From positions 62,001 through 126,000 of the forward strand of contig JANQPL010000001.1 in the NCBI GenBank assembly GCA_028289425.1: 64,000 nucleotides of DNA. The letters run 5' to 3'. Positions 1 to 64,000 of this stretch are shown piece by piece; position 1 is the first letter of the stretch, and every line of letters starts with the position of its first letter. Below the pieces are notes generated by a model, which did not search any database, was not told the DNA's origin, and saw only the letters and a program-made list of their open reading frames with translations. Made by a program: the position numbers and the translations under genes. The stretch comes from Alphaproteobacteria bacterium. GTDB lineage: Bacteria > Pseudomonadota > Alphaproteobacteria > JANQMY01.

Positions 1-457
1 CACGCCGATGTTTCATCAGGTGGAAGGGTTGGTGATCGATCGGGAAACCCATATGGGCCATCTCAAATGGGTGCTGGAAGAATTCTGCAAAGCCTATTTC
101 GAGCTGGACAGCGTGAGCATGCGCTTCCGTCCGTCACACTTTCCGTTCACCGAACCGTCCATGGAAGTGGACATTCGCTGCCGCCGCGATGGCGGTCAGA
201 TCCTGTTGGGTGAAGGTGACGATTGGCTCGAGATTCTGGGCTGCGGCATGGTGCACCCGAATGTACTCCGATATGTGGGCCTCGACCCGCACGAGTTTCA
301 GGGCTTTGCCTTCGGCGTCGGCATCGACCGCATGGCCATGCTAAAATACGGCATACCGGATTTGCGCGCCTTCTTCTCTGGCGATTTGCGCTGGCTGCGC
401 CACTACGGTTTCCATTCGCTTGACGTGCCCAACCTTGCGGGAGGGCTCAGCCGATGA
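1..457 (+). CDS. pheS: Phenylalanine--tRNA ligase alpha subunit (3' part only)
   Basis: This is the C-terminal 151 residues or so of the PheRS alpha subunit; the gene begins before the window. With PheT it forms the cytoplasmic (alpha-beta)2 enzyme that charges tRNA-Phe. Reading from base 2, the first residues are TPMFHQVEG, the class II motif 2 region of PheS. Further on come the conserved FPFTEPS segment and the glycine-rich motif 3 segment [18 protein letters not shown]. The stop codon overlaps the start of pheT (ATGA), so the two genes are translationally coupled. Confidence 0.97.
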
Positions 458-2859
458 AATTCACCCTTGATTGGCTCAAGGAGCACTTGGAGACATCCGC
501 TACCCTCGATGAAATAGCCGACGCCCTTAACTCGTTGGGGCTTGAGGTGGAATCCATCGAGAATCTGGCTGAGACGTTAGCGCCGTTCAAAGTCGCCCAC
601 GTTGTATCCGCGGAAAAACATCCTGATGCGGATAAACTGAGTGTTTGCAAAGTGGACACCGGCAGCGAAACCGTTCAGGTGGTGTGCGGCGCGCCAAACG
701 CCCGCACGGGTATGAAGGGTGTCTTCGCGCCCAGCGGCACGACAATCCCCGGCACGGGTCTGCTGCTCAAGCCGACAAAGATCAGAGGCGTTGAGTCAAA
801 CGGCATGCTCGTTTCCGAACGGGAAATGGGCTTGTCCGACGAACATGAAGGCATCATCGAGCTGCCAGACTCCTCAGAGGTCGGAACACCGATGGCCGAC
901 ATCATGGGGTTGAACGATCCTGTGATCGAGATCGCCATCACCCCGAACCGCCCGGACTGTTTGGGTGTACGTGGCATCGCTCGGGACCTTGCCGCCCGCG
1001 GGATCGGCACGCTGAAACCGGATCATATTCCTTCGGTTGATGGGAAGTTCGACAGTTCGATCAAGATCGGTCTTAATTTTCCAGATGTTGCCCCGTTGCC
1101 CTGCGCCATGTTTGCCGGCTGTTACGTGCGCGGCGTGAAGAACGGGCCGAGCCCGGATTGGCTGCAAAAGCGCCTACGCGCCATCGATTTGCGGCCGATC
1201 TCTAAACTGGTGGACATTACCAATTTGATCGCCTTCGATCGCGGACGCCCGTTGCACGTTTATGACGCGGACAAGCTGAGCGGAAATATTGGCGCTCGCC
1301 CGGGACGCAAAGGCGAGAAGATCGCGGCACTTGATGGCGAAGAGTATGATGTCGATGAGACGGTCTGCGTGATCGCCGATGAGTCAACGGCCTTGGGAAT
1401 CGGCGGTGTCATTGGCGGTGAGCCCAGCGGCGTGACCGAGCAAACCACCAACGTCTTCATCGAGAGTGCCTATTTTGATCCGATCGGCATTGCCGCCACG
1501 GGGCGGCGGCTGGGCATCGAGTCCGATGCGCGCTATCGCTTTGAACGCGGTGTTGATCCCGATTTTGTGCTGCCGGGCGTGGACCTTGCCGTAAAGATGG
1601 TTGTCGATTTGTGCGGCGGTGAGCCAAGTCGCATTGAATGCGCCGGCGGCAATCCGCGCACCGTCGTCCCAATCGCCTTCGATCCTGCTCTGGTCAAAAA
1701 GCTGACGGGCATGGATGTCGCGCCGGATGTTTCGCGTAAGATCTTAGAGGACCTTGGGTTCTCGGCGGACGGCTCCGCGGGAAGTCTTTCTGTCACGGCA
1801 CCGGGCTGGCGGCCCGACATTGACGGCGTCGCCGACTTGGTCGAAGAAATCGTGCGGGTCCATGGGCTCGACAATATTCCGTCTACGCCGCTTACCCGGC
1901 ACCATGGCGTTGCGCGGCCCATTCTGACCACCCGGCAAAAGCGCTTGGTGACGGCCCGCCGTACCCTTGCAACGAGGGGCATGGTGGAAGCCGTAACCTG
2001 GTCCTTTATTTCGGAGAAGGCGGCCGATCTTTTCGGCGCGGGAAACCAAAAAGTCCTTTTGGCCAATCCGATTTCTTCGGAAATGAATGTGATGCGGCCC
2101 AGCGTGCTGCCCGGTCTGATCGAGGCAGCGCAGCATAATGCCGACCGCGGATTCGGCGACGTTGCCTTGTTCGAATCCGGCCCGCAATATGCAGGTGAAA
2201 CACCGGAGGATCAGGCCGTTGTCGTTTCGGGCATTAGAAGTGGCGCCACGGCGCCCCGCCACTGGCAAGGAACGCGCAAGCCGGTGGATACGTTTGATGC
2301 AAAGGCCGATGCCATGTCTGTTTTGGAGGCCGTTGGCGGTCCCGTCGCCAGTGCCCAAGTGATGGCCACGGCGCCCGGCTGGTATCATCCCGGACGTTCC
2401 GGCACGATTTGCTTGGGCCCCAAAAAGCCCCTTGCCTATTTCGGCGAAATCCATCCGCGAATTCTGCAGGAAATGGATATGAAAGGACCGGTTGTCGGAT
2501 TCGAGATCATGCTCGACGAGCTTCCGGAACCCAGATCCAAAGCCGGTAAAACAAAACCGGCGCTCGATGCGTCGGATCTTCAAGCCGTCGAGCGGGATTT
2601 CGCTTTTGTCGTTGCGTCGGACGTGCATGCGGACACGCTGGTGCGTGCGGCAAAGGGCGCCGACAAAAAACTCATCACATCGGTGAGCGTGTTCGATGTT
2701 TTTGAGGATGCGTCCCTTGGCGACGGCAACAAGTCGGTTGCACTGACCGTGCATCTGCAGCCGCGGGAAAAAACGCTGACGGATGAAGAGATCGACGTTG
2801 TCGCCAAGAAGGTTACGGCGGCCGTCGAAAAGGCGAGCGGTGGCACATTGCGCGGATAA
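454..2859 (+). CDS. pheT: Phenylalanine--tRNA ligase beta subunit
   Basis: The 801-residue beta subunit of PheRS is of normal length for bacteria. The N-terminal part holds the EMAP/OB-type tRNA-binding domain (about residues 40-150, with [10 protein letters not shown] and VCGAPN). The B3/4 editing region, the B5 domain and the catalytic-like core follow, and the C-terminal FDX-ACB anticodon-binding domain starts near residue 708 ([10 protein letters not shown]). The ATG start overlaps the pheS stop by 4 bases, the usual pheST arrangement. Charging of tRNA-Phe needs both subunits. Nothing in the sequence suggests damage. Confidence 0.97.
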
Positions 2860-2983
2860 GTGCGCTTCTTGGTCGCGAAACGGTAAGACGTCGAAAATTT
2901 TAAGCGATTTAAACCTTTAGGGTTCCATTCACGGTCGCTCCCTACACTGCACGCGAGGTAGTGGAGACAAATGGAGGGGCACC

Positions 2984-3523
2984 ATGCGTGTATTCGCTTG
3001 CGTGGCGCTAATCGGTGCGGGAGCTGTTTCGGCTTGCGCGTCGCCGGTATTGAATGGCGGCCTGTCGGTTGCGCTGAAAGCGTCACCGGAGACGGCCATA
3101 TGCGATGTGCATCAGAATGGGCAAACAATTGCCAATGGTGTCACCGGATCATCAACAATCAGAGTACCGAACAAAGAGGCACCGCTTGCCATTAGCTGTG
3201 CGGCACCGGGTTTCGAAACGCTAACAACGGAGATTGTTGCGGCCGCCTTTAAGACTGACAAAACCAAAAAGGCCGGCGCCACAGAGATGAAGCTCAGCCT
3301 GAAACCGATCGCCGCCGATGCCACAACCCAAGTGGACTGTGCCGTTGCCGGGCTGTCGCTAAAAATGTCGGCGCGCGATTGTCAGAACATGGCCGGCGCT
3401 GAGGTAGAACGTTACTATGAAGTGCCGCTGGTGCAGGCCGCTTCCTTGGAATGGAGCGGCGTCATGCCGCCGAATTGGCGGGCGACCGGTAAGCCCTTAT
3501 CGCTTATCGATACGATCCAATAA
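2984..3523 (+). CDS. Putative lipoprotein, function unknown
   Basis: This 179-residue protein starts with a short lipoprotein signal peptide: a hydrophobic stretch MRVFACVALIGAGAVSAC with a lipobox-like SAC, so Cys18 is probably the lipidated residue. The remainder is polar and threonine/alanine-rich with a few spaced cysteines. I do not recognise a family. The ATG at 2984 is preceded by GGAGGGG, which decides the start. It stands alone between pheT and a convergent membrane-protein gene. A cell-envelope location is inferred from the signal only. Confidence 0.7.
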   Translation: MRVFACVALIGAGAVSACASPVLNGGLSVALKASPETAICDVHQNGQTIANGVTGSSTIRVPNKEAPLAISCAAPGFETLTTEIVAAAFKTDKTKKAGATEMKLSLKPIAADATTQVDCAVAGLSLKMSARDCQNMAGAEVERYYEVPLVQAASLEWSGVMPPNWRATGKPLSLIDTIQ

Positions 3524-3548
3524 GACTGAAGCAAAGGACATTCACAGA

Positions 3549-4694
3549 TCACGCGAGGGGATCGGCGGCCTCGCGTGATACCCACTGGTCGCCGATGCGC
3601 GCTTGATAAAGCGCGCCCAATGTCCCGGCCCAAAACGCACAGCAAAAACTAAATCCCACCATAAATCCGATCATTGTGGGCCACAGTTTGATCAGTTGGC
3701 CCACATCGTCCGGCGACAGGGACACCCGAACATCCAAAGTCGAAAGCTCGGGATACAGATAGTACGTCGCGAAAATGCCCGCGGTTGTGGGGCCGCCCAG
3801 CAGCATCAACAGCACCGGTAACGCAAGGCACAACGTCAAAAGCAGCGACCAAATCATGCCCCGTGAGTACCCCCAGGCCCTCACCGGGCGAAACCGCCGT
3901 TGCATCACCACGTCGGGAACCAGAAAAATCAGCCGAAAGAGCATGTAGAGAACCCACAGCGCTGCCACACCCGCCAAGACGGCCACTTGGTTTTCGCTGA
4001 GCGTACCGTTCGGCAACCAATCACCAACACTGTCATGAATTGGCGCCGGCAGAAAACTTGCCGGTTTTGGTCCGAGGTCGACGCTCACCAGCCGCGAGGC
4101 ATATCCCCAATCCGCCGCCATCCGCCAACCTGCATAAACCAGGATCGGCAGGGCGATCAGCAGCACAAAAGCAGAAATCAAGCGCAGCTTCTGGCCCCCC
4201 AGTGCCAACAAATGCCAGCGGTGCCGTGTTGCCGGAGAAAAAAAGCGCTGAAAAAGACCGCCCCAAAGAGACGCCAAGGCCAGAAGAAAGGCCATTGCAA
4301 CGGCTGCGGCGACCGCCCAATCGGCGGGCAGGAATTGTCCTGGCACCACAATCATGTACGGCATGTGGTAGGCCCAAAACAAAAATACACAGCCGAATAA
4401 GGTCATCATCGGCAGAAAGCTTGTGCTCAGAACGGAAAACGGCCGGCCCAAAGCAAAGAACAGGCCGCTGGACAAGGCGGATACGACAGAAATTCGCTGA
4501 TCATCTTCCGGAGAATCGCCGCCCGGGTCGAAGGCCAAACGGTCGTCGTAAGAGGCGAACAGCCGAGGCCGCTCTGATCCCCCCACATATCGGTCTGACG
4601 GCGCACCTTGACCGTACCGACGCCTATTACGCACAACGCCTACCCAATTACGCAATTCAACAAATGGGGCACTAAATCCCGGCCCCCACCTCAA
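3549..4694 (-). CDS. Polytopic membrane protein, function unknown
   Basis: This protein of up to 381 residues has a polar N-terminus of about 65 residues followed by several hydrophobic segments of membrane-span length, for example near VFLFWAYHMPYMIVVPG, AVAMAFLLALASLWGG, LRLISAFVLLIALPILVYAG and GMIWSLLLTLCLALPVLLML. I count about seven possible spans. I do not recognise the family. The start is uncertain: TTG at 4694 has a weak G-rich stretch near it, and a GTG at 4634 is an alternative. It converges on the lipoprotein gene and faces away from lepA. Confidence 0.6.
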   Translation of the reverse strand: MRWGPGFSAPFVELRNWVGVVRNRRRYGQGAPSDRYVGGSERPRLFASYDDRLAFDPGGDSPEDDQRISVVSALSSGLFFALGRPFSVLSTSFLPMMTLFGCVFLFWAYHMPYMIVVPGQFLPADWAVAAAVAMAFLLALASLWGGLFQRFFSPATRHRWHLLALGGQKLRLISAFVLLIALPILVYAGWRMAADWGYASRLVSVDLGPKPASFLPAPIHDSVGDWLPNGTLSENQVAVLAGVAALWVLYMLFRLIFLVPDVVMQRRFRPVRAWGYSRGMIWSLLLTLCLALPVLLMLLGGPTTAGIFATYYLYPELSTLDVRVSLSPDDVGQLIKLWPTMIGFMVGFSFCCAFWAGTLGALYQARIGDQWVSREAADPLA

Positions 4695-4824
4695 CTTGAG
4701 GCCACAGACACGATACTAAAGAAAGAAGGAGGCGTTGTCTGCATTTTCGACGGTTTCTCGAGCCATTCTGCGGTGACAGGTTCGGCTTGGCGTTCTCGCT
4801 GGCCGATGATAAAAGCCGCGCACC

Positions 4825-6630
4825 ATGACGTCGCTTAAGAATATCCGCAATTTCTCCATTGTCGCCCACATCGATCACGGCAAATCCACGCTGGCAGATC
4901 GGCTGATCCAAACCTGTGGTGGCCTTTCCGACCGGGAGATGAAAGACCAGGTGCTCGATTCCATGGAATTGGAACGCGAGCGGGGCATCACGATCAAAGC
5001 TCAAACCGTAAGACTGTCCTACAAGGCGCAGGACGGCGAAACTTATGTGCTGAACCTCATGGACACGCCGGGCCATGTGGATTTCACCTACGAGGTCAGC
5101 CGGTGTTTGGCGGCGTGCGAGGGGTCGCTGCTGGTCGTGGACGCAAGTCAGGGCGTGGAAGCTCAGACGCTTGCGAATGTCTACCAGGCCATCGACAACA
5201 ATCATGAAATCGTGCCGGTGCTCAACAAGATCGATCTGCCGGCGGCAGAGCCCGACCGGGTACGCACCCAGATCGAAGACGTCATCGGCCTGGATGCAAG
5301 CGACGCCTTAGAGATTTCCGCAAAGACCGGCGTGGGCATAACGGAGGCGCTGGAAGCCATTGTCCATCGCCTGCCCTCACCTGAAGGCGGCAATGCGGAC
5401 GATCCGCTCAAGGCATTGTTGATCGATAGCTGGTACGACGTTTATTTGGGCGTAGTTGTCCTTGTGCGGATCATCAACGGCACGCTTAAGAAAGGCCAAC
5501 GCATCAAGATGATGGCGACCGATGCCACCTATGGCGTCGACCGCGTCGGTGTCTTTACGCCGAAACGCGAGGAGGTGGCCGTCCTTGGCCCAGGGGAAAT
5601 CGGATTCCTGACCGCCAGCATCAAGGAAGTAGCGGATACACGCGTGGGCGATACGGTCGTTGACGAAAAGTCCGACATCGAAGAACCGTTGCCGGGTTTT
5701 AAACCCGTTCAACCGGTCGTGTTTTGCGGTTTCTTTCCGGTGGATGCGGCCGACTTCGAAGCCATGCGCGAAGCGATGGGCAAGTTACGCCTGAACGATG
5801 CGAGCTTCCAATATGAAATGGAGACCAGCGCCGCCTTGGGCTTCGGCTTCCGATGCGGCTTTTTAGGTCTGCTGCATCTGGAAATCATCCGTGAGCGGAT
5901 TGAGCGGGAATTCAACATTGACATCATCACCACGGCACCGTCCGTGATCTATCAGGTGCATCTGACCGATGGGGAAGCAATTGAATTGCACAATCCTGTC
6001 GACATGCCGGACCCGGTAAAGATCGCCTCTATCGAAGAACCATGGATCAAGGCGACCATCTTGGTTCCCGATGAATTTTTGGGAGCCGTCTTGAAACTGT
6101 GTGAGGATCGCCGCGGCATCCAACAGGATCTGACCCTTGCGGGTACGCGAGCCATGGTCACCTACCGCCTGCCCCTTAACGAAGTGGTGTTCGACTTCTA
6201 TGACCGCATCAAATCCGTCACCCGAGGCTATGCCAGTTTTGATTACCAGTTGGACGGCTACGAGACGGGAAAACTGGTCAAGATGTCGATCCTGGTCAAC
6301 AGCGAACCGGTCGACGCTCTGTCCATCATCGTGCATGAGGAGCGCGCCGAAGCCCGCGGCCGCGCCATGTGCGAAAAACTAAAGGATCTTATCCCGCGGC
6401 ATCTTTTCCAGATCCCCATTCAGGCGGCCATCGGCGGCCGGATTATCGCCCGCGAAAACGTCAAAGCCTTGCGCAAGGACGTAACGGCCAAGTGCTATGG
6501 CGGCGACGTGACCCGAAAGCGAAAGCTCTTGGAGAAACAAAAAGAGGGCAAAAAGAAAATGCGCCAGTTCGGCAAGGTGGAGATCCCGCAACAAGCTTTC
6601 ATCGCTGCGCTCAAAATGGACGACGACTAA
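4825..6630 (+). CDS. lepA: Elongation factor 4 (LepA), translational GTPase
   Basis: At 601 residues this matches the usual length of LepA/EF4, a ribosome-associated GTPase related to EF-G and thought to act in translation under stress or in 30S assembly. The G motifs are plain: AHIDHGKST (G1, near residue 14), RGIT (G2), DTPGHVDF (G3) and NKIDLP (G4). EF-G-like domains II, III and V follow, with [14 protein letters not shown], and the LepA-specific C-terminal domain ends in a lysine-rich tail ([19 protein letters not shown]). The start is an ATG closely preceded by CGCACC. It is probably transcribed alone. Confidence 0.97.
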
Positions 6631-6640
6631 GGCCGCGCCC

Positions 6641-6943
6641 TTACCGGTCCCGCGACCGCACGACGGAGATGGTCATGAAGATCGCGGCCAATCCCGCGGT
6701 CACCGGAATTCCCGGAAGCCGCAAAAAGAAGATGATGAAGGGATCCCAAAGGCCCGCCCACAGATAGCGCTGCACAAAAGCCTGGGCGCCATTCAACAGG
6801 CTGGGGCTTAACGCGTACCACCATTCGCCAAACGAACGCATGCGGAAGGTCGTGCCGCCGATTGCCGCAGAAATAGATTCCGTGACAAGCATCAGGCCCG
6901 CCAACACAAATAAAAGCACCGCAATCGTGCGGAGCACGGTCAT
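6641..6943 (-). CDS. Small membrane protein (paralogue of the next gene), function unknown
   Basis: A 100-residue protein with an N-terminal transmembrane segment (TVLRTIAVLLFVLAGLMLV) and a C-terminal one (GIPVTAGLAAIFMTISVV) ending in the charged tail RSRDR. Between them lies a segment predicted to be outside the cytoplasm. The same plan and several matching positions recur in the neighbouring gene at 7059-7343, so the two look like diverged tandem duplicates. ATG 6943 is chosen over GTG 6955 because GGAGA lies 6 bases upstream. The family is not recognised. Confidence 0.65.
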   Translation of the reverse strand: MTVLRTIAVLLFVLAGLMLVTESISAAIGGTTFRMRSFGEWWYALSPSLLNGAQAFVQRYLWAGLWDPFIIFFLRLPGIPVTAGLAAIFMTISVVRSRDR

Positions 6944-7058
6944 GGCTTTCTCCACACTTTGCCAAACGCATCACGCGTACGCGTGCGCCCGTCGGCGAAC
7001 GCACCACACGCTCGCCGACGTCACACAGCAATTAGGTCAAAATGTGGTTACGTGAACG

Positions 7059-7343
7059 TTAATCCCGGCGCCGGAAAAGCAATGCCAGCAACAAGCCGAC
7101 AATGCCCAAAGACGCCCATGACGGGGCATCCATCAAATTCTGAACGCCCGGATTTTGAACTGCTTCCGGAGCGCCGGCCACCCAGCCTGCCCCGGTTCCC
7201 TCACCGAAGAAAATATCGACCGCACTGGACAACGAAGTGGGCGCAAAATCACCACCCGCCTGTAGCCAGCTTATGGCGTCGTGCCCCAAAAACATGAGCG
7301 CGATCGCAATCAGCAAAAGGCTGATAATCCTAAAAATGATCAT
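7059..7343 (-). CDS. Small membrane protein (paralogue of the previous gene), function unknown
   Basis: A 94-residue protein with the same architecture as its downstream neighbour: one membrane segment at each end (IISLLLIAIALMFLGHDAI and ASLGIVGLLLALLF), a short loop between, and an arginine-rich tail RRRD. In the loop both have a serine/leucine-rich stretch, a W and a final hydrophobic span preceded by a PG or PS turn. It is probably transcribed together with the gene at 6641-6943. No function can be given. Confidence 0.62.
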   Translation of the reverse strand: MIIFRIISLLLIAIALMFLGHDAISWLQAGGDFAPTSLSSAVDIFFGEGTGAGWVAGAPEAVQNPGVQNLMDAPSWASLGIVGLLLALLFRRRD

Positions 7344-7578
7344 TTCTCGAAGGCCCCCAAGACCCTTCTGATTACAAGAATCGGCAGAAAACTGCCGCAG
7401 TTACTCCGACGGACACCGTTCGCTGCCCCGCCGTTGGTTGAAACGTTAATATCTCGGGGTCGGGGGGACAAGCCAAGTCGCATCGATTGTCAGGCATCCG
7501 TCAATCCAGGCCGACAGGTGTGTTATCGCAGCAACAGGCTCATTTTTGGTTAACGCAATATTGTCTATATGCAGGGTA

Positions 7579-7606
7579 TTGAACGGGCGAGCGGCCTCTA
7601 TATAGT
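7579..7606 (+). promoter_or_regulatory. Sigma-70-type promoter of the tRNA-Ser gene
   Basis: A -35 hexamer TTGAAC (7579-7584) and a -10 hexamer TATAGT (7601-7606) are separated by 16 bases. The predicted start near 7613 is about 24 bases before the mature tRNA. This is a prediction from the sequence. Confidence 0.6.
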
Positions 7607-7636
7607 GCGCGCTTTCCAGTTCTGACGACTGGCTTT

Positions 7637-7726
<90 letters not shown>

Positions 7727-7736
7727 TCTCATCCAG

Positions 7737-7806
7737 GGTCCATTCTTGTCACATGGTTTACAGTTTATTCCGGAGACATGGTTTACACCTTCTCCGGTGA
7801 GAACGG
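7737..7806. mobile_element. Probable remnant of an IS481-type insertion end
   Basis: Two copies of ACATGGTTTACA (7751-7762 and 7776-7787) lie 25 bases apart, interleaved with TTCCGGA and CTCCGG. Tandem TGTAAACCATG plus CTCCGG units are what I remember from the ends of IS481-family elements. No transposase gene or second end is visible, so this is at most a solo end or deletion scar. The family assignment is from memory and tentative. Confidence 0.4.
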
Positions 7807-7932
7807 CATGGCTCTTGGTCAGGCAGGTTTTTTGTCAGCAAGTGTCAATTGACCAACAGCCCGTTCCGGTGCCGACAAACAGCTTGGCGAAATCGTTTGA
7901 ACGTTGCCGTTCTCGATGCCTCCGAATGACGA

Positions 7933-8823
7933 TCAATGCTGATTTCGGAGCCATTCTGTCGGTGATTGTCCTGTGTGCCGCCGGAACGCTGCGGCGAATT
8001 TGCTCGGGTTTGCATAGCCGACGGCCGTTGCCGCCTCCGTGATGGAAACGCCGTCTTGCATCATCGCCTTGGCACGGTCCATACGGCATTGCGTGACGTA
8101 TGAAAACGGCGTGCTGCCTGTTGCCCGTTTGAATGCGGCAAAAAACTGGCTGGGCTCAATACCCGCCTCCACTGCCATATCGGTAACCGTAATCGAACGT
8201 TCCAAGTTTTCATGAACGAAAACCTTCGCCCGTTCGACGCGAGTGCCATTTTTGCTCAGCCTACGGACGGGCCCATTTCGATTTTTTGCAACGCCGGCCA
8301 ATTGATCAAGGATGATGTCCACACCCTCATAAAAGAAGGAGGAATCCAACCCACGCACACCCGCCGTCTGCCACATCGCGTGCATGACGGAGGCGACGAC
8401 CGGATCACGCGTAATATCGCGCGCCGCGACGCGAAACTCGTCGGGCGACCAGCCGCCAAAAACAGCCGTATCAAATTGCGCCAAGTCGATAAAGAGCCCC
8501 AGAACCTCCATCGGCGCGCTTACCGTTTCGCCGACCGAGTCCGGAAGGATCACGCTTAGATCACCCGGCCGGATAATTTCTTCGATCGATGTATTGTCGG
8601 ATCTATAGAAAAGTTTCGTCTCGGCACCGATTGACAGGCCGATTTGGAGGTAACCCCCGTTGACGGAGAGGCCTTCAAATTTTCCGAAACGCCCCCACCC
8701 CATGAACGACGTCTTGTGTTCATCGCAGATGAACCGGTCTTGCAAAGCAATCTGGTTGGATTTCTCGATGAACCTTTGTTGTTCGCGCCGCATCAACGGC
8801 TCTGTGCCGGACTCTGTTACCAT
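7933..8823 (-). CDS. AraC-family transcriptional regulator
   Basis: A 296-residue regulator. The last ~98 residues form the double helix-turn-helix AraC domain (first HTH around SITVTDMAVEAGIEPSQFF, second around SITEAATAVGYANPSKFAAA, ending RRHTGQSPTEWLR). The first ~190 residues are an effector or dimerisation region I cannot assign; the layout is reminiscent of siderophore-sensing AraC regulators such as PchR, but no specific motif proves that. The gene is divergent from the ABC/TonB operon at 9002, so it probably controls that operon. Start ATG 8823; a second Met at residue 11 is possible. Confidence 0.85.
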   Translation of the reverse strand: MVTESGTEPLMRREQQRFIEKSNQIALQDRFICDEHKTSFMGWGRFGKFEGLSVNGGYLQIGLSIGAETKLFYRSDNTSIEEIIRPGDLSVILPDSVGETVSAPMEVLGLFIDLAQFDTAVFGGWSPDEFRVAARDITRDPVVASVMHAMWQTAGVRGLDSSFFYEGVDIILDQLAGVAKNRNGPVRRLSKNGTRVERAKVFVHENLERSITVTDMAVEAGIEPSQFFAAFKRATGSTPFSYVTQCRMDRAKAMMQDGVSITEAATAVGYANPSKFAAAFRRHTGQSPTEWLRNQH

Positions 8824-8886
8824 GTAACATTTTTTCTAGGATCGGAGCGTCCACCCAAGGATTGGAGTAGCACGCCATCCTAATTT

Positions 8887-8905
8887 TTGCAACTAAGTCG
8901 CAAAT
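8887..8905. promoter_or_regulatory. Possible operator in the AraC/ABC intergenic region
   Basis: TTGCAACTAAGTCGCAAAT contains the inverted arms TTTGC (starting one base before) and GCAAA about a 9-base centre. It lies between the divergent AraC gene and the ABC operon. A second site at 16872-16890 matches it at 15 of 19 positions and looks more like a Fur box. Binding by the AraC protein or by Fur is inference. Confidence 0.4.
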
Positions 8906-9001
8906 TCAAGGGTGAGTGCTCAGGCGAGCGGTATTCGGGCTTGGGGCCAGCAGATTACCGAAAAGACCTGGGCCTTCGTACAGGCGTCGGAGTAACAGAC
9001 A

Positions 9002-9895
9002 ATGACTGAATCGGCCAGCGGTTCCGGTCTTGTAGTGGGGGGCCTCTGCAAGACGTATCGAAATGGCGTGCGCGCCCTTGACGGGGTCGATCTTCGAGTT
9101 TTGCCAGGCATGTATGGCCTTCTCGGCCCCAACGGGGCCGGCAAAAGCACGCTTATGCGTACGCTCGCCACCTTACAGTCGCCCGACAGCGGTACCATTT
9201 CCTTGGACGGTGTCGACGTTCTGGCGGATCCGGATTACCAGCGCGCCCGCTTAGGCTATCTGCCACAACAAATCGGATCCTATCCGGGCGTTACCGCGCG
9301 CGGTCTTCTGGATCGTTTCGTCTGGCTGAAGGGCCATACCGATCGCGGCTTTAGGCGGCGTGAAGTTGAACGGCTCTTGGACCGGGTCAATCTTGCCGAC
9401 GCGGCCGAGCAGACCGTGTCCACATATTCCGGCGGTATGCTGCGCCGTTTCGGTATCGCGTTAGCGCTTATTGGATCGCCGCGCCTTCTCATCGTCGACG
9501 AACCGACGGCCGGCTTGGATCCCGTCGAGCGCAACCGCTTTCATCATGTCCTCTCCGACGTGGCGGTCGACGCCATTGTCTTATTGTCCACCCACATTGT
9601 CGAAGACATCGAAAATCTCTGCGCTCGCCTCGCCATTATCGACAAGGGCCGCATCGTCGCCGAAGGTACCACAGCCGATCTTATCGCATCGTGCCGCGGA
9701 CGGCTTTGGGAAAAAGTCGTGCCCCGCGGCGAAGAGCTGCCGGAAGCGCTGCACATTGGTGCAAGACCCACCGGCACAAGAGTCGTTGTCGAGAGCGCGA
9801 CCCGACCGGGCGACGATTTCGAACCCCACGACCCGACGCTAGAAGATGTTTATTACCTGGCGCTTGCTGCAACCGGTTCGAAGGAAGCGGCATGA
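9002..9895 (+). CDS. ABC transporter ATP-binding protein
   Basis: This 297-residue ATPase subunit has Walker A GPNGAGKST (residues 42-50), the Q-loop in LGYLPQQ (near 89), the signature YSGGM (142-146), Walker B LLIVDEP (162-168), a D-loop and the H-switch STHIVED. The C-terminal ~90 residues are a family-specific extension typical of ABC-2-type exporters. It powers the membrane partner encoded immediately downstream, whose ATG overlaps this stop codon (ATGA). It is the first gene of an operon running to about 16.8 kb, divergent from the AraC regulator. Confidence 0.95.
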   Translation: MTESASGSGLVVGGLCKTYRNGVRALDGVDLRVLPGMYGLLGPNGAGKSTLMRTLATLQSPDSGTISLDGVDVLADPDYQRARLGYLPQQIGSYPGVTARGLLDRFVWLKGHTDRGFRRREVERLLDRVNLADAAEQTVSTYSGGMLRRFGIALALIGSPRLLIVDEPTAGLDPVERNRFHHVLSDVAVDAIVLLSTHIVEDIENLCARLAIIDKGRIVAEGTTADLIASCRGRLWEKVVPRGEELPEALHIGARPTGTRVVVESATRPGDDFEPHDPTLEDVYYLALAATGSKEAA

Positions 9896-12800
9896 GGCTT
9901 CCCGCATTGATTCTGCGCGAGGCTTGGCTTGAGGTTCGCGCAGGCCTGCGCAGTGGCATCGTTCTGCTGACGTTTTTAGCGCTCACCGCCTATTTGCTGA
10001 TTACTTTGCTCAACGCAGAATACATGCAGCGATTGGGCGCCACCGATATCCCACGCAATGCAGCAAGCGTGATCTATCTGATGGCGACGGGCTTCATGTT
10101 TTTCCTGTTCTTCGCCTGGGCTTGGGTTTTCGCTCAACCCGTCTTGCGCGACCGCGACGCGCTGCTGCACGAAATCGTTCTTGCAACGCCCAATTCACTG
10201 CAAGCGCTGCTGTGGGGCCGGTTTATCGGCGCATCATTCGTGGGCGCGCTGCTCGGCAGCGCGGCGTTGTTCGGATTCTATGTATCGCCGGTGCTGGAAT
10301 GGACGCAGCTTCTGCCCGCGGGTTCCATTTCGCCGACACCTTGGCTGCCATTTGCCTTTGCATTCGGCTTGCTAATAGCACCCCTGGCTGTTGGAATCGG
10401 GGCGCTCTATTTCATTGCGACGCTATATACGCGCAGCATTGGAGGTCCGCTCGCTACGTCCGCCCTTATGATTCTGCTTTGGATGTTTTCGGTGATCGTC
10501 CTGCAGGGCGGCGACATTAATCCAGCGCTTGCCACCATAATTGATCCGTCCCTGTTTAGTTTCGCTTTGGCGGAAACCGACACATGGACTCCCCAGCAAA
10601 AGACATGGGACTTTTTGCCGGCAACTCCAAGCTTTCAGATCAACCGGATCCTATGGGGCATAGGACCGCTGCTGATACTGGCTTGGACGTTGCAGCGGAC
10701 GACAAGGGAAAAGCTTGTGCTGGAAGCCGGGCGCCAATCTCGTGCCACGCCCCGCGCGCTTGCCGACCCAAAACCAACAGCCCTCAAATCATTTGAAGAG
10801 CGTCCCGCCGCCTTCTCCCCGAAGGCACAACGGCGATGGAGCCTGGCGTTCGTTTTAGAAACGAGCTGGCAACTCAATCGTCTCTTCAGAAGCCGCGCCT
10901 GGTGGGCCGGCGTGGCAATCCTCTTTCTCGTTGGATTGAGCAATACGTTTGTTCACATCATTTGGCATGCGGAAGGCCCCATGGTGCCCAATCCGGGCAT
11001 GTTGCTGCCGCTTCTCAATCAATCGGTATTCCTCGTCATCGTGTTCGTGGTTGCGGGTCTTGCCGGCATGAATTGCAGGCGTGACCATGTGCCGGGGCTG
11101 GACACAATGATGGATGCGGCGATTGCGCCCTACTGGTTGCGCCTGTTTGCCCGCGCCGTGACCGTGATTGCCGTGACCGCAACTCTGTCGTTGGTACCCG
11201 GCTTGTCGGCGATGGTCGCAACGATAATCGTCGCGCCCCAGTATCTCAATTTTACATTCTATCTGAACTACCAGCTCCTGCTCACCGCACCCTCTCAGAT
11301 CGAGATGGCTCTCGTCGTGTTGCTCGTACACACGTTAATCCGTGGCACCGGCCTTGCCTATGCCATGTCGATGTTTGCCATCTTTATACTGATCGTTAAT
11401 CACGAGCTTGAGCTGGTCACATACCCGCCCTTGGAAGTGGGTGTACCGGCCCACACAAATCTATCGGCACTGACGGGTTGGGCTCCGTGGGCAAGTTACC
11501 TGCTGACTCTGGATATATTCAAACTCGCCCTGGGAGTGCTGCTCGTTGCAGTGGCCGGTCTGATTTTGCCACGGGGCCTCGACAGCCGCCTGCAACACGG
11601 CTTTGCCCAGTTCAAAAAGCGGATCGCCGGGCCATCCGGTGCCTTGGCCGTGTTAGCCGTGTTTGCCTTAGGCACCTCCAGCGTAATTTTGCACGAACAG
11701 CTGGTCCACAACGGCGGATACCTCACCGCTGACTCGGAACGGCGGGAGGATGCCGCGTGGGAAAAACGCTGGTTTCCCAACGAAACCACATCTGCCACGT
11801 TTTTCGTTGCCGGAGGCGACCTGCGGCTGACAATTGACCCGGCCACGAAAACGATCGACGGCCGTTGGCACTTGCGCCAGGTAACCGCGCCAGCGGGTCA
11901 TCTGCACGTAACGCTGCCCCATGGTTTGGAAATCTCGGGCGCAATCGTGGACTCGCAGGAAGTCACGGTTCTCTCCCAATACGATCACGTCGCCATTCCC
12001 CTTGGCGATTGCGCGACGCGCGGCTGCACCGTCACACTCGCCTGGTCCGCTCGGTCAACGGGATGGTCCGCCGCAGGGGACACCGCCTGGTCAACACCGG
12101 TTGGAGTCTGGTTTCGTGCGGAAGATGTGGCCCCCCGCATCGGTTACGACACCGACCGTGTCCTGCGTGGGGCGACTGCGCGCCAAGATTACGGTCTGAA
12201 GCGCAACGTGCACTTGCCGAAAGCCCGAGCCGCTACGTCAAGTTACGCCATCGCACCTGCCGGTGAGTGGCAATGGGAGGTCGAACTCCTTGGAAGCGGT
12301 CAGCAGGCGGAACTGTTGGGTAGTCCGACCGGCACGACAAATGCGCCGCTGGATTTCGCCGTTCTGTGGGGCGCGACGGTCGAGGTGTCGCAGTCTGGTG
12401 GATTTCAGATCGCTCATGCCCGTCAAAATGCCGGGCAAGTCGACAGCGTGACAGAGGATGCATCCGACATGCAGGCCTGCGTGACGCGGCGCCTCGGCAC
12501 GACCGTCGAAATCGATCAAGTGGTGCAATGGCCACGCGGGCTCCACACGACCCATGTCAGTGGCGCCACATTGCAACTTGCCGAGGAACCCCATTGGGAC
12601 ATCGCTAATCGTGGGGTTGGGCGATGGCTGCGCCGGGCCGACATCGCCCGGGCACTCGCTCGCCGGCAACTCGTCGACATGACCGATCTGCGTCGTACAT
12701 CCGGATCCTTGTGGATTAGCGAAGGCGTGGCCGGAGCAATCGGTCTTCTGTGCGTCGCAGACACGGACGGCCTAGATGCATTCGCGAAAGTGCTCGTCCG

Positions 12801-13305
12801 CTATTCCGAAGCAGCGACAACCGCCCTGGCCTTGAGCGATGTTCCAGTCGGTGCGCTCGCAAACGCCCTTTCCGATAGTTGGGTTACGGAGTATGGGCCC
12901 CTTGCCGCACTCGACTGGGTCGCACAACAGACACCGGCAACGCTCAATGAACTCATGGCTGAGCTCAAAAAACGACAAGAGATTCGGAGTGTTTTGACCG
13001 ACCGCGTCGGACAGGTCACCGCAGACAACATACTCGGCAAACCACTGGCCTCGAGTCTAAATCTGGTGACCGAGAACAATCTTATTCATGTGAGCGGCAC
13101 GCGTTGGGCATGGCGCGACGGCGGCTGGCAGAAGCTTTCCGCCGCACCCCGATACCGCGTTCTTTCATCCGTTAGCGGAGCAGTTCGGCCAACGGAACCC
13201 ATAGGTGGGCCGATACCGGTAGAGCGCGTCAAGTCCGCACCGCTGCTTCTTCTCGATGAATGGCAATCCTATGAGCGGGCGCCAACGCTCGTCGGCGGAG
13301 AATGA
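9892..13305 (+). CDS. ABC-2 type permease fused to an M1-peptidase-like domain lacking zinc ligands
   Basis: A 1137-residue fusion. The N-terminal ~330 residues and a second block (about 390-640) carry two sets of hydrophobic spans, as in ABC-2 permeases. A large non-membrane part follows (about 660-1137). Similar permease/M1-aminopeptidase fusions are known in Bacteroidota and proteobacteria. Where M1 enzymes have HEXXH, this protein has RALAR (residues 920-924), followed about 20 residues later by ISEGVAG with Glu944 at the position of the third ligand. So the fold may persist but a zinc enzyme is unlikely. The start is ATG 9892, overlapping the ATPase stop; the reading frame extends further upstream inside the ATPase gene. 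The substrate is unknown. Confidence 0.8.
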   Translation: MRLPALILREAWLEVRAGLRSGIVLLTFLALTAYLLITLLNAEYMQRLGATDIPRNAASVIYLMATGFMFFLFFAWAWVFAQPVLRDRDALLHEIVLATPNSLQALLWGRFIGASFVGALLGSAALFGFYVSPVLEWTQLLPAGSISPTPWLPFAFAFGLLIAPLAVGIGALYFIATLYTRSIGGPLATSALMILLWMFSVIVLQGGDINPALATIIDPSLFSFALAETDTWTPQQKTWDFLPATPSFQINRILWGIGPLLILAWTLQRTTREKLVLEAGRQSRATPRALADPKPTALKSFEERPAAFSPKAQRRWSLAFVLETSWQLNRLFRSRAWWAGVAILFLVGLSNTFVHIIWHAEGPMVPNPGMLLPLLNQSVFLVIVFVVAGLAGMNCRRDHVPGLDTMMDAAIAPYWLRLFARAVTVIAVTATLSLVPGLSAMVATIIVAPQYLNFTFYLNYQLLLTAPSQIEMALVVLLVHTLIRGTGLAYAMSMFAIFILIVNHELELVTYPPLEVGVPAHTNLSALTGWAPWASYLLTLDIFKLALGVLLVAVAGLILPRGLDSRLQHGFAQFKKRIAGPSGALAVLAVFALGTSSVILHEQLVHNGGYLTADSERREDAAWEKRWFPNETTSATFFVAGGDLRLTIDPATKTIDGRWHLRQVTAPAGHLHVTLPHGLEISGAIVDSQEVTVLSQYDHVAIPLGDCATRGCTVTLAWSARSTGWSAAGDTAWSTPVGVWFRAEDVAPRIGYDTDRVLRGATARQDYGLKRNVHLPKARAATSSYAIAPAGEWQWEVELLGSGQQAELLGSPTGTTNAPLDFAVLWGATVEVSQSGGFQIAHARQNAGQVDSVTEDASDMQACVTRRLGTTVEIDQVVQWPRGLHTTHVSGATLQLAEEPHWDIANRGVGRWLRRADIARALARRQLVDMTDLRRTSGSLWISEGVAGAIGLLCVADTDGLDAFAKVLVRYSEAATTALALSDVPVGALANALSDSWVTEYGPLAALDWVAQQTPATLNELMAELKKRQEIRSVLTDRVGQVTADNILGKPLASSLNLVTENNLIHVSGTRWAWRDGGWQKLSAAPRYRVLSSVSGAVRPTEPIGGPIPVERVKSAPLLLLDEWQSYERAPTLVGGE

Positions 13306-13354
13306 CGACCAGTTTTGATTCACATCTCGGGCATTTTAGTTTTTGGAGGGGAGT

Positions 13355-15460
13355 ATGCACGTCAATCTAGCTCCGTGTCGCCAGGCGGCACTCGTTTCGT
13401 TTTCTCTATCACTATCAATGATTGCCTCGGCCATTTCGGTTCCAACCTATGCGGACGATAGTCCAACCGACATTATTGTCGTCACGGCACGTCACGGCAA
13501 CGAAGATGCCAAAGACATTCCCTTTGGCCTGAGCGTCATAGACGGGGAGACTTTAGAAATCCAACGGCAGTTCGATCTGGAAGACGCTCTGCGCTCCGTC
13601 CCCGGCGTGGACGTCAACTCGTCCGGCGCGCCGACACTTTCAAGCATTCGCATTCGGGGCGTCGGCTCGCTTTACCTTGCAAATCGAGACGACACGTCCG
13701 TTTCACTTTCCATCAACGGCGTTCCGACATCCACTGAGAACATATCGCTTGCGACGCTGGACGTGGAGCGCGTGGAAGTGCTGAAAGGGCCGCAGAGTAG
13801 CGTTTTCGGCCGCAATAGCGAAGCGGGGGTCATCAATATAACGACCCGAAAACCGACCAGCGACTTTGAAGCCTCAATCCGAGGTGAGTACGGACAGGAA
13901 AATCAATATTTGGCGCAATCAATTATCAATGGTCCTCTCGCGGAAAACCTGAATGCCCGCTTCGCCATTCGATACACCGGATCCGATCATTGGATCGATA
14001 ACATTCAGACAGGCGATCCTGTCACAACACCAACGGATTTGGCACTGCGCGGCAGCCTGTTGTGGGAGTCCGGTGCCACGTCGGTCTTGGTGTCGGCGGA
14101 ACATCAAGACACAGACGAGCAAATCGCCATACAATTGCTGCGACCATTCCCAGATGATCCCTTTTTCGATGTCGCACCAGGGCGATTTGGAGACAACGAC
14201 AAAGAACTCTATCGGTATGCGGCGGAAATTAGTCACGAATTCAGTGGCAGCCGCCTAACCTCCATCACAGCCTATACTTCTTATGACCTGTACAATGAAG
14301 TGGCCTTCGACCGGAGGCTCAACCAGGCACTGTTTTCATTTCCAGCTGAAACCGTGCAAGTTCAATTTGCGGATGAACGGATTATCAGCCAAGACCTGCG
14401 CTGGACGTCGTTACCCAGTTCTTCGCTTTTCTGGGTGACAGGCTTTAGTTTTTGGGATTCCGACCGGGACTACGGCAACGTTGACATTGGCTTGCCCACC
14501 AGCGGGCAACGCGATCTCGGTACGACAAGTTATGGGATCTACGGAGAGGTCACCTATCCGCTAACGGATGCCTTGAAGCTGACCGGCGGCCTGCGTGTCT
14601 CTAGAGATCGTAAAACCTATGACGCGAGATATTTCTTTGGGACCTTTGCAACGCCCGACAGCCGCGACCTGAAAGACACATATGCCACAGGCCGGGCGGC
14701 GATCTCGTACGCGATCACACCCGAAGCCAATATCTATGTGCTGGGCGCGCGCGGCTATAAGTCCGGTGGTTTCAATGAGTTCGCCACGTCGACCACCGAC
14801 AGCGAACCCTTTAGAGCTGCACGGGTTAACACGGCGGAGATTGGCTTCAAAAGCGTTTTTCCGTCCACAGGCCTCAATCTGAATGCGGCCGTGTTCTACA
14901 ACAATGTGAAAGACGACCACCTGCTCGGGTTTAACCCGATGACCTTCGCGAGCAACATTCTTAATGCGGACACGGAGAGTTTCGGCGCCGAGCTGGAAGG
15001 AAGTTGGAACCTGGGACAAGGCTTGGTGCTTTCGGGCGCCGCCACCTATATTGACGCCGAAATCAAGAGCGATGTGACGGGCGTATTCGGTGGGGATGTT
15101 TCGGCCGGCAATCAAGCCCCCGACGTGCCCCACTGGAGCGGCAGCGTCTCCCTGTCATGGGATCACGCCCTACCTGATTTTCTGAGCCTGCCGTCCCCCG
15201 CCTTGAACGCTCATATCAGCTACCGATATCAAGGCGAACGGGCGGCAGACGTCCAGAACAGTTTTGATTTGGAGCAATATGGCAAGCTCGATCTGAGGGC
15301 CGGGATTTCTACCGAAAATGCTGAGCTCTATTTCTGGGGCGACAATCTTACGGACAACCAATACGATCTTTATGGTTTCGGCTTCGGCTTCCCGGGGGCG
15401 GAAAGCGGTGCGCCCGCCCGCGGTCGAACGATTGGTTTCGGTGTCGGCGTGACTCTTTAA
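13355..15460 (+). CDS. TonB-dependent outer-membrane receptor
   Basis: A 701-residue receptor with a signal peptide (residues 1-33, ending near PTYA), a TonB box DIIVVTA, a plug domain (about 45-160, with RIRGVGS, ERVEVLKGPQS and GRNSEAGVINITTRKP) and a C-terminal 22-strand barrel. It takes a substrate through the outer membrane using TonB energy. ATG 13355 has GGAGGGG upstream; an in-frame TTG 12 bases earlier is less likely. It lies 49 bases downstream of the ABC permease fusion, in the same operon, so uptake and inner-membrane transport of the same compound are likely. A siderophore-like ligand is a guess. Confidence 0.93.
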   Translation: MHVNLAPCRQAALVSFSLSLSMIASAISVPTYADDSPTDIIVVTARHGNEDAKDIPFGLSVIDGETLEIQRQFDLEDALRSVPGVDVNSSGAPTLSSIRIRGVGSLYLANRDDTSVSLSINGVPTSTENISLATLDVERVEVLKGPQSSVFGRNSEAGVINITTRKPTSDFEASIRGEYGQENQYLAQSIINGPLAENLNARFAIRYTGSDHWIDNIQTGDPVTTPTDLALRGSLLWESGATSVLVSAEHQDTDEQIAIQLLRPFPDDPFFDVAPGRFGDNDKELYRYAAEISHEFSGSRLTSITAYTSYDLYNEVAFDRRLNQALFSFPAETVQVQFADERIISQDLRWTSLPSSSLFWVTGFSFWDSDRDYGNVDIGLPTSGQRDLGTTSYGIYGEVTYPLTDALKLTGGLRVSRDRKTYDARYFFGTFATPDSRDLKDTYATGRAAISYAITPEANIYVLGARGYKSGGFNEFATSTTDSEPFRAARVNTAEIGFKSVFPSTGLNLNAAVFYNNVKDDHLLGFNPMTFASNILNADTESFGAELEGSWNLGQGLVLSGAATYIDAEIKSDVTGVFGGDVSAGNQAPDVPHWSGSVSLSWDHALPDFLSLPSPALNAHISYRYQGERAADVQNSFDLEQYGKLDLRAGISTENAELYFWGDNLTDNQYDLYGFGFGFPGAESGAPARGRTIGFGVGVTL

Positions 15461-15507
15461 CGGTTGCCGCGGCATATCGGAAGAGAGGTTGCCCAGCTCA
15501 GAAGGAA

Positions 15508-16254
15508 ATGATCATGCAGGATGTTTCCGCACCAACGGAGACTATGAATGACTCCACGTTGCTGCGTACCGCCGGGATACTTGCCATTCTGGGTGGAATT
15601 GCCAACGCTGTTTCCGATTATCTGCTTCAGGGCGGCCTTATTCCGCGCGCGGCGGTTAATACTTACGATTTCCTGCCATTTGCACCTTACGATTTAGTCT
15701 TTATAGGGAGTATTATTGGCAATGCGGCAATCCCCCTTTGGCTATTAGGGTTTTGGCCGGTCTATGTAGCCCTTGCGCCAGCCGGACGTTGGCTCGCTAT
15801 TCCCACCGTCTGCTTTCTTGGGTATGGGTTCTCTCTGTTCCCGGGCTATCACGGCGCCTATGCGCTCTACGCGGCCGGGTTTCAAGCGCAACGCGAGGCG
15901 CCAGAAGCGCTTTCAGAAACGACGGCTACTCTGGTCCAACGGCTTCACGATTATCACGACGCGCTGCTCAATGTGATTGGTGTGCCCATGATGGTTGGAT
16001 CGCTTTTGTTCGCGGTTACTGTCCTACTGGGACGGACACTGTTTAGTCGGTGGGTCATCCTCATTTCACCGATTGTCGTTCCCTTCACCCAACCGTTCAT
16101 CGAAATGCTGCCCGCCCCTTATGGTGGGCTCATTCGACCGGCATGGGGAACGACGGTCTTCACCGTGTTTTTCCTGGTGGCAACGGTCGTAACATGGAAT
16201 GTGCGCCCTGGTCTTTCGCAGCAATCGGCAACCCGTCCGACGATCATGAAATAA
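15508..16254 (+). CDS. Polytopic membrane protein, function unknown
   Basis: A 248-residue protein with about six hydrophobic spans (for example LRTAGILAILGGIANAVSDY, IPLWLLGFWPVYVALA, TVCFLGYGFSLFPGYHGAYA and GTTVFTVFFLVATVVTW). Conserved-looking features are a histidine-rich loop (LHDYHDALLN) and aromatic segments GYHGAY and APYGG. The layout recalls small uncharacterised membrane proteins of the DUF4386/DUF6796 type, but I cannot assign it firmly. AGAAGGAA precedes the ATG. It follows the TonB receptor by 47 bases and is probably co-transcribed. Confidence 0.6.
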   Translation: MIMQDVSAPTETMNDSTLLRTAGILAILGGIANAVSDYLLQGGLIPRAAVNTYDFLPFAPYDLVFIGSIIGNAAIPLWLLGFWPVYVALAPAGRWLAIPTVCFLGYGFSLFPGYHGAYALYAAGFQAQREAPEALSETTATLVQRLHDYHDALLNVIGVPMMVGSLLFAVTVLLGRTLFSRWVILISPIVVPFTQPFIEMLPAPYGGLIRPAWGTTVFTVFFLVATVVTWNVRPGLSQQSATRPTIMK

Positions 16255-16363
16255 TTCGATCCGATGGATCGAATTGACGATGGGCGCGTTGACTCTCAAT
16301 ACATTTGTATGCTGATTGGCTGGTTCCTTACTGGCCGATTTTCCTTTTTTGGTCCGCTGAGAC

Positions 16364-16834
16364 ATGGATGACCTCACCATCGCCAGAGCCCTGCACGTGC
16401 TCGCCATTGTTCATTGGATTGGAGGTGTCTCGCTGGTCACCCTGGTGCTGTTGCCGGGGATCACGCGCTCCGTGCCGCCGAAAGACCGGCTAAGCCTTTT
16501 CGAGATGATTGAAGGACGCTTCGCTTTCCAGGCACGCATTTCAACGTTGATCGCCGGCGCGACGGGCTTTTACATGACTCATCAGCTGGACGCTTGGTAT
16601 CGGTTCACGGATCCGACATTTTGGTGGATGCATGCGATGGTGCTGATCTGGGTGCTCTTCACATTCGTGCTCTTCGTTGCGGAGCCCTTGTTTCTCCATC
16701 GGTGGTTTCACGAGCAGGCGACCGTTGCGCCAGAAAAGACATTCGCGCTGGTGCTGCGGATGCATCGAATTCTCCTTACGCTCAGCCTCGTCACTGTGGG
16801 TGCGAGCGTGCTCGGTGCGCACGGCGCACTCTGA
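16364..16834 (+). CDS. Membrane protein, CopD/DUF2269-like plan, function unknown
   Basis: A 156-residue protein with four predicted spans: residues 6-30 (LHVLAIVHWIGGVSLVTLVL), ~55-70, ~85-110 and ~130-152. Histidines sit at the ends of spans (ALHVLAIVHW, YMTHQ, WMHAM, RMHRILL), a pattern seen in small CopD-like or haem-binding membrane proteins. That likeness is only in layout. It is the last recognisable gene of the ABC/TonB block, 109 bases after the previous gene. Confidence 0.6.
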   Translation: MDDLTIARALHVLAIVHWIGGVSLVTLVLLPGITRSVPPKDRLSLFEMIEGRFAFQARISTLIAGATGFYMTHQLDAWYRFTDPTFWWMHAMVLIWVLFTFVLFVAEPLFLHRWFHEQATVAPEKTFALVLRMHRILLTLSLVTVGASVLGAHGAL

Positions 16835-16871
16835 GGGCCTCGCGCAAAATGCGTATCGACCAACAACGCTA

Positions 16872-16890
16872 TTGCAACTCATTATCAAAT
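16872..16890 (+). promoter_or_regulatory. Fur-box-like motif
   Basis: TTGCAACTCATTATCAAAT resembles proteobacterial Fur boxes (CTCATTATC half) and matches the site at 8887-8905 at 15 of 19 positions. It lies 35 bases before a small reading frame with a good ribosome-binding site. Iron regulation of the block is therefore plausible but unproven. Confidence 0.4.
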
Positions 16891-16924
16891 ATGCTCTGTT
16901 TGGTTGGTCATTGAGGAGAGGCCA

Positions 16925-17071
16925 ATGCCGGAAAAAGAGAGCCAAATGGAGACACTTTGGTGGCTTCACGAGCAGATCCGCGAGCTTGATCGCTGGCGCT
17001 CGGAGCTCGTCCGATTTCCGGAGAATAGAGCTCTATCCGCTGTCGAGAAGCCAGATTCGCATCGACGTTGA
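16925..17071 (+). CDS. Possible 48-residue protein, unknown
   Basis: ATG 16925 is preceded by GGAGAGG at a good distance and opens a 48-residue frame (MPEKESQMETLWWLHEQI, then a charged helix-like stretch). It carries no signal peptide. The composition looks like protein: charged and amphipathic with two adjacent Trp. It sits downstream of the Fur-like motif at 16872. It could be a genuine small gene or the truncated 5' end of a longer one. No family is recognised. Confidence 0.35.
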   Translation: MPEKESQMETLWWLHEQIRELDRWRSELVRFPENRALSAVEKPDSHRR

Positions 17072-17257
17072 TTAGAACAGCAACTTATGAGGTTTGGTCC
17101 TACCCCTTCCCGAAATTAGAAATATCCAGCTTGGGCTGCGGCGCCCTTCGGCATCTCTCGAGTGCCAGCGGCGGCAAACGTTATCGAATGGCGATTCCTC
17201 CCTAGACTTTGCACCGCGCGCCGCAGCCCGTTTTTCCTTCAGCATAAGGACGTTTAC

Positions 17258-17770
17258 ATGACCAATCCTGAATTCCTGCAGACCGTACGTCTGCCCGACC
17301 TTGGCTTTGGTGCAGCAACGATGATGTGGGGATTTCGTGCGTGCGCCCTCGGCCATTCCCAATGCGGGTGTCTTGTAGGTGGTTTCGAACGCATATTCGG
17401 GCCCAAGCAAGGCCCGCTTGTATTGAGGGATATGGTCGGACTTGCACGGATCTTCGGAAACGACGGACGCCGCCGAGTGACCGTTGCGATGCCCGGCTGC
17501 ATTGGAATTACGCTGGATGAGGGTGCCCTGCTTCGTGTCTTTAACACGGCACAGTCTGGCGAAGAGACAGCGTGCGACCGCCATCTGCGGTGGCTTTTGG
17601 CGAAAGAACCGGACGACCACATGCGGCAACTCACGAGGAACCTTGCAACCGCCTATCTGGATCGAGGGCTACTAATTCAAGCGCCCGGTAATGTCCCGGC
17701 GCCAAAGACGGAAGCCGCTAACGAGAAGATCGCCGATCTTGCTTCCATGCGCGCCGTTGGAAGTGCTTGA
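17258..17770 (+). CDS. Hypothetical protein, cysteine-containing, function unknown
   Basis: A 170-residue protein starting at ATG 17258 with AAGGA upstream; a longer in-frame start is unsupported. The N-terminal half is glycine-rich with a compact motif MMWGFRACALGHSQCGCL (three Cys), followed by a conserved-looking FGPKQGP. The C-terminal half is helical and charged, with EETACDRHLRWLLAKEPDDH. No signal peptide or span is obvious. I do not recognise the family. A TetR gene follows 114 bases later. Confidence 0.55.
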   Translation: MTNPEFLQTVRLPDLGFGAATMMWGFRACALGHSQCGCLVGGFERIFGPKQGPLVLRDMVGLARIFGNDGRRRVTVAMPGCIGITLDEGALLRVFNTAQSGEETACDRHLRWLLAKEPDDHMRQLTRNLATAYLDRGLLIQAPGNVPAPKTEAANEKIADLASMRAVGSA

Positions 17771-17883
17771 AGAGTTGAAGATTGAGACCGGGCCCATGAA
17801 CAGGCCGGTTTTGGACGCCTGGACCTTGTTGCAGGCACGATCGAAGCATTGGCCGAGACGGAGCGCCGTGATACATCCAGTGC

Positions 17884-18546
17884 ATGGAGAAAACGCACAC
17901 AGGCGCTCGAGGGCGGCCGGCGCGCCTTTCGCGCACCGACATTGTCGAGATTGCCAAGCGCATTCTCAAAAAAAAGGGTGGCGATGCCCTCAGCATGCGG
18001 CGTGTTGCCGAGGAACTCGGCAGTTCACCCATGTCGATCTATCGGCATGTGGAAAGCATGGACCACCTCATCGTTCTGGCGCTTGACGAACTTGCCAAGG
18101 AGATTCCGAAACCGGACCTTCCTGAAGACCCGCAAGACCGCGTCTTAGTCCTTTGGCTTGCACTTTACGATTGCCTGGCGGCGAACCCCTGGGCTCTGGA
18201 TGTGTTGGCCAAAGAAATGTCGATCGGACCGACGATCCTCTGGTTTGTAGACCGAATCATCAAATCATTCGTAGACTGTGGTTTGTCGTACGAAGGTACA
18301 AGCCAGGCCTACAATATGGTTTGGAAGTTTACGGTGGGCTCCTTGATGGTCGACCAGGGGCAAACATATGCCGAAGAACGGTTCGACGGTACGCCCATTG
18401 CGCGGCAATTCATGATCTCCCATATGGGCGACCATCCGAACCTCAAAGCCCTTATGTCGGCGGCGCCGGATGCCGATCACCGGGGGCGCGACCGCTACGT
18501 GGAAAACCTCAAAATCCTGCTTGACGGGATCATAAATTCAAAATAG
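17884..18546 (+). CDS. TetR-family transcriptional regulator
   Basis: A 220-residue regulator with an N-terminal TetR helix-turn-helix (about residues 15-62: TDIVEIAKRILKKKGGDALS, then MRRVAEELGSSPMSIYRHVE) and a helical C-terminal ligand-binding domain resembling the TetR_C group. Such proteins usually repress a nearby transport or lipid gene. The next gene in the same direction, 209 bases on, encodes an RND exporter, which is the most likely target. The ligand is unknown. Confidence 0.88.
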   Translation: MEKTHTGARGRPARLSRTDIVEIAKRILKKKGGDALSMRRVAEELGSSPMSIYRHVESMDHLIVLALDELAKEIPKPDLPEDPQDRVLVLWLALYDCLAANPWALDVLAKEMSIGPTILWFVDRIIKSFVDCGLSYEGTSQAYNMVWKFTVGSLMVDQGQTYAEERFDGTPIARQFMISHMGDHPNLKALMSAAPDADHRGRDRYVENLKILLDGIINSK

Positions 18547-18755
18547 TATACGCGTACGCAAATTATCAGACGGCATGCGGGAAGCCGGTAAGTATCTGAT
18601 TAAATTGCGGGAGTTGGGCCAGTTGCGGAAGCGGGGACTTAAGTTGTGCGGGAAATGACCTCATTTCAGCCTTTTTCTGCGGAACATTGTTGCAATTGCT
18701 TCGCATTCACAAATATGCTTGCAAGGGTGTTCCGGGAAATGCAGGGGCACGTTTG

Positions 18756-21095
18756 ATGCATCAGAGGCTTCATGACTCCACACCGAACGGGCTTACAAGT
18801 TTCCTCATTCGCATCCGATGGCTGAGCCTTCTGGTCGTCGCGATCGTCACGGCCGTGGCGGCAAATCAGCTACCCAACCTTCAAATCGACAATTCCAACG
18901 AGGCATTCTTTCGGTCGGGAGATGACACGAAAAAGCGCCTCGACAAATTCAAAGAAACCTTCGGCAATGACGATTTCGTCTTTGTTCTGATCGATTTGGA
19001 AGATGTTTTTAGTGCCCCAACGCTCAAGCGTGTAGGCGAATTGGCGGATCGTCTCGAATTCGAAACACCACACCTTCTCGAAATGACCTGGATCGGGAAT
19101 GTGGAATCCATAGAGGGGGTGCCGGGCGGTATTGTCATCGACGACCTTATTCCAAACCTGGACCTCCCCCAGGTGGAATTGAACCAAATTGCTGACAAGG
19201 CTGTTTCGGATCCCCTCTATCGGGATCGTCTGGTATCCGCCGACCGGCGCACGGCCGGCATATTGCTGGAGTTTGAAAACTATCCCGAACTGGGCATTGA
19301 TCCGCGCAAAGACGTCCCGCCGGTGGTATGGGAAATTATCGGCGATTTTTCGGATCTTGAGACCCATGTGGTGGGCGGTCCCATCATGGATTATGAAACG
19401 GATATGCGGACGGCGCTGGAGGCCCCCCGATGGATGTCATTCGCCTTGCTTGGCATGACGGTCATGCTGTTTCTGACCACACGAAGTTTTACGGGTGTTC
19501 TGGTCCCCGCGCTCACCGTCGTTCTCAGTGTCATCTGGACGATGGGCATTGTGGCCTATATCGGCTTCACGCTTAATCTGTTTGTCATTCTTGTCCCCAC
19601 ATTGTTGCTCTGTGTGGGAATTGGCGATGCCATGCATGTGGTTGCCGAATTCCGCCAGGGCCTCAATGAGGGACTTTCGCGCAGAGCAGCACTGAGTCAC
19701 ACATTGTCGTTGGTGACGGGCCCAATTCTGCTCACCACGATCACAACGGCTGCCGGCTTTCTTGCTTTTCTTGCCACCGATTTGGTGCCATTGCGCGAAT
19801 TGGGCATCCAAGCCGCCATCGGTGTTTGGGTCGCGTTGTTGCTAACGTTCATTTTTGCCGTGCCGCTCTTGTCTTTCGGCAAGTCCGGAGTAGCAACCGA
19901 GAAGCCTGCGGAACCGAAACGAGATGTCTTTGATGGCTTGCTCAGCCTTCTTACCGCTTTCACCTTACGTGTGCCGGTGCTGATTGCGTTCGTCTTTGCC
20001 CTTGCGATTGGCGCTGCGTTCTATGGCTTCAGCATCGTCAAGATCGAAACCAACACCATCCAAGATTTACCCGAAGACTACCCCATGCGGGTCGCTTTCG
20101 AGTATGTGGACCAACAGATGGGCGGCTCGATGTCGCTGGAACTGGTTGCCGAGACCGGTAAGGAAGGCGGTATCAAAGACATTGCTGTTATGCGCGATCT
20201 GGAAGCGTTGCAGGCCTTCTTGGAAACACACGCTTACGTCACCCAGACCTCAAGCGTCGTCGACCAGATCAAACAAATGCATCGGGCTGTTTATGAAAAC
20301 AATCCGGATTACTACAGACTTCCAGAAAAAAGTTCTCAGATTGCAGAGTATCTGCTGCTCTACGAAAGCGGGGGCGGATCGCAACTGGAGAAATATGTCA
20401 GCTTCGCTTATGACAGCGCCCGCATTCAGGCGCGCACCAAGTCGATTACGCTTGCAGAAGTGCAGCAACTTGAAGCTGACGTAGAGGCGTTCGTTGCCGC
20501 TAATATTTCGTCCGCAGACATCAAAACCACCGGCACATTGAGTCTCATGAGCGGGCTGGGTGAATTGATCAAAGTGGGTCAAGGCCAGAGCTTTGCCCTC
20601 GCCTTTATCGCGATTGCCCTCATCATGGTCATCACATTGAGATCGATAAGCTTGGGATTGATTGCCATGGTCCCCAATGTTCTGCCGGTCTTGTTCGCAC
20701 TGGGCGCCATGGGCTTGCTGGGATTTCAGCTCAATATGGTTGGCCTCGTCCTGGCACCCATGATCCTTGGTGTGGCGGTGGACGATACAGTGCATTTCTT
20801 TGTGCGTTATCGGCGCTATTTTGACCAATTCGGAAGCTACGAAACGGCTTATCGGGAAACCATGCGCACAGTCGGACGGCCTCTATTGTTCACAACCATG
20901 GTCCTCATACTCGGCTTTATGGGCTTCACCTTCACGATTTACGATGGTCCGCGAAACTTTGCCATTTCGTCGTCCATCGCTTTTACCAGTGCGTTGCTCG
21001 CTGAATTTCTGCTGGCGCCGGTTTTGCTGCGTTGGTTGAAGCCGCTGGGACGCGAGCGGACATCCATTGCGCAACCGGCTTTAGCCGCAACCTAA
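18756..21095 (+). CDS. RND superfamily (MMPL-type) exporter
   Basis: A 779-residue inner-membrane protein with the RND/MMPL plan: TM1 (IRWLSLLVVAIVTAVAANQL), a periplasmic loop of about 200 residues, TM2-6, a second TM start near VPVLIAFVFALAIGAAFYGF, a second large loop and TM8-12. The charged-residue signatures in TM4 and TM10 (LCVGIGDAMHVV and LGVAVDDTVHFF) match the proton-relay positions of the family. The start is ATG 18756; a TTG 69 bases earlier is in frame but weak. Two genes follow closely (a LolA-like protein 11 bases on, then a barrel protein). A lipid or hydrophobic cargo is inferred. Confidence 0.9.
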   Translation: MHQRLHDSTPNGLTSFLIRIRWLSLLVVAIVTAVAANQLPNLQIDNSNEAFFRSGDDTKKRLDKFKETFGNDDFVFVLIDLEDVFSAPTLKRVGELADRLEFETPHLLEMTWIGNVESIEGVPGGIVIDDLIPNLDLPQVELNQIADKAVSDPLYRDRLVSADRRTAGILLEFENYPELGIDPRKDVPPVVWEIIGDFSDLETHVVGGPIMDYETDMRTALEAPRWMSFALLGMTVMLFLTTRSFTGVLVPALTVVLSVIWTMGIVAYIGFTLNLFVILVPTLLLCVGIGDAMHVVAEFRQGLNEGLSRRAALSHTLSLVTGPILLTTITTAAGFLAFLATDLVPLRELGIQAAIGVWVALLLTFIFAVPLLSFGKSGVATEKPAEPKRDVFDGLLSLLTAFTLRVPVLIAFVFALAIGAAFYGFSIVKIETNTIQDLPEDYPMRVAFEYVDQQMGGSMSLELVAETGKEGGIKDIAVMRDLEALQAFLETHAYVTQTSSVVDQIKQMHRAVYENNPDYYRLPEKSSQIAEYLLLYESGGGSQLEKYVSFAYDSARIQARTKSITLAEVQQLEADVEAFVAANISSADIKTTGTLSLMSGLGELIKVGQGQSFALAFIAIALIMVITLRSISLGLIAMVPNVLPVLFALGAMGLLGFQLNMVGLVLAPMILGVAVDDTVHFFVRYRRYFDQFGSYETAYRETMRTVGRPLLFTTMVLILGFMGFTFTIYDGPRNFAISSSIAFTSALLAEFLLAPVLLRWLKPLGRERTSIAQPALAAT

Positions 21096-21106
21096 GGAGT
21101 TTGCAG

Positions 21107-21877
21107 ATGAAACATGTAACGGCGCTCATTCTTCTTGGGTGTATCGTCTTCTATGGAGAGGCGAATGCACTTACCGGCCGTGACATCGCCGTGAAAATGG
21201 ACGAAGTAGATACGTCCGCCGACGGACAGCGTGAGGCGACCATGGTCATCGAACGTGGCAGCCAGAAGCTGGTGCGCAAACTTCGTATGCAGAATAAGAA
21301 GTTTGGTGTCGACGAGCGCACCCTTATTACCTTTGTTGAACCGGCAGATGTGCGGGACACTAAGTATCTCTCTTGGGTCTACGATAATCCCGAGCAAGAT
21401 GACGATCTTTGGGTCTACTTTCCGACGGAAAATCTTGTTCGGCGGATCAGTGGGGGCGGCAAGAAAGGGTCGTTCATGCGCAGTGACTTCGCCAACGAAG
21501 ACATCGAACAGCGGGCGGTAGACGACGATACCCACACGCTGGTTGAGGAGACGACGGAAGGGGACCGCGCGGTCTATGTCATCGAGTCGGTGCCGATTCC
21601 CATTAAGGCGACAGACTCCAATTATGCGAAACGCAAATTGTGGGTCGATAAGGAATACTGGTTGCCTGTGAGGATCGAGTATTACGACCGGCGCGACCGG
21701 CTACTGAAGACCATGGTTCAAGGCGGCATTGAGAACATTGACGGCATTTGGACGGCCACGAAACTGATTATGGAAACGCCGCGGCGCAATTCAAAAACGC
21801 TGATGCAATATTTCAACGTTGCTTACAGTCTGGGCCAGCCCGATGATGCGTTTGAACAAGGGGCGTTGAAGCGCTGA
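21107..21877 (+). CDS. LolA-like outer-membrane lipoprotein-sorting family protein
   Basis: A 256-residue periplasmic protein with a signal peptide ending near ANA (residues 1-20). It has the beta-rich fold of LolA-like carriers: KLVRKLRMQNKK, TLITFVEPADVRDTKYLSW, DDDLWVYFPTENLVRRISG, and WLPVRIEYYDRRDRLLKTM. These proteins hold an acyl chain in a half-barrel and accompany RND exporters in many genomes. AAGGAG lies 8 bases before the ATG. It is flanked by the exporter (11 bases upstream) and an outer-membrane barrel (6 bases downstream), so one envelope-spanning transport route is likely. Confidence 0.85.
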   Translation: MKHVTALILLGCIVFYGEANALTGRDIAVKMDEVDTSADGQREATMVIERGSQKLVRKLRMQNKKFGVDERTLITFVEPADVRDTKYLSWVYDNPEQDDDLWVYFPTENLVRRISGGGKKGSFMRSDFANEDIEQRAVDDDTHTLVEETTEGDRAVYVIESVPIPIKATDSNYAKRKLWVDKEYWLPVRIEYYDRRDRLLKTMVQGGIENIDGIWTATKLIMETPRRNSKTLMQYFNVAYSLGQPDDAFEQGALKR

Positions 21878-21883
21878 GGACAT

Positions 21884-23125
21884 ATGTGGCGGGGGTGTGC
21901 AATAGGTTTTGGTGTTTTCGCGTGGCTGTGCATTGCTGGCCTGGACGCGACCGCTCAAGAAGACCCCTTCGCCTTTGACCTGTCTGCCGAGACATCCGAA
22001 GAACGCCGCTGGCGCGTCTCCGGTTTTTTCGAATCCCGAAACCAGCGCTTTATCTCTCAGGACTCGTTTCTTTCCTTGCGGCAGCGCGGGCAATTGGAGA
22101 TCAAGTACACGTCGCATTCTGAGAGGTGGCGTTTCTTTACAAGCGCCTATGGAGAATACGATTCCGCGACGGAAGACTATCGAAGCCCCTTTCGCGGCGA
22201 GGTGCTTGAGGCTTATGGTGTGTTCGATGGTCCGTCGACAGATATAACTCTTGGCCGCCAGCGCATACCGTGGGGGACGGCGGACGGTCGCAGCACGATC
22301 GACCGGGTGAATGCGGTTGATTTCCGCGACCCGATCGGCAATGCGCGCACCTCGTCCCGGCGACCCTCTTGGGTGGCCCGCATCGAGCAAAGCACATCGA
22401 TTGGCGTGTTCGAGGGAGTTTGGCTGCCCATCGGCCGTGATCGCCGTATTCCGGAACAAGGTAGTCCATGGGAAGTCAGCTTTCTGGCCGATTTGAGAGC
22501 GGCCAGAGATACGGGCGCGTTTGTCCTGAACATCGAAGATCCGAAAGTCCATGAAGGCGGCTTCCGTTTCTTGCAATTCGGGGAGGGATTTGACTGGAGT
22601 GTTGCGGTTTTCAACGGCCTGTCGGATTTCCCGCTTCTATCTCTGCAGACCGCGGATCGCGTTCGGCTGACGCCAGCACGTTTCACAACGGTTAATCTGA
22701 GCGCCGCCATCGGCCAAGCCAAAAGCACATGGCGCGGCGAAATCGCCTACACACCAGATTTTCCTTTGGGCCTTGGCCGCACCACCGATCTTGGCCAAGT
22801 GATCATTGGGTGGGACCGGACATTTCTTCGGGATCTTTATGTAAACGTGCAGCTCTTCCTCGATCGCTTCGGCGATGTGGACGACACCTATGGCGGCACC
22901 TTCGCCATTACGAATTCGTTTTTTGATGACGCCACTGAAGCCGGTGTGCGTGGTCAAATCGCCAATGAGGGCCAATACGCCATTGAGACCTTTGCCGATT
23001 ACGAATTCAACGATGCCATCACCTTAACCGCACGGGTGTTCGTGTTTGGCGGTGAGACCGGGTCAGATCTCGGCGAGTTTCGGGAAAACGATTTTGCGGA
23101 GGTGTCCCTGCGATACGCTTTCTAA
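21884..23125 (+). CDS. Outer-membrane beta-barrel protein (DUF1302-like), unknown ligand
   Basis: A 413-residue protein with a signal peptide (MWRGCAIGFGVFAWLCIAGL, cleaved near the A-T-A-Q region) and a beta-rich body with alternating hydrophobic residues, a C-terminal Phe (EVSLRYAF) and aromatic girdle residues, as in outer-membrane barrels. The motif LGRQRIPWGTADG recalls the DUF1302 or alginate-export barrel group. The gene is 6 bases after the LolA-like gene. It may be the outer-membrane acceptor or channel of the RND/LolA-like set. Confidence 0.75.
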   Translation: MWRGCAIGFGVFAWLCIAGLDATAQEDPFAFDLSAETSEERRWRVSGFFESRNQRFISQDSFLSLRQRGQLEIKYTSHSERWRFFTSAYGEYDSATEDYRSPFRGEVLEAYGVFDGPSTDITLGRQRIPWGTADGRSTIDRVNAVDFRDPIGNARTSSRRPSWVARIEQSTSIGVFEGVWLPIGRDRRIPEQGSPWEVSFLADLRAARDTGAFVLNIEDPKVHEGGFRFLQFGEGFDWSVAVFNGLSDFPLLSLQTADRVRLTPARFTTVNLSAAIGQAKSTWRGEIAYTPDFPLGLGRTTDLGQVIIGWDRTFLRDLYVNVQLFLDRFGDVDDTYGGTFAITNSFFDDATEAGVRGQIANEGQYAIETFADYEFNDAITLTARVFVFGGETGSDLGEFRENDFAEVSLRYAF

Positions 23126-23285
23126 GACGATCTGATTCACCGGTCTGTCAGCTGCAACGCTGCAGAATTTGTCGGGAAGTCGCGGCGGATGACAGTAATT
23201 CTCGCGTTACTCTTTCCACAACAAAGACTCTTGCTCCTATTCCCCATAACTATTGGATTGTCTGCCCGACGTTCCCCACAAACCA

Positions 23286-23662
23286 CAGAGACATGTTCGC
23301 CCTCCCCTGTCCCCACCGCCAGCCATTTGTGGGTCCATTCCGGAAACATCGATAACGGCCGATTCATCGTTGAGAAACGGTCCGTCGCTCAACGAGCCGG
23401 AGGGTTCACACGCGCCAAATAGATGGGTGCATGGGGTTGATCCGATGTTTGAACACCTGGCCAGCCCGCTCCCCGGCTGGGAGAATGAGCGTTTTGGCCA
23501 ACCATCTAGAATGGCCTCAGCAAGATTATTCACATGTCAAACAGCGACCCCGCTACCGCCTCCGGGAATCACGTTAGTCTTAGTTTCGTTGTTGGCCAAG
23601 ATCGCACTCGCACATTCTTCACATGAATCGACCGATTGGTTAATGCCACACAAGCCAAGACG
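23286..23662. repeat. Dispersed repeat, copy 1
   Basis: This stretch is imperfectly repeated at 44556-45058 in the same orientation. The best-conserved core (about 23332-23480) includes GGTCCATTCCGGAAACATCG, GAGAAACGGTCCGTC and TGATCCGATGTTTGAACACC. The likeness continues with ATTCAC(A/G)TGTCAAACAGCG and ends near GTTAA(T/G)GCCACACA. No gene is supported inside. A short hairpin CCAGCC/GGCTGG occurs where copy 2 has a much longer one. Confidence 0.75.
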
Positions 23663-23914
23663 CCTATAAGCGGCCTTTGTGTTTGGTCAGTGCCTTTGCC
23701 TGTGCATCTATTTCGGTGCCGTCAATCTGAAATATTCCACCGCGCGAATTGGTGGAGACACGGATGTGAGGCATACCTGTCCCACGGGATCGGTGCGTAA
23801 ATCCACGATCACCGAAGAAACCATTCCTCGCTTCAAACCAATAACCGGCTAGGTGCAACAATCGCCGAGACTAGGCCCCCGGTTAGACAGGCCGTCCAGA
23901 GCCGCTAAACGCGG
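23663..23914. other. Stretch before the sulfatase stop, no firm gene
   Basis: A minus-strand frame of about 65 codons (23664-23861) has a protein-like composition (for example GMPHIRVSTNS and DGTEIDAQAKALTKHKG) but a non-ATG start, no ribosome-binding site and no family I recognise. It may be a gene remnant. Nothing else is visible. The 160 bases between 23126 and 23285 also hold no gene. Confidence 0.3.
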
Positions 23915-25618
23915 CTAGTCGATCCAACCTCTGGGGTTTTCAGTAAGGCTCTCATTCATGGCCTCGATGGTCGCCTTGAGGTCCCTTGTTTTCTTTGGGT
24001 ATCGCCCCTGGAGGTCGTGAGCTTCTCGACCGCGCTGCAGGTCGGTGAGCATCGGGTTAGCAAACGGCGTGAATGCGCTCAAGGGCAACGGATAGAGAAT
24101 TTGGCTAGCCTGCTTCTGTGTTCTCAAACGATATTTGAAACGGCTATCGCGCACTGCCTCAAGCCGGCCATGCCAGGCAGAGAAGTAAAAGAGATGCTCG
24201 TGAGGGGACGCTTTCCGTTCCGAAATCATGGGGAGAAGATTGCGGCCGTCAATCGCCCGGTCCGTAGGCGGATCGATCTCTGCAACACCGAGGACGGTCG
24301 GCAGGATGTCGATATTCATGGCCATTCCGTCCAGGGTTGCGCCTTTGGGCAGTCTTTCAGGCCAAGAAAAAATCCCCGGTACCCGCATGCCCCCTTCGAA
24401 GGTTTCTCCCTTCCGGCCCCTCAGGGGACCGACGCTGCCAAGGTAATCGCCCCCATTGTCACTGGTGACGATCACAAGAGTGTTGTCGCCAAGTCCCTGT
24501 TGTTCAAGCGCCTGCATCACCATCCCCACACTGCGGTCCAGATCTTCGACCACGTCGCCGTAAAGGCCCGCCGCGGAGCGACCCTCAAACGCCGCGTCGG
24601 CGTAGTGAGGCACATGGGGAAAGGTGTGGGCGAGATAAAGAAAGAAGGGCCGCCTATCGGTCTGCTCCAAAAAGGTTACCGCTTCCTGGGTGTAAAGCGC
24701 GGTCAACTTCGTTTGATCCACTTGGTCCGCTGGCACCTCAATTTGTTTCTGGCGGTAGATGTGGAGCGGCGCCATATCGTTGGAAAAATGAACACCGTAA
24801 AAACTTTCAAATCCAAAGTCGTTTGGCAGATGTCCGTCCCGGTCCCCAAGATGCCATTTGCCGATCATGCCCGTGCGGTACCCGGCAGCCGCCAAGATCT
24901 CCGGCAATAGGATTTCATCTTGCACAAGCGCATTGGGATAGCCTTGCACCTTGCGGAAGAGGGCCACGGGGCTGCCTTCCGGAAAGAATACGTGGTTCGC
25001 CGCATGGGCGCGCACCGGATAGCGTCCTGTCAAAAGGCCCGCCCGCGACGGCGTACAGACCGGCGAGGACGAATAGAACTCCGTAAGCTTGACCCCGGTT
25101 TTCGCGACGCGGTCGATCTCGGGTGTCTCGATCAACGCGTTGCCATAGCTCGACAGGTCGCCATAGCCCAGATCGTCGAAGAAAATGACGATCACATTGG
25201 GTGCCCCGTCTGCCGCTGTCGGCACGGCGGCTAGATAATCGCGCTTTTGAGCAAGCCGTTCCGGTGCCGGCGGCACATAGGCCGCCGCTGCCTTGAGCCA
25301 ATGAGGATTGGGGCCCAAGCTGATGGACAACGACTGTCGCTTTCCTTCCGTCACGGTCACAGGGCGCGACGCAGTGGCCAAGCCGAACTGCATCACCTGC
25401 AACAGATACTCCCCGGGCGGAATGTCTGCCAACACGAATGACCCGTCCCTGTCGCTCACCGTACCGCGCAGCGTATCCTGCAAATAGACACGGGCGCCCC
25501 CAAGCGGTTCACCGTTGGGGCCCAAGATCTCACCGCTAATTTCCGCCGCACTGATCGTTTCGGACCGGAATACCAAGCATGCACACATGATCAGTAATCC
25601 CCACAATCTAATTTGCAT
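23915..25618 (-). CDS. Arylsulfatase-type sulfatase with an N-terminal carboxypeptidase-regulatory-like domain
   Basis: A 567-residue exported sulfatase. A signal peptide (1-25) is followed by a ~75-residue Ig-like domain of the carboxypeptidase-regulatory type (about 27-100, with PNGEPLGGARVYLQDT and DGSFVLADIPPGEYLLQV). The type I sulfatase core begins near residue 140: VIVIFFDDLGYGD carries the metal-binding Asp pair, and C188-T-P-S-R is the formylglycine motif. A separate maturase is needed and none is in the window. It removes sulfate from a glycan, inferred from the neighbours. It is the last gene of the TonB receptor-GH3-permease-sulfatase operon, 3 bases after the permease gene. Confidence 0.93.
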   Translation of the reverse strand: MQIRLWGLLIMCACLVFRSETISAAEISGEILGPNGEPLGGARVYLQDTLRGTVSDRDGSFVLADIPPGEYLLQVMQFGLATASRPVTVTEGKRQSLSISLGPNPHWLKAAAAYVPPAPERLAQKRDYLAAVPTAADGAPNVIVIFFDDLGYGDLSSYGNALIETPEIDRVAKTGVKLTEFYSSSPVCTPSRAGLLTGRYPVRAHAANHVFFPEGSPVALFRKVQGYPNALVQDEILLPEILAAAGYRTGMIGKWHLGDRDGHLPNDFGFESFYGVHFSNDMAPLHIYRQKQIEVPADQVDQTKLTALYTQEAVTFLEQTDRRPFFLYLAHTFPHVPHYADAAFEGRSAAGLYGDVVEDLDRSVGMVMQALEQQGLGDNTLVIVTSDNGGDYLGSVGPLRGRKGETFEGGMRVPGIFSWPERLPKGATLDGMAMNIDILPTVLGVAEIDPPTDRAIDGRNLLPMISERKASPHEHLFYFSAWHGRLEAVRDSRFKYRLRTQKQASQILYPLPLSAFTPFANPMLTDLQRGREAHDLQGRYPKKTRDLKATIEAMNESLTENPRGWID

Positions 25619-25621
25619 GGT

Positions 25622-26893
25622 CTATCTCCTGTCCGAACGCAAAACCGAGAGTGCGAAGAAAACGATGTAGCCGTAACACAGCACCGGCAAGAAGAATGCA
25701 ACCGCTATGCTGGTTTCATCAGCGATCGCCCCGGCGATTACCGGAATGACGGCCCCGCCGACGATGCTCATACACAGAATACCCGACCCATGCGCCGTAT
25801 CTCGACCTAAGCCTGCGATACTTAGTGAGAAGATGGTGGGGAAACCGATTGCGTTGAAAAGGCCAACAGCAAGGATTGTCCAAACCGAGAGGGGTCCTCC
25901 GATGACAATCGTTAGCAGGACCATGAGGATCGCCATGCCGGCGGAAACCGCAAGAAGAACAGACGGCGACACCGACCGCATGAGGCCGGCACCGATAAAC
26001 CGCCCCACCATCGCGCCGCCCCAATAGAGACTGACCAGGCTTGCTGCCTGGCTTGCGGACATACCCGCGACGGCCTCTTCGACAAAATAGTTGACTAGGA
26101 AACTCCCGATCGTCACTTCGGCGCCCACATAAACGAAAATCGCGCCAACACCCAGTTTGAGATTTCGATGTTGAAGAGCTCCCCGGTAAGATCCAGTGTC
26201 GGGGCCTATAGCTGCGTGAGAGCTGACGGCATCAACCGGCACCCGCTTAGATACGAATACCATCGCCACGAGGATAAGCATTAGCCCAATGACAATGAAC
26301 GGCTGACGCGCCAGATCCGCACTCAGTGATCGATAATCTTCCAATTGCGCATCAGTCAAAGCTTGTACTTGGTGCACCGGCAAAACGTCTAAACTGAGAA
26401 TCGAGACGGCGCCAACGACCGGCGCCAGCGTTGTGCCAAGGGAATTAAATGCCTGAGCCAATGTTAGGCGGCTTGCAGCCGTCTGAGCAGATCCCATCAA
26501 GACCACGAGTGGATTGGCTGCGACTTGCAAAATTGTGATGCCCGAGGCAAGGACGAACAACGCAAGGACGAAGAGGCCATACACACGATAATCTGCTGCC
26601 GGAACAAATAAGAAGCACCCAATCGCCATCACAGCTAAACCAGCGATCACGCCCATTCGATAGCCGTAGCGCGCAACGAAACCGCCTGCCGGTAGCGATA
26701 CCAAGAAATAGGCCGCGAAAAACCCGAACTGAACAAACATTGCTTGAAAATACGACAGTTCAAAAAGAGACTTCAGGCGAGGGATTAGCAAGTCCACCAG
26801 AACCGTCGTAAAACCCCACATGAAAAAGAGCCCGACGAGCAGTGCAAGCACCAACCGGTTTCGGGCGACGGGAACGGTTGTGGCAACCGACAC
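25622..26893 (-). CDS. MFS sugar permease, FucP/GluP family
   Basis: A 423-residue permease with 12 predicted spans. The segment LVLALLVGLFFMWGFTTVL, then LIPRLKSLFELSYFQA, is the signature start of the fucose/glucose-galactose (FucP, COG0738) family, and GITILQVAANPLVVLMGS with LAQAFNSLGTTLAP confirms it. It would import a monosaccharide across the inner membrane by proton symport. The start is GTG 26893 with GGGGAG 8 bases upstream. It sits 3 bases from both neighbours (GH3 upstream, sulfatase downstream), so it probably imports what the hydrolase releases. Confidence 0.93.
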   Translation of the reverse strand: MSVATTVPVARNRLVLALLVGLFFMWGFTTVLVDLLIPRLKSLFELSYFQAMFVQFGFFAAYFLVSLPAGGFVARYGYRMGVIAGLAVMAIGCFLFVPAADYRVYGLFVLALFVLASGITILQVAANPLVVLMGSAQTAASRLTLAQAFNSLGTTLAPVVGAVSILSLDVLPVHQVQALTDAQLEDYRSLSADLARQPFIVIGLMLILVAMVFVSKRVPVDAVSSHAAIGPDTGSYRGALQHRNLKLGVGAIFVYVGAEVTIGSFLVNYFVEEAVAGMSASQAASLVSLYWGGAMVGRFIGAGLMRSVSPSVLLAVSAGMAILMVLLTIVIGGPLSVWTILAVGLFNAIGFPTIFSLSIAGLGRDTAHGSGILCMSIVGGAVIPVIAGAIADETSIAVAFFLPVLCYGYIVFFALSVLRSDRR

Positions 26894-26896
26894 AGA

Positions 26897-29185
26897 CTAT
26901 TCTCCCCGCAGCACAAATTGAGCGCCAAGATCCGCTTCGGACGAACCCCCGACAAAGACTTCAAACCGACCTGGTTCGACACGCCACGTCATGTCAGGTC
27001 CCCAAAAACCAAGTGCGTGCGGATCGATATCAAACCTGATCGTTCTACTCTTCCCGGGCGCTAGGGAAACTTTCTGAAAAGCCTGCAGTTCACGGATGGG
27101 TCGAGTGACGCTACCGACGAGGTCCCGCACGTATAGTTGCACCACTTCTTCACCCGTTCGATCACCGATATTGGTTAGTGTGACCGATACGCCGAGCGAC
27201 TGATCATGCGCGATGTCCGCCGCATCCAAACGAAGGTCCGTATAATTGAATTGCGTATAACTTAATCCGTACCCGAAGGGGTATTGCGGCTGGGAAGACG
27301 TATCAATGTATCTCGCTTTAAAGCGGTCCGCGCGTTCAGGAACGTCAGGACGTCCTGTATTTTTCCGGTTGTAGTAGATAGGACACTGGCCGGACGCTGT
27401 GGGAAACGTCATGGGCAATTTGGCTGAGGGGTTGTAGTCCCCAAACACGACATCGGCGACCGCATGGCCCATTTGCGAGCCGAGAAACCATGTCACCAGG
27501 ATGGCGTCGGCATTGTCGGCAAGCCATGGGATGGCTAATGGACGTCCATTGCGCAGTAACACCACAATGGGCTTGCCTGAAGCCTTCAATGCTTTGGCCA
27601 ATTCCATTTGTGGTTTTGGAATTGTGATGTCCGCGCGCGACTTGGCCTCTCCGGACATATGCTGCCCCTCACCCACGGCGAGAAGAACAATGTCCGCCTG
27701 TGAGGCGGCCGCAATTGCCTCGTCAATCCCGCCATCGATAGCTTTTTCGATTCCGCTGCCTTTAACGACGATGAGAGAATCCGGGCTCATCAACGCCGAT
27801 CGAATTCCGTCCGCGAGATTCACCGATTCATCATTCCGTCCAAAGATACTCCAAGGCCCATTAAGGTGTTCATTCTCTCGGGCGAACGGACCAATAAGCG
27901 CGAGGCGCTTGATGTCCTTGGCCAGGGGAAGCACATTTCCCTGGTTCTTCAGAAGAACGATTGATCGCCTGCCTGCATCGCGTGCCAGGTCGACAATCGG
28001 TTGGCTGCCGATAAGGGTCTCTTCTCGCTTTTTGTCGAAGTAACGAAAAGGATCGTCAAAGAGTCCAAGGCGAAATTTGTAACGCAGAACGCGTCTGACG
28101 GCGGTATCGATTTGGCTTTCTTGCACACGCCCTTGGCGGACCAAGTCTACCAGATGATCATTATACAGACCACTTTGCATGCTCATATCCAAACCGGCGT
28201 TAAGCGCTAGGCTGGTCGCGTCCTCTTCATCTGCGGCAAATCCGTGAGCCACGAGCTCTAAATCAGAGTTGAAATCGGAAACGACGAATCCATCAAAGTC
28301 CCATTCGTCGCGCAGAATCTGTTTGAGGAGGAACGGGTCGGCTGTCGCCGGCACGCCATTGATTTCGTTGAAAGCCGACATGATGGCGCCGGCACCGGAA
28401 TCGATCGCAGCCTTAAACGGCGGAAGATAGTGTTGTCGCAAGGTCCGTTCAGAAATATCAACTGTATTGTAGTCGAGTCCGGCTATGGCCGCCCCGTACG
28501 CCGCAAAATGCTTTGGCGTCGCAAGCATGGTGTCGAATGACGACAGATCAGCGCCCTGAAAGCCGCGCACGCGAGCCGACGCGAAGAGGCTGTTAAGCAG
28601 GACATCTTCTCCGGCCCCTTCGACCGAGCGGCCCCAACGGGCATCCCGGGAAACATCCACCATCGGCGCGAAGTTCCAACTTATCCCTGCGGCCGTTGCT
28701 TCCTGAGCGGCAGCGCGTGCCGTTCGTTCCGCCAAGGAGGGCTCAAAACTCGCGGCCTCGGCCAAGGGGACGGGAAAGACCGTTCTGAAACCGTGGATCA
28801 CATCCGCCCCGAAGATGAGCGGTATCCCCAGGCGAGATTCGTTGACGGCGACCTCCTGGTTACGCCGCAGCAAATCGACACCAAACCCATTAAATATCCC
28901 GGTCACCTTGCCGGCGCGAATTTCGTCGAAACGTTCCTCTGCGGGCTTGGGCTTGAACACAGGATTCACGGGATCGTGGTTCAAGGCCTCAAATGATGTG
29001 GCATACAGGCTGAGTTGTCCGACTTTTTCCTCCAAGGTCATCCGGCCAAGAAGGTTGTCGATAAAGGTATCCTCGTTCTTCATCGCATCTTCGGCGGCCG
29101 AACTACCGATAAAAGAAAAAGCCGTCACAGCGAACAAGGGAGCAAGCAGTAATTTTATGGCATTGCTCCCCTGCGCTTTCATCAT
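26897..29185 (-). CDS. Glycoside hydrolase family 3 (beta-glucosidase type)
   Basis: A 762-residue exported GH3 enzyme of BglX-like length. A signal peptide (1-31) precedes the (beta/alpha)8 domain with PLIFGADVIHG, PKHFAAYGA, and VVSDFNSDLE carrying the likely nucleophile Asp304. The alpha/beta sandwich domain (with GEGQHMSGEAKSRAD and PIVVLLRNGRPLAIP) and a C-terminal fibronectin-like domain (about 650-760) follow. It releases terminal beta-linked sugars; the exact sugar is unknown. It is the second gene of the operon, 46 bases after the TonB receptor. ATG 29185 is followed by a second Met. Confidence 0.94.
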   Translation of the reverse strand: MMKAQGSNAIKLLLAPLFAVTAFSFIGSSAAEDAMKNEDTFIDNLLGRMTLEEKVGQLSLYATSFEALNHDPVNPVFKPKPAEERFDEIRAGKVTGIFNGFGVDLLRRNQEVAVNESRLGIPLIFGADVIHGFRTVFPVPLAEAASFEPSLAERTARAAAQEATAAGISWNFAPMVDVSRDARWGRSVEGAGEDVLLNSLFASARVRGFQGADLSSFDTMLATPKHFAAYGAAIAGLDYNTVDISERTLRQHYLPPFKAAIDSGAGAIMSAFNEINGVPATADPFLLKQILRDEWDFDGFVVSDFNSDLELVAHGFAADEEDATSLALNAGLDMSMQSGLYNDHLVDLVRQGRVQESQIDTAVRRVLRYKFRLGLFDDPFRYFDKKREETLIGSQPIVDLARDAGRRSIVLLKNQGNVLPLAKDIKRLALIGPFARENEHLNGPWSIFGRNDESVNLADGIRSALMSPDSLIVVKGSGIEKAIDGGIDEAIAAASQADIVLLAVGEGQHMSGEAKSRADITIPKPQMELAKALKASGKPIVVLLRNGRPLAIPWLADNADAILVTWFLGSQMGHAVADVVFGDYNPSAKLPMTFPTASGQCPIYYNRKNTGRPDVPERADRFKARYIDTSSQPQYPFGYGLSYTQFNYTDLRLDAADIAHDQSLGVSVTLTNIGDRTGEEVVQLYVRDLVGSVTRPIRELQAFQKVSLAPGKSRTIRFDIDPHALGFWGPDMTWRVEPGRFEVFVGGSSEADLGAQFVLRGE

Positions 29186-29231
29186 GTTGCAAGGCTGATC
29201 GATCCGACTGGCCTAATCCGCACTTTCGTTC

Positions 29232-31526
29232 CTAGAACCTCAGTGCAACGCTTCCCCCGAAGCGGCGCTGAGCATTTCGCGGGATGATTTGGAAGAACCC
29301 ACCCGGATCATTGATAAAGACCTCACCAATTGTCGCCGCATATGACTTGTCTCCAACGTTTCTGACAAAGAAACTCGCTTCGATGCGATCATTTGGAGAA
29401 ATGACGCCGACAGCCAGGTCGACGAGCGCATAACCATCTTGCACCGTTCCTGGATTCTGATTGATGGCGAACTGAACCTCCGATTGGTAATTCGCGTTAA
29501 CTTGCCCGTATACCCGCGGACCGTCGCCGCTGATCGGCTTTTCATAGCGAGCCTGAAGATTGAACTTCCATTCCGGCGAGTTCGGCAAGCTCCTGCCCGA
29601 AACATCCTGTATGGTGCCTCCGGTCACTGCCATACATCCTTGGGCCGCGGTTTGACCGGCAAAGCACGCTGCATTGGTGAAGGAACTAAAGAACGCATCT
29701 GTAAAGCCGACACCGCCCGTGAACGAGAGCTCGTCCGTCGGGTCCCAAACTGCCGTAAGCTCAACACCTCGTGCAACAGATTCACCGGCGTTCAACAAGG
29801 ATGCCGCAGCCGTCGCACTATTGAACGCTTGGACCTGCAGGTTCTGGAACAGGCTGTAGAAGAGATTCAGATCGATGAAGACATTGCTCCATCCGAATGG
29901 ACTTCCGCGAAAACCAAGCTCGAAGGCGTTGGCGGTTTCAGGGTCGACTGCGCCAGCATCCAACACGGCGGTCGTAATGCCCAAGGTCGCGTCAAATGCC
30001 AGCCCCTTGTACCCCCGGGCGTAGGTGGCAAATGCCGTGAATTCGTCTGTGATATCGTATTGAACCCCAGCACGGCCGATCACTGCAAAGTCTGTTGCTT
30101 CGTCCGATCCTTCAAACCCGTTGAAAACAGCCGTTTCAAAAGAGTTTTCCTCGTAAATAAAACGTATGCCTCCGATCAAAGACAACCGGTCCGTCACACC
30201 AAAGGTGGTGTCACCAAATGCTGAAAGGTTTGTGTTATCGACGTTAAGTGTAAAGAAACTGTCGGTCTCAAACGGGGCAAGACACGGGCTTCCCACAGCG
30301 AGGCCCGCAAAACAAAGTTGAACGTCCCGATCAAAGAATCGATCCGTTTCGTTTCGAAAATAGAAGAGACCGAGTACATAGTCGAACCGGCCGTCGGTAT
30401 TGGATGTCAGGCGAAACTCTTGTGTCACTGTCGATGTCGCTGGAGATGCGCCCTGCTGCAATCCGACAGCACCCGTGACGGGAGCACTGCCTGTCGATCC
30501 GAAGAAGTCCGTATCGCCCAATGTCAGGTTTTGCGACCAATCCCTGTAAGCCGTCAATGAAGTCAGCGTTACCGGACCTAAATCCGCCTGGACCTCGAGC
30601 GACGCACCCCATTGTTCGTAGTCATCAACTTTGTCGATTTCGTTTGAAATGTCCGTGTTGACCGTAGACGGTATAACACCGGCTGCCAGTGTCAGAATAT
30701 CTGTACCCGCTGCCTCCCGTAGCTGAAGATCACAGCAATTGCGGCGTTGCGAAAGATAGTCGCCGCTAATTTTCACATAAACGTTGCTGCCGACATCGAA
30801 ATCGAGTTTGGCGCGCACCCCATAGGACTCCTCGGCACCATCCTCAATGCCGAGAAACACATTGTCATAGTAGTCGCCAAATTCTCGATAAAATCCCGTT
30901 ACCCTGAAACCCATATTGTCGTTAATCGGTCCGGACACGGAAGCATCGACTCGATACTCATCCAACTCGGCGCCTCTGAATTTTAAAGAGGCTTCAAACT
31001 CCTCCGCCGTGTCCTTGGTGATATAGCTGATGACCCCCGCTGACGAGTTCTTTCCGAACAGGGTCCCCTGCGGTCCACGCAGGACTTCAATACGCTCGAT
31101 GTCGGAAAACTCCACAAGGCCACTTCCGTTTCGGGCCAAAACAACACCATCGATAACAAAAGAGACACTGGGCTCGACTGTGACGCTGAAAACACTTGTG
31201 CCAACACCACGGATACGGACGGCTGTACCGTCCAGGCCCACAGCATCCGCAATAGTAAGTGACGGAACAAGCAGCGAAAGATCCTGAACATTATCGAAGA
31301 AGACGCGATCTAGCGCGTCTCCGTCCACGACGTTCACTGCGACGGGCACTTCGAGCAGCGTTTGTTCGCGCCGCTGGGTGGTCACGATCAGTTCATCCAT
31401 CGTTTTTGCCGTACCGGCGCTAGAAGGTTCTGCGCCTTGTGCAAAAACTTGCCCCCCCCACAAGAATGCACATGACAGAGCACCGATCACGGCGGTGCAC
31501 GCACCAATTTGGTTGCTGTATTTCAT
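29232..31526 (-). CDS. TonB-dependent outer-membrane receptor (glycan operon)
   Basis: A 764-residue receptor with a signal peptide (MKYSNQIGACTAVIGALSC, cleaved near VFAQ), a TonB box DELIVTTQR, a plug (ERIEVLRGPQGTLFGKNSSA, ISYITKDT) and a barrel ending in SVALRF. The ATG at 31526 has GGGAGTAGG upstream; an in-frame TTG 102 bases further out would give an unlikely N-terminus. It heads the GH3-permease-sulfatase operon, so it probably imports oligosaccharides produced at the cell surface. The promoter region holds a dyad motif that recurs before the GH97 gene. Confidence 0.94.
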   Translation of the reverse strand: MKYSNQIGACTAVIGALSCAFLWGGQVFAQGAEPSSAGTAKTMDELIVTTQRREQTLLEVPVAVNVVDGDALDRVFFDNVQDLSLLVPSLTIADAVGLDGTAVRIRGVGTSVFSVTVEPSVSFVIDGVVLARNGSGLVEFSDIERIEVLRGPQGTLFGKNSSAGVISYITKDTAEEFEASLKFRGAELDEYRVDASVSGPINDNMGFRVTGFYREFGDYYDNVFLGIEDGAEESYGVRAKLDFDVGSNVYVKISGDYLSQRRNCCDLQLREAAGTDILTLAAGVIPSTVNTDISNEIDKVDDYEQWGASLEVQADLGPVTLTSLTAYRDWSQNLTLGDTDFFGSTGSAPVTGAVGLQQGASPATSTVTQEFRLTSNTDGRFDYVLGLFYFRNETDRFFDRDVQLCFAGLAVGSPCLAPFETDSFFTLNVDNTNLSAFGDTTFGVTDRLSLIGGIRFIYEENSFETAVFNGFEGSDEATDFAVIGRAGVQYDITDEFTAFATYARGYKGLAFDATLGITTAVLDAGAVDPETANAFELGFRGSPFGWSNVFIDLNLFYSLFQNLQVQAFNSATAAASLLNAGESVARGVELTAVWDPTDELSFTGGVGFTDAFFSSFTNAACFAGQTAAQGCMAVTGGTIQDVSGRSLPNSPEWKFNLQARYEKPISGDGPRVYGQVNANYQSEVQFAINQNPGTVQDGYALVDLAVGVISPNDRIEASFFVRNVGDKSYAATIGEVFINDPGGFFQIIPRNAQRRFGGSVALRF

Positions 31527-31932
31527 CCTACTCCCCATCGCTCTTGTTACCCGCATGCGAGCGTTCTTTTGTGCAATTGTCTGCGAGCACGCCTTCACAC
31601 TCGTGTGACTATTTCCTTTTGTGCTCAAGTGAATAATATTGAATGGTTCATTTTATTCAATCCTGAATATTCTTTGTTGAATATTTTTCTGGTCTAATTC
31701 GCCGTTTGTGACAGTTCGGCAACAGTCGAGGCCGCAACAACCCTACAAATTCAGTAGACGGCTCATTACTTGTTGACGACTTTCGCGACTGCGAAACACC
31801 GCACTCGGATAGCTTCGTATTGATGCGACTAGTCGCGAGCACCATTTGCATTCCGTTTCTGTGCCGCTAAGTTAGTGAATCGAGAAATGCATCCTCAGAA
31901 TTGTATTTTGAGTAAATACATCAGGAAGTATT
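31527..31932. other. Divergent regulatory region between TonB receptor and TetR genes
   Basis: This gene-free stretch of about 400 bases is AT-rich over 31600-31700 and contains the dyad listed separately. No small gene with a ribosome-binding site is visible. It presumably holds the promoters of both flanking transcription units. Confidence 0.6.
31654..31669. promoter_or_regulatory. Dyad operator TATTCA-N4-TGAATA upstream of the TonB receptor
   Basis: TATTCA (31654-31659) and TGAATA (31664-31669) form a 16-bp inverted repeat. Further TGAATA or TGAATG half-sites lie at 31630, 31640 and 31678. The flanks CATTTTATTCA-N4-TGAATATT are the same as at 34850-34872. The site is 128 bases upstream of the receptor start and in the region shared with the divergent TetR gene. 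Confidence 0.5.
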
Positions 31933-32538
31933 ATGAGAGCTTCGACCAAGCGCCGACCAACTCAAAAAAGCGAAGTTACACGCCAGAAGCTCTTGGAAGC
32001 GGCGGTAACGTGTTTGTGGAAATACGGTTATGCCAACACGACGCTCGAAACGGTTGCAGCCGAAGCCGGCATGAGCCGCGGTCCGCAACGATACTATTTC
32101 CCGACCCGTATCGATTTGATGCTCGGCGTCTGGAAACATCTTTCAGAACAACTTGTTGAAGATTATTGGGGATTCGATCAACCGGACTTGTCTTCAAGGG
32201 AACGTCTCGACCTGATGATCGATGCTTCGATCAAACGTGCCGGGTCACGAGCTCACACTGCGGAGCTCGAGTTGAAGCTTGCTATTCGTGGCGACTCTCC
32301 ACTGAAATCCGTATTGAGTCCGCTCATCAATAGACGCGAGCAAGACGCCGATGAGCGGTGGGTCAAACTCTTCAAAGATACGGGCCGCTCAAGATCAGAT
32401 CTCATTGCGACACGCTATATGTTGGTTAGCATGGTTCAGGGCTTGGCTATTCAACGGGCAACGGGACGCCCGACTGCGCTCTTAAAACGCATAGAGAAAG
32501 AGCTGCGCGACATTTCCCACGAGTTGATGGGGCTCTAA
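31933..32538 (+). CDS. TetR-family transcriptional regulator
   Basis: A 201-residue regulator with the TetR HTH at about residues 15-65 (TRQKLLEAAVTCLWKYGYAN, TTLETVAAEAGMSRGPQRYY, FPTRIDLM). The C-terminal part is helical with an ADERW motif. It is divergent from the glycan TonB operon and convergent with the GH97 gene. It is the natural candidate to bind the TATTCA-N4-TGAATA dyads before those units, although TetR control of glycan genes is less usual than LacI or GntR control. The ligand is unknown. Confidence 0.88.
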   Translation: MRASTKRRPTQKSEVTRQKLLEAAVTCLWKYGYANTTLETVAAEAGMSRGPQRYYFPTRIDLMLGVWKHLSEQLVEDYWGFDQPDLSSRERLDLMIDASIKRAGSRAHTAELELKLAIRGDSPLKSVLSPLINRREQDADERWVKLFKDTGRSRSDLIATRYMLVSMVQGLAIQRATGRPTALLKRIEKELRDISHELMGL

Positions 32539-32600
32539 AGAAGTTACCGGCTGAGCGTCTCGGTCATGCTGCGCGGACGCGCCAAGAGTTCGTGGAACCA

Positions 32601-34775
32601 TCAGCGGTCTTCCACATGCTCGAAGCGGATTGCCGCGCCTCCGCCTGGCGCCAAAATGAGGTTCAGCATCTCCGTAGAGCTGACGGCCTTCTTTTCAATG
32701 GCGATGTCATACGGAGATGTATCCCAATGAGCATTGTCACCGTCCCGGTAGATGTGCGCCGTGTAGTTCATGCCGTCATCAAGGAAAGTAAGCGGTAACT
32801 TCAATGCTCTCTCATTTTCATCGGTTAGCGCCCCTAAATACCAATCCGCTCCACCCTTCTCTTTGCGTACAAAGACCACAAAGTCGCCGACTTCCCCGGC
32901 AAGGGCCATTGATTGGTCCCAGTCCGTCGGAACATCTTTGATGAACTGAAAGGGCCCCGGTCGCGCGTCATAGTTCTCCGGAAGATCCGCGGCCATTTGG
33001 ATCGGACCGTAGATAACGACATAAAGAGCAAGTTGTTTGGCAAGAGTCGTTTGCACCCTGTTATCTTCATCGCTCCGCCCAAGCTCTTCACTGACAGGCG
33101 GCTTCCTGTTCGGCATCAAGTCGAATATGCCGGGCGTGAAGTCCATTGGACCGGCCAGCATTCGTGTGAACGGCAGAATCGCCGTATGTTCGGGCGGATT
33201 AGGGGGCGTGCCCCAGGCGTTGTATTCCTGCCCGCGTGCGCCCTCTCGAGTCACGGCGTTTGGATATGTTCGCCTAAGGCCAGTATCTTTAACCGGTTCG
33301 TGCGGATTGATACTGATTTTGCGTTTGGCAGCCTCTTTGAGAACCATGAGGTGATGATTTACCGCCACTTGACCGTCGTGCCATTCGCGGCGCGTTATCC
33401 CACCGCTGTCGGTTTTTCGGAGCGAACCTCCGTCAGACACATATCCCGTTTTTGTATGCCGCATTCCATATCGCGCATTGAAATCGAGAGCGGCGTGTAG
33501 CTGTTGTTCGTAGTTTGTAAGGTTGCCAAATGTTTCATGGTGCCCAATGAGCCTCACACCCTTGCTGCGGGCGTAGGCCGCCACGGCTTCAATATCAAAA
33601 TCGGATGTGGGTTGGGTAAAATTGATTTTTGTGCTGATTTCGTGTCGGCTCGCATCCCATCCCGTATTCCATCCCTCGACCAATACGCCTGAGAATCCGT
33701 TCTCCGCAGCAAAGTCAATATAGCGCATCGCCTCTGCCGTCGTCGCGCCGTGATGGCCTCCCCTCTGCCAAAACGTCTTGTCCCGAATATGCATCGCCCA
33801 CCAAATGCCGATGTATTTGCCGGGCTCGACCCAGCTGACATCGCCGAGCGCGTTCGGCTCATTCAGATTGAGAATTAAGTCGGAATTCAAAAGTCCAACA
33901 GCGTCCGCTGAGATCTGGATCGTGCGCCACGGCGTCGTGAATGCCCCTTCTTTTTTTACCAGCGTCCCGTCGGAGCGGGGAGCCAAATCAGCCTTGAACA
34001 CGGCCGGCCGGCGTTGATCAAGGGCCATAGCGGCGTAATCAATAAGCGCGGCCTCATGAATACTGATGTGAATGCCGCTCTGTGTACGAACCGTAAAGGG
34101 AGTATGAACACGATCGATGGATGTAAGGTCCGTTGTCCGGTAGAGGTACTCGTAGCGTCGCCAGTTGCGGCCTGGAATCCACCATGCGGTCGATCCCTTT
34201 GGCAACCGAAATTCCGTCAGTTCATCGACGATACTTAGAGGGCCGTCGGCAAATGCATCCGGAACTTCATATCTGAAACCCAACCCATCGTCGAAGATGC
34301 GGAACCGGACGCCCAACTTATGCGAGGGGGTTTTGTCCGATATGAACCGGACAAAAAGCTCGTTGTGGTGATCGCGGACGAAGCGCCGTTCGCCCCAGGG
34401 CTGTTCCCATGTTGTGTCAGCAGTTCGACGGTTGAAACTTTCGATTTTCATGCCCTCTGCCAGGCCGGGTGTGTTCGCAAACCGCAGGCCTATACGGGAT
34501 GGCCCGATCACTTCGGTGCCCCTAAAGAGCACTTTGTAGATGGGTCGACCGAGGGGATCGACGTCCGCCTGGATCGAAATTTCGCCGTTGGGCGATGAAG
34601 CGGACGTCTCAGCGGCACTCGGGGTCACATACCCCGACAACCACACGCAAATAGCGGCAAAGCAAAGACGGCCCGCGGAATGTCGCGCGGTGCTCGATTT
34701 TCTTTGTGGAAGAAATTGGGAAGCGGAGCCGGCCTCGGACCTCAGCTTCAGGCCACCAAGTCTCTTTTGAGACAC
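32601..34775 (-). CDS. Glycoside hydrolase family 97 (alpha-glucosidase/alpha-galactosidase type)
   Basis: A 724-residue exported enzyme. An N-terminal signal anchor (LCFAAICVWLSGYVTPSAAE) follows a ~35-residue basic leader. The GH97 N-terminal beta-sandwich (about 60-300, with GIGxRF-type GLRFAN and RRFVRDHHNELFVRF) precedes the catalytic barrel: VEPGKYIGIWWAMHI, GFSGVLVEGWNTGWD, GVRLIGHHETFG, and a C-terminal sandwich ending NLILAPGGGAAIRF. GH97 contains inverting and retaining members and I cannot decide which this is. The GTG start at 34775 has GGGGGGA upstream. It is transcribed apart from the nag genes, with its own dyad operator. Confidence 0.9.
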   Translation of the reverse strand: MSQKRLGGLKLRSEAGSASQFLPQRKSSTARHSAGRLCFAAICVWLSGYVTPSAAETSASSPNGEISIQADVDPLGRPIYKVLFRGTEVIGPSRIGLRFANTPGLAEGMKIESFNRRTADTTWEQPWGERRFVRDHHNELFVRFISDKTPSHKLGVRFRIFDDGLGFRYEVPDAFADGPLSIVDELTEFRLPKGSTAWWIPGRNWRRYEYLYRTTDLTSIDRVHTPFTVRTQSGIHISIHEAALIDYAAMALDQRRPAVFKADLAPRSDGTLVKKEGAFTTPWRTIQISADAVGLLNSDLILNLNEPNALGDVSWVEPGKYIGIWWAMHIRDKTFWQRGGHHGATTAEAMRYIDFAAENGFSGVLVEGWNTGWDASRHEISTKINFTQPTSDFDIEAVAAYARSKGVRLIGHHETFGNLTNYEQQLHAALDFNARYGMRHTKTGYVSDGGSLRKTDSGGITRREWHDGQVAVNHHLMVLKEAAKRKISINPHEPVKDTGLRRTYPNAVTREGARGQEYNAWGTPPNPPEHTAILPFTRMLAGPMDFTPGIFDLMPNRKPPVSEELGRSDEDNRVQTTLAKQLALYVVIYGPIQMAADLPENYDARPGPFQFIKDVPTDWDQSMALAGEVGDFVVFVRKEKGGADWYLGALTDENERALKLPLTFLDDGMNYTAHIYRDGDNAHWDTSPYDIAIEKKAVSSTEMLNLILAPGGGAAIRFEHVEDR

Positions 34776-34854
34776 TTCGTCCCCCCGCTTGTCTGTACTG
34801 CCATGCTGCAGATCAACGCTTGGCGCTACGTAACAATACGCACCAAGCGCATTT

Positions 34855-34870
34855 TATTCAGATATGAATA
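34855..34870. promoter_or_regulatory. Dyad operator TATTCA-N4-TGAATA upstream of GH97
   Basis: TATTCA (34855-34860) and TGAATA (34865-34870), with flanks nearly identical to the site at 31654-31669 (19 of 23 positions shared, differing only in the central four). It is 80 bases upstream of the GH97 start, between it and the end of nagA. A common regulator for the TonB operon and GH97 is likely. Confidence 0.5.
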
Positions 34871-34904
34871 TTTTTAACAGTGAAATCCGTTCGTCTACGT
34901 ATCT

Positions 34905-36071
34905 TTAGGCCGTCGCGGGCTGTCCATGCGTCGGGGCTTCCTCTCCCTTTATCCACGTGCGCTGCACCTGCAGGTCTGCATCCATCGCGACAAGGTCGGC
35001 GCGGTACCCCGGCGCAATCCGCCCCACCGTCGTTCCAATTCCGAGAAAATTCGCCGGGTTTGAGGCCGCATACAACGCTGCGCGCTCCAACGGAACCCCG
35101 AGCGTCTCTCCGGCGTTGCGGACGGCCGTTGCCATGTCCAGGCAAGCGCCCGCTAGGGTTCCGGACGGTCCTCTACAGGCACCGTCAACGACTTCTATTT
35201 TGCGCCCGTGCAACCAAAAGCTGGACAACTCCGTGCCGACGGTAGGCATAGCGTCCGAGATGAGGATCAGTTTATTTGCGGGTTTCATTGCCGTCGCGAG
35301 TTTCAAGACGGACGGATGCACGTGATGTCCATCGATTATCAGACTACACCAACAATTGTTGTCTTCGAGAGCGGCGCCAACCACCCCGGGCTCACGGGCC
35401 GCCAACGGCGACATTGCATTGAACAAATGGGTGACACCGGAAACCCCGCGGGCCAGCGCTTCTTTCATCTCCTCATAGGTCGCGTCGCTGTGACCAGCGG
35501 CGATTATGAACCCCCGCTCCGACAGAATAGATATCAACGAAGGCTCACACAGTTCCGGCGCCAGCGTAACCAAAGTGACGCCGCGCTTAAGTAAAGACAG
35601 CTGTGCGACATCAGCACCCGTCAACCTTCGGAAGCGCGAAGCGTCGTGTATGCCGTCGCGCTTTTCATTGAGAAACGGGCCCTCAAGGTGGACCCCCAAA
35701 AGACCCGGAACTCCCATCTCCATCGCCTTGTGGACCGTCGCCATAAAGCGTTGAATGCCATCCAGATCGGCGGAAATCAGCGTTGCCAAAAAACCGGTCG
35801 TGCCCGCCCGGCGGTGAGCATGCGCGATTTTCGAGATATCGTCGACGGTGCTGTCCGGCTCGAACAGCAGGCCGCCACCGCCGTTAATCTGAATATCGAT
35901 GAAACCGGGCACTAGGAACATGCCCGTCAGATCTGTGACGCAGTTTTCGCCCTTTAGCCGTTCCAAAGGCGCTACCGCCGTCACATAGCCACTCTCGACG
36001 ACAACCGCATGGTTATCGACAAAACAGTCATTCACTAAAACTCTGGCGTTGGCGAGTACGGCTTTCTTCAC
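34905..36071 (-). CDS. nagA: N-acetylglucosamine-6-phosphate deacetylase
   Basis: A 388-residue NagA of normal length. It removes acetate from GlcNAc-6-P in the cytoplasm. Metal and substrate motifs are present: FIDIQINGGGG, GVHLEGPFL, AAGHSDAT, VTHLFNAMSPL, ISDAMP and the NPANFLG segment near the C-terminus. The GTG start at 36071 overlaps the deaminase stop (GTGA), so translation is coupled. It is the last gene of the GntR-deaminase-NagA operon and supplies GlcN-6-P to the SIS-type deaminase. Confidence 0.95.
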   Translation of the reverse strand: MKKAVLANARVLVNDCFVDNHAVVVESGYVTAVAPLERLKGENCVTDLTGMFLVPGFIDIQINGGGGLLFEPDSTVDDISKIAHAHRRAGTTGFLATLISADLDGIQRFMATVHKAMEMGVPGLLGVHLEGPFLNEKRDGIHDASRFRRLTGADVAQLSLLKRGVTLVTLAPELCEPSLISILSERGFIIAAGHSDATYEEMKEALARGVSGVTHLFNAMSPLAAREPGVVGAALEDNNCWCSLIIDGHHVHPSVLKLATAMKPANKLILISDAMPTVGTELSSFWLHGRKIEVVDGACRGPSGTLAGACLDMATAVRNAGETLGVPLERAALYAASNPANFLGIGTTVGRIAPGYRADLVAMDADLQVQRTWIKGEEAPTHGQPATA

Positions 36072-37132
36072 AATGTTTCAGTCACCTTTGAAAGGTGGGG
36101 TGGATAATCGGGATTCCTCGCGCGGGCCACGGCGAGCGCATTCACCATGCGGTAGAACGACTGAAGTTGAGCGATGGGCACTAGTGCGGGATGTCCGTCA
36201 ACTGTGGGCAGATGATCCGTATGCTCCTCATTGATGTCCGCGCCCGCAATTAGAACCCTCGCTCCTATGGATGTTAGCTTGCGCGCCGCCTCCAGCGACG
36301 CGACACGCGTGGCATCCGCTTGAACAAAAATGAGGGCGGGGAATCCATCCTGTATGATCGCTGCAGGTCCATGGAAAATTTCCGCAAGACTGATGGCCTC
36401 TGCATGAAGCCCGCAGGTTTCCTTGAACTTTAGAGCCGCTTCCTGAGCAGCGGCCAGACCAATACCGCGTCCGGCAACGAAAAGACCGGCCGCGTTTGAA
36501 AGCACATCCTCGACGGCTGACCAGTCCAGCTCCTGCGCTTGGCCTAACAGATCAGGTAAGTCTTTGAGAGCGCGTTGGAGAACGGCATCTTGCTCCCATG
36601 CCGCCACTAACCGCGCCAGCGCCGCGAAGGAAGCCAGGCATGATTTAGATGCGGCGATACTGACTTCAGGTTCCGCGCAGAGCGGTACGATCCAGTCGGC
36701 CATCTGAGCAAGCGGAGAGTCGACCACATTAATGAGAGCAATGATCTCGGCGCCACCCGCTTTGACACCCTCTACAGCAGCAAGGATGTCCGGGCTGGCG
36801 CCCGATTGGGAAATCACAAAACAAACGGCTTCGCGAAGATCCGGCTTTGCACCATAAAGGGATCGTACCGAGGGCGCGAACGACGCCACTGGTATGCCAA
36901 GACGGGTTTCGATCAAGTATTTTGCGTAAGTGGCGGCGTGATCTGAGCTACCGCGCCCGATCGTCAGGACCAGTTTAGGCGCGGCACCGCGCAACCTGTC
37001 GCCAACATCTTTGCATGTTCGCCCAAGTTGCACCTCCTGTTGCGCGATGACCTTCGGCGTTTCCGACAGTTCTGCGAACAGCCGTGTTTTTTCGGCCGGT
37101 TTTTCGTCAGTCGACAAAACAGTGCCCATCAT
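36068..37132 (-). CDS. nagB-II: Glucosamine-6-phosphate deaminase, SIS type (NagB-II)
   Basis: A 354-residue protein with two SIS domains, like the isomerase half of GlmS but lacking the glutaminase domain. The first contains TIGRGSSDHAATYAKYL and VISQSGASPDI; the second KETCGLHAEAISLAEIFHGP. Proteins of this kind next to nagA convert GlcN-6-P to fructose-6-P and replace classical NagB. The AgaS-like alternative is less likely given the nag context. The start ATGATG overlaps the GntR stop codon. No classical NagB gene is in the window. Confidence 0.9.
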   Translation of the reverse strand: MMGTVLSTDEKPAEKTRLFAELSETPKVIAQQEVQLGRTCKDVGDRLRGAAPKLVLTIGRGSSDHAATYAKYLIETRLGIPVASFAPSVRSLYGAKPDLREAVCFVISQSGASPDILAAVEGVKAGGAEIIALINVVDSPLAQMADWIVPLCAEPEVSIAASKSCLASFAALARLVAAWEQDAVLQRALKDLPDLLGQAQELDWSAVEDVLSNAAGLFVAGRGIGLAAAQEAALKFKETCGLHAEAISLAEIFHGPAAIIQDGFPALIFVQADATRVASLEAARKLTSIGARVLIAGADINEEHTDHLPTVDGHPALVPIAQLQSFYRMVNALAVARARNPDYPPHLSKVTETL

Positions 37133-37875
37133 CCGTCGCCTGCGCTCAATTCGGCAACAAAATCATAGGCATCACCACGGTAGTAAGAGCGCGTAATTTC
37201 GATCGGCTTGTCGTCGCCGGCAAAGCCGCGCCTTTCGATACGTAATCCCGGGTCACCGGCAGAGATCCCCAAAAGGTCAGCCTGTTTTTTGTCGAACAGA
37301 ACGGCACGCAGCACTTGCAGTGCTCTCGTAGGGCGGTATCCGGCTTCATCGAGCGCCACATAGAGAGAGGTGTCGACCACGGAAGGTGATGGCAAACAGA
37401 ATGCCGGCACGGTCGTATACTCCAACGCCATGGTCGAATCGTCGGCGAAGCGAATGCGGTGAAATCGATAGACCGGCGAGCCTGGGCTAAGCGCAAGCAG
37501 CAGGGCTTCTTCCGGTGTCACAAGTCCGGCCTCTCGCTTAAGCCATTGGCTGCCGGGCGTTTGCCCGCGCGCTGTGATGTCTTCGGAGAAGGACGATAGT
37601 TTTGCAAAGTTCTTTTCGACGCGGCTGGTGACGAAGGTGCCGGCGCCCTGACGGCGGGCCACTAATCCTTCCCGCACCAAACCGTCGACCGCTTTACGCA
37701 CCGTGATGCGCGAAACATCCAATGCCTGGGCCAGCTCACGTTCCGCCGGCAGGAAGTCTTCCGGTGCCCAAACATTATCCTCAATCGCTCCGCGCAACGC
37801 TTTCTGCAGTTGCTGATAGAGGGGCGTGGGATTGGAGGCGTTTAAAGCAGAGCTGATGCTCTCAAACTGGGTCAC
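37129..37875 (-). CDS. GntR-family (HutC/UTRA) regulator, NagR-like
   Basis: A 248-residue regulator with a winged HTH (about residues 15-75: TPLYQQLQKALRGAIEDNVW, then ERELAQALDVSRITVRKAVD) and a C-terminal UTRA effector domain (GSPVYRFHRIRFADDS, ITRSYYRGDAYDF). UTRA regulators of nag genes usually sense GlcNAc-6-P or GlcN-6-P. The GTG start at 37875 with GGAGA 7 bases upstream is chosen over an earlier frame extension. It is divergent from the PTS operon, and paired ATACCA/TGGTAT motifs lie between them. Confidence 0.92.
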   Translation of the reverse strand: MTQFESISSALNASNPTPLYQQLQKALRGAIEDNVWAPEDFLPAERELAQALDVSRITVRKAVDGLVREGLVARRQGAGTFVTSRVEKNFAKLSSFSEDITARGQTPGSQWLKREAGLVTPEEALLLALSPGSPVYRFHRIRFADDSTMALEYTTVPAFCLPSPSVVDTSLYVALDEAGYRPTRALQVLRAVLFDKKQADLLGISAGDPGLRIERRGFAGDDKPIEITRSYYRGDAYDFVAELSAGDG

Positions 37876-37946
37876 TCGTGATCTCCTCTTCGGCCGACGC
37901 TCGATCTTTCGCGCAGTACCTCTGCGATACCGAAACAAGAAAAAGG

Positions 37947-38001
37947 ATACCACTATAATACCAAAAATTCAATACTTGCCATATTGGTATCTATTTGGCA
38001 C
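37947..38001. promoter_or_regulatory. Mirrored direct-repeat operator between GntR and PTS genes
   Basis: ATACCA occurs at 37947 and 37958 (11 bases apart). On the other side TTGGTAT (37984) and TTGGCAC (37995) are also 11 apart in the opposite sense. The whole is an inverted arrangement of two direct-repeat pairs, in the region expected to hold the divergent nag promoters. It is a good candidate for the NagR-like binding site. Confidence 0.55.
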
Positions 38002-38103
38002 TATGTCACATATTCGACGTGCCGGCGGTGGCTTTCTGGTTGGGATTTTGGCGCGCTGGCATTGATCACATCCTCGAACAGCAACGCAGAATTGAGGAGA
38101 GGT

Positions 38104-40668
38104 GTGGGGTCCATCCCTGGGAGTCAATCAACGGTAGCGATAGGCGAAACGCTGGTGATCGGCGCTCCGCTCGCCGGATGGACGTTCGAATTGAGCGACA
38201 TACCGGACGAAGCCTTCGCCTCCGGCGCACTTGGGCCCGGTGTCGCCATCGATCCGACTGCTGGAATGGTGTCTGCCCCGTGTGCAGGATGCGTCGTTGC
38301 CGTGGCTAAGACAAGACACGCATTTACGATCCGCGCCGAGAACGGTGCCGAAATCCTCATCCACATCGGCCTTGGGACCGCCGCATTGCGGGGCAAGTTC
38401 TTTCAGACCCAGATTGCCCAAGGCGACATGATCTCCGCCGGCGACATACTGGCGACGGTCGATCTCGATGGCCTAGCGGAGCAAGGGGTCTGCTTGTTGT
38501 CGCCGCTGGTTGTTACCAACAACGATGACTACGACGTAAAAGTCTCACCAGCCAGTACTCGTTTGGACGCCGGCGCACATGTAATGACCGTGGTGGCCCA
38601 ATCGGTTATCACAAACGGTGACCATGGATGTGTTTGGGTCGGTGGCACGCCGGCGACGCAATCGCACCGACTGCAACTTGAACACGGACTGCACGCACGC
38701 CCCGCCGCAAGAATCGCCGATGCGCTGAAGGGTCTCAATGCCAGTGTCCAAATTTCACACGAGGAACGCTCGGCCAATGCGAAGAGCGTTTCCTCTTTGA
38801 TGGCGCTGCACGCACCGTTCGGCGCGCAACTTGAGCTGTCTGCGTCCGGCCCCGACGCTAAAGCAGCAGTAGAGGCCGTCGGCAAAACCCTGACAGAAGA
38901 TTCAACAGAACACGGACGGCCGCCAACAGACCAATTGGCCTCATTCATCGAGCCGCCCGATTCGGATCCTAATGCAATAAAAGGAACGGGCGTATCGCCG
39001 GGAATTGTTATCGCGACCGTTGGTCGTTTCGAACCGACCGAAGTCACGATCCCGCAGCATGTAGGTTCCGCCGACGAAGAGACGGCTCGGCTCCGGCGAG
39101 CCATCGCCGCCGTCATTGCATCGCTGGATAAGATCGTAAGCAAGGCAAATGCGGCCGATGAAACTACTACAATCTTTATCGCGCATCGCGCGCTGTTGCA
39201 GGACCCGGTTGTGATAGAGGGGGCGAATGCCCAAATCGCCGCCGGCATGAATGCGGGTCAGGCATGGCGCCACGTCATGAGCCGGCATGGTGAGGCGATG
39301 ACCGCCGCCTCTCATGCACACGCTGCTGAAAGAGCGGACGATTTCCGCGACCTCGAGCACCGGGTACTCGCCTGCCTATACGGGGAAAACGATGAAGAAA
39401 ACCATTTAGCTGCCAACACTGTTGTACTGGCAGCGGACGTGACTCCCTCGCAGATGCTTGACCTGGGGCGACAAAACATCGCCGGCATCGCGCTTGCTAA
39501 AGGCGGACCCACGTCGCATGCGGCCATTTTAGCAAACGCGATGAAGGTACCCGCTGTGTTCGGCCTGGGGCCTCAACTGCTGAATGTTGCAGATGGTGAG
39601 ACCGTCATATTGGATGGCGGTCAAGGTCTGCTGATCCCGTCCCCGGACAGCGAGCGAATCGCTATGGCGCGACAGGCGATAGTGCGTGAAGAGCATCAGC
39701 GGGAGGCCCCCACAAAAACGGACGGCGACTTAACCAAAACGATTGATGGCATCGCGATTAAGGTCTGCGCCAATGTGGCTTCCCTTGAAGAAGCAACGTC
39801 ATCCGAGATTTACGGTGCCGACGGAGCTGGCCTGGTACGGACTGAGTTCCTGTTTCTCGACAGACAAACATCGCCCAACGCTCAGGAGCAAGCGGCAATG
39901 TATCGCCAGATCGCCGATGCATTACCGGAGAAACCGGTCGTCATTCGCACGCTGGACGTTGGTGGCGACAAGTCGGTTGCGTTTTTGGAGACGGCGACGG
40001 AACCCAATCCGGCGCTGGGCGTACGCGGCATCAGAACATCCTCGGCACGACCCGATCTGCTTGCAACTCAGCTTGAAGCAATCGCCGCGGCCAATAGGTC
40101 AGGTCAACTCTCGGTGATGCTGCCAATGGTAACCTCGGTGGAAGACGTGCGTCGAGCCCGTGAGGTTTTGGACCGGTTGACGCCTTCAACGGCATCGGCT
40201 CCGCCGTCACTCGGCGTGATGATTGAAACCCCCGCGGCGGCGCTTATCGCGCCGCAACTCGCAAACCACGCCGACTTCATGTCGATCGGCACCAATGATC
40301 TGGCTCAGTATGGCCTCGCCATGGATCGCGAACACCCCGATCTCGCACCCGAAGTGGACGCCCTACATCCCGCAATCCTGAAGCTGATCGAGATGACCGT
40401 GACGGCCGGAAAAGCCCACACCTGTCCGGTCAGTGTGTGTGGCGCGATTGCCTCGGATGCGACTGCGCTCCCCGTTCTCCTGGGCCTTGGTATCACCAAT
40501 TTGTCCGTGGTCGGAGCACGCGTGCCCGAAGTCAAGGCGGAGATTCGCCGACTAAAACTGGAAGACTGCCAACCCGTCGCCCAATTTGCCCTCGCCATGG
40601 GTTCGGCGAAAGAGGTTCGCGCCCTACTCGGATGGTTCCGTCAACAACACACTGGCAGCGTCAAATGA
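38104..40668 (+). CDS. PTS EIIA(Glc-type)-HPr-EI fusion protein
   Basis: An 854-residue phosphotransfer fusion. The N-terminal EIIA-Glc-type domain (about 1-150) has DEAFASGALGPGVAI and ILIHIGLGT with active His87. The HPr domain (about 185-265) has GLHARPA with His197. Enzyme I (about 293-854) has GGPTSHAAI with His472, then LVRTEFLFLDR and GTNDLAQY. It carries phosphate from PEP to the EIIB domain of the permease downstream, so the pathway needs no separate EI or HPr. GTG 38104 is the likeliest start, just after GAGGAGAG; an earlier TTG at 37984 would run through the operator. The next gene overlaps by 4 bases. Confidence 0.93.
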   Translation: MGSIPGSQSTVAIGETLVIGAPLAGWTFELSDIPDEAFASGALGPGVAIDPTAGMVSAPCAGCVVAVAKTRHAFTIRAENGAEILIHIGLGTAALRGKFFQTQIAQGDMISAGDILATVDLDGLAEQGVCLLSPLVVTNNDDYDVKVSPASTRLDAGAHVMTVVAQSVITNGDHGCVWVGGTPATQSHRLQLEHGLHARPAARIADALKGLNASVQISHEERSANAKSVSSLMALHAPFGAQLELSASGPDAKAAVEAVGKTLTEDSTEHGRPPTDQLASFIEPPDSDPNAIKGTGVSPGIVIATVGRFEPTEVTIPQHVGSADEETARLRRAIAAVIASLDKIVSKANAADETTTIFIAHRALLQDPVVIEGANAQIAAGMNAGQAWRHVMSRHGEAMTAASHAHAAERADDFRDLEHRVLACLYGENDEENHLAANTVVLAADVTPSQMLDLGRQNIAGIALAKGGPTSHAAILANAMKVPAVFGLGPQLLNVADGETVILDGGQGLLIPSPDSERIAMARQAIVREEHQREAPTKTDGDLTKTIDGIAIKVCANVASLEEATSSEIYGADGAGLVRTEFLFLDRQTSPNAQEQAAMYRQIADALPEKPVVIRTLDVGGDKSVAFLETATEPNPALGVRGIRTSSARPDLLATQLEAIAAANRSGQLSVMLPMVTSVEDVRRAREVLDRLTPSTASAPPSLGVMIETPAAALIAPQLANHADFMSIGTNDLAQYGLAMDREHPDLAPEVDALHPAILKLIEMTVTAGKAHTCPVSVCGAIASDATALPVLLGLGITNLSVVGARVPEVKAEIRRLKLEDCQPVAQFALAMGSAKEVRALLGWFRQQHTGSVK

Positions 40669-42434
40669 CTGCGGGTTTCTCCATTCCCGGCATGGCGGGC
40701 GCTCAAAAGCTCGGGCGATCACTGATGCTTCCAATCGCAGTGTTGCCCATCGCCGGACTAATGCTGCGCCTTGGTCAGGAAGACCTGCTTGACATATCTT
40801 TCATCGCGGCGGCGGGCGACTCTATCTTCGCAAATCTAGGACTGATCTTTGCAATTGGGGTCGCCATCGGTCTGGCAAAAGGCAATCACGGCGCGGCGGC
40901 TCTGGCAGGTGCCGTCGCCTTCCTGGTGGCGACAACAGGCGCCAAGGCGCTGATGGTGATTCCTGACGCGGCGCTGACCGGTCTTGCCGGCGATATGCGC
41001 GCCCTCACTGAAATTCAGCTTAAAGAGGATGCGATCGGCAAACTGAACGTGCCGCTCGGCATCCTTTGTGGTGTCGTCGCCGGCATTCTGTACAACCGCT
41101 ATTCGAACATCCGGCTTCCGGAGTATCTGGCTTTCTTTGGAGGGAAGCGCTTCGTACCGATCGCCGCCGGGTTGGCAGGCCTTATCTTGGCACTTGGCTT
41201 CGGATTTGGTTGGCAATTGCTCGAACAGGGCATGAATTTCGTCAGCCGCATAATCATCGAGTCGGGCGAGATTGGACTATTTGCTTACGGAGTGCTCAAC
41301 CGTTTGCTGATCGTCACCGGCTTACATCACATATTGAACAATGTAGCCTGGTTCCTGGTCGGAGAATATGAGGGTGTGACGGGTGATCTGCGCCGCTTCT
41401 TCGCTGGCGACCCAACGGCGGGGACGTATATGGCGGGCTTCTTCCCAGTGATGATGTTCGGCCTGCCGGCCTGCTGCCTTGCCATGTATCATGCCGCGCC
41501 GAGTGATCAACGCCGCAAGGTCGGTGGCCTGTTCGCCTCTATGGCTCTGACCTCATTCCTCACCGGCGTCACGGAACCGATCGAGTTTACCTTCATGTTC
41601 ATGGCGCCAGTTCTTTATCTGGTCCACGCGTGTCTCACCGGTCTGTCGTTGGTGCTCATGGACTTGTTCGGCGCGAAGATGGGATTTGGGTTCTCCGCGG
41701 GTTTTTTCGACTATGTTCTGAACTACAGCGCGGCCACCCGACCCTATCTGTTGCTCATTATAGGGCCCGTCTACGGCGCAATTTACTATGCCGTGTTTCT
41801 GATTTGCATCCGCGCCTTTGATTTGCGCACGCCCGGCCGAACGGAAGAGGTTGCACCATCCAAAACAACGCCAGAACCGACGGACGAAAATTCAGTGTCG
41901 TTCATCGAAGCGCTAGGTGGCCCGCAGAATATAGTGGCACTCGACGCTTGCATGACTCGTTTGCGCCTTGAGGTGCTGAATAACGGGACGATCGATGCTG
42001 ACCGATTGACGGCATTAGGTGCCAAGGGCGTTGTTCGCCCGTCCCCCACGACCTTGCAAGTTGTTATGGGGCCGATGGCGGACCAATTGGCGGACAAGAT
42101 CAATCAAACCCTGAACGCATATCGCGACCACGAACTGAAACCGCAGGCATGCGAAACTGGTCCTTCAGGCCCGCCGGTTCAATCAGTCGAACAGTTGCCG
42201 GATGCGCTCCTGCCGATCGTCGCGGCGGTTGGTGGACAGGCGAATGTCGCCTCCCTCACGCACAGCTTTAACCGACTCCGCCTGACAGTGAAGGACCCGT
42301 CCTTAGTAGTCCAACAGGGACTCAATACCGCCGGGGCGCGTGACATCGTCTGGTTTGGAGACCATGTACTGCACGCCCTATTCGAGAAAACGATTTCCGA
42401 TAACACTCGGAACGCGACGGCCGACGGCGCCTGA
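40665..42434 (+). CDS. nagE: PTS GlcNAc permease, EIIC-EIIB with an extra Cys-less EIIB domain
   Basis: A 589-residue permease that imports and phosphorylates GlcNAc. The EIIC part (about 1-390) begins GAQKLGRSLMLPIAVLPIAG and has LIVTGLHHILNN and TEPIEFTFMFMAPVLY, all typical of the Glc/GlcNAc family. EIIB follows with its phospho-Cys at 429 (ALDACMTRLRLEV). A second EIIB-like domain (about 510-580) has SLTHSFNRLRLTV, where Ser534 replaces the Cys. The role of that domain is unknown. ATG 40665 overlaps the stop of the EI fusion gene (ATGA). Confidence 0.93.
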   Translation: MTAGFSIPGMAGAQKLGRSLMLPIAVLPIAGLMLRLGQEDLLDISFIAAAGDSIFANLGLIFAIGVAIGLAKGNHGAAALAGAVAFLVATTGAKALMVIPDAALTGLAGDMRALTEIQLKEDAIGKLNVPLGILCGVVAGILYNRYSNIRLPEYLAFFGGKRFVPIAAGLAGLILALGFGFGWQLLEQGMNFVSRIIIESGEIGLFAYGVLNRLLIVTGLHHILNNVAWFLVGEYEGVTGDLRRFFAGDPTAGTYMAGFFPVMMFGLPACCLAMYHAAPSDQRRKVGGLFASMALTSFLTGVTEPIEFTFMFMAPVLYLVHACLTGLSLVLMDLFGAKMGFGFSAGFFDYVLNYSAATRPYLLLIIGPVYGAIYYAVFLICIRAFDLRTPGRTEEVAPSKTTPEPTDENSVSFIEALGGPQNIVALDACMTRLRLEVLNNGTIDADRLTALGAKGVVRPSPTTLQVVMGPMADQLADKINQTLNAYRDHELKPQACETGPSGPPVQSVEQLPDALLPIVAAVGGQANVASLTHSFNRLRLTVKDPSLVVQQGLNTAGARDIVWFGDHVLHALFEKTISDNTRNATADGA

Positions 42435-42464
42435 GTGACAAGTTAGGCAGGAAGGAAAAATTGA

Positions 42465-43829
42465 ATGAACGATGTAACACGCCGTTTCGTCCTGGGCAGC
42501 AGCCTATCGGGACTTGCGCTTGCCGGCGGCAAAGCTCTTGCGCAAGACGCCTATGAAAACGAAACCAAATTCATCAAAGAGAGCTTCACACCGGCCCGGC
42601 CGGTGACCGCCATTACACTCGGCGCGGGCAATAGGGGCCATGTCTATGGCGGTTACGGCCTGACCAATCCGCACCAGCTCGACATTATCGGGGTCGCCGA
42701 GCCAATTGAGCTGCGCCGGGAGGGATACAGCACACTGCACGACATCCCCTCAGAAAACCGTTTTACCACATGGGAACATGTCTTCGACCGGCCGAAGTTT
42801 GCCGATGCCGTCATCATTTCGACACCCGACCACTTACACTTCGGTCCTTTCATGCGCGCGCTGGAGATGGGCTACGATGTGTTGCTCGAAAAACCCATGG
42901 CCCGGTCCTGGGACGAATGTTTGCAGATGCAGGCTCTGGCCCAACGCACCGGGGGCGTTGTCGGCGTCGCCCATGTTCTACGCTACACACAGTATTACCG
43001 AGAAATGAAAGCGCTAATCGACCAAGGCGTCATCGGCGACATCATCAGCATAGAACATCGCGAACCGGTCCATTACGCGCATATGGCACATTCCTATGTG
43101 CGCGGAATCTGGAAACGTTCGGAAGTCTCGACGCCGATCATTCTCGCGAAATCTTGTCATGACCTCGACATCTTATACTGGCTAACGGGTGCTCCTTGCG
43201 ACACGATTTTCGCTTCCGGGGATTTGACGTGGTTTGCCCAGGCCAACGCACCGGAAGGCAGCACAGAGCGCTGCACCGACCCCTGCCCTCATGTGGACAC
43301 TTGCCCCTTCTCCGCCGTCAAAATCTATTTAGAACAGAACAGCTTTCTCGGCCATCTCGATGTTCGCGGCAGCGCGGTCGGAAAGGAAGACCATATCCGC
43401 GAGCGATTGCGCAGCACCGACTATGGGCGCTGTGTCTACAAACTGGACAACAATCAGCCTGACCATTTCGTAGCGTCCCTACGCTTCCAAAATGGAGTCA
43501 CCACCGCATTTTCGCTCCAAGGGCTCACCTCAAGTTTTGGTAGGCGTATGCGCATCATGGGAAGTGCAGGCGACCTGGAGGGCGACGGTCAGAAGTTTGT
43601 CGCCACCAACTTTGCCACGCGCAAGATCTCCAGCTACGAGCAACGCACCTTGCTTTCCGGACATGGTGGCGGGGACGGCGGCCTGATGTATGACTGGGTG
43701 CGTGCCGTATCGATGCAAAAGCCGGAAATCCTCGCTTCTGGCATTGATGAGTCCATGGAAAGCCATGCGATGGGATTCGCCGCCGAACGCAGCCGGCTCA
43801 ACAAAACCAATGAGGTCGTTCATGCCTAG
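42465..43829 (+). CDS. Gfo/Idh/MocA-family protein with Tat signal
   Basis: A 454-residue protein with a twin-arginine signal (TRRFVLGSSLSGLALAGGKA, RR at 6-7) and a Gfo/Idh/MocA NAD(P)-binding domain (ITLGAGNRG, VIISTPDHLHFGPF, VLLEKPMARSWDEC). The C-terminal domain holds AKSCHDLDILYWLTG and an inserted cysteine cluster (CTDPCPHVDTCPF). Tat-exported members include GH109 glycosidases that use tightly bound NAD, a possible role here, but oxidoreductase activity is equally possible. AGGAAGGA lies before the ATG. It is part of the PTS operon, 30 bases downstream of nagE. Confidence 0.88.
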   Translation: MNDVTRRFVLGSSLSGLALAGGKALAQDAYENETKFIKESFTPARPVTAITLGAGNRGHVYGGYGLTNPHQLDIIGVAEPIELRREGYSTLHDIPSENRFTTWEHVFDRPKFADAVIISTPDHLHFGPFMRALEMGYDVLLEKPMARSWDECLQMQALAQRTGGVVGVAHVLRYTQYYREMKALIDQGVIGDIISIEHREPVHYAHMAHSYVRGIWKRSEVSTPIILAKSCHDLDILYWLTGAPCDTIFASGDLTWFAQANAPEGSTERCTDPCPHVDTCPFSAVKIYLEQNSFLGHLDVRGSAVGKEDHIRERLRSTDYGRCVYKLDNNQPDHFVASLRFQNGVTTAFSLQGLTSSFGRRMRIMGSAGDLEGDGQKFVATNFATRKISSYEQRTLLSGHGGGDGGLMYDWVRAVSMQKPEILASGIDESMESHAMGFAAERSRLNKTNEVVHA

Positions 43830-44289
43830 CAACTCAAGACACAAGCCGTTTGGATTGGCGATTGCTCTCTTGGTCCTGATGGGTTGCGGCGAGTCCGGCA
43901 GCTCAAGAACGCAAGCAGAGCCCGCAATCGCCGGAACATGGTCGGCGTTTGACGGCCGCTTCGCGGTGCAGATCACGGGCTGCATTGGCGCCGCCGGTCC
44001 CTATTGCGGCACGATCGTGTCAGCACCTCCAGGTCCGGACGGCCCGGAATCGATGCTTGATGCACGAAACTATGACCCTCTGATGCGCAACCGCCCGCTG
44101 ATTGGCGTAAACGTGCTCGACGGACTGCGGGAGGAGAACGGCGCGTGGCGGGGACGGATCTATCTTTTCCAATCTCTGGGCCTCCACGCCGAAGCGATCG
44201 CGACTCCAAGAAACAATGACGAGTTAAGTGTAAAGACGTGCATCAGTGGCGGCTGTAGCGAACAATTCTGGATACGGACAGATCTTTAG
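43822..44289 (+). CDS. DUF2147-type lipoprotein
   Basis: A 155-residue lipoprotein with lipobox LMGC (Cys near residue 17) after a hydrophobic core FGLAIALLVLMG. The body has the DUF2147 layout: GTWSAFDGRFAVQITGC, PYCGTIVSAP, the turn NRPLIGVNVLDGL, GAWRGRIYLFQ and a Cys-containing C-terminus. DUF2147 proteins are small exported proteins of unknown role. The ATG overlaps the end of the preceding gene by 8 bases, so they are co-translated. Confidence 0.75.
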   Translation: MPSNSRHKPFGLAIALLVLMGCGESGSSRTQAEPAIAGTWSAFDGRFAVQITGCIGAAGPYCGTIVSAPPGPDGPESMLDARNYDPLMRNRPLIGVNVLDGLREENGAWRGRIYLFQSLGLHAEAIATPRNNDELSVKTCISGGCSEQFWIRTDL

Positions 44290-44555
44290 ATGACTCTTCG
44301 AACCAGAAGAGAGCGGCGCCCTCATCGATAGAAACCAGATCGGCAACAATGCGGTGCGTCCAGGCAATCCGTTTGTTGCTGACAAAACACGTTTCCGTTA
44401 CCAGAGATGGTCATTCAGTTTTGGAAGTTGGCGACCGTCCTTTCAGGATTAAGCCACTCTTCCGCTGTTACTGATGATCAAAAGAAAGCGAATGGATCCA
44501 GGGCGATTAACTCCCAAAAGAATCAGAGGCTATCATGCAAAACCTCCAGGTAAGC
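44290..44555. other. Intergenic stretch after the nag operon
   Basis: About 265 bases with no supported gene. The dispersed repeat begins right after it. No clear terminator with a U-tract was found. Confidence 0.5.
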
Positions 44556-45058
44556 CAAAGAGACCAGTTCGCCCTCGCCTGCCTCCACCGCCAGCGCCCT
44601 TCGGGGTCCATTCCGGAAACATCGATAACGGCCGATTTCCCACTGAGAAACGGTCCGTCTCCCAACGGGCCGGAGGGTTCACACGCGCCAAATAGATGGG
44701 CGCATGGGGTTGATCCGATGTTTGAACACCTGGCCAGCCCACTCCCCCTCCCAACCACCCGGATACGGTACCCTGGCGTGTGGTTGGGAGGGGGAGTGGG
44801 CCGGTGATGCACAAAACAACAACGGGTGCATGGGGTTCATCCAAGTTTTTGGGAATACCCCACCCGCGGCAGGGAGAATGGGCGTTTGGCCGACCATCTA
44901 AGGTGACCACAACAGGACTATTCACGTGTCAAACAGCGGTCCCCATCCCGCCTCCGCAGACTGACCAAACTTGAACGCACGTCGGGCCAAGATCGCTTTC
45001 GCAGCTTCCGTCCGCCGACCCGATAGTTTTGTTAAGGCCACACATGACGAAACGCGGT
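44556..45058. repeat. Dispersed repeat, copy 2 (with extra insertion)
   Basis: Same orientation and general sequence as 23286-23662. After the conserved GAACACCTGGCCAGCCC it carries about 130 extra bases: a 22-bp inverted repeat (listed separately) and a partial duplication of the GTGCATGGGGTTGATCC unit as GTGCATGGGGTTCATCC (44827 on). It then rejoins copy 1 at GGGAGAATG(G/A)GCG. It ends near GTTAAGGCCACACATGACG. No gene is supported. Confidence 0.75.
44737..44801. repeat. Perfect 22-bp inverted repeat
   Basis: Arms 44737-44758 and 44780-44801 are exact reverse complements (22 bp), pyrimidine-rich then purine-rich, around a 21-base centre. It lies inside the second dispersed repeat copy and is absent from the first. 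The arms have long C-runs and no terminal T-tract, so it is not a classical terminator. Confidence 0.85.
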
Positions 45059-45121
45059 CGCGCGGCGAGCGTTCCGTCAGCGAAAGGCAATCAGAGTTCG
45101 AATAAGTGTTCCTCACGGCCT

Positions 45122-46045
45122 TTACGAAAGTGACGCCCTCAGAAACCGTGCGATCTCTTGTTGCAACACTTGGGGAATCTCGAATTGCGGGGAATGTCCG
45201 GCATTCTCCATGATGGTCAGTTCAGAGTTTGGGATCTTTTCGTGGTAGATCTCCGCGTACGCAATGGGCACCACCGGATCTTCTCTACCCCACAACAACA
45301 GGGTCGGCGCCTTGATTTCTTCCGCCTTTTCGTTCATGCGGAAATCTTCACCGTTTTCCACTTCGGCAACAAGCGCGTTCAAGAACTTAATTTTCGGCTG
45401 CAGCTCCCTGATCATGTAATTCACAACCACGTCGGGCATGGACGGTTCATTTGCAAATACGTTCGCAAGGATACTATCAAAGTATTCGCGATCGACGACA
45501 TCGGGGTAGTAGAGATAGACCGACTCATCTGTCTGCTGAGTACCGGTTGCATTGATGAGCACGAGACCCCCCACCTTATCTGGATGACGGTAGGCATACG
45601 CAGCCGCAACGTGACCACCCATGGAGTTTCCGCCAATGGTAAATCTATCCGCTTTCAGTGCAGTCAGGAGCCCGTCGACAAAGTCGACCTGCCCTCGGAT
45701 GCTGTAATTGCGCCCTTCCTCCAGAGCGTTTTCACCATGCGCCGCAAGATCAGGCAAAACGACACGATAGAACCTCGTCAATCTAGAAACCGTGCTGACA
45801 AATGAGTTCTTGTCGTCTCCAAGGCCATGCAAAAGGATAAGCGTATCCGATTTGCCAGCGCCGCCTTCGAAGAAATGCGATTCGTAGCCGTCGACATTAA
45901 CGGATCTGCGCTTCAACCCAGATCGGTATGCTGCCATGCTCTGCAATGACCGAACCAGAACGCCGGGAAAGAATCGATAGATGACCCAGCCGGCCAATGA
46001 GAGGACAGCAATCAATCCAGTTGTGAGATAGAGTATCGTCAGCAT
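45122..46045 (-). CDS. Membrane-anchored alpha/beta hydrolase
   Basis: A 307-residue hydrolase with an N-terminal anchor span (MLTILYLTTGLIAVLSLAGW, VIYRFF). The fold motifs are LILLHGLGDDKNS (oxyanion region), G-N-S141-M-G-G with the nucleophile, GREDPVVP with the Asp (near 245) and NAGHSPQ with the His (near 284). It probably hydrolyses an ester or lactone. It lies downstream of the Baeyer-Villiger monooxygenase, separated by 300 bases, and could act on the ester or lactone that enzyme makes; that link is inferred. Confidence 0.88.
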   Translation of the reverse strand: MLTILYLTTGLIAVLSLAGWVIYRFFPGVLVRSLQSMAAYRSGLKRRSVNVDGYESHFFEGGAGKSDTLILLHGLGDDKNSFVSTVSRLTRFYRVVLPDLAAHGENALEEGRNYSIRGQVDFVDGLLTALKADRFTIGGNSMGGHVAAAYAYRHPDKVGGLVLINATGTQQTDESVYLYYPDVVDREYFDSILANVFANEPSMPDVVVNYMIRELQPKIKFLNALVAEVENGEDFRMNEKAEEIKAPTLLLWGREDPVVPIAYAEIYHEKIPNSELTIMENAGHSPQFEIPQVLQQEIARFLRASLS

Positions 46046-46345
46046 TCAAACAGTCCACGCCGCCGCATCGGCCATAAACTGGTACGGTACAGAGACTTTG
46101 GATTCCGTGGTTTGATCGCTTTGAAGGACCGGCGCAACCTTTACAATAGTTTTTTGCCGGAACGGCCATACCGAACGAGACAATAGCCCTAGCGCCTTCT
46201 CTCTCCGACAGTTTGGTGGGTGCAACACCACTGCATCCTTCCTATCCACAGAGACCACAAACATTTGGATACATGGGACTGGCTCAACAAAACCGCCGAA
46301 TGGAACAACCTGGTCGCGACCGCAAGCCGGACGGATACATGTTTC
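46046..46345. other. 300-base gene-free stretch between hydrolase and monooxygenase genes
   Basis: No gene with a start and ribosome-binding site is supported. A plus-strand frame over 46220-46340 reads protein-like (HLDTWDWLNKTAEWNNLVAT) and might be a gene relic, but it has no assignable family. The flanking genes are on the minus strand. Confidence 0.35.
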
Positions 46346-48274
46346 TCAATAAGTCCATTCGTAATCATTTGGATCTGGCTTTCTCACCATCTCGAAAAAC
46401 TCGTGCATCGTCCAAGGCATTTTGATCCCTGAGCGGCCGTATTCGTTCACGTAGTAGCCGCCGACCCCCTCGGTTTCCCAAAGCAGCTGCTTGTTCCTTT
46501 CGTCCATTGCATTGTTGTATTCGACATATTTTTCTTTCCGGACTTCCATTGCGCTGAGATCGTGTTCGATCATGTGCACCATCAGATCGCCGATGTAACG
46601 CGACCAGATTTCCGCCCAGTCGTGAAATCCCCCGGCGCGGGACTGCGAGTTTGGTCCGTAACAAACGAAGAAATTCGGCAAACCTGGCAGCGTAAGCCCG
46701 AGAAATGCCCGTGCACCGTCTTTCTCCCAAAGTTTTTTGGGTGTTGCACCGTCACGGCCCACATAGTTAACCGGCCAAAGAAATTTCGAGACTTCGAAAC
46801 CAGCACCCAAAATGATGAGATCAAACTTTCGCTCCTTTCCATCCCGACCAAGGATGCCGTTGGTAGTAATTTGTTCGATGCCATCGGTCACAAGATCCAC
46901 ATTGTCTCGCGCCAGAGCATCATACCAGCCATTATCGATGACCAGACGCCGCGCTACGGGCGGATAACTGGGAATGCACTTTTCCGCGATATGAGGCCGA
47001 TCGGGAAACTTGCTGTAGATATAGTCGGTCAGTGTTTGCCTAAAGGCGGTATTGCGCTCATTGACCACCCCACCCTTGGCAATCCAGTTGGGGTCAAGGT
47101 CTTGCAAGCCTTGCACTTGCGCTTCTGCCACATAAGCCGAGTAAACAAACCAATTCCAGTATCCCGGAAGATTATCAAACAACCAACGCTTTTCCGGCGA
47201 TACAGTCGACCGATATCCCCTCACAGGGGTAATCCAGCTTGGCGTGCGCTGGTAGACCGTGAACTGCTTCGCTCTCTCTGCAATTTCAGGAGCAAGCTGA
47301 CAGCCGGTTGACCCAGTCCCGATGAGGGCTATCGCTTTCCCGTCTAGATCGAAGGAATGGTCCCAATCGGTCGTATGGAACATCTTACCTTCAAACTCGC
47401 GAATGCCCGGAATACCGGGTAACCTCGGTGTACTGAACAGCCCCGAACAGCTTACAATCACATTGGCGGCATGCTCGAACGGCCCGTCAGGACCAATGAG
47501 ATTCAACTTCCAACGTTTTGAATCTTCGTCCCAACGCGCATCGGTCACATGGGTCTCTAAGTGAATATGCGGTGCCACGCCATACTTTGCTGCGATGTGC
47601 TGTATGTATTCCTTCAATTCTTTTTGCGTCGCAAAGTGGCTTTTCCAGGGATAGTTCTTTTCGAATTTGTATTGATACAAGAATGTGGTGATATCGACCC
47701 GCGCTTGGGGATAGTCATTGAGCTCCCAAGTTCCCCCGATGCCACTCTGTCGATCAAATATCTGATAGGGAATGCCAAGGCGTTCCAGTTGGACCGCGAT
47801 ACCGATACCGCTGAAGCCCGCGCCAATGATCGCGACACTAAAATCCTCAAGTTTCTCTCTGGGTATACCGTCCGTCCATTCGGATCTCCGCGGAAAGTCT
47901 TCAAATGCCAATTCTTCGTAACCGTAGTTGAACTCGGCGTCGCTGATGGATCGCCCAATGAACACTTCCATCAGCTCACGGGCCTCGTCCCTAGACGGCG
48001 GCCGGATCTTTCTAAATTTCTGTTTCAGCAGGAAGTTGACTGCATAGTCTGTAATTCTGGATCGATCGTCTGCCGCCACACTGTACGCACGAAATGCACC
48101 TCCCTGGAGTTCTTGCATTTCAATGCCGACCTTCGTGAGTTGAGGGTCACCGGTCTGCTGAAACAGCGCCATCCGCAGAGCGTTTAAGTTTGATTGCGCA
48201 ACGGACCGGCGGACGAATGCTTCGTCGATGTCCGACTTCGTGTACGCTTTTCGAGCTTTAGCCGCTTGACTCAT
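46346..48274 (-). CDS. Baeyer-Villiger-type flavoprotein monooxygenase, HAPMO-like
   Basis: A 642-residue FAD/NADPH monooxygenase. The N-terminal ~140 residues are an extension also seen in 4-hydroxyacetophenone monooxygenase (about 640 residues). FAD-binding GAGFSG is at 151-156, the Baeyer-Villiger fingerprint FEGKMFHTTDWDH at 294-306, and NADPH-binding GTGSTG at 319-324. Such enzymes insert oxygen into ketones to give esters or lactones. The ketone is unknown. It shares its direction with an alcohol dehydrogenase upstream and an esterase downstream. Alternatives such as other flavin monooxygenases are less likely given the fingerprint. Confidence 0.92.
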   Translation of the reverse strand: MSQAAKARKAYTKSDIDEAFVRRSVAQSNLNALRMALFQQTGDPQLTKVGIEMQELQGGAFRAYSVAADDRSRITDYAVNFLLKQKFRKIRPPSRDEARELMEVFIGRSISDAEFNYGYEELAFEDFPRRSEWTDGIPREKLEDFSVAIIGAGFSGIGIAVQLERLGIPYQIFDRQSGIGGTWELNDYPQARVDITTFLYQYKFEKNYPWKSHFATQKELKEYIQHIAAKYGVAPHIHLETHVTDARWDEDSKRWKLNLIGPDGPFEHAANVIVSCSGLFSTPRLPGIPGIREFEGKMFHTTDWDHSFDLDGKAIALIGTGSTGCQLAPEIAERAKQFTVYQRTPSWITPVRGYRSTVSPEKRWLFDNLPGYWNWFVYSAYVAEAQVQGLQDLDPNWIAKGGVVNERNTAFRQTLTDYIYSKFPDRPHIAEKCIPSYPPVARRLVIDNGWYDALARDNVDLVTDGIEQITTNGILGRDGKERKFDLIILGAGFEVSKFLWPVNYVGRDGATPKKLWEKDGARAFLGLTLPGLPNFFVCYGPNSQSRAGGFHDWAEIWSRYIGDLMVHMIEHDLSAMEVRKEKYVEYNNAMDERNKQLLWETEGVGGYYVNEYGRSGIKMPWTMHEFFEMVRKPDPNDYEWTY

Positions 48275-48328
48275 TTCACTGACCCGGCTCCTGTGATTAT
48301 TGATTTGTACGGATACAAAGATTGAACC

Positions 48329-49339
48329 TTAGGATTCGAGAACCATTCGGTATCGAACGCTCCCTTCCTTCACACGCGCAACCGCTTCGTTGATACGGGA
48401 CATTGGCGCCACCTCGATTTTTGGCCGCACGTGGAACTGCGCCGCAAAGTTCAGCATGTCATGCATGTCTTTCGAGCTCCCCGCCGCGCTTCCGGCAATT
48501 GTGCGTGCGCCCGGAATTAGCATTCCAGCCGGAAAAGCAAGAGGTGCTAATGATGCGCCAACGATGCAAAGTCGCCCTTCTGGCCGAAGTAGCGATACAT
48601 AGGAAAACCAATCGACATCGCCGTATACGGTAGAAATGATGAAATCAAACGTTCCCTTAAGTGCATTCAAATTCGGTTCCGACGACACATCGAAACACTC
48701 GTCAGCACCAAGGGAATGATGTCTGGAAACTTCTTCATCGTTCAGTCCAGCCGAAAGCGTGGTTACCCGCATCCCCATATTGCAGGCGAACTGAACCGCT
48801 AGGTGGCCCAGTCCCCCCACTCCGAGAACCGCTACGTTTTCGCCTGGACTGCCGAGCCGACATAGGGCTGAGAAAGTCGTCAGACCAGCACAAAGAAGCG
48901 GTGCGGCTTCGGCTGAGGGAAGCGCATCGGGAATTTTAACCGCGGAAGCACCGGGCACGATGATCCGGTCGGCAAATCCGCCTAGTCCACCTGGCGACGC
49001 TGTCAGAGTCTTGTGCGAGCAGTAGTGATCACGCGCAGACCTGCAATCGTGACATTGTCCGCAGGAGGATCGAATGGGTCCAATGCCGACACGATCCCCA
49101 ACAGAAATCGATGTAACAGCGTCGCCACAAGTTTCCACTACGCCGACGATCTCGTGGCCGGGAACCAAAGGAAACCCGCCCATGCCTAGCGCATCATCGA
49201 TGAGATCGATATCGCTATGGCAAAGACCGCAGTGCGATATTTTGACGACCACATCGTTGGCCCCCAAAGGGCCAGCCTGGAATGCCCCCTGCGCCAAACG
49301 GCCACCCTTCGAATGAACCGCATACCCCTGAATGTCCAT
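48329..49339 (-). CDS. Zinc-dependent alcohol dehydrogenase (MDR, CAD-like)
   Basis: A 336-residue medium-chain dehydrogenase. The catalytic-zinc motif HCGLCHSD and GHEIVG are near residues 35-70. The structural-zinc motif SCGQCHDCRSARDHYC has four cysteines. The NAD(P)-binding GVGGLGHLAVQ is near residue 172. The cinnamyl-alcohol-dehydrogenase/YahK group has this pattern. It probably oxidises an alcohol or reduces an aldehyde or ketone in the pathway with the monooxygenase. It lies 54 bases upstream of the monooxygenase gene and divergent from the LysR gene. Confidence 0.93.
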   Translation of the reverse strand: MDIQGYAVHSKGGRLAQGAFQAGPLGANDVVVKISHCGLCHSDIDLIDDALGMGGFPLVPGHEIVGVVETCGDAVTSISVGDRVGIGPIRSSCGQCHDCRSARDHYCSHKTLTASPGGLGGFADRIIVPGASAVKIPDALPSAEAAPLLCAGLTTFSALCRLGSPGENVAVLGVGGLGHLAVQFACNMGMRVTTLSAGLNDEEVSRHHSLGADECFDVSSEPNLNALKGTFDFIISTVYGDVDWFSYVSLLRPEGRLCIVGASLAPLAFPAGMLIPGARTIAGSAAGSSKDMHDMLNFAAQFHVRPKIEVAPMSRINEAVARVKEGSVRYRMVLES

Positions 49340-49440
49340 GAGTCGTCCACCACCCTTTTTTTGGAATTTTAGGGGTCGACAGTAGTAGAATCTAATTTTA
49401 TGATTTTTTGCTCAGCTATAGATCTCATGAATGGTTAGAA

Positions 49441-50352
49441 ATGGCGTTGAATCTTTCCGGGATCGATCTGAACCTCTTGGTCATTCTGGACGCTCTTCTA
49501 GAGGAAAAGAACGTTACTCGCGTGAGCGAGCGAGTGGGGCGCAGTCAGCCTGCCGTTAGCAATTCGCTTCGCCGCCTGCGGGCACTTTTCGACGACGAGT
49601 TGTTGGTGCAAGAGGGACGAAGTATGCGGCTGACCGAGCGGGCGCATCAACTAAAAGGGCCCCTTAGCCAGGCGCTCAGTTCGGTTAAGCGCACGCTGGA
49701 GACCAAGGCGAAGTTTGATCCGTCCAGTGACCAATTTACGATCCGGCTGTTCGCTTCAGGATATGTCTCGGTGGTACTGCTTCCGAAACTTATGGAACGT
49801 CTCAAGCGGGAAGCGCCAAAAGCCGATCTGATCGTGTCTTGGGGCGATCGAAATAAGATTGGTCAAATGCTGTTGGCGGAAACCGTCGATGTGGCCATTG
49901 GACATTATCATGACACTTTGAGCGGCGTTAAACGCGCCAAGCTCTTTTCCGAGAAACCGGTCGTGCTGGGTCGAAAAGGTCATCCGGCCTTCAAGAATGG
50001 CCTTACCGTCGCCGACTTTGTCGAAGCCCCACATGTGTCGGTTTCATACGAAGCACTGCGTTTTGGTTATGTGGAACAAGCTGCAGCTGCGGTTGAAGCC
50101 ATTTATCGAAGCGAGATCATTATTTCCGATTTTCTCGTAACACCTTTCTTGACACTAAAGTCAGATGCGCTTGCGGTTGTCGGCGAGAGGTTAGCACGTG
50201 TTTTTTGCGATTCAATGGCGCTTGAATATCGACCGATCCCGTTTTCCATCGCACCCATTGGCATTGAGATCATTTGGAGCCCGGCCGTGGAAGAAGACGC
50301 CGCACTCTCTTGGTTTAGAGATCTGGTGTGCGAAGTCGCCCCGACACTATAG
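49441..50352 (+). CDS. LysR-family transcriptional regulator
   Basis: A 303-residue LysR regulator. The HTH is at about residues 6-65 (DLNLLVILDALLEEKNVTRV, SERVGRSQPAVSNSLRRLRA) and the substrate-binding domain starts near 90. The ATG at 49441 begins MALNLSGIDLN; an earlier TTG at 49408 is in frame but unsupported. It is divergent from the alcohol dehydrogenase and convergent with the SnoaL-like gene. It probably controls the dehydrogenase-monooxygenase genes, or both nearby blocks. The effector may be a pathway intermediate, which is inference. Confidence 0.9.
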   Translation: MALNLSGIDLNLLVILDALLEEKNVTRVSERVGRSQPAVSNSLRRLRALFDDELLVQEGRSMRLTERAHQLKGPLSQALSSVKRTLETKAKFDPSSDQFTIRLFASGYVSVVLLPKLMERLKREAPKADLIVSWGDRNKIGQMLLAETVDVAIGHYHDTLSGVKRAKLFSEKPVVLGRKGHPAFKNGLTVADFVEAPHVSVSYEALRFGYVEQAAAAVEAIYRSEIIISDFLVTPFLTLKSDALAVVGERLARVFCDSMALEYRPIPFSIAPIGIEIIWSPAVEEDAALSWFRDLVCEVAPTL

Positions 50353-50414
50353 AGCGGTTGTGAGATATCGATTGCGCGTTCCGCGGGTGACCGAACCGCA
50401 CCGGGCTTCTGCTT

Positions 50415-50813
50415 TTATGATGGGGCAGCACCGACCACACGGATTGCAGGCGTCACTTGATGACGCTTAAATTTCCATCCTTGCGGTGTCCTCACAACAA
50501 CACTCTTATAGTCGGCTCCGACGATAGCTGTCTGCGCGTCGCGGTCCATCAGAATCAAGGCTGTTGCCTCCACCTCACGCTGTGATTCATCGCCATCCCC
50601 CAGCATCAGATTTACGACACAGTGACGCGTGGTCGCCCCCGACAAGCTGGAGACATGGGATGCGATCGCATCCCGCCCGGCGATTTCTATTCCCGCCGCA
50701 CTAAACACCCCATCAGGAAGAAACAAATCCGCTGCCGCCGGGTCCGCCGCATCGACGTGTTTGCTGAGTTTTGTGAAGAGTTGCTCGATTAGTGGCCGGA
50801 TATCGTTGATCAT
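50415..50813 (-). CDS. SnoaL-like (NTF2-fold) protein
   Basis: A 132-residue cone-shaped NTF2-fold protein by pattern: IEQLFTKLSKHVDAADPAAA, LFLPDGVFSAAGIEIAGRDA, SHVSSLSGATTRHCVVN and the C-terminal WKFKRHQVTP. SnoaL-like proteins act as small isomerases, hydrolases or ring-modifying enzymes, and some only bind ligands. GGAGATAGGTGG precedes the ATG. It is the last gene of the TonB-esterase-CMD-ligase operon, 15 bases after the ligase gene. The specific reaction cannot be read. Confidence 0.8.
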   Translation of the reverse strand: MINDIRPLIEQLFTKLSKHVDAADPAAADLFLPDGVFSAAGIEIAGRDAIASHVSSLSGATTRHCVVNLMLGDGDESQREVEATALILMDRDAQTAIVGADYKSVVVRTPQGWKFKRHQVTPAIRVVGAAPS

Positions 50814-50828
50814 GTTTCCACCTATCTC

Positions 50829-52367
50829 CTAAACCAATCTGGACTGCTTTCCCGTCCAGTACTTTTCGCGCAGCAAGCGTTTGTACAGTTTGCCGTTGTC
50901 TTCCCGCGGCAGCTTTCTATCGAAGTCAATGGAGCGGGGACACTTAACAGCCGCCAAACTTTTGCGGCAATGTTCAATCAACTCATCCACGAAGGCATCA
51001 CCCACATCGTCCCAGTCTAGTGGCTGAATGACGGCCTTTACCTCCTCGCCAAATTCGGGATTAGGCACTCCGAACACAGCTGCGTCCGCAACACGAGGAT
51101 GTGTGAGAAGAATGTTCTCAGTTTCCTGAGGATAAATGTTCACGCCACCGGAAATGATCAAGTTTGAAGCGCGATCAGTCAGGTAGAGGTATCCATCCTC
51201 ATCCACATGACCGACATCGCCGTAAGTGCGCGCACCTTTCGCGTTAGCAACAGCCGCTGTGTCTGCCTGCCTATTTAGATACTCGAATGAGGGGCCGCCC
51301 GAAAAGTACACGAAGCCCGTTTCTCTGGCGCCGAGCTCATTACCATTTTCATCGAAGATGTGAACCTGTCCGACTTTCGACCTGCCAACTGATCCCTGGT
51401 GTTCCAACCACTCCTCTGACGTGATGGTGCACGAACCGATCCCCTCCGTTCCGCCATAATACTCATAGAGAATGGGCCCCCACCAATCGATCATCGCCAA
51501 TTTGGTATCGACCGGGCAGGGTGCAGCACCGTGTATCGCGACTCTGTGTGTATCCAATCGGTACTTGGCTCGGATTTCGGCCGGAAGACCAAGCAGCTTT
51601 ATAAACATGGTAGGCACCCACTGGCTGTGGGTCACATTGTGTTGCTCGATCAATGACAATGCTTTTTCCGGATCGAACTTCTCCATGGCAACGACGGTGG
51701 CGCCGATAGAAAGGATGCCGATGGCGAAGCGGAGCGGCGCCGCATGGTAAAGCGGCGCTGGCGAGAGATAGACTGAGTCCGCTGTGAGACCGAATTCCTT
51801 GTAGTACAAGGCGGCCGAGTCATCTTGCGCATCAATGGCTCGTTCAGGCAGCGGCAAGCGGATGCCCTTGGGCTTTCCTGTTGTTCCTGAACTATAGAGC
51901 AGATTTTGCCCAAGAGCCTCGTCAGAGATGCGCGACTCGGGATATCCTCGGACGGCTTCATCCAACGGCTCAAAGTCGGCAATCGGTCCACGCACGCTAT
52001 ACTTCAATTTCAGATCCGGAAGCATGGCAGCAGAAGCCGATACAGTTTCTTCATATGCATGATCGGCGAAAAACACGCCGGCACCGCAATCTTTTAGAAT
52101 GTAGGCAATTTCAGAGGCGGTGAGACCTGTCGCTATTGGCGTATAGAAGAGTCCCATACGCATTGCAGCACAGCATATGTCGAAGAATTCGAGGTGGTTG
52201 CCCACCAAAAGCGCAATCGTGTCCCCCCGCCGAAGCCCTTGCGCGCGGAGTAGATGGCAGACACGATTCGAGCGCCGGTCCAGTTCCGCAAAAGTCAATT
52301 TTTTGCCAGAACCCATAATTATTGCCGGATGGTCGGGTCTGGTGAGCGCGGGCAGTGCCGGATGCAT
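50829..52367 (-). CDS. AMP-forming acyl-CoA synthetase/ligase
   Basis: A 512-residue adenylate-forming enzyme of fatty- or aromatic-acid CoA ligase type. The P-loop YSSGTTGKPKG is at 158-168, the A5 motif YEYYGGTEG near 300, GDVGHVDEDGYLYLTDR (the A7-A8 region) near 385, and a C-terminal domain ending PREDNGKLYKRLLREKYW with the catalytic Lys. It activates a carboxylic acid with ATP and CoA. The acid would be a product of the upstream oxidation and ester cleavage. It starts 6 bases after the CMD-like gene. Confidence 0.92.
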   Translation of the reverse strand: MHPALPALTRPDHPAIIMGSGKKLTFAELDRRSNRVCHLLRAQGLRRGDTIALLVGNHLEFFDICCAAMRMGLFYTPIATGLTASEIAYILKDCGAGVFFADHAYEETVSASAAMLPDLKLKYSVRGPIADFEPLDEAVRGYPESRISDEALGQNLLYSSGTTGKPKGIRLPLPERAIDAQDDSAALYYKEFGLTADSVYLSPAPLYHAAPLRFAIGILSIGATVVAMEKFDPEKALSLIEQHNVTHSQWVPTMFIKLLGLPAEIRAKYRLDTHRVAIHGAAPCPVDTKLAMIDWWGPILYEYYGGTEGIGSCTITSEEWLEHQGSVGRSKVGQVHIFDENGNELGARETGFVYFSGGPSFEYLNRQADTAAVANAKGARTYGDVGHVDEDGYLYLTDRASNLIISGGVNIYPQETENILLTHPRVADAAVFGVPNPEFGEEVKAVIQPLDWDDVGDAFVDELIEHCRKSLAAVKCPRSIDFDRKLPREDNGKLYKRLLREKYWTGKQSRLV

Positions 52368-52373
52368 GATCGG

Positions 52374-52943
52374 CTACCCCTTAATGCGCACATCGTCCGG
52401 GAAACCGGCGACACCATCCTCGAGCTGAACGCCGAAGATGTTCAGTCCCGTTGAAACCATGTTGTAATTGCCAACCGTCATAACCAAATCGATGAGCTGT
52501 TTTTCGCAGTAGGTCGCGGCAAGCCGGTCATAAACTTCGTCTGTCAACTGAGCATCGAATTTGATCTGATCGACGGCCTTTAGGAGCGCTCGTTCGTGTT
52601 CGGACCAGCCGGCAGCCTCGGGCCCATCTATTACCCGTCGCACCTCTTCTTTGCTCAATCCGGCATCCATTCCCATACGCGCGTGATGCGCCCACTCATA
52701 TTCGGATTTGTTGAGCCAGCCTATCCGCAGAATCGCCAGCTCCCGATCCCGCGGCGGCAGATGAGAATTCCGCATAATGTAGTTCGCAAAGACTTGATGG
52801 CGCTTGAACAGCGGGAAATCCCTAATGAACACTCTGAAAACATTGTAGATTTCTCCGTTCACGCGATACTGGGAGAGCATGCCGGCTTGCTCCTCATCCA
52901 TTTCTTCATCGGTCAACGGGGCCAGTCGCGGCGTTACCATCAT
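52374..52943 (-). CDS. Carboxymuconolactone-decarboxylase-family protein
   Basis: A 189-residue all-helical protein of the CMD/AhpD-like group. The conserved segment RELAILRIGWLNKSEYEWAH, then HARMGMDAGLS, has the E and H residues used by decarboxylases; the redox CxxC of AhpD is absent. Members without CxxC act in ring or lactone chemistry or as decarboxylases. It lies between the esterase and the ligase genes, 162 bases after the esterase stop. A direct role in the same breakdown route is inferred. Confidence 0.87.
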   Translation of the reverse strand: MMVTPRLAPLTDEEMDEEQAGMLSQYRVNGEIYNVFRVFIRDFPLFKRHQVFANYIMRNSHLPPRDRELAILRIGWLNKSEYEWAHHARMGMDAGLSKEEVRRVIDGPEAAGWSEHERALLKAVDQIKFDAQLTDEVYDRLAATYCEKQLIDLVMTVGNYNMVSTGLNIFGVQLEDGVAGFPDDVRIKG

Positions 52944-53106
52944 CTTATCGATCCTCTCAAAATCTCATGGCGTTTCTAGCTCCGTTGAACCGAGATTCAG
53001 CGGATGCACGTTTTCTAAAGAGCTCTTCCTTGCGGCTGCATCCGAATACTGCGCTCGCCAAGGCCGAACCCCGCTTTCATGAACCGGTAGGACGAACGAC
53101 CAGTAC

Positions 53107-54003
53107 TCATGAATCCCATTGCTCTTGAAGGTAGGCGCCCGCCCGGCCAAGAGCCTGCTTGGCTTCGGGCAACAAGGCTGTAAATCCGTGCCAGACATGC
53201 ACCATTTCAGGCCATACTTCGAGAGTGACATTCACACCTGCCCGACGCGCACGCCTATCCAAAGTCAGGGAATCATCCAGCAACACTTCGCACGACCCCA
53301 CTTGTATGAGCATGGGGGGAAGTTCCACAAAGTTTCCGTAGACGGGTGATGCACGAGGGTCTTTTGCGTCTCCATCACCTAAGTATTGGGCCGCCGACAT
53401 TCGAACGACTTGAGGATGGACGATCGGATCGGACCTTCGCTGAGAAACATAACTTTGGCCCGAGCATGTTAAGTCGGTCCACGGACTAAAAAGAACGGCT
53501 GCCGAACATGTCGGCAGCCGTTGGTCACGCGCACAAAAGAGGACAGAAAGGGCGAGCCCTCCCCCCGCTGAATCCCCGGCGATTGCAAATTGCTGGCCCG
53601 ACGCGTGAAACGTCAGCGCCTCGTAAACCGAGACCGCATCTTCAACGGCCGCTGGGAATGGATTCTCGGGGGCAAGCCTGTAGTCGACTGCCAGAACCCG
53701 GGCCTTCGCTCCACGCGCCAATTCTCCAATGAGCGCGCGATGTGTTCGGGGCGCTCCAGCAATATACCCGCCACCATGGGTGTAGTAGATCACACGATCA
53801 TCGCGGGCTTCGGGTGTATAAACCCACTCACACTCAACACCGCCAAGGTTGGCCTGCTCAAAACTGACATCCGCTGCCGGAGGGTGGCTGGTTACGAATT
53901 GCTCCATTCCGCCACGCCGATCAGCAAGCGTCAGGCTGTTTGGGTCAGGTCTTGCCTTCAGCAGCTCCCGAAGCTCGTTGATCGGTGTGTCCTGTTTCAT
54001 CAT
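53107..54003 (-). CDS. Hormone-sensitive-lipase-family esterase
   Basis: A 298-residue esterase of the HSL (bacterial family IV) type. The oxyanion motif HGGGY is at 76-80 and the nucleophile elbow G-D-S145-A-G-G at 143-148. An Asp (near 242) and the His in VHVWHGF near 270 complete the triad. It lacks a signal peptide, so it is cytoplasmic. It lies 31 bases after the TonB receptor gene, suggesting that imported ester substrates are cut here. A 12-bp inverted repeat lies inside the coding sequence (53494-53522). Confidence 0.92.
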   Translation of the reverse strand: MMKQDTPINELRELLKARPDPNSLTLADRRGGMEQFVTSHPPAADVSFEQANLGGVECEWVYTPEARDDRVIYYTHGGGYIAGAPRTHRALIGELARGAKARVLAVDYRLAPENPFPAAVEDAVSVYEALTFHASGQQFAIAGDSAGGGLALSVLFCARDQRLPTCSAAVLFSPWTDLTCSGQSYVSQRRSDPIVHPQVVRMSAAQYLGDGDAKDPRASPVYGNFVELPPMLIQVGSCEVLLDDSLTLDRRARRAGVNVTLEVWPEMVHVWHGFTALLPEAKQALGRAGAYLQEQWDS

Positions 54004-54034
54004 TCAGACTTGGATCGATTGATTCGTAGGTGCC

Positions 54035-56374
54035 CTACAACTTGACGTCGACAGTGACAGTCACCGTCCGAGGATTGGTCAAGAAGGCATTGAAACTTCC
54101 GGCCTGGAGTATCGCGTCAAATTGGAACTGTGGTTGCGTAACATCAGCGAGATTTGATCCGGCAATCATGATGCCCCAACGGTCGTCTGCGGAGCGGATG
54201 CCGGCCGATGCACCAATTAGTCCGTAAGCGTCAATTTCCGCTTCGGGTGTCAGCGAACTCACCGTAATCTGATCGCCTCTCCAATCGAAGTTGAAATTGA
54301 ACAAGCCGCGATAGTTTGTGTTCGGTATCGAACGGTCGACGTTCAACGCTCCGTTAAAACGGAATGCCGGGGCCGCAGGCAATGTGCGTCCGCTAAACGC
54401 GTCTAACGCTGACACACCTGTTGCAGGATTAATATCATTCGGATTGAGATTGTCGGCGAAAGCGGCATCGAGATAGGTCCAGTTGAAGTCGAACGTGACA
54501 CCTTCTGTCAGAAAACTACTTGATTCAAACTCGACGCCCTTGCTGGTCAGACGGTCTGCATTCAGAACAATGAAGCCTGCACCAGTGAACGAAGAAATTT
54601 GAAATCCGCTATAGTCAGAGAAAAAACCGGTTAGGTTCAACCGCGTTCTTCCGCCAAACAGACTGGACTTAAAGCCAAGCTCATAGGCATTGACAAATTC
54701 GCCATCAAATTCGGAGTTGTCCTGCAATGTACCTGACGAGAGGCTTACCGACTCGCGGTCAAGGTTGATTCCCCCAGTTTTATAACCACGCGAATAGCTG
54801 GCATACATGCTTACGCTATCCGTAATGTCGAAACTCAAGGCAGCCGTTCCCGTGACCTCGGATTCATCATGGGAGTCGACATTGAAACTCTGATTGTCAC
54901 ACAAAACAGTCAACACGGCACCGAGAGCGGCGCATCTAGGATCATTGACAATGGTCCCAACAGGCGCCCCGTTAAAAATCGCGCCGCCTTTCTTCTTGGT
55001 GTTGCTGTAACGAACACCGCCCGTAAATGCCAAGCGTTCGGTTATGTTAAATGTATTGTGAGTAAAGAAGGCGAACGCTCGGCTTTCAGTAGACGCGTTT
55101 TCCTGTATACCAAAGCCGTCCAGCGGCAGGACTGCGGGACTAATACCAAACGCGATATTTGCATCAGCCCCCAGTCCGACGAAAGATTCGAACAACAAAT
55201 CTTCCTGGAAGAAGTAGCCGCCAACGAGCCAATCCAGATCACGCCATGTTCCTGCGTATCGAACTTCCTGGACGATGGTATCATAGCCGTTGGCTTCCGG
55301 ATTGTCTGCCAAAAGTGTGAATGCAGCCGAGTCAAGATCTCTGAATCGCCTGGAAATATATTCTCTATACGAACTAATAGAGGTTACGGTTCCTGGCCCG
55401 ATGTCCCAGTTCAATTCGGCTGTCACGCCCCAATCGCTGATCTCTTCGCTCGGCAATGTGTTGAGTTGTGTTGCGCGCCGGAGTGTGGTGTTACTTGGAA
55501 CGAATGCGCCGATCGCGGTAAGCAACGCAGTGTTGCCCGGCCCTGTAAATGACGGAACGGAAACAACTCCAACCTCATCGATCTTGGAAAAATCACCGAT
55601 AACAAGAACACTGAACGTATCGGTCGGCTCGAAGAGCAACTGGCCGCGAATCGAGTAACGATTGCGGTCATTTACCAAATTCTCTTCAGCAACAGCCCCC
55701 GAGGGCCCCGGCGCGAGCAGGTCGAGAGTCCCGTCCCGACGCGTATGAATCCCTGCCAAGCGAAAGGCTAAGTTGTCGGTAATGGGCCCAGTGATAGCGC
55801 CCTTGCCGCGAAACAAATCAAACGAGCCATAGGATGCCGACAGATCCGCACCAAACTCAAACTCCGGCCGTTTGGTTATGAGATGTACGACGCCTGCAGA
55901 AGTGTTCTTGCCAAACAGCGTGCCCTGTGGGCCACGCAGAACCTCAATTCTTTCGATATCGAGAAAGTCGCCTAACACCTGTCCACTGCGGCTTCGTGTG
56001 ACGCCATCGACCACGACGCCAACCGCCGGCTCAAATCCTGGGTTGACGGCACTGCTTTGAATGCCCCGAATACCAATAGGTGTCTGGCTGGAATTCCCAA
56101 GTGGATTAATGGAAATGCTGGGCACCAGCGCATTGAGGTTTTCCACCTCCGCAAAGCCACGCTCATCGAGCGTCTGACCCGAAACCGCGCTGACCGCCAC
56201 GGGCACATCCTGCAGCGATTGTTCTTTTTTGGTCGCCGTGACCATAATCTCATCAAGGTAGCCACCGCTGCCCGCGGATGTTCCATCCTGAGCGAACGCA
56301 CTACCATGAACGGCAAATGAAGAAACGGCGGCCAGCAGTACCGCCCGAAATGACACTTTCCCTGTGAAGTGCAT
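54035..56374 (-). CDS. TonB-dependent outer-membrane receptor (ester/ketone block)
   Basis: A 779-residue receptor. A signal peptide (MHFTGKVSFRAVLLAAVSSF, cleaved near AFAQ), TonB box DEIMVTATKKE, plug (ERIEVLRGPQGTLFGKNTSA) and a 22-strand barrel ending VTVTVDVKL are present. ATG 56374 has GGGAGG upstream; an in-frame start 48 bases earlier is less likely. It heads an operon with the HSL esterase, CMD-like protein, acyl-CoA ligase and SnoaL-like protein. The imported compound is probably hydrophobic and ester-bearing, inferred from these partners. Confidence 0.93.
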   Translation of the reverse strand: MHFTGKVSFRAVLLAAVSSFAVHGSAFAQDGTSAGSGGYLDEIMVTATKKEQSLQDVPVAVSAVSGQTLDERGFAEVENLNALVPSISINPLGNSSQTPIGIRGIQSSAVNPGFEPAVGVVVDGVTRSRSGQVLGDFLDIERIEVLRGPQGTLFGKNTSAGVVHLITKRPEFEFGADLSASYGSFDLFRGKGAITGPITDNLAFRLAGIHTRRDGTLDLLAPGPSGAVAEENLVNDRNRYSIRGQLLFEPTDTFSVLVIGDFSKIDEVGVVSVPSFTGPGNTALLTAIGAFVPSNTTLRRATQLNTLPSEEISDWGVTAELNWDIGPGTVTSISSYREYISRRFRDLDSAAFTLLADNPEANGYDTIVQEVRYAGTWRDLDWLVGGYFFQEDLLFESFVGLGADANIAFGISPAVLPLDGFGIQENASTESRAFAFFTHNTFNITERLAFTGGVRYSNTKKKGGAIFNGAPVGTIVNDPRCAALGAVLTVLCDNQSFNVDSHDESEVTGTAALSFDITDSVSMYASYSRGYKTGGINLDRESVSLSSGTLQDNSEFDGEFVNAYELGFKSSLFGGRTRLNLTGFFSDYSGFQISSFTGAGFIVLNADRLTSKGVEFESSSFLTEGVTFDFNWTYLDAAFADNLNPNDINPATGVSALDAFSGRTLPAAPAFRFNGALNVDRSIPNTNYRGLFNFNFDWRGDQITVSSLTPEAEIDAYGLIGASAGIRSADDRWGIMIAGSNLADVTQPQFQFDAILQAGSFNAFLTNPRTVTVTVDVKL

Positions 56375-56973
56375 AACCACACCCTCCCCAACGCGACCGG
56401 GGTTTATTCCCTCTTCGGTCATGGGAGAACGCTAGTACGCAGACGGACAATTCACCAATTTTAAGATTTTTCCGAATCTTATTCATTTCATGAATATGTT
56501 GTTCGACCAAATCCAGCCTCGACGCCACCCGGCGCACTAGTTTGTCTCGCAGAATTTATGTATTGGAAAAAGTTGACCAGCTTTCCAACGCAACCGACTC
56601 AGAACTGCGCGTCGCCGTACAGCTTGAAAAAACACTAGTCTTCTGTGAGAAGGCAGTCTCGAGACCGCAAGAACCGTGAGTACCAAGGGTGAATCCAAGT
56701 ATCGGATTCCAAAAGAACAAATCTTCCCACTCGTAAGAAGAGAAAAGTACGCTCACCTCTGCCCCATCGCCGGCGCCTTCGCGAAACCCTTTCTCCTGGT
56801 TGGGCGCCGGTGCAGGGCACTGTTGCATGGGTGGCAGTCCGGGCGACCGTCCAAAAGGCCAGCGCTGCCTGGCGTGCGCTTCCCCTTCCAGCATCAATTA
56901 CGAACCCTGAAGAGCGAGGTATCACCAAACTGAACAATCCTTCCGACCCAATCTGGTCAAGACTGCGTTCAGT
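56375..56973. other. Regulatory and gene-free region upstream of the TonB receptor
   Basis: About 600 bases with no supported gene, only weak overlapping frames. It contains the perfect odd-length dyad TATTCAT-TTC-ATGAATA (56480-56496), about 105 bases before the receptor start, and next to it AAGATT-N6-AATCTT (56463-56480). The dyad resembles the 31.6 and 34.9 kb motifs in sequence but not in spacing. The 56.55-56.95 kb part may hold decayed coding DNA. Confidence 0.45.
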
Positions 56974-58161
56974 TTACAACTCCGCACCCAACCATTCCGC
57001 CGCGAAGTCGGCGGTCTCTTCAAGTGCCGGCGCCAAATTGTCGACGTTACCGCTTTCGACGCCGCCGTCGACGGTTTCGAAGATGCGAAGTTCCGAGTAG
57101 GAGCAGTTGACAGCTTTCGTCTCAATCAGCCGCGCATGATCAGCGGGCACGTTACGATCCTTCGATCCATGCAGTATCAACAACGGACACTCAACTTGTG
57201 AAATGGCGTCTTCCAGAGAGAATTCCTCGCTTACTGTGAGTAATTCCCAAGGCGACCCTAAACCGAACTCTGCTGCCATTTGATCCAGTTGGTTTTGCTC
57301 ATGGACGGCAAGGCTATGAGGGTCAGCTTTCCACTTGTTTAAGACAGCGCCCTGCCATTGTTTCAAGGAGTAAAACGCGCTCCAACTCACACACATTCGA
57401 ATCTTTTTTTCGAATGCCGCCGCGCGCATCGCATAAAACGCACCCAGACCAAGGCCAATGATCCCGATCCTTTCACCGTCCACGTCCTTCCGGCATTGCA
57501 GATAGTCGGCGGCCGAGCGGATAAACGTTTCGGCGTCGCGGCGAGGACCGAGACCCTTCTTGAACCTTGCAAAACCGGAGCCAGGATGATCCCACAAAAG
57601 AACAGAGATTCCGCGGCGATTGAGCGTGTCGGTAAGTCCATTCAGATAAGCCCATTCGAACGATGTGTTCATATCGTTGCAAACGATAACGGTGGGGGCC
57701 GGTTGATCGTGTTCTTGGGTTGGACAAAAAAGCGCCGGCAACTGCTTCCCTTCGAATTTCACGGTAGAGACTTTGTCGGTCCATCGGGCAAATTTGATGC
57801 CATCAAGAAATACCGTTCGCTTCTGGTTGAAATAGTGCTCCTTGCGAAGATCGCGATAGTCGGCTGCTGACTCTGCGATCATGTAGTGTACCGCCGCGCG
57901 AATGAGTTTGTTGCCGGCCGATCGATTACGTCCTTTCTTAAGGTCAATCTGGGCTTGGTGTCGCAAGCGAGCCGCGACGTCCGTCCACCCAAACAACCAA
58001 GCGTCATGAACCTCGGGATCGTTTTCTGATTTTCCATTTTCCATGAGGCGCACCACATTCGATACAGAATCCACTGCATCGCCAATTGTCGCTCCGGAAT
58101 TGATGGCGTTTGAGAAGCACACCTTCATCCAAGTGCTATTCGGCGGAAAATCGATCAACAT
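56974..58161 (-). CDS. Alpha/beta hydrolase-fold protein, apparent pseudoenzyme paralogue
   Basis: A 395-residue protein, gaplessly co-linear with the hydrolase at 59721-60908 and starting similarly (MLIDFPPN against MLIDYLPD). Both have an N-terminal helical cap and the hydrolase fold typical of 2,6-dihydroxypseudooxynicotine-hydrolase-like enzymes. Here the nucleophile elbow reads G-L-G238-L-G instead of G-G-S-F-G, and the later GGEHHCN reads GGVESGN, so Ser and His are missing; an Asp in HGSKDRNVP remains. Loss of catalysis is inferred from these residues. ATG 58161 is chosen because it matches the paralogue. It follows the MFS gene by 96 bases. Confidence 0.85.
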   Translation of the reverse strand: MLIDFPPNSTWMKVCFSNAINSGATIGDAVDSVSNVVRLMENGKSENDPEVHDAWLFGWTDVAARLRHQAQIDLKKGRNRSAGNKLIRAAVHYMIAESAADYRDLRKEHYFNQKRTVFLDGIKFARWTDKVSTVKFEGKQLPALFCPTQEHDQPAPTVIVCNDMNTSFEWAYLNGLTDTLNRRGISVLLWDHPGSGFARFKKGLGPRRDAETFIRSAADYLQCRKDVDGERIGIIGLGLGAFYAMRAAAFEKKIRMCVSWSAFYSLKQWQGAVLNKWKADPHSLAVHEQNQLDQMAAEFGLGSPWELLTVSEEFSLEDAISQVECPLLILHGSKDRNVPADHARLIETKAVNCSYSELRIFETVDGGVESGNVDNLAPALEETADFAAEWLGAEL

Positions 58162-58257
58162 CCTAATCGTCCGGGCACCTGATCGGCTGTATGGCAATTA
58201 AAATCAGGGTCCACATGCTAATCACTATGGATACCGCCTACCAAGCAACCGGCAACC

Positions 58258-59724
58258 CTATTCTTCATACCGCTCTTTATACCGATCAACCATTGCCTCA
58301 TAGGGCTGGGCTGCGCGCGAGAAACAGAAGATAGCGACGGGCAGGAAGATAGCAGCCGTTAGCGCAATGGAATATTTGACCAACTGAGCATCGCCAAACA
58401 GAAAGTCCGTAAAGAGCGCAATGACGGTCGGCCCAACCGCATAGCCAAAGACGGACAAGAAGAACAGATAGACTGCGTAGACCATCCCCCTCATGTCGCC
58501 GGGGGTGATGGAATGCAAAGCTGCCGGGGACAAGGCAATCGGCATGCTGAGGAAAAATCCGGAAATACCCGTAAAGAACAGTGCGAGCCAGACGTTTGGC
58601 ATGAGCGTATTGATGATGGCCGGCACCGCACCAAGACAAAGACTCAGGAAAATGACGCGGACAATGGCGTCTTTACGGCCCTGTGCCTGCAATCGTTCCA
58701 CCCACCAGCCAGCGGTGTAAACGCCCGATACCCCCGCAACCATGATGATCGTGCCGGTTACATAGCCGACCGACTCCGCGCTCCAGCCGAAGGTACGCAT
58801 GTAGAAAGACGGTGACCAGGCGCCCGAACCTACCAACACCAACCCGGCCGCCGCCATGCCCACAATATGCAAGCGGAAATAGGACAGACCGTCCACGAAG
58901 AGATACTTGAACACATCTCTCAGGCTCACCGCCGATTTGTCGGACGCGGCCGTGTCACGCCGTGGCGGCTCTTTGATGGTGAGGAAAAACAGAGCGAGCA
59001 GCATTCCCGGAATGCCGGCCACCAGAAAAGCTGCCTGCCAGGAAAAAATGCTCCCCAAAAAGGGTACGATCACGGTTTCATTGTCAGACACGAAATCGAC
59101 AATGGCGCCGCCGCCAATGAGCGCCAGGCCGTTGCCGGCATAGATGCCCAATGCATAAAGTGCCACCGGCCGCGCCATGCGTTCGCGGGGAAAGTAGTTG
59201 CTGATGAGGGAATTCGCCGCAGGAGAGAGGCCCGCCTCACCCACGCCAACACCGACGCGTGTAACGAACAGTTGGATGAAGTTATTGGCGCCCGCCGCTG
59301 CCGCCGTCATGAGGCTCCACACAAACACACAGACACCGGCGATCGTTCGCCGGTTCGACGTGTCCGCCAGCCTACCGAAAACCAATCCCAGGAAGACGTA
59401 GAAGAGGCTGAAGGCAAATCCGTGCAGCAGGCTGACTTGGGTGTCGTTCAGCGAAAGGTCGCGTTTGATCGGATCAAACAGAAGCGTCAATAGCATGCGA
59501 TCGATCATCGACAAGGTGAACGCAACTGTGAGAAGGATCACCACATACCAAGCGTAAGTTTCACTGCGCCAAGCGAACGCCGAGCTGGTATCGGACACAT
59601 CCGGTCCGACGCCGGCTACAGAGGCACCGCTTGATTGAGCTTTACCCACCCCCTCGGTCTCAGGCGGCGGTGCCGCTGCCGGGGTGTTATTCGCAGGGGG
59701 TGGCCCCTTGGGTTCTGTCGTCAC
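58258..59724 (-). CDS. MFS transporter, Spinster-like
   Basis: A 488-residue major-facilitator protein. It has a Pro/Ala-rich cytoplasmic leader (about 1-48), then 12 spans starting YAWYVVILLTVAFTLSMIDR. Characteristic signatures are SLLHGFAFSLFYVFLGLVFG and GVGVGEAGLSPAANSLISNY (the Spinster-like subgroup, often carrying aromatic or hydrophobic acids and steroids). The GTG start at 59724 overlaps the stop of the active hydrolase (GTGA). It lies between the two paralogous hydrolases, downstream of the TonB receptor, so it probably imports or exports the same compound or its product. Confidence 0.92.
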   Translation of the reverse strand: MTTEPKGPPPANNTPAAAPPPETEGVGKAQSSGASVAGVGPDVSDTSSAFAWRSETYAWYVVILLTVAFTLSMIDRMLLTLLFDPIKRDLSLNDTQVSLLHGFAFSLFYVFLGLVFGRLADTSNRRTIAGVCVFVWSLMTAAAAGANNFIQLFVTRVGVGVGEAGLSPAANSLISNYFPRERMARPVALYALGIYAGNGLALIGGGAIVDFVSDNETVIVPFLGSIFSWQAAFLVAGIPGMLLALFFLTIKEPPRRDTAASDKSAVSLRDVFKYLFVDGLSYFRLHIVGMAAAGLVLVGSGAWSPSFYMRTFGWSAESVGYVTGTIIMVAGVSGVYTAGWWVERLQAQGRKDAIVRVIFLSLCLGAVPAIINTLMPNVWLALFFTGISGFFLSMPIALSPAALHSITPGDMRGMVYAVYLFFLSVFGYAVGPTVIALFTDFLFGDAQLVKYSIALTAAIFLPVAIFCFSRAAQPYEAMVDRYKERYEE

Positions 59725-60908
59725 AAAGAACCCCCGAGATGTTCGGCCGCAAAATCGCCCATTTCTTCAAGCGCCGACGCGAGGCTGTCCAAGTTGCAGT
59801 GATGTTCACCACCGTCCGAAGGCTCGTACACGGACAGTTCAGCGTGTTTGCTGTTGACGGCCCGATCCACCGTCATCTTAGCCGACTCGAGGGGGACTTG
59901 AACATCATTGGACCCATGCACCACCAAAAGTGGGCATGTCACTTTGTCGATGGCGAGATCCAATGTGAAGTTTTCGCTTTTCGCTCTCAAGTCATCCAGC
60001 GACTCCGCGCCAAAACGGGCAAGCAGCTCGTGCACGATGTTCTGCTCGTAGGGGCTCAAACTTTCCCGATCGCTTTCCCACTTTTCAAGAAACCCCGAGT
60101 CCATCAGGTTGGTCGAATAGAATGCCCCCCAGCAGATACAGACCTTGATCCGATCGTCAAAGGCCGCCGCTCGGGGCGCATAGTAACCACCAAAGCTTCC
60201 CCCGGCCACGCCCAAGCGGGTGCGGTCCACATCGGGTCGGCTTTCAAGGTGGTCCAGCGCCGCTTTGACGAACGTTTCCGAGTCATAACGATGGAACATC
60301 TTGTGCTTGAATCGGGCCACACCGGAACCGGGATGATCCCATACCAACACGGAGATCCCGCGGTCGTTTAGGGCTTTTGTCAGCCCTCCCGTAAAACACC
60401 ATTCCAAGTGCGTGTGCATCCCGTTGCAAAAGACAACGGTCGGCGCGGGACCATCGACTCCTTGCGCCGGTGAAAAGACCCCCGGAAGCCGAACACCTTC
60501 GAAGTCGATGGACACTTGCTCGTCTGGGCGGCCCGACACTTCGATCGCTTGGAGGGTCAGCGCGCGCATTTGATCGAAGATCTGCTCTTTACGCGGATCC
60601 TTATCTTGGGCAATGACCTCGGCGATGCTGTATTGGACCGAGGCCCTCATGAGCTTCTCTCCTGCAGACTTCTTTCGTCCCTTTTTCAGATCTTCATCAG
60701 CCTGCCGGCTCAGCCGCTCCCCAATGCGAATCCACCCATTGATCCAAGCCTCTTTGACTTCCTGGTCGGCTTCGGTCTTCCCATTTGCCATCAGCTCTCG
60801 CACTTCCACCATGGATTCCGCAGCATCGCCGATCGTGGCACCACAGTTAATGGCATTGGAGAAATGGAAGTTCATCCAATAATTGTCGGGGAGGTAATCG
60901 ATCAGCAT
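59721..60908 (-). CDS. Alpha/beta hydrolase (2,6-dihydroxypseudooxynicotine-hydrolase-like fold)
   Basis: A 395-residue hydrolase. A helical cap (residues ~1-125) precedes the alpha/beta domain: the conserved VLVWDHPGSGVARF, the nucleophile elbow G236-G-S238-F-G, the Asp in HGSNDVQVPL and the His-containing GGEHHCNLDS near 366-375. It may cleave a C-C or ester bond in the cytoplasm. The substrate is unknown. It is coupled to the MFS gene (GTGA overlap) and lies 21 bases downstream of the TonB receptor. Confidence 0.88.
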   Translation of the reverse strand: MLIDYLPDNYWMNFHFSNAINCGATIGDAAESMVEVRELMANGKTEADQEVKEAWINGWIRIGERLSRQADEDLKKGRKKSAGEKLMRASVQYSIAEVIAQDKDPRKEQIFDQMRALTLQAIEVSGRPDEQVSIDFEGVRLPGVFSPAQGVDGPAPTVVFCNGMHTHLEWCFTGGLTKALNDRGISVLVWDHPGSGVARFKHKMFHRYDSETFVKAALDHLESRPDVDRTRLGVAGGSFGGYYAPRAAAFDDRIKVCICWGAFYSTNLMDSGFLEKWESDRESLSPYEQNIVHELLARFGAESLDDLRAKSENFTLDLAIDKVTCPLLVVHGSNDVQVPLESAKMTVDRAVNSKHAELSVYEPSDGGEHHCNLDSLASALEEMGDFAAEHLGGSL

Positions 60909-60929
60909 GCTCTATTGCTCCGTTGCACT

Positions 60930-63053
60930 TTAAAAATTGACCCGCAGGGATCCGATAATTGTTCTCGGCTCGCCGGGAACCGACAGGTGGCATCGGTCGC
61001 AGCGGCCAAGGGCGTCTACGGCGCCAGTATCCTCAAAGTCGAAAGCGCCTTCCGTGATGTATTCCTGGTCGAGAATGTTCGATGCGCGAACCGAAATCTC
61101 CCAGTTGCCATCGGTATCGCCGAAGGCCAGTCTGCCATTTACGATCTGATAGGCGTCTTGTTGGGCGCGATTGGCGATGTCCCAGAATGACGACCCTCGA
61201 TAAGTGGCATCGATACGTGTGCTGACCGTGTAGTTCCCTTCGAAAACCGGGAAATTAGTATCGACGTAGGCGGTCGCCGTCACTTCAGGAGAATCCGGCG
61301 GCGTATTTCCATCAAACCTCATGCCGTCGAACACCGCTGAGTCCCATTCGGAGTGGAGATAGCCCACCGAACCGCCGAACAGCCAGTTGTCATTTGCCTG
61401 AAAAGTGGCGTCCGCTTCGAAACCGAAATTGGTGGATTCGCCGATATTGTCGACGGCCTCGATGACTCGGCCGTCGGGCAAGAAGATGCGGCTCTCAAAC
61501 TGGCGGTCCCTGTATTTGATGTAGAATGCCGCAACATTGAAGATGAGCCGCTGATCCAGCAGGGGTCCCTTCAACCCCAACTCGAAGCTGTTTGCGAACT
61601 CAGGCTTAAAGACCGGCCGATCTTCCGACGTCAGGTTCAGACCCCCAGGTTCAAAGCCGCGCGCATAGGCGAAATAGCCCAACAAATCGTTTTCGAAACT
61701 GTAGGACAAGGTGGCTTTCGGCAGGAACACCGTATCCTTCAACAACGTATCGAACGGCAATGCGCCTGTAGCCGGCGAGCCGAAGCTCTTGCCGTCTGAG
61801 ACGGCATGGTTGACGCGCGCACCGAACCCGAGTTCCCAATTGTTATGTGTGTAGGAACCATTGAAAAATGCGGCATACTGAGTTTCGACCAGCGTCGTTT
61901 TGCCAAAGTCTTTGACAAAGATCGTCGGGACTGGAATGGGAAGCATGTCCGCATTCAAGTCGATGTCGACGTTGAGGAAGAGCGGCTGGTCCTCGATCCG
62001 AACGAAGTACAGACCGGCCACGTATTTGAGCGGTCCGTCTTCGTTGGACGTGAAGCGAAGCTCCTGGGTGTAGACATCAGTCTCATCCCGGTCGCCGGCG
62101 GAGAATGCGAAGAGCCTGATCGAATCTTCGTCGATATCGAACAAGAAATCAGAATGGCGATATGTATGGGATGAAATCGACGTAAAGGTCCCGAATGACG
62201 CATCGTAATTGAACTTCAGGATGTTGCCCACAATGAGCCGCTCAAAAAACACGTCCTCGGAGAGCTGATTGTCCCGCGGGATTTCATCGAACGCATCGTG
62301 CCGTACGAATTGGAAGAACCCGCCATCGTCCAGGTAGATAAAACGGGAACTGAGGTCTATTCGCAGGTTGTCGGTTGGGTGCGCGCGCAAAGCAAGTCTG
62401 ACGCCGACCTCATCGCTGTGATCGACATTCGTATCCAGGAAGTTATTGTCGATGAAACCGTCCGTATGCTCTGCAAAAAACGATAGACGGCTGTAGAGCT
62501 TTCCTTCCACCAGCGGAATGTCTGCCGCCCCCAAGACAGCGCCGGTGTCCCGGGAACCGCCCTCGCCCACGAAGTATCCGGAGAACTCTTCGCCCGGTTC
62601 TTTCAAGACGAATTTGACCGCGCCGCCGACATTGCTGCCACCGTACAGCGTGCCTTGCGGCCCCTTTATGACCTCGATACGCTCCAGCTCTGCCAGCCGC
62701 GTTGACTGATCCGTGAAATTCTGAACGTCATCGATGTAAAAGCCGACACCTTGGGTGTTGCCGAACGCACCGACACCCCGGATCACCACATTTGGTTCGT
62801 TGTCCGAACGAACGTTGAGATTGACGTTGGGAATGAAAAGACCAATGTCCTCGAGATTTGTGATGCCCGCGCTTTCGATGGTGCCGCTGGACAACGCTGT
62901 AACGCTCAGCGGCACATCTAGGACGCTTTCCGCGCGCTTCCGAGACGTGACGATGATCTCATCAATTTGAGCCGAAGCTTGATTGTATCCTTCGATGGGC
63001 AGACCGACCGCAAATGCAATCGCGCTAGCACCCAGCAAAAACCCTCTTCCCAT
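60930..63053 (-). CDS. TonB-dependent outer-membrane receptor
   Basis: A 707-residue receptor: signal peptide (GRGFLLGASAIAFAVGLPIE, cleaved near ASAQ), TonB box DEIIVTSRKRA, plug (ERIEVIKGPQGTLYGGSNVG, AVKFVLKEPG) and a barrel ending SLRVNF. ATG 63053 has GGAGGAAGT upstream; the frame runs 57 bases further but the longer form lacks support. It heads the hydrolase-MFS-hydrolase operon and faces the XRE-cupin regulator, with repeated dyads between them. The ligand is unknown. Confidence 0.93.
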   Translation of the reverse strand: MGRGFLLGASAIAFAVGLPIEGYNQASAQIDEIIVTSRKRAESVLDVPLSVTALSSGTIESAGITNLEDIGLFIPNVNLNVRSDNEPNVVIRGVGAFGNTQGVGFYIDDVQNFTDQSTRLAELERIEVIKGPQGTLYGGSNVGGAVKFVLKEPGEEFSGYFVGEGGSRDTGAVLGAADIPLVEGKLYSRLSFFAEHTDGFIDNNFLDTNVDHSDEVGVRLALRAHPTDNLRIDLSSRFIYLDDGGFFQFVRHDAFDEIPRDNQLSEDVFFERLIVGNILKFNYDASFGTFTSISSHTYRHSDFLFDIDEDSIRLFAFSAGDRDETDVYTQELRFTSNEDGPLKYVAGLYFVRIEDQPLFLNVDIDLNADMLPIPVPTIFVKDFGKTTLVETQYAAFFNGSYTHNNWELGFGARVNHAVSDGKSFGSPATGALPFDTLLKDTVFLPKATLSYSFENDLLGYFAYARGFEPGGLNLTSEDRPVFKPEFANSFELGLKGPLLDQRLIFNVAAFYIKYRDRQFESRIFLPDGRVIEAVDNIGESTNFGFEADATFQANDNWLFGGSVGYLHSEWDSAVFDGMRFDGNTPPDSPEVTATAYVDTNFPVFEGNYTVSTRIDATYRGSSFWDIANRAQQDAYQIVNGRLAFGDTDGNWEISVRASNILDQEYITEGAFDFEDTGAVDALGRCDRCHLSVPGEPRTIIGSLRVNF

Positions 63054-63103
63054 TACTTCCTCCCCTTTGGTCCGCCTTTTCGCGGCTGTTGGAAGCAAGC
63101 TAA

Positions 63104-63150
63104 TGTGCATATACGCAAATCGTCAACACATTTTGTGCGTATTCGCAATT
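63104..63150. promoter_or_regulatory. Repeated dyad operators between TonB receptor and XRE-cupin genes
   Basis: TGTGCATATACGCAAAT (63104-63120) and TGTGCGTATTCGCAATT (63134-63150) match at 14 of 17 positions and start exactly 30 bases apart. The second contains the perfect dyad TGCG-TATT-CGCA. A related TGTGCATATA occurs at 63215 and TTGCA-TAAC-TGCAA at 63176-63189. They are good candidates for the XRE regulator binding to its own and the receptor promoter. Confidence 0.6.
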
Positions 63151-63238
63151 TTTTCTGTTCAGTTGAGACTAATTGTTGCATAACTGCAATAATTTCTCTG
63201 ACTTTTTGTCAAAGTGTGCATATAAGGGAAGCTGTCAC

Positions 63239-63976
63239 ATGCCCCGAGATTATGCGATTGGTTTTGTCACAATGTCCTGCGCGGAACTCGAACAAGCGGA
63301 GAAGTCAAACGTGAAAGCCGAAAAAAAAACCAACATCCGGCGGCGGCGGACAGAACTGGACCTCGGTCAGTCCATCAAGGAACTCAGAAAAGCCCGCGGA
63401 CTTTCCTTAACCGATCTCGTCGACGCAACCGGTGTGTCGCACTCGACCATCTCGCGGATCGAAAACGATAAAATCTCCCCAAGCTGGGAGATTGTCGTCA
63501 ATCTGTGCAAAGCACTGAATGTTGAGATCGGTGAGCTGTTGAGCACCACCGACAAAGAACTGCCGGCCCCGGATCACAATGATGTGTTGGTCATCCGCCG
63601 CGATGAGGCGGCCGTTGCCACGTTTCGCGGTCATACTTATGAACTTCATTCGGACGCCAATCCGCACCGGAACTTTCACGTCACCGTCGTCCGACATAAC
63701 TACTTCAGCCTAGAGGAAGCCGGGGGACTGCAATCCCATAGCGGTGAAGAATTCACTTATGTGCTTGACGGATCATTGGAAGTGCATGTGGAAGGCCGAG
63801 ATCCCGTAGAACTTGGCCCCGGCGACAGCATCCGGTTCCCCAGCACCATTCCCCACGCCTATGTGAGCTTGAGTAAAACAGGCGTGAAAACACTTGAGGT
63901 CACCCACGGCTCAAGTGGGGAACATTTGCAGTTCGTTCCGGCCAAAACGGGTGGCAAAAAGAAACGCAAGAAATGA
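63239..63976 (+). CDS. XRE-family regulator with C-terminal cupin domain
   Basis: A 245-residue regulator. The Cro/C1 HTH (about residues 42-96) contains IKELRKARGLSLTDLVDATG and SHSTISRIENDKISPSWEI. A linker is followed by a cupin domain (about 165-240) with GLQSHSGEEFTYVLDGSLEV, LGPGDSIRFP and IPHAYVS, which presumably binds a small ligand. Such HTH-cupin proteins often control catabolic or stress genes. ATG 63239 is chosen; ATG 63272 is also possible and a TTG further upstream is unlikely. It is divergent from the TonB operon. Confidence 0.9.
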   Translation: MPRDYAIGFVTMSCAELEQAEKSNVKAEKKTNIRRRRTELDLGQSIKELRKARGLSLTDLVDATGVSHSTISRIENDKISPSWEIVVNLCKALNVEIGELLSTTDKELPAPDHNDVLVIRRDEAAVATFRGHTYELHSDANPHRNFHVTVVRHNYFSLEEAGGLQSHSGEEFTYVLDGSLEVHVEGRDPVELGPGDSIRFPSTIPHAYVSLSKTGVKTLEVTHGSSGEHLQFVPAKTGGKKKRKK

Positions 63977-64000
63977 CGGGTACTGATTGTTAGCGGTTCT

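Follow-up and report, generated by a model that had tools for sequence, protein, structure and literature searches.

The closest described counterpart of the locus studied here is the mupirochelin cluster of Pseudomonas sp. NCIMB 10586, which includes mchO-mchP-mchQ together with mchS and mchR (PMC10080011). In that paper, deletions establish a role of MchQ in uptake and of MchR as the activator of the cluster; the mchOPQ operon is predicted to act in internalisation, and MchP, for which the paper describes no mutant, is named just a "membrane protein". The same paper names strains that carry the uptake genes but no biosynthesis, among them Pseudomonas sp. KBW05 (L009 in our set).

We analysed a 64,000-nucleotide stretch from an Alphaproteobacteria bacterium (GCA_028289425.1 JANQPL010000001.1:62001-126000; hereafter the window), in which a plus-strand operon faces a divergent minus-strand gene for an AraC-family regulator (7933..8823; PF12833, E 5e-23). 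An earlier note on this DNA had mapped an ATPase, a permease, a TonB receptor and two membrane proteins to the operon, and this gene map was right. The operon opens with an MchO-like ABC ATPase of 297 aa (9002..9895; PF00005, E 1e-27), whose stop overlaps the start (9895 versus 9892) of an MchP-like gene, assigned by homology, whose product joins an ABC-2 permease to a pseudo-M1 domain (1137 aa; 9892..13305). Next comes an MchQ/FyuA-like TonB-dependent receptor of 701 aa, assigned by its identity to mch-type receptors (13355..15460), followed by a DUF6796 membrane protein (248 aa; 15508..16254; PF20599, E 3e-10) and a 156-aa membrane protein whose translation has weak DUF4149 similarity (16364..16834). 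When compared with loci from strains and species that PMC10080011 names, rather than with the NCIMB 10586 sequence itself, the MchO-, MchP- and MchQ-like genes are adjacent, lie in the same order and are homologous over their full length, at 65-71%, 43-47% and 46-51% identity, respectively. Judged by sequence, the permease family is that of MchP, and the window operon is very probably an MchOPQ-type siderophore-utilisation operon. The mch cluster and the window operon share the order ATPase-permease-TonB receptor and a nearby AraC regulator; however, the window operon lacks biosynthesis genes, has one receptor only and carries two extra membrane genes after it, its AraC regulator differs in N-terminal type and is encoded divergently, and the YbtPQ-like pair of the genome lies on a separate contig.

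With one genome scanned per species, 30 relatives of the permease were found at 44-51% identity, most of them over nearly full length. Full-length relatives (43-51%) come from Pseudomonas, Luteibacter, Alcanivorax, Nitrococcus, Niveispirillum and others, and the relatives found include P. simiae, L. anthropi and Pseudomonas sp. KBW05, all of which PMC10080011 names. No relatives were found among viral contigs, and a plasmid search gave one distant match, in Hymenobacter, annotated as 'M1 family aminopeptidase'. Among the 28 full-length relatives with full context, a multimodular NRPS (1.9-2.2 kaa) adjoins the permease in 20 and a YbtPQ-like ABC half-transporter pair in the remaining 8, with a TonB receptor in the locus of 27. 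We had considered whether the neighbouring NRPS makes corrugatin, histicorrugatin or lactuchelin and abandoned this, the mupirochelin paper fitting both gene order and strains. Since the uptake-type loci retain MchOP without NRPS genes nearby, utilisation of a siderophore is favoured over its biosynthesis or the export of a new product. The earlier note had left the cargo as peptide-like or metallophore; the MchOPQ family together with an NRPS or YbtPQ-like pair beside every one of the 28 relatives, and a TonB receptor beside all but one, strongly supports a metallophore, and the same context of siderophore synthesis and uptake disfavours a peptide.

Sequence searches with the permease returned no match in Pfam, NCBIfam or the PDB, and a profile search of the PDB with its family gave chance matches only. 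In contrast, the family profile aligned colinearly over 930 columns with L034, an intact ABC-2 permease/M1-aminopeptidase fusion from the same class (1194 aa, HEVAH; hhalign probability 99.6%, E 1e-23). Similar to this and three further intact fusions (L095, L096 and L097), with which it is colinear over its full length, the permease has two ABC-2 halves, an extra hydrophobic segment, a C-terminal M1 domain and an adjacent cognate ATPase gene. The ATPase itself is 48-52% identical to the ATPases adjoining intact fusions, and 65-71% identical to those adjoining the permease's relatives, and its nearest solved structures are ABCA-type ATPases and, among bacterial ones, NosF. An AlphaFold2 model of residues 585-1137 (11644..13302), built with 29 sequences as input, reached a mean pLDDT of 83.7 and a pTM of 0.84, and the best 50 PDB matches from Foldseek all belonged to the M1 family (E 1.8e-15 and prob 1.00 for the top one); a model of the full-length permease was less confident (pLDDT 70.8) and gave the same M1 matches. 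Structure prediction and comparison with M1 gluzincins thus found an M1 fold, and on the model, fold search and profile alignment the M1-half resemblance that the earlier note had seen in the C-terminal domain is real. Hydropathy and charge show about 13 hydrophobic segments and positively charged loops at 270-315 and 559-580 ahead of the C-terminal domain, from which the pseudo-M1 domain is predicted to lie in the periplasm.

The intact fusions carry HEVAH, HELAH, HELGH or HEIGH and a third Glu, whereas the MchP clade lacks these. Two alignments, one including the four intact fusions, place the HEXXH position at A916-D917-I918-A919-R920, four residues before the RALAR at 920-924 that had been proposed to stand in its place; the absence of HEXXH from the window's permease was therefore read correctly, and the RALAR register was dropped for 916-920. 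Glu944, which had been pointed out as retained, does align with the third zinc ligand. It is kept in only 3 of 17 tabulated family members, so that in these sequences its retention is not a family feature. No HEXXH occurs at the aligned position of the domain in any of 29 family sequences, and no homologue with an intact motif was found in the mch context; in these sequences the loss of the zinc motif is family-wide. Among the 17 aligned members, the residues seen at the first His position are A/T/E/V/G, at the Glu position D/H/E/N, at the second His position R/E/T/A/Q and at the third-ligand position E/Q/D/R/H/W. Thus of the features of an active M1 zinc aminopeptidase the fold is present, but the set of HEXXH and conserved third Glu is not (ADIAR, with an E944 that is present and not conserved), and the model, fold search and alignment all support a zinc-less domain that would be catalytically dead, as had been suggested.

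While the zinc positions vary, R911, R914, I918, A919, A923 and R924 never change across 29 sequences, nor does L927 across the 17 aligned members, which argues that the old active-site helix is under a new constraint and is not decaying. Moreover, C863 and C954 are invariant in the aligned MchP-like proteins and absent from the four intact fusions, and could possibly form a disulfide or a new site. Considering that the zinc site has been lost family-wide, the domain probably handles the siderophore instead of cutting peptides, and a conserved and apparently unrecognised pseudo-peptidase domain would be placed in a siderophore pathway. A review of pseudopeptidases offers precedent for repurposing the M1 fold in yeast Tma108, an M1-family pseudopeptidase that binds other proteins, although Tma108 acts on nascent chains at the ribosome and outside any transporter (PMC11266112). 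Our limited literature search, which is no proof of novelty, found nothing on ABC-2/M1 fusions or MchP as a pseudopeptidase. At one intact HELGH fusion (L096:286-9924), the ATPase gene is preceded by a gene for a PehA-type phosphoric/sulfuric ester hydrolase and, one gene further upstream, by that for an unrelated TonB receptor, so a link to TonB uptake may exist for active fusions as well.

The remaining iron-siderophore equipment of the genome, which is 99.75% complete, fits a consumer. It contains no NRPS condensation domain, the mark of mupirochelin biosynthesis that was looked for, a single copy of the permease, and one ordinary M1 peptidase elsewhere. The TonB receptor is much nearer in sequence to receptors of mch loci (46-51% identity) than to its next paralogue in the genome (31%), and among solved structures the pesticin/yersiniabactin receptor 4epa matches it best (E 3e-35), followed by the enantio-pyochelin receptor. 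A YbtPQ/IrtAB-like pair lies on another contig, apart from the operon (L101:8101-11678; contig C14 of genome G000), and its members are 47-49% and 44-48% identical to the half-transporters of uptake-type mch loci, with YbtQ/IrtB and IrtA/YbtP as the closest single half-transporters of known structure. An MFS transporter gene sits beside this pair in convergent orientation. A FyuA-like receptor and a YbtPQ-like pair are thus common to this genome and to yersiniabactin uptake by YbtPQ/FyuA, whereas to our knowledge Ybt systems have no ABC-2/pseudo-M1 transporter. On the best reading, in which the cargo is judged from the 46-51% identity of the receptor, the operon would use a foreign, mupirochelin-like aryl-oxazoline/thiazoline siderophore, and we predict that non-producers such as this bacterium, whose transport set is divided between two loci, subsist on the siderophores of others.

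How the parts might work together can be put as follows. The MchQ-like receptor would bring the ferri-siderophore to the periplasm, where the MchO/MchP ABC-2 transporter would present its catalytically dead M1 domain; in its former peptidase cleft this domain would bind the siderophore, and the permease, driven by ATP, would move so as to open or close the domain and control capture and release. The siderophore would then be handed to the YbtPQ/MchCD-like importer, whose genes lie elsewhere in the genome. Because a YbtPQ-like importer is already available, MchOP most likely works at the periplasmic face, and binding or gating of the siderophore there is the most likely role of the pseudo-M1 domain. 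The whole chain, from receptor uptake through pseudo-M1 binding and ATP-driven gating to hand-off, we put forward tentatively, at somewhat under an even chance; against it stand the YbtPQ-like pair, which is not adjacent to the operon, and the AraC regulator, which is no full-length orthologue of MchR. ABC-2 transporters of established direction are mostly exporters, so a capture role for MchOP would also be unusual. More speculatively, and with the balance somewhat further against it, MchP-type proteins might form a class of their own among ABC transporters, one that handles siderophores by means of a repurposed, zinc-free M1 fold; this fold would bind the siderophore and act as a gate in the periplasm, and a type V (ABC-2) engine would drive it, possibly by NosFY-like mechanical coupling without translocation. 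The M1 fold in any case yields a testable hypothesis for MchP, a protein found in biocontrol pseudomonads.

Both the ABC-2 and the ABCA/NosF-type ATPase classes are usually linked to export, and among the alternatives the best standing belongs to one that takes this at face value, namely that MchOP is a recycling exporter which, once iron has been released, removes spent apo-siderophore (or else another toxic ligand) from either the cytoplasm or the periplasm, its pseudo-M1 domain serving as a periplasmic adaptor. Such re-export would suit the ABC-2 fold and the type of the ATPase, would leave import to the YbtPQ-like pair and would account for MchOP being kept in uptake-type loci; however, the window operon encodes no outer-membrane efflux partner, and the authors of PMC10080011 predict internalisation, so that we consider it unlikely, if only somewhat less probable than a separate transporter class. 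That same prediction would agree with MchOP being the inner-membrane importer of the siderophore, taking the place of a permease that depends on a binding protein; the pseudo-M1 domain would then be that binding protein in fused form. MchOP is in fact the sole inner-membrane ABC transporter in the window's operon, which encodes no periplasmic binding protein. An import role is nevertheless improbable, about half as probable in our judgement as re-export, given the NRPS or YbtPQ-like pair beside all 28 relatives and the YbtPQ-like pair of the window's own genome. It would moreover need an ABC-2 importer, and we know of no established class of these.

Least probable by a wide margin, to the point that we would be surprised by it, is an active or cryptic peptidase, or an operon that imports or processes peptides: the M1 fold, the intact HEXXH of the related fusions and the Glu944 of the window's copy speak for it, yet HEXXH is missing from all members, the third-ligand position is variable, and the surroundings are those of siderophore synthesis and uptake and not of peptide use.

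Regulation of the operon by iron is suggested by the 17-bp palindrome TTGCAACTAAGTCGCAA (8887..8903; 7-1-7), which sits between the AraC gene and the operon and is the sole exact match in the 64-kb window. The palindrome has few sites in the genome, and apart from it just one exact site of the class TTGCRANTNANTYGCAA occurs there, upstream of bacterioferritin (L060), with a second, weaker copy 44 bp from it; a one-mismatch site precedes a TonB receptor gene (L061). Because several other one-mismatch sites fall inside genes, the reading of 8887-8903 as a putative Fur-like operator is only suggestive. Just after the last gene of the operon there is a weaker copy with two mismatches (16872-16888), which may be due to chance. 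The window's AraC protein resembles the Pseudomonas MchR-type AraC in its HTH domain only, so orthology with MchR does not hold, and in two MAG contigs of alphaproteobacteria the same AraC gene stands divergently ahead of the ATPase gene (L025, 40% identity; L028, 43%).

The operon appears to have been acquired sporadically and probably horizontally, since the permease is missing from another genome of the same genus (97% complete), and of 385 genomes sampled in the class only one other matched, with an intact fusion. A tRNA gene abuts the AraC gene, and a search for a tRNA-borne island found no flanking direct repeat. At 7637-7742 ARAGORN calls overlapping tRNA-Ser(GGA) on the plus strand and tRNA-Arg(TCG) on the minus strand, one of which is presumably false.

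The two small downstream membrane genes lie outside the conserved gene set. The DUF6796 gene starts 47 bp after the receptor gene, has no homologue at the corresponding position in the relatives' loci and is a probable co-transcribed accessory gene. A 109-bp gap precedes the 156-aa gene, so its membership of the operon is only plausible; 17 further genomes of the class carry orthologues of it (48-62% identity), which lie apart from siderophore genes wherever a locus was inspected, and a tie of this protein to siderophore uptake was dropped on account of these unrelated contexts. Two relatives carry homologous genes of their own 3' of the receptor (L002:16886-17572 and L031:16293-17033), the L031 copy encoding a MerC-domain membrane protein. 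Further along the window, on the minus strand at 23915-31628, a sulfatase, a sugar-type MFS transporter, a GH3-like glycosidase and a TonB receptor stand in a row, in what looks, from translations read by eye, like a polysaccharide-use locus.

Follow-up and report, generated by a model that had tools for sequence, protein, structure and literature searches.

The window, that is, the whole stretch of 64,000 nucleotides analysed, carries a minus-strand operon with the gene order TonB receptor, GH3 enzyme, MFS transporter and sulfatase, and, 406 bp ahead of the receptor start codon, the divergently oriented gene of a TetR-family regulator (Table 1). The tetR gene converges in turn with a GH97 gene, to which a GlcNAc cluster (NagA, NagB-II, GntR, PTS) adjoins. 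Three perfect inverted repeats, called here dyads A, B and C, share the core TATTC-N6-GAATA and flank tetR: A and B stand before the receptor operon (site 1), and C is located in the 129-bp gap after nagA, ahead of the GH97 start. The other regulators among the scanned window ORFs, namely AraC (7933), LysR (49408), an HTH-cupin protein (63173) and a second TetR (17884) beside an MMPL transporter, are all encoded outside this locus. A fused EIIA-HPr-EI phosphotransferase protein (37984-40668) is encoded beside an EIIBC gene and the NagA/NagB-II/GntR cluster. An inverted repeat, CGCTTGG...CCAAGCG, was also noticed by eye in the sequence at 34795-34850, in the presumed GH97 leader.

Table 1. Genes and predicted regulatory features of the locus (window coordinates).
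Feature	Position	Strand	Remarks
Sulfatase with N-terminal CarboxypepD_reg-like domain	23915..25618	-	
MFS sugar transporter, GluP subfamily, close to FucP	25622..26893	-	307.5 bits, cut-off 202.55
GH3 enzyme, BglX-like	26897..29185	-	781 bits, cut-off 666
TonB-dependent receptor	29232..31526	-	Start taken at ATG 31526 behind GGGGAG; ORF open to TTG 31628
Wider dyad ATTGAAT-N10-ATTCAAT	31638..31661		Overlaps dyad A; extra half-sites
Dyad A, TATTCA-N4-TGAATA (core TATTC-N6-GAATA)	31654..31669		Inside 23-mer 31649-31671; predicted operator of the TonB-receptor operon
Dyad B, AATATTC-N6-GAATATT	31666..31685		Second tandem operator (predicted); centre 14 bp from that of dyad A
Separate perfect dyad TGTATTT-N5-AAATACA	31902..31920		7-bp arms; 12 bp before tetR start; unrelated to the TATTC dyads
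tetR, TetR-family regulator (201 aa)	31933..32538	+	Pfam TetR_N; best candidate binder
GH97 enzyme	32601..34775	-	GTG start behind GGGGGGA
Dyad C, TATTCA-N4-TGAATA	34855..34870		Inside 23-mer 34850-34872; predicted operator of GH97

Dyads A and C lie within two intergenic 23-mers, CATTTTATTCAATCCTGAATATT at 31649-31671 and CATTTTATTCAGATATGAATATT at 34850-34872, both of which read CATTTTATTCA-N4-TGAATATT. An earlier note on this DNA gave the second position correctly and began the first at 31650, although it starts at 31649. Its description of the two sites as identical except for the central four bases, and as preceding the TonB operon and GH97, agrees with the alignment (19 of 23 bases identical, with all four differences in the centre) and with the gene layout. 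The 60-bp flanks of the 23-mers are unrelated (17/60 and 19/60 identical bases), so these sequences are not the product of a recent segmental copy. TATTC-N6-GAATA, which all three dyads share, is a better core than the 12-base pattern; its tandem copy in dyad B matches at 31668-31683. The same note had mentioned extra half-sites at the first site, which understated their number: besides dyad B and the wider dyad, six GAAT/ATTC half-sites fall in 31631-31682 against a mean of 0.47 per 60 bp, a density that is the window maximum, tied with a stretch near 27777.

We scanned the whole genome (5,417,975 bp, or 5.42 Mb, in 20 contigs) for these patterns. The exact core TATTC-N6-GAATA occurs three times, each time in this locus, and once in the reversed control. 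Between 2.0 and 2.5 occurrences, approximately, are expected by composition for such a 10-base core and the number itself is unremarkable; the clustering of the three cores within 3.2 kb, on the other hand, has a probability of about 1e-6 for random points. A search confined to the window found the 12-base pattern, at up to two mismatches, 3 times against 1.2 expected, which is not significant; the decisive result is that of the genome-wide search. The genome scan for TATTCA-N4-TGAATA proposed in the earlier note returned exact matches only at the two reported sites; when one mismatch was allowed, the tandem copy at 31668 joined them, together with four other places in the genome (L040-L043), of which L040 retains the ATTC-N6-GAAT core. 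With up to three mismatches, the 23-mer was found genome-wide only at the two reported places (none in the reversed control), and an exact 21-mer form appeared once outside the own genome among 385 genomes of the class, in a genome of 1.2 Mb. The dyad is therefore not a frequent one elsewhere, as it would have to be to speak against a common regulator. Confinement of all three perfect cores to the locus indicates that they are not the motif of a global regulator and argues for a local one. That the shared sequence is instead a promoter element or a chance likeness of AT-rich promoter DNA seems very improbable: GC content around site 1 is indeed 27.5% locally, and the shared CATTTTA corresponds to a -10-box-like TAAAATG on the transcribed strand, but a promoter element should recur genome-wide, which this sequence does not, and the identical bases form a symmetric dyad around a free centre, the pattern to be expected where a dimer binds.

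Membership of the product of tetR in its family is indicated by a TetR_N domain (PF00440) at residues 20-63 (32.3 bits, cut-off 24). Its C-terminal domain shows a weak BetI-type match only, and assignment to the BetI subgroup fails in both models (TetR_C_6, 15.2 bits with a cut-off of 27; NCBIfam BetI, 49.3 bits with a cut-off of 201.3). As is characteristic of the family, there is a divergent candidate target gene (the receptor gene) and a palindromic site that the predicted target promoters share and to which it is confined. The gap of 406 bp exceeds the 200 bp below which, in the accessible text of PMC3511530, regulation of the divergent gene is predicted, a predictor and not a definition of the family.

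A paralogous TetR/TonB receptor/sulfatase module is present on contig C15 of the same genome and has a counterpart in the genome G001. In both genomes analysed from the order (n=2), a TetR 37-38% identical to that of the window diverges from a receptor (36%) and a sulfatase (43%), with a GH3 gene nearby, across tetR-receptor gaps of 219 bp (C15) and 203 bp (G001). When the tetR-receptor stretches of the two modules (174 and 188 bp) were compared, the longest common block was of 30 bp, and this block contains the perfect dyad ATTCATCACTGATGAAT (ATTC-N9-GAAT), which has the TGAAT half-site and the orientation of the window dyads with an N9 rather than an N6 spacer. The modules resemble the window locus in gene order, in their homologous proteins (36-43%) and in the TGAAT dyad of the gap, and differ from it in the dyad spacing and in that no GH97 was found alongside. 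In the C15 module, an MFS_2 transporter and an FGGY kinase replace the GluP-like transporter of the window. The C15 module spans L057 838-13396, where two TetR genes, the TonB receptor, the sulfatase, the MFS_2 transporter and the GH3 gene are found, and its neighbours are the genes of the FGGY kinase and of an aldose epimerase.

The three TATTC-N6-GAATA dyads are probably operators of the TetR protein encoded between them, in a system of local inducible repression. The single regulator put forward in the earlier note, perhaps the TetR at 31933, gains support, at the level of sequence, from the confinement of the cores, the placement of tetR and the arrangement of its relatives with a TGAAT dyad. 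It is unlikely that some other regulator, whether the GntR/UTRA protein at 37129, whose gene lies about 2 kb from dyad C, or one encoded elsewhere, binds the TATTC dyads while TetR uses TGTATTT-N5-AAATACA. The latter is a perfect dyad nearer to tetR than the TATTC dyads and could be the own site of tetR or that of some other regulator; nevertheless, no second match with fewer than three mismatches exists inside the window, so that it is not common to the target promoters, and the paralogous TetR loci conserve the TGAAT dyad and not TGTATTT. As for GntR, no TATTC dyad was found near the gntR, nag and PTS promoters in the window and exact-core genome scans, and its gene sits in a nagA/nagB operon like that of NagQ, the motif of which is a tandem repeat according to the accessible part of PMC5343134, whereas the site described here is an inverted repeat.

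We infer that TetR binds these sites, that it represses and does not activate, and that a sugar acts as the inducer. Without inducer, TetR dimers would occupy both tandem operators before the TonB-receptor operon and the single operator before GH97, holding down both promoters. Release of TetR by a degradation product of the imported glycan would then switch on uptake, GH3, transport, sulfatase and GH97 functions together. The tandem operators at site 1 might impose a tighter control on the uptake operon than on GH97, and the combination of sulfatase, GH3, GH97 and sugar transporter suggests a sulfated glycan as the substrate. The 406-bp receptor-tetR gap calls for caution regarding an action of TetR on the receptor gene, since, in the data accessible from PMC3511530, of the four TetR-family regulators whose gaps were above 200 bp, three left the divergent gene unaffected and the fourth, AtrA, activated it. 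This last case, together with a promoter search that gave no good promoter for GH97, would suit a TetR that acts on the same operators as an activator or dual regulator. We consider this improbable, because most of the studied members of the family are repressors in that same source and because the operator overlaps, and does not precede, the predicted -35 box at site 1. The prediction is weak: the only sigma-70-like promoter found there, with TTGAAT (31660-31655) as a -35 box inside dyad A, does not rise above chance expectation (1 match against 2.6).

In comparison with known systems, repression by TetR at these sites would resemble the TetR/tetA paradigm, as presented in the accessible text of PMC3511530, in its divergent regulator gene, palindromes in the gap and more than one operator. 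It departs from that paradigm in its gap (406 bp against less than 200 bp), in its targets, which are glycan uptake and hydrolysis genes, and in the extra operator past the regulator gene, before GH97. The proteobacterial sugar regulons of NagQ/NagR and of LacI-family proteins (PMC5343134, PMC4052901, in the parts accessible) are alike in having a local regulator of sugar catabolic genes, and in two Xanthomonas species the NagR regulon takes in TonB receptors (PMC5343134); however, those regulators belong to the GntR or LacI families and recognize other motifs. A TetR-family regulator of glycan uptake is not described in the accessible portions of PMC5343134, PMC4052901 or PMC3511530, and a literature search with most subscription papers outside its reach gave no description of this system. 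The sites are real and local, and the proposed gene switch is ordinary in kind and new in its particular members. If our interpretation is true, a TonB-receptor/sulfatase/GH97 glycan system from a sparsely sampled lineage (two genomes of the order analysed) gains an operator and a regulator that can be tested; the general picture of gene regulation is left unchanged. The window module and its paralogue would also lend themselves, as a natural pair, to work on how TetR regulators keep their targets separate after duplication. It is possible, though doubtful, that the duplicated modules keep the TGAAT half-site and are insulated from each other by the different spacers of their operators, N6 in the window and N9 in the paralogue, two sulfated-glycan uptake systems being switched separately in this way.

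The TetR protein was searched for in 2 genomes of the order, in 385 genomes of the class (E-value limit 1e-28) and in 398 genomes of the phylum (E-value limit 1e-24), and no close orthologue was found; relatives reached at most 37-38%, the best of them being 36% identical, or 37-38% over the best 165 residues. Because of this, direct footprinting of the window operators did not succeed. Two further loci with matches to the N-terminal part of TetR only were found in the search of genome contigs. The relatives of the GH97 enzyme (49-52% identity, L052-L055) had neither a TetR relative nor a TATTC dyad nearby. We looked for the dyads in 34 upstream regions of TetR relatives, comprising 15 loci, the C15/G001 pair and 17 plasmid loci. 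ATTC-N6-GAAT was present in three of them (L080, L081 and L092, with L080 and L092 from one genus) and occurred three times in the other 262 kb of the relatives' loci (Fisher p = 0.0015), while ATTC-N9-GAAT was present in two, which are the C15 and G001 modules. The remaining 29 regions had neither dyad, and these include all 17 plasmid loci examined, which represent 17 of the 20 rows listed out of 96 records. All three N6 cases read CATTCATGAATGAATG, which can equally well be taken as an N2 dyad; for this reason, and given the shared genus of L080 and L092, the panel is weak support. One N12 match among the TetR relatives (L098) was disregarded. A locus with another TetR relative carries tandem dyads of the form TTAGGTA-N4-TACCTAA (L009 1114-1150), and dyads of the TTTACATACATAC type are found in L010 and L011.
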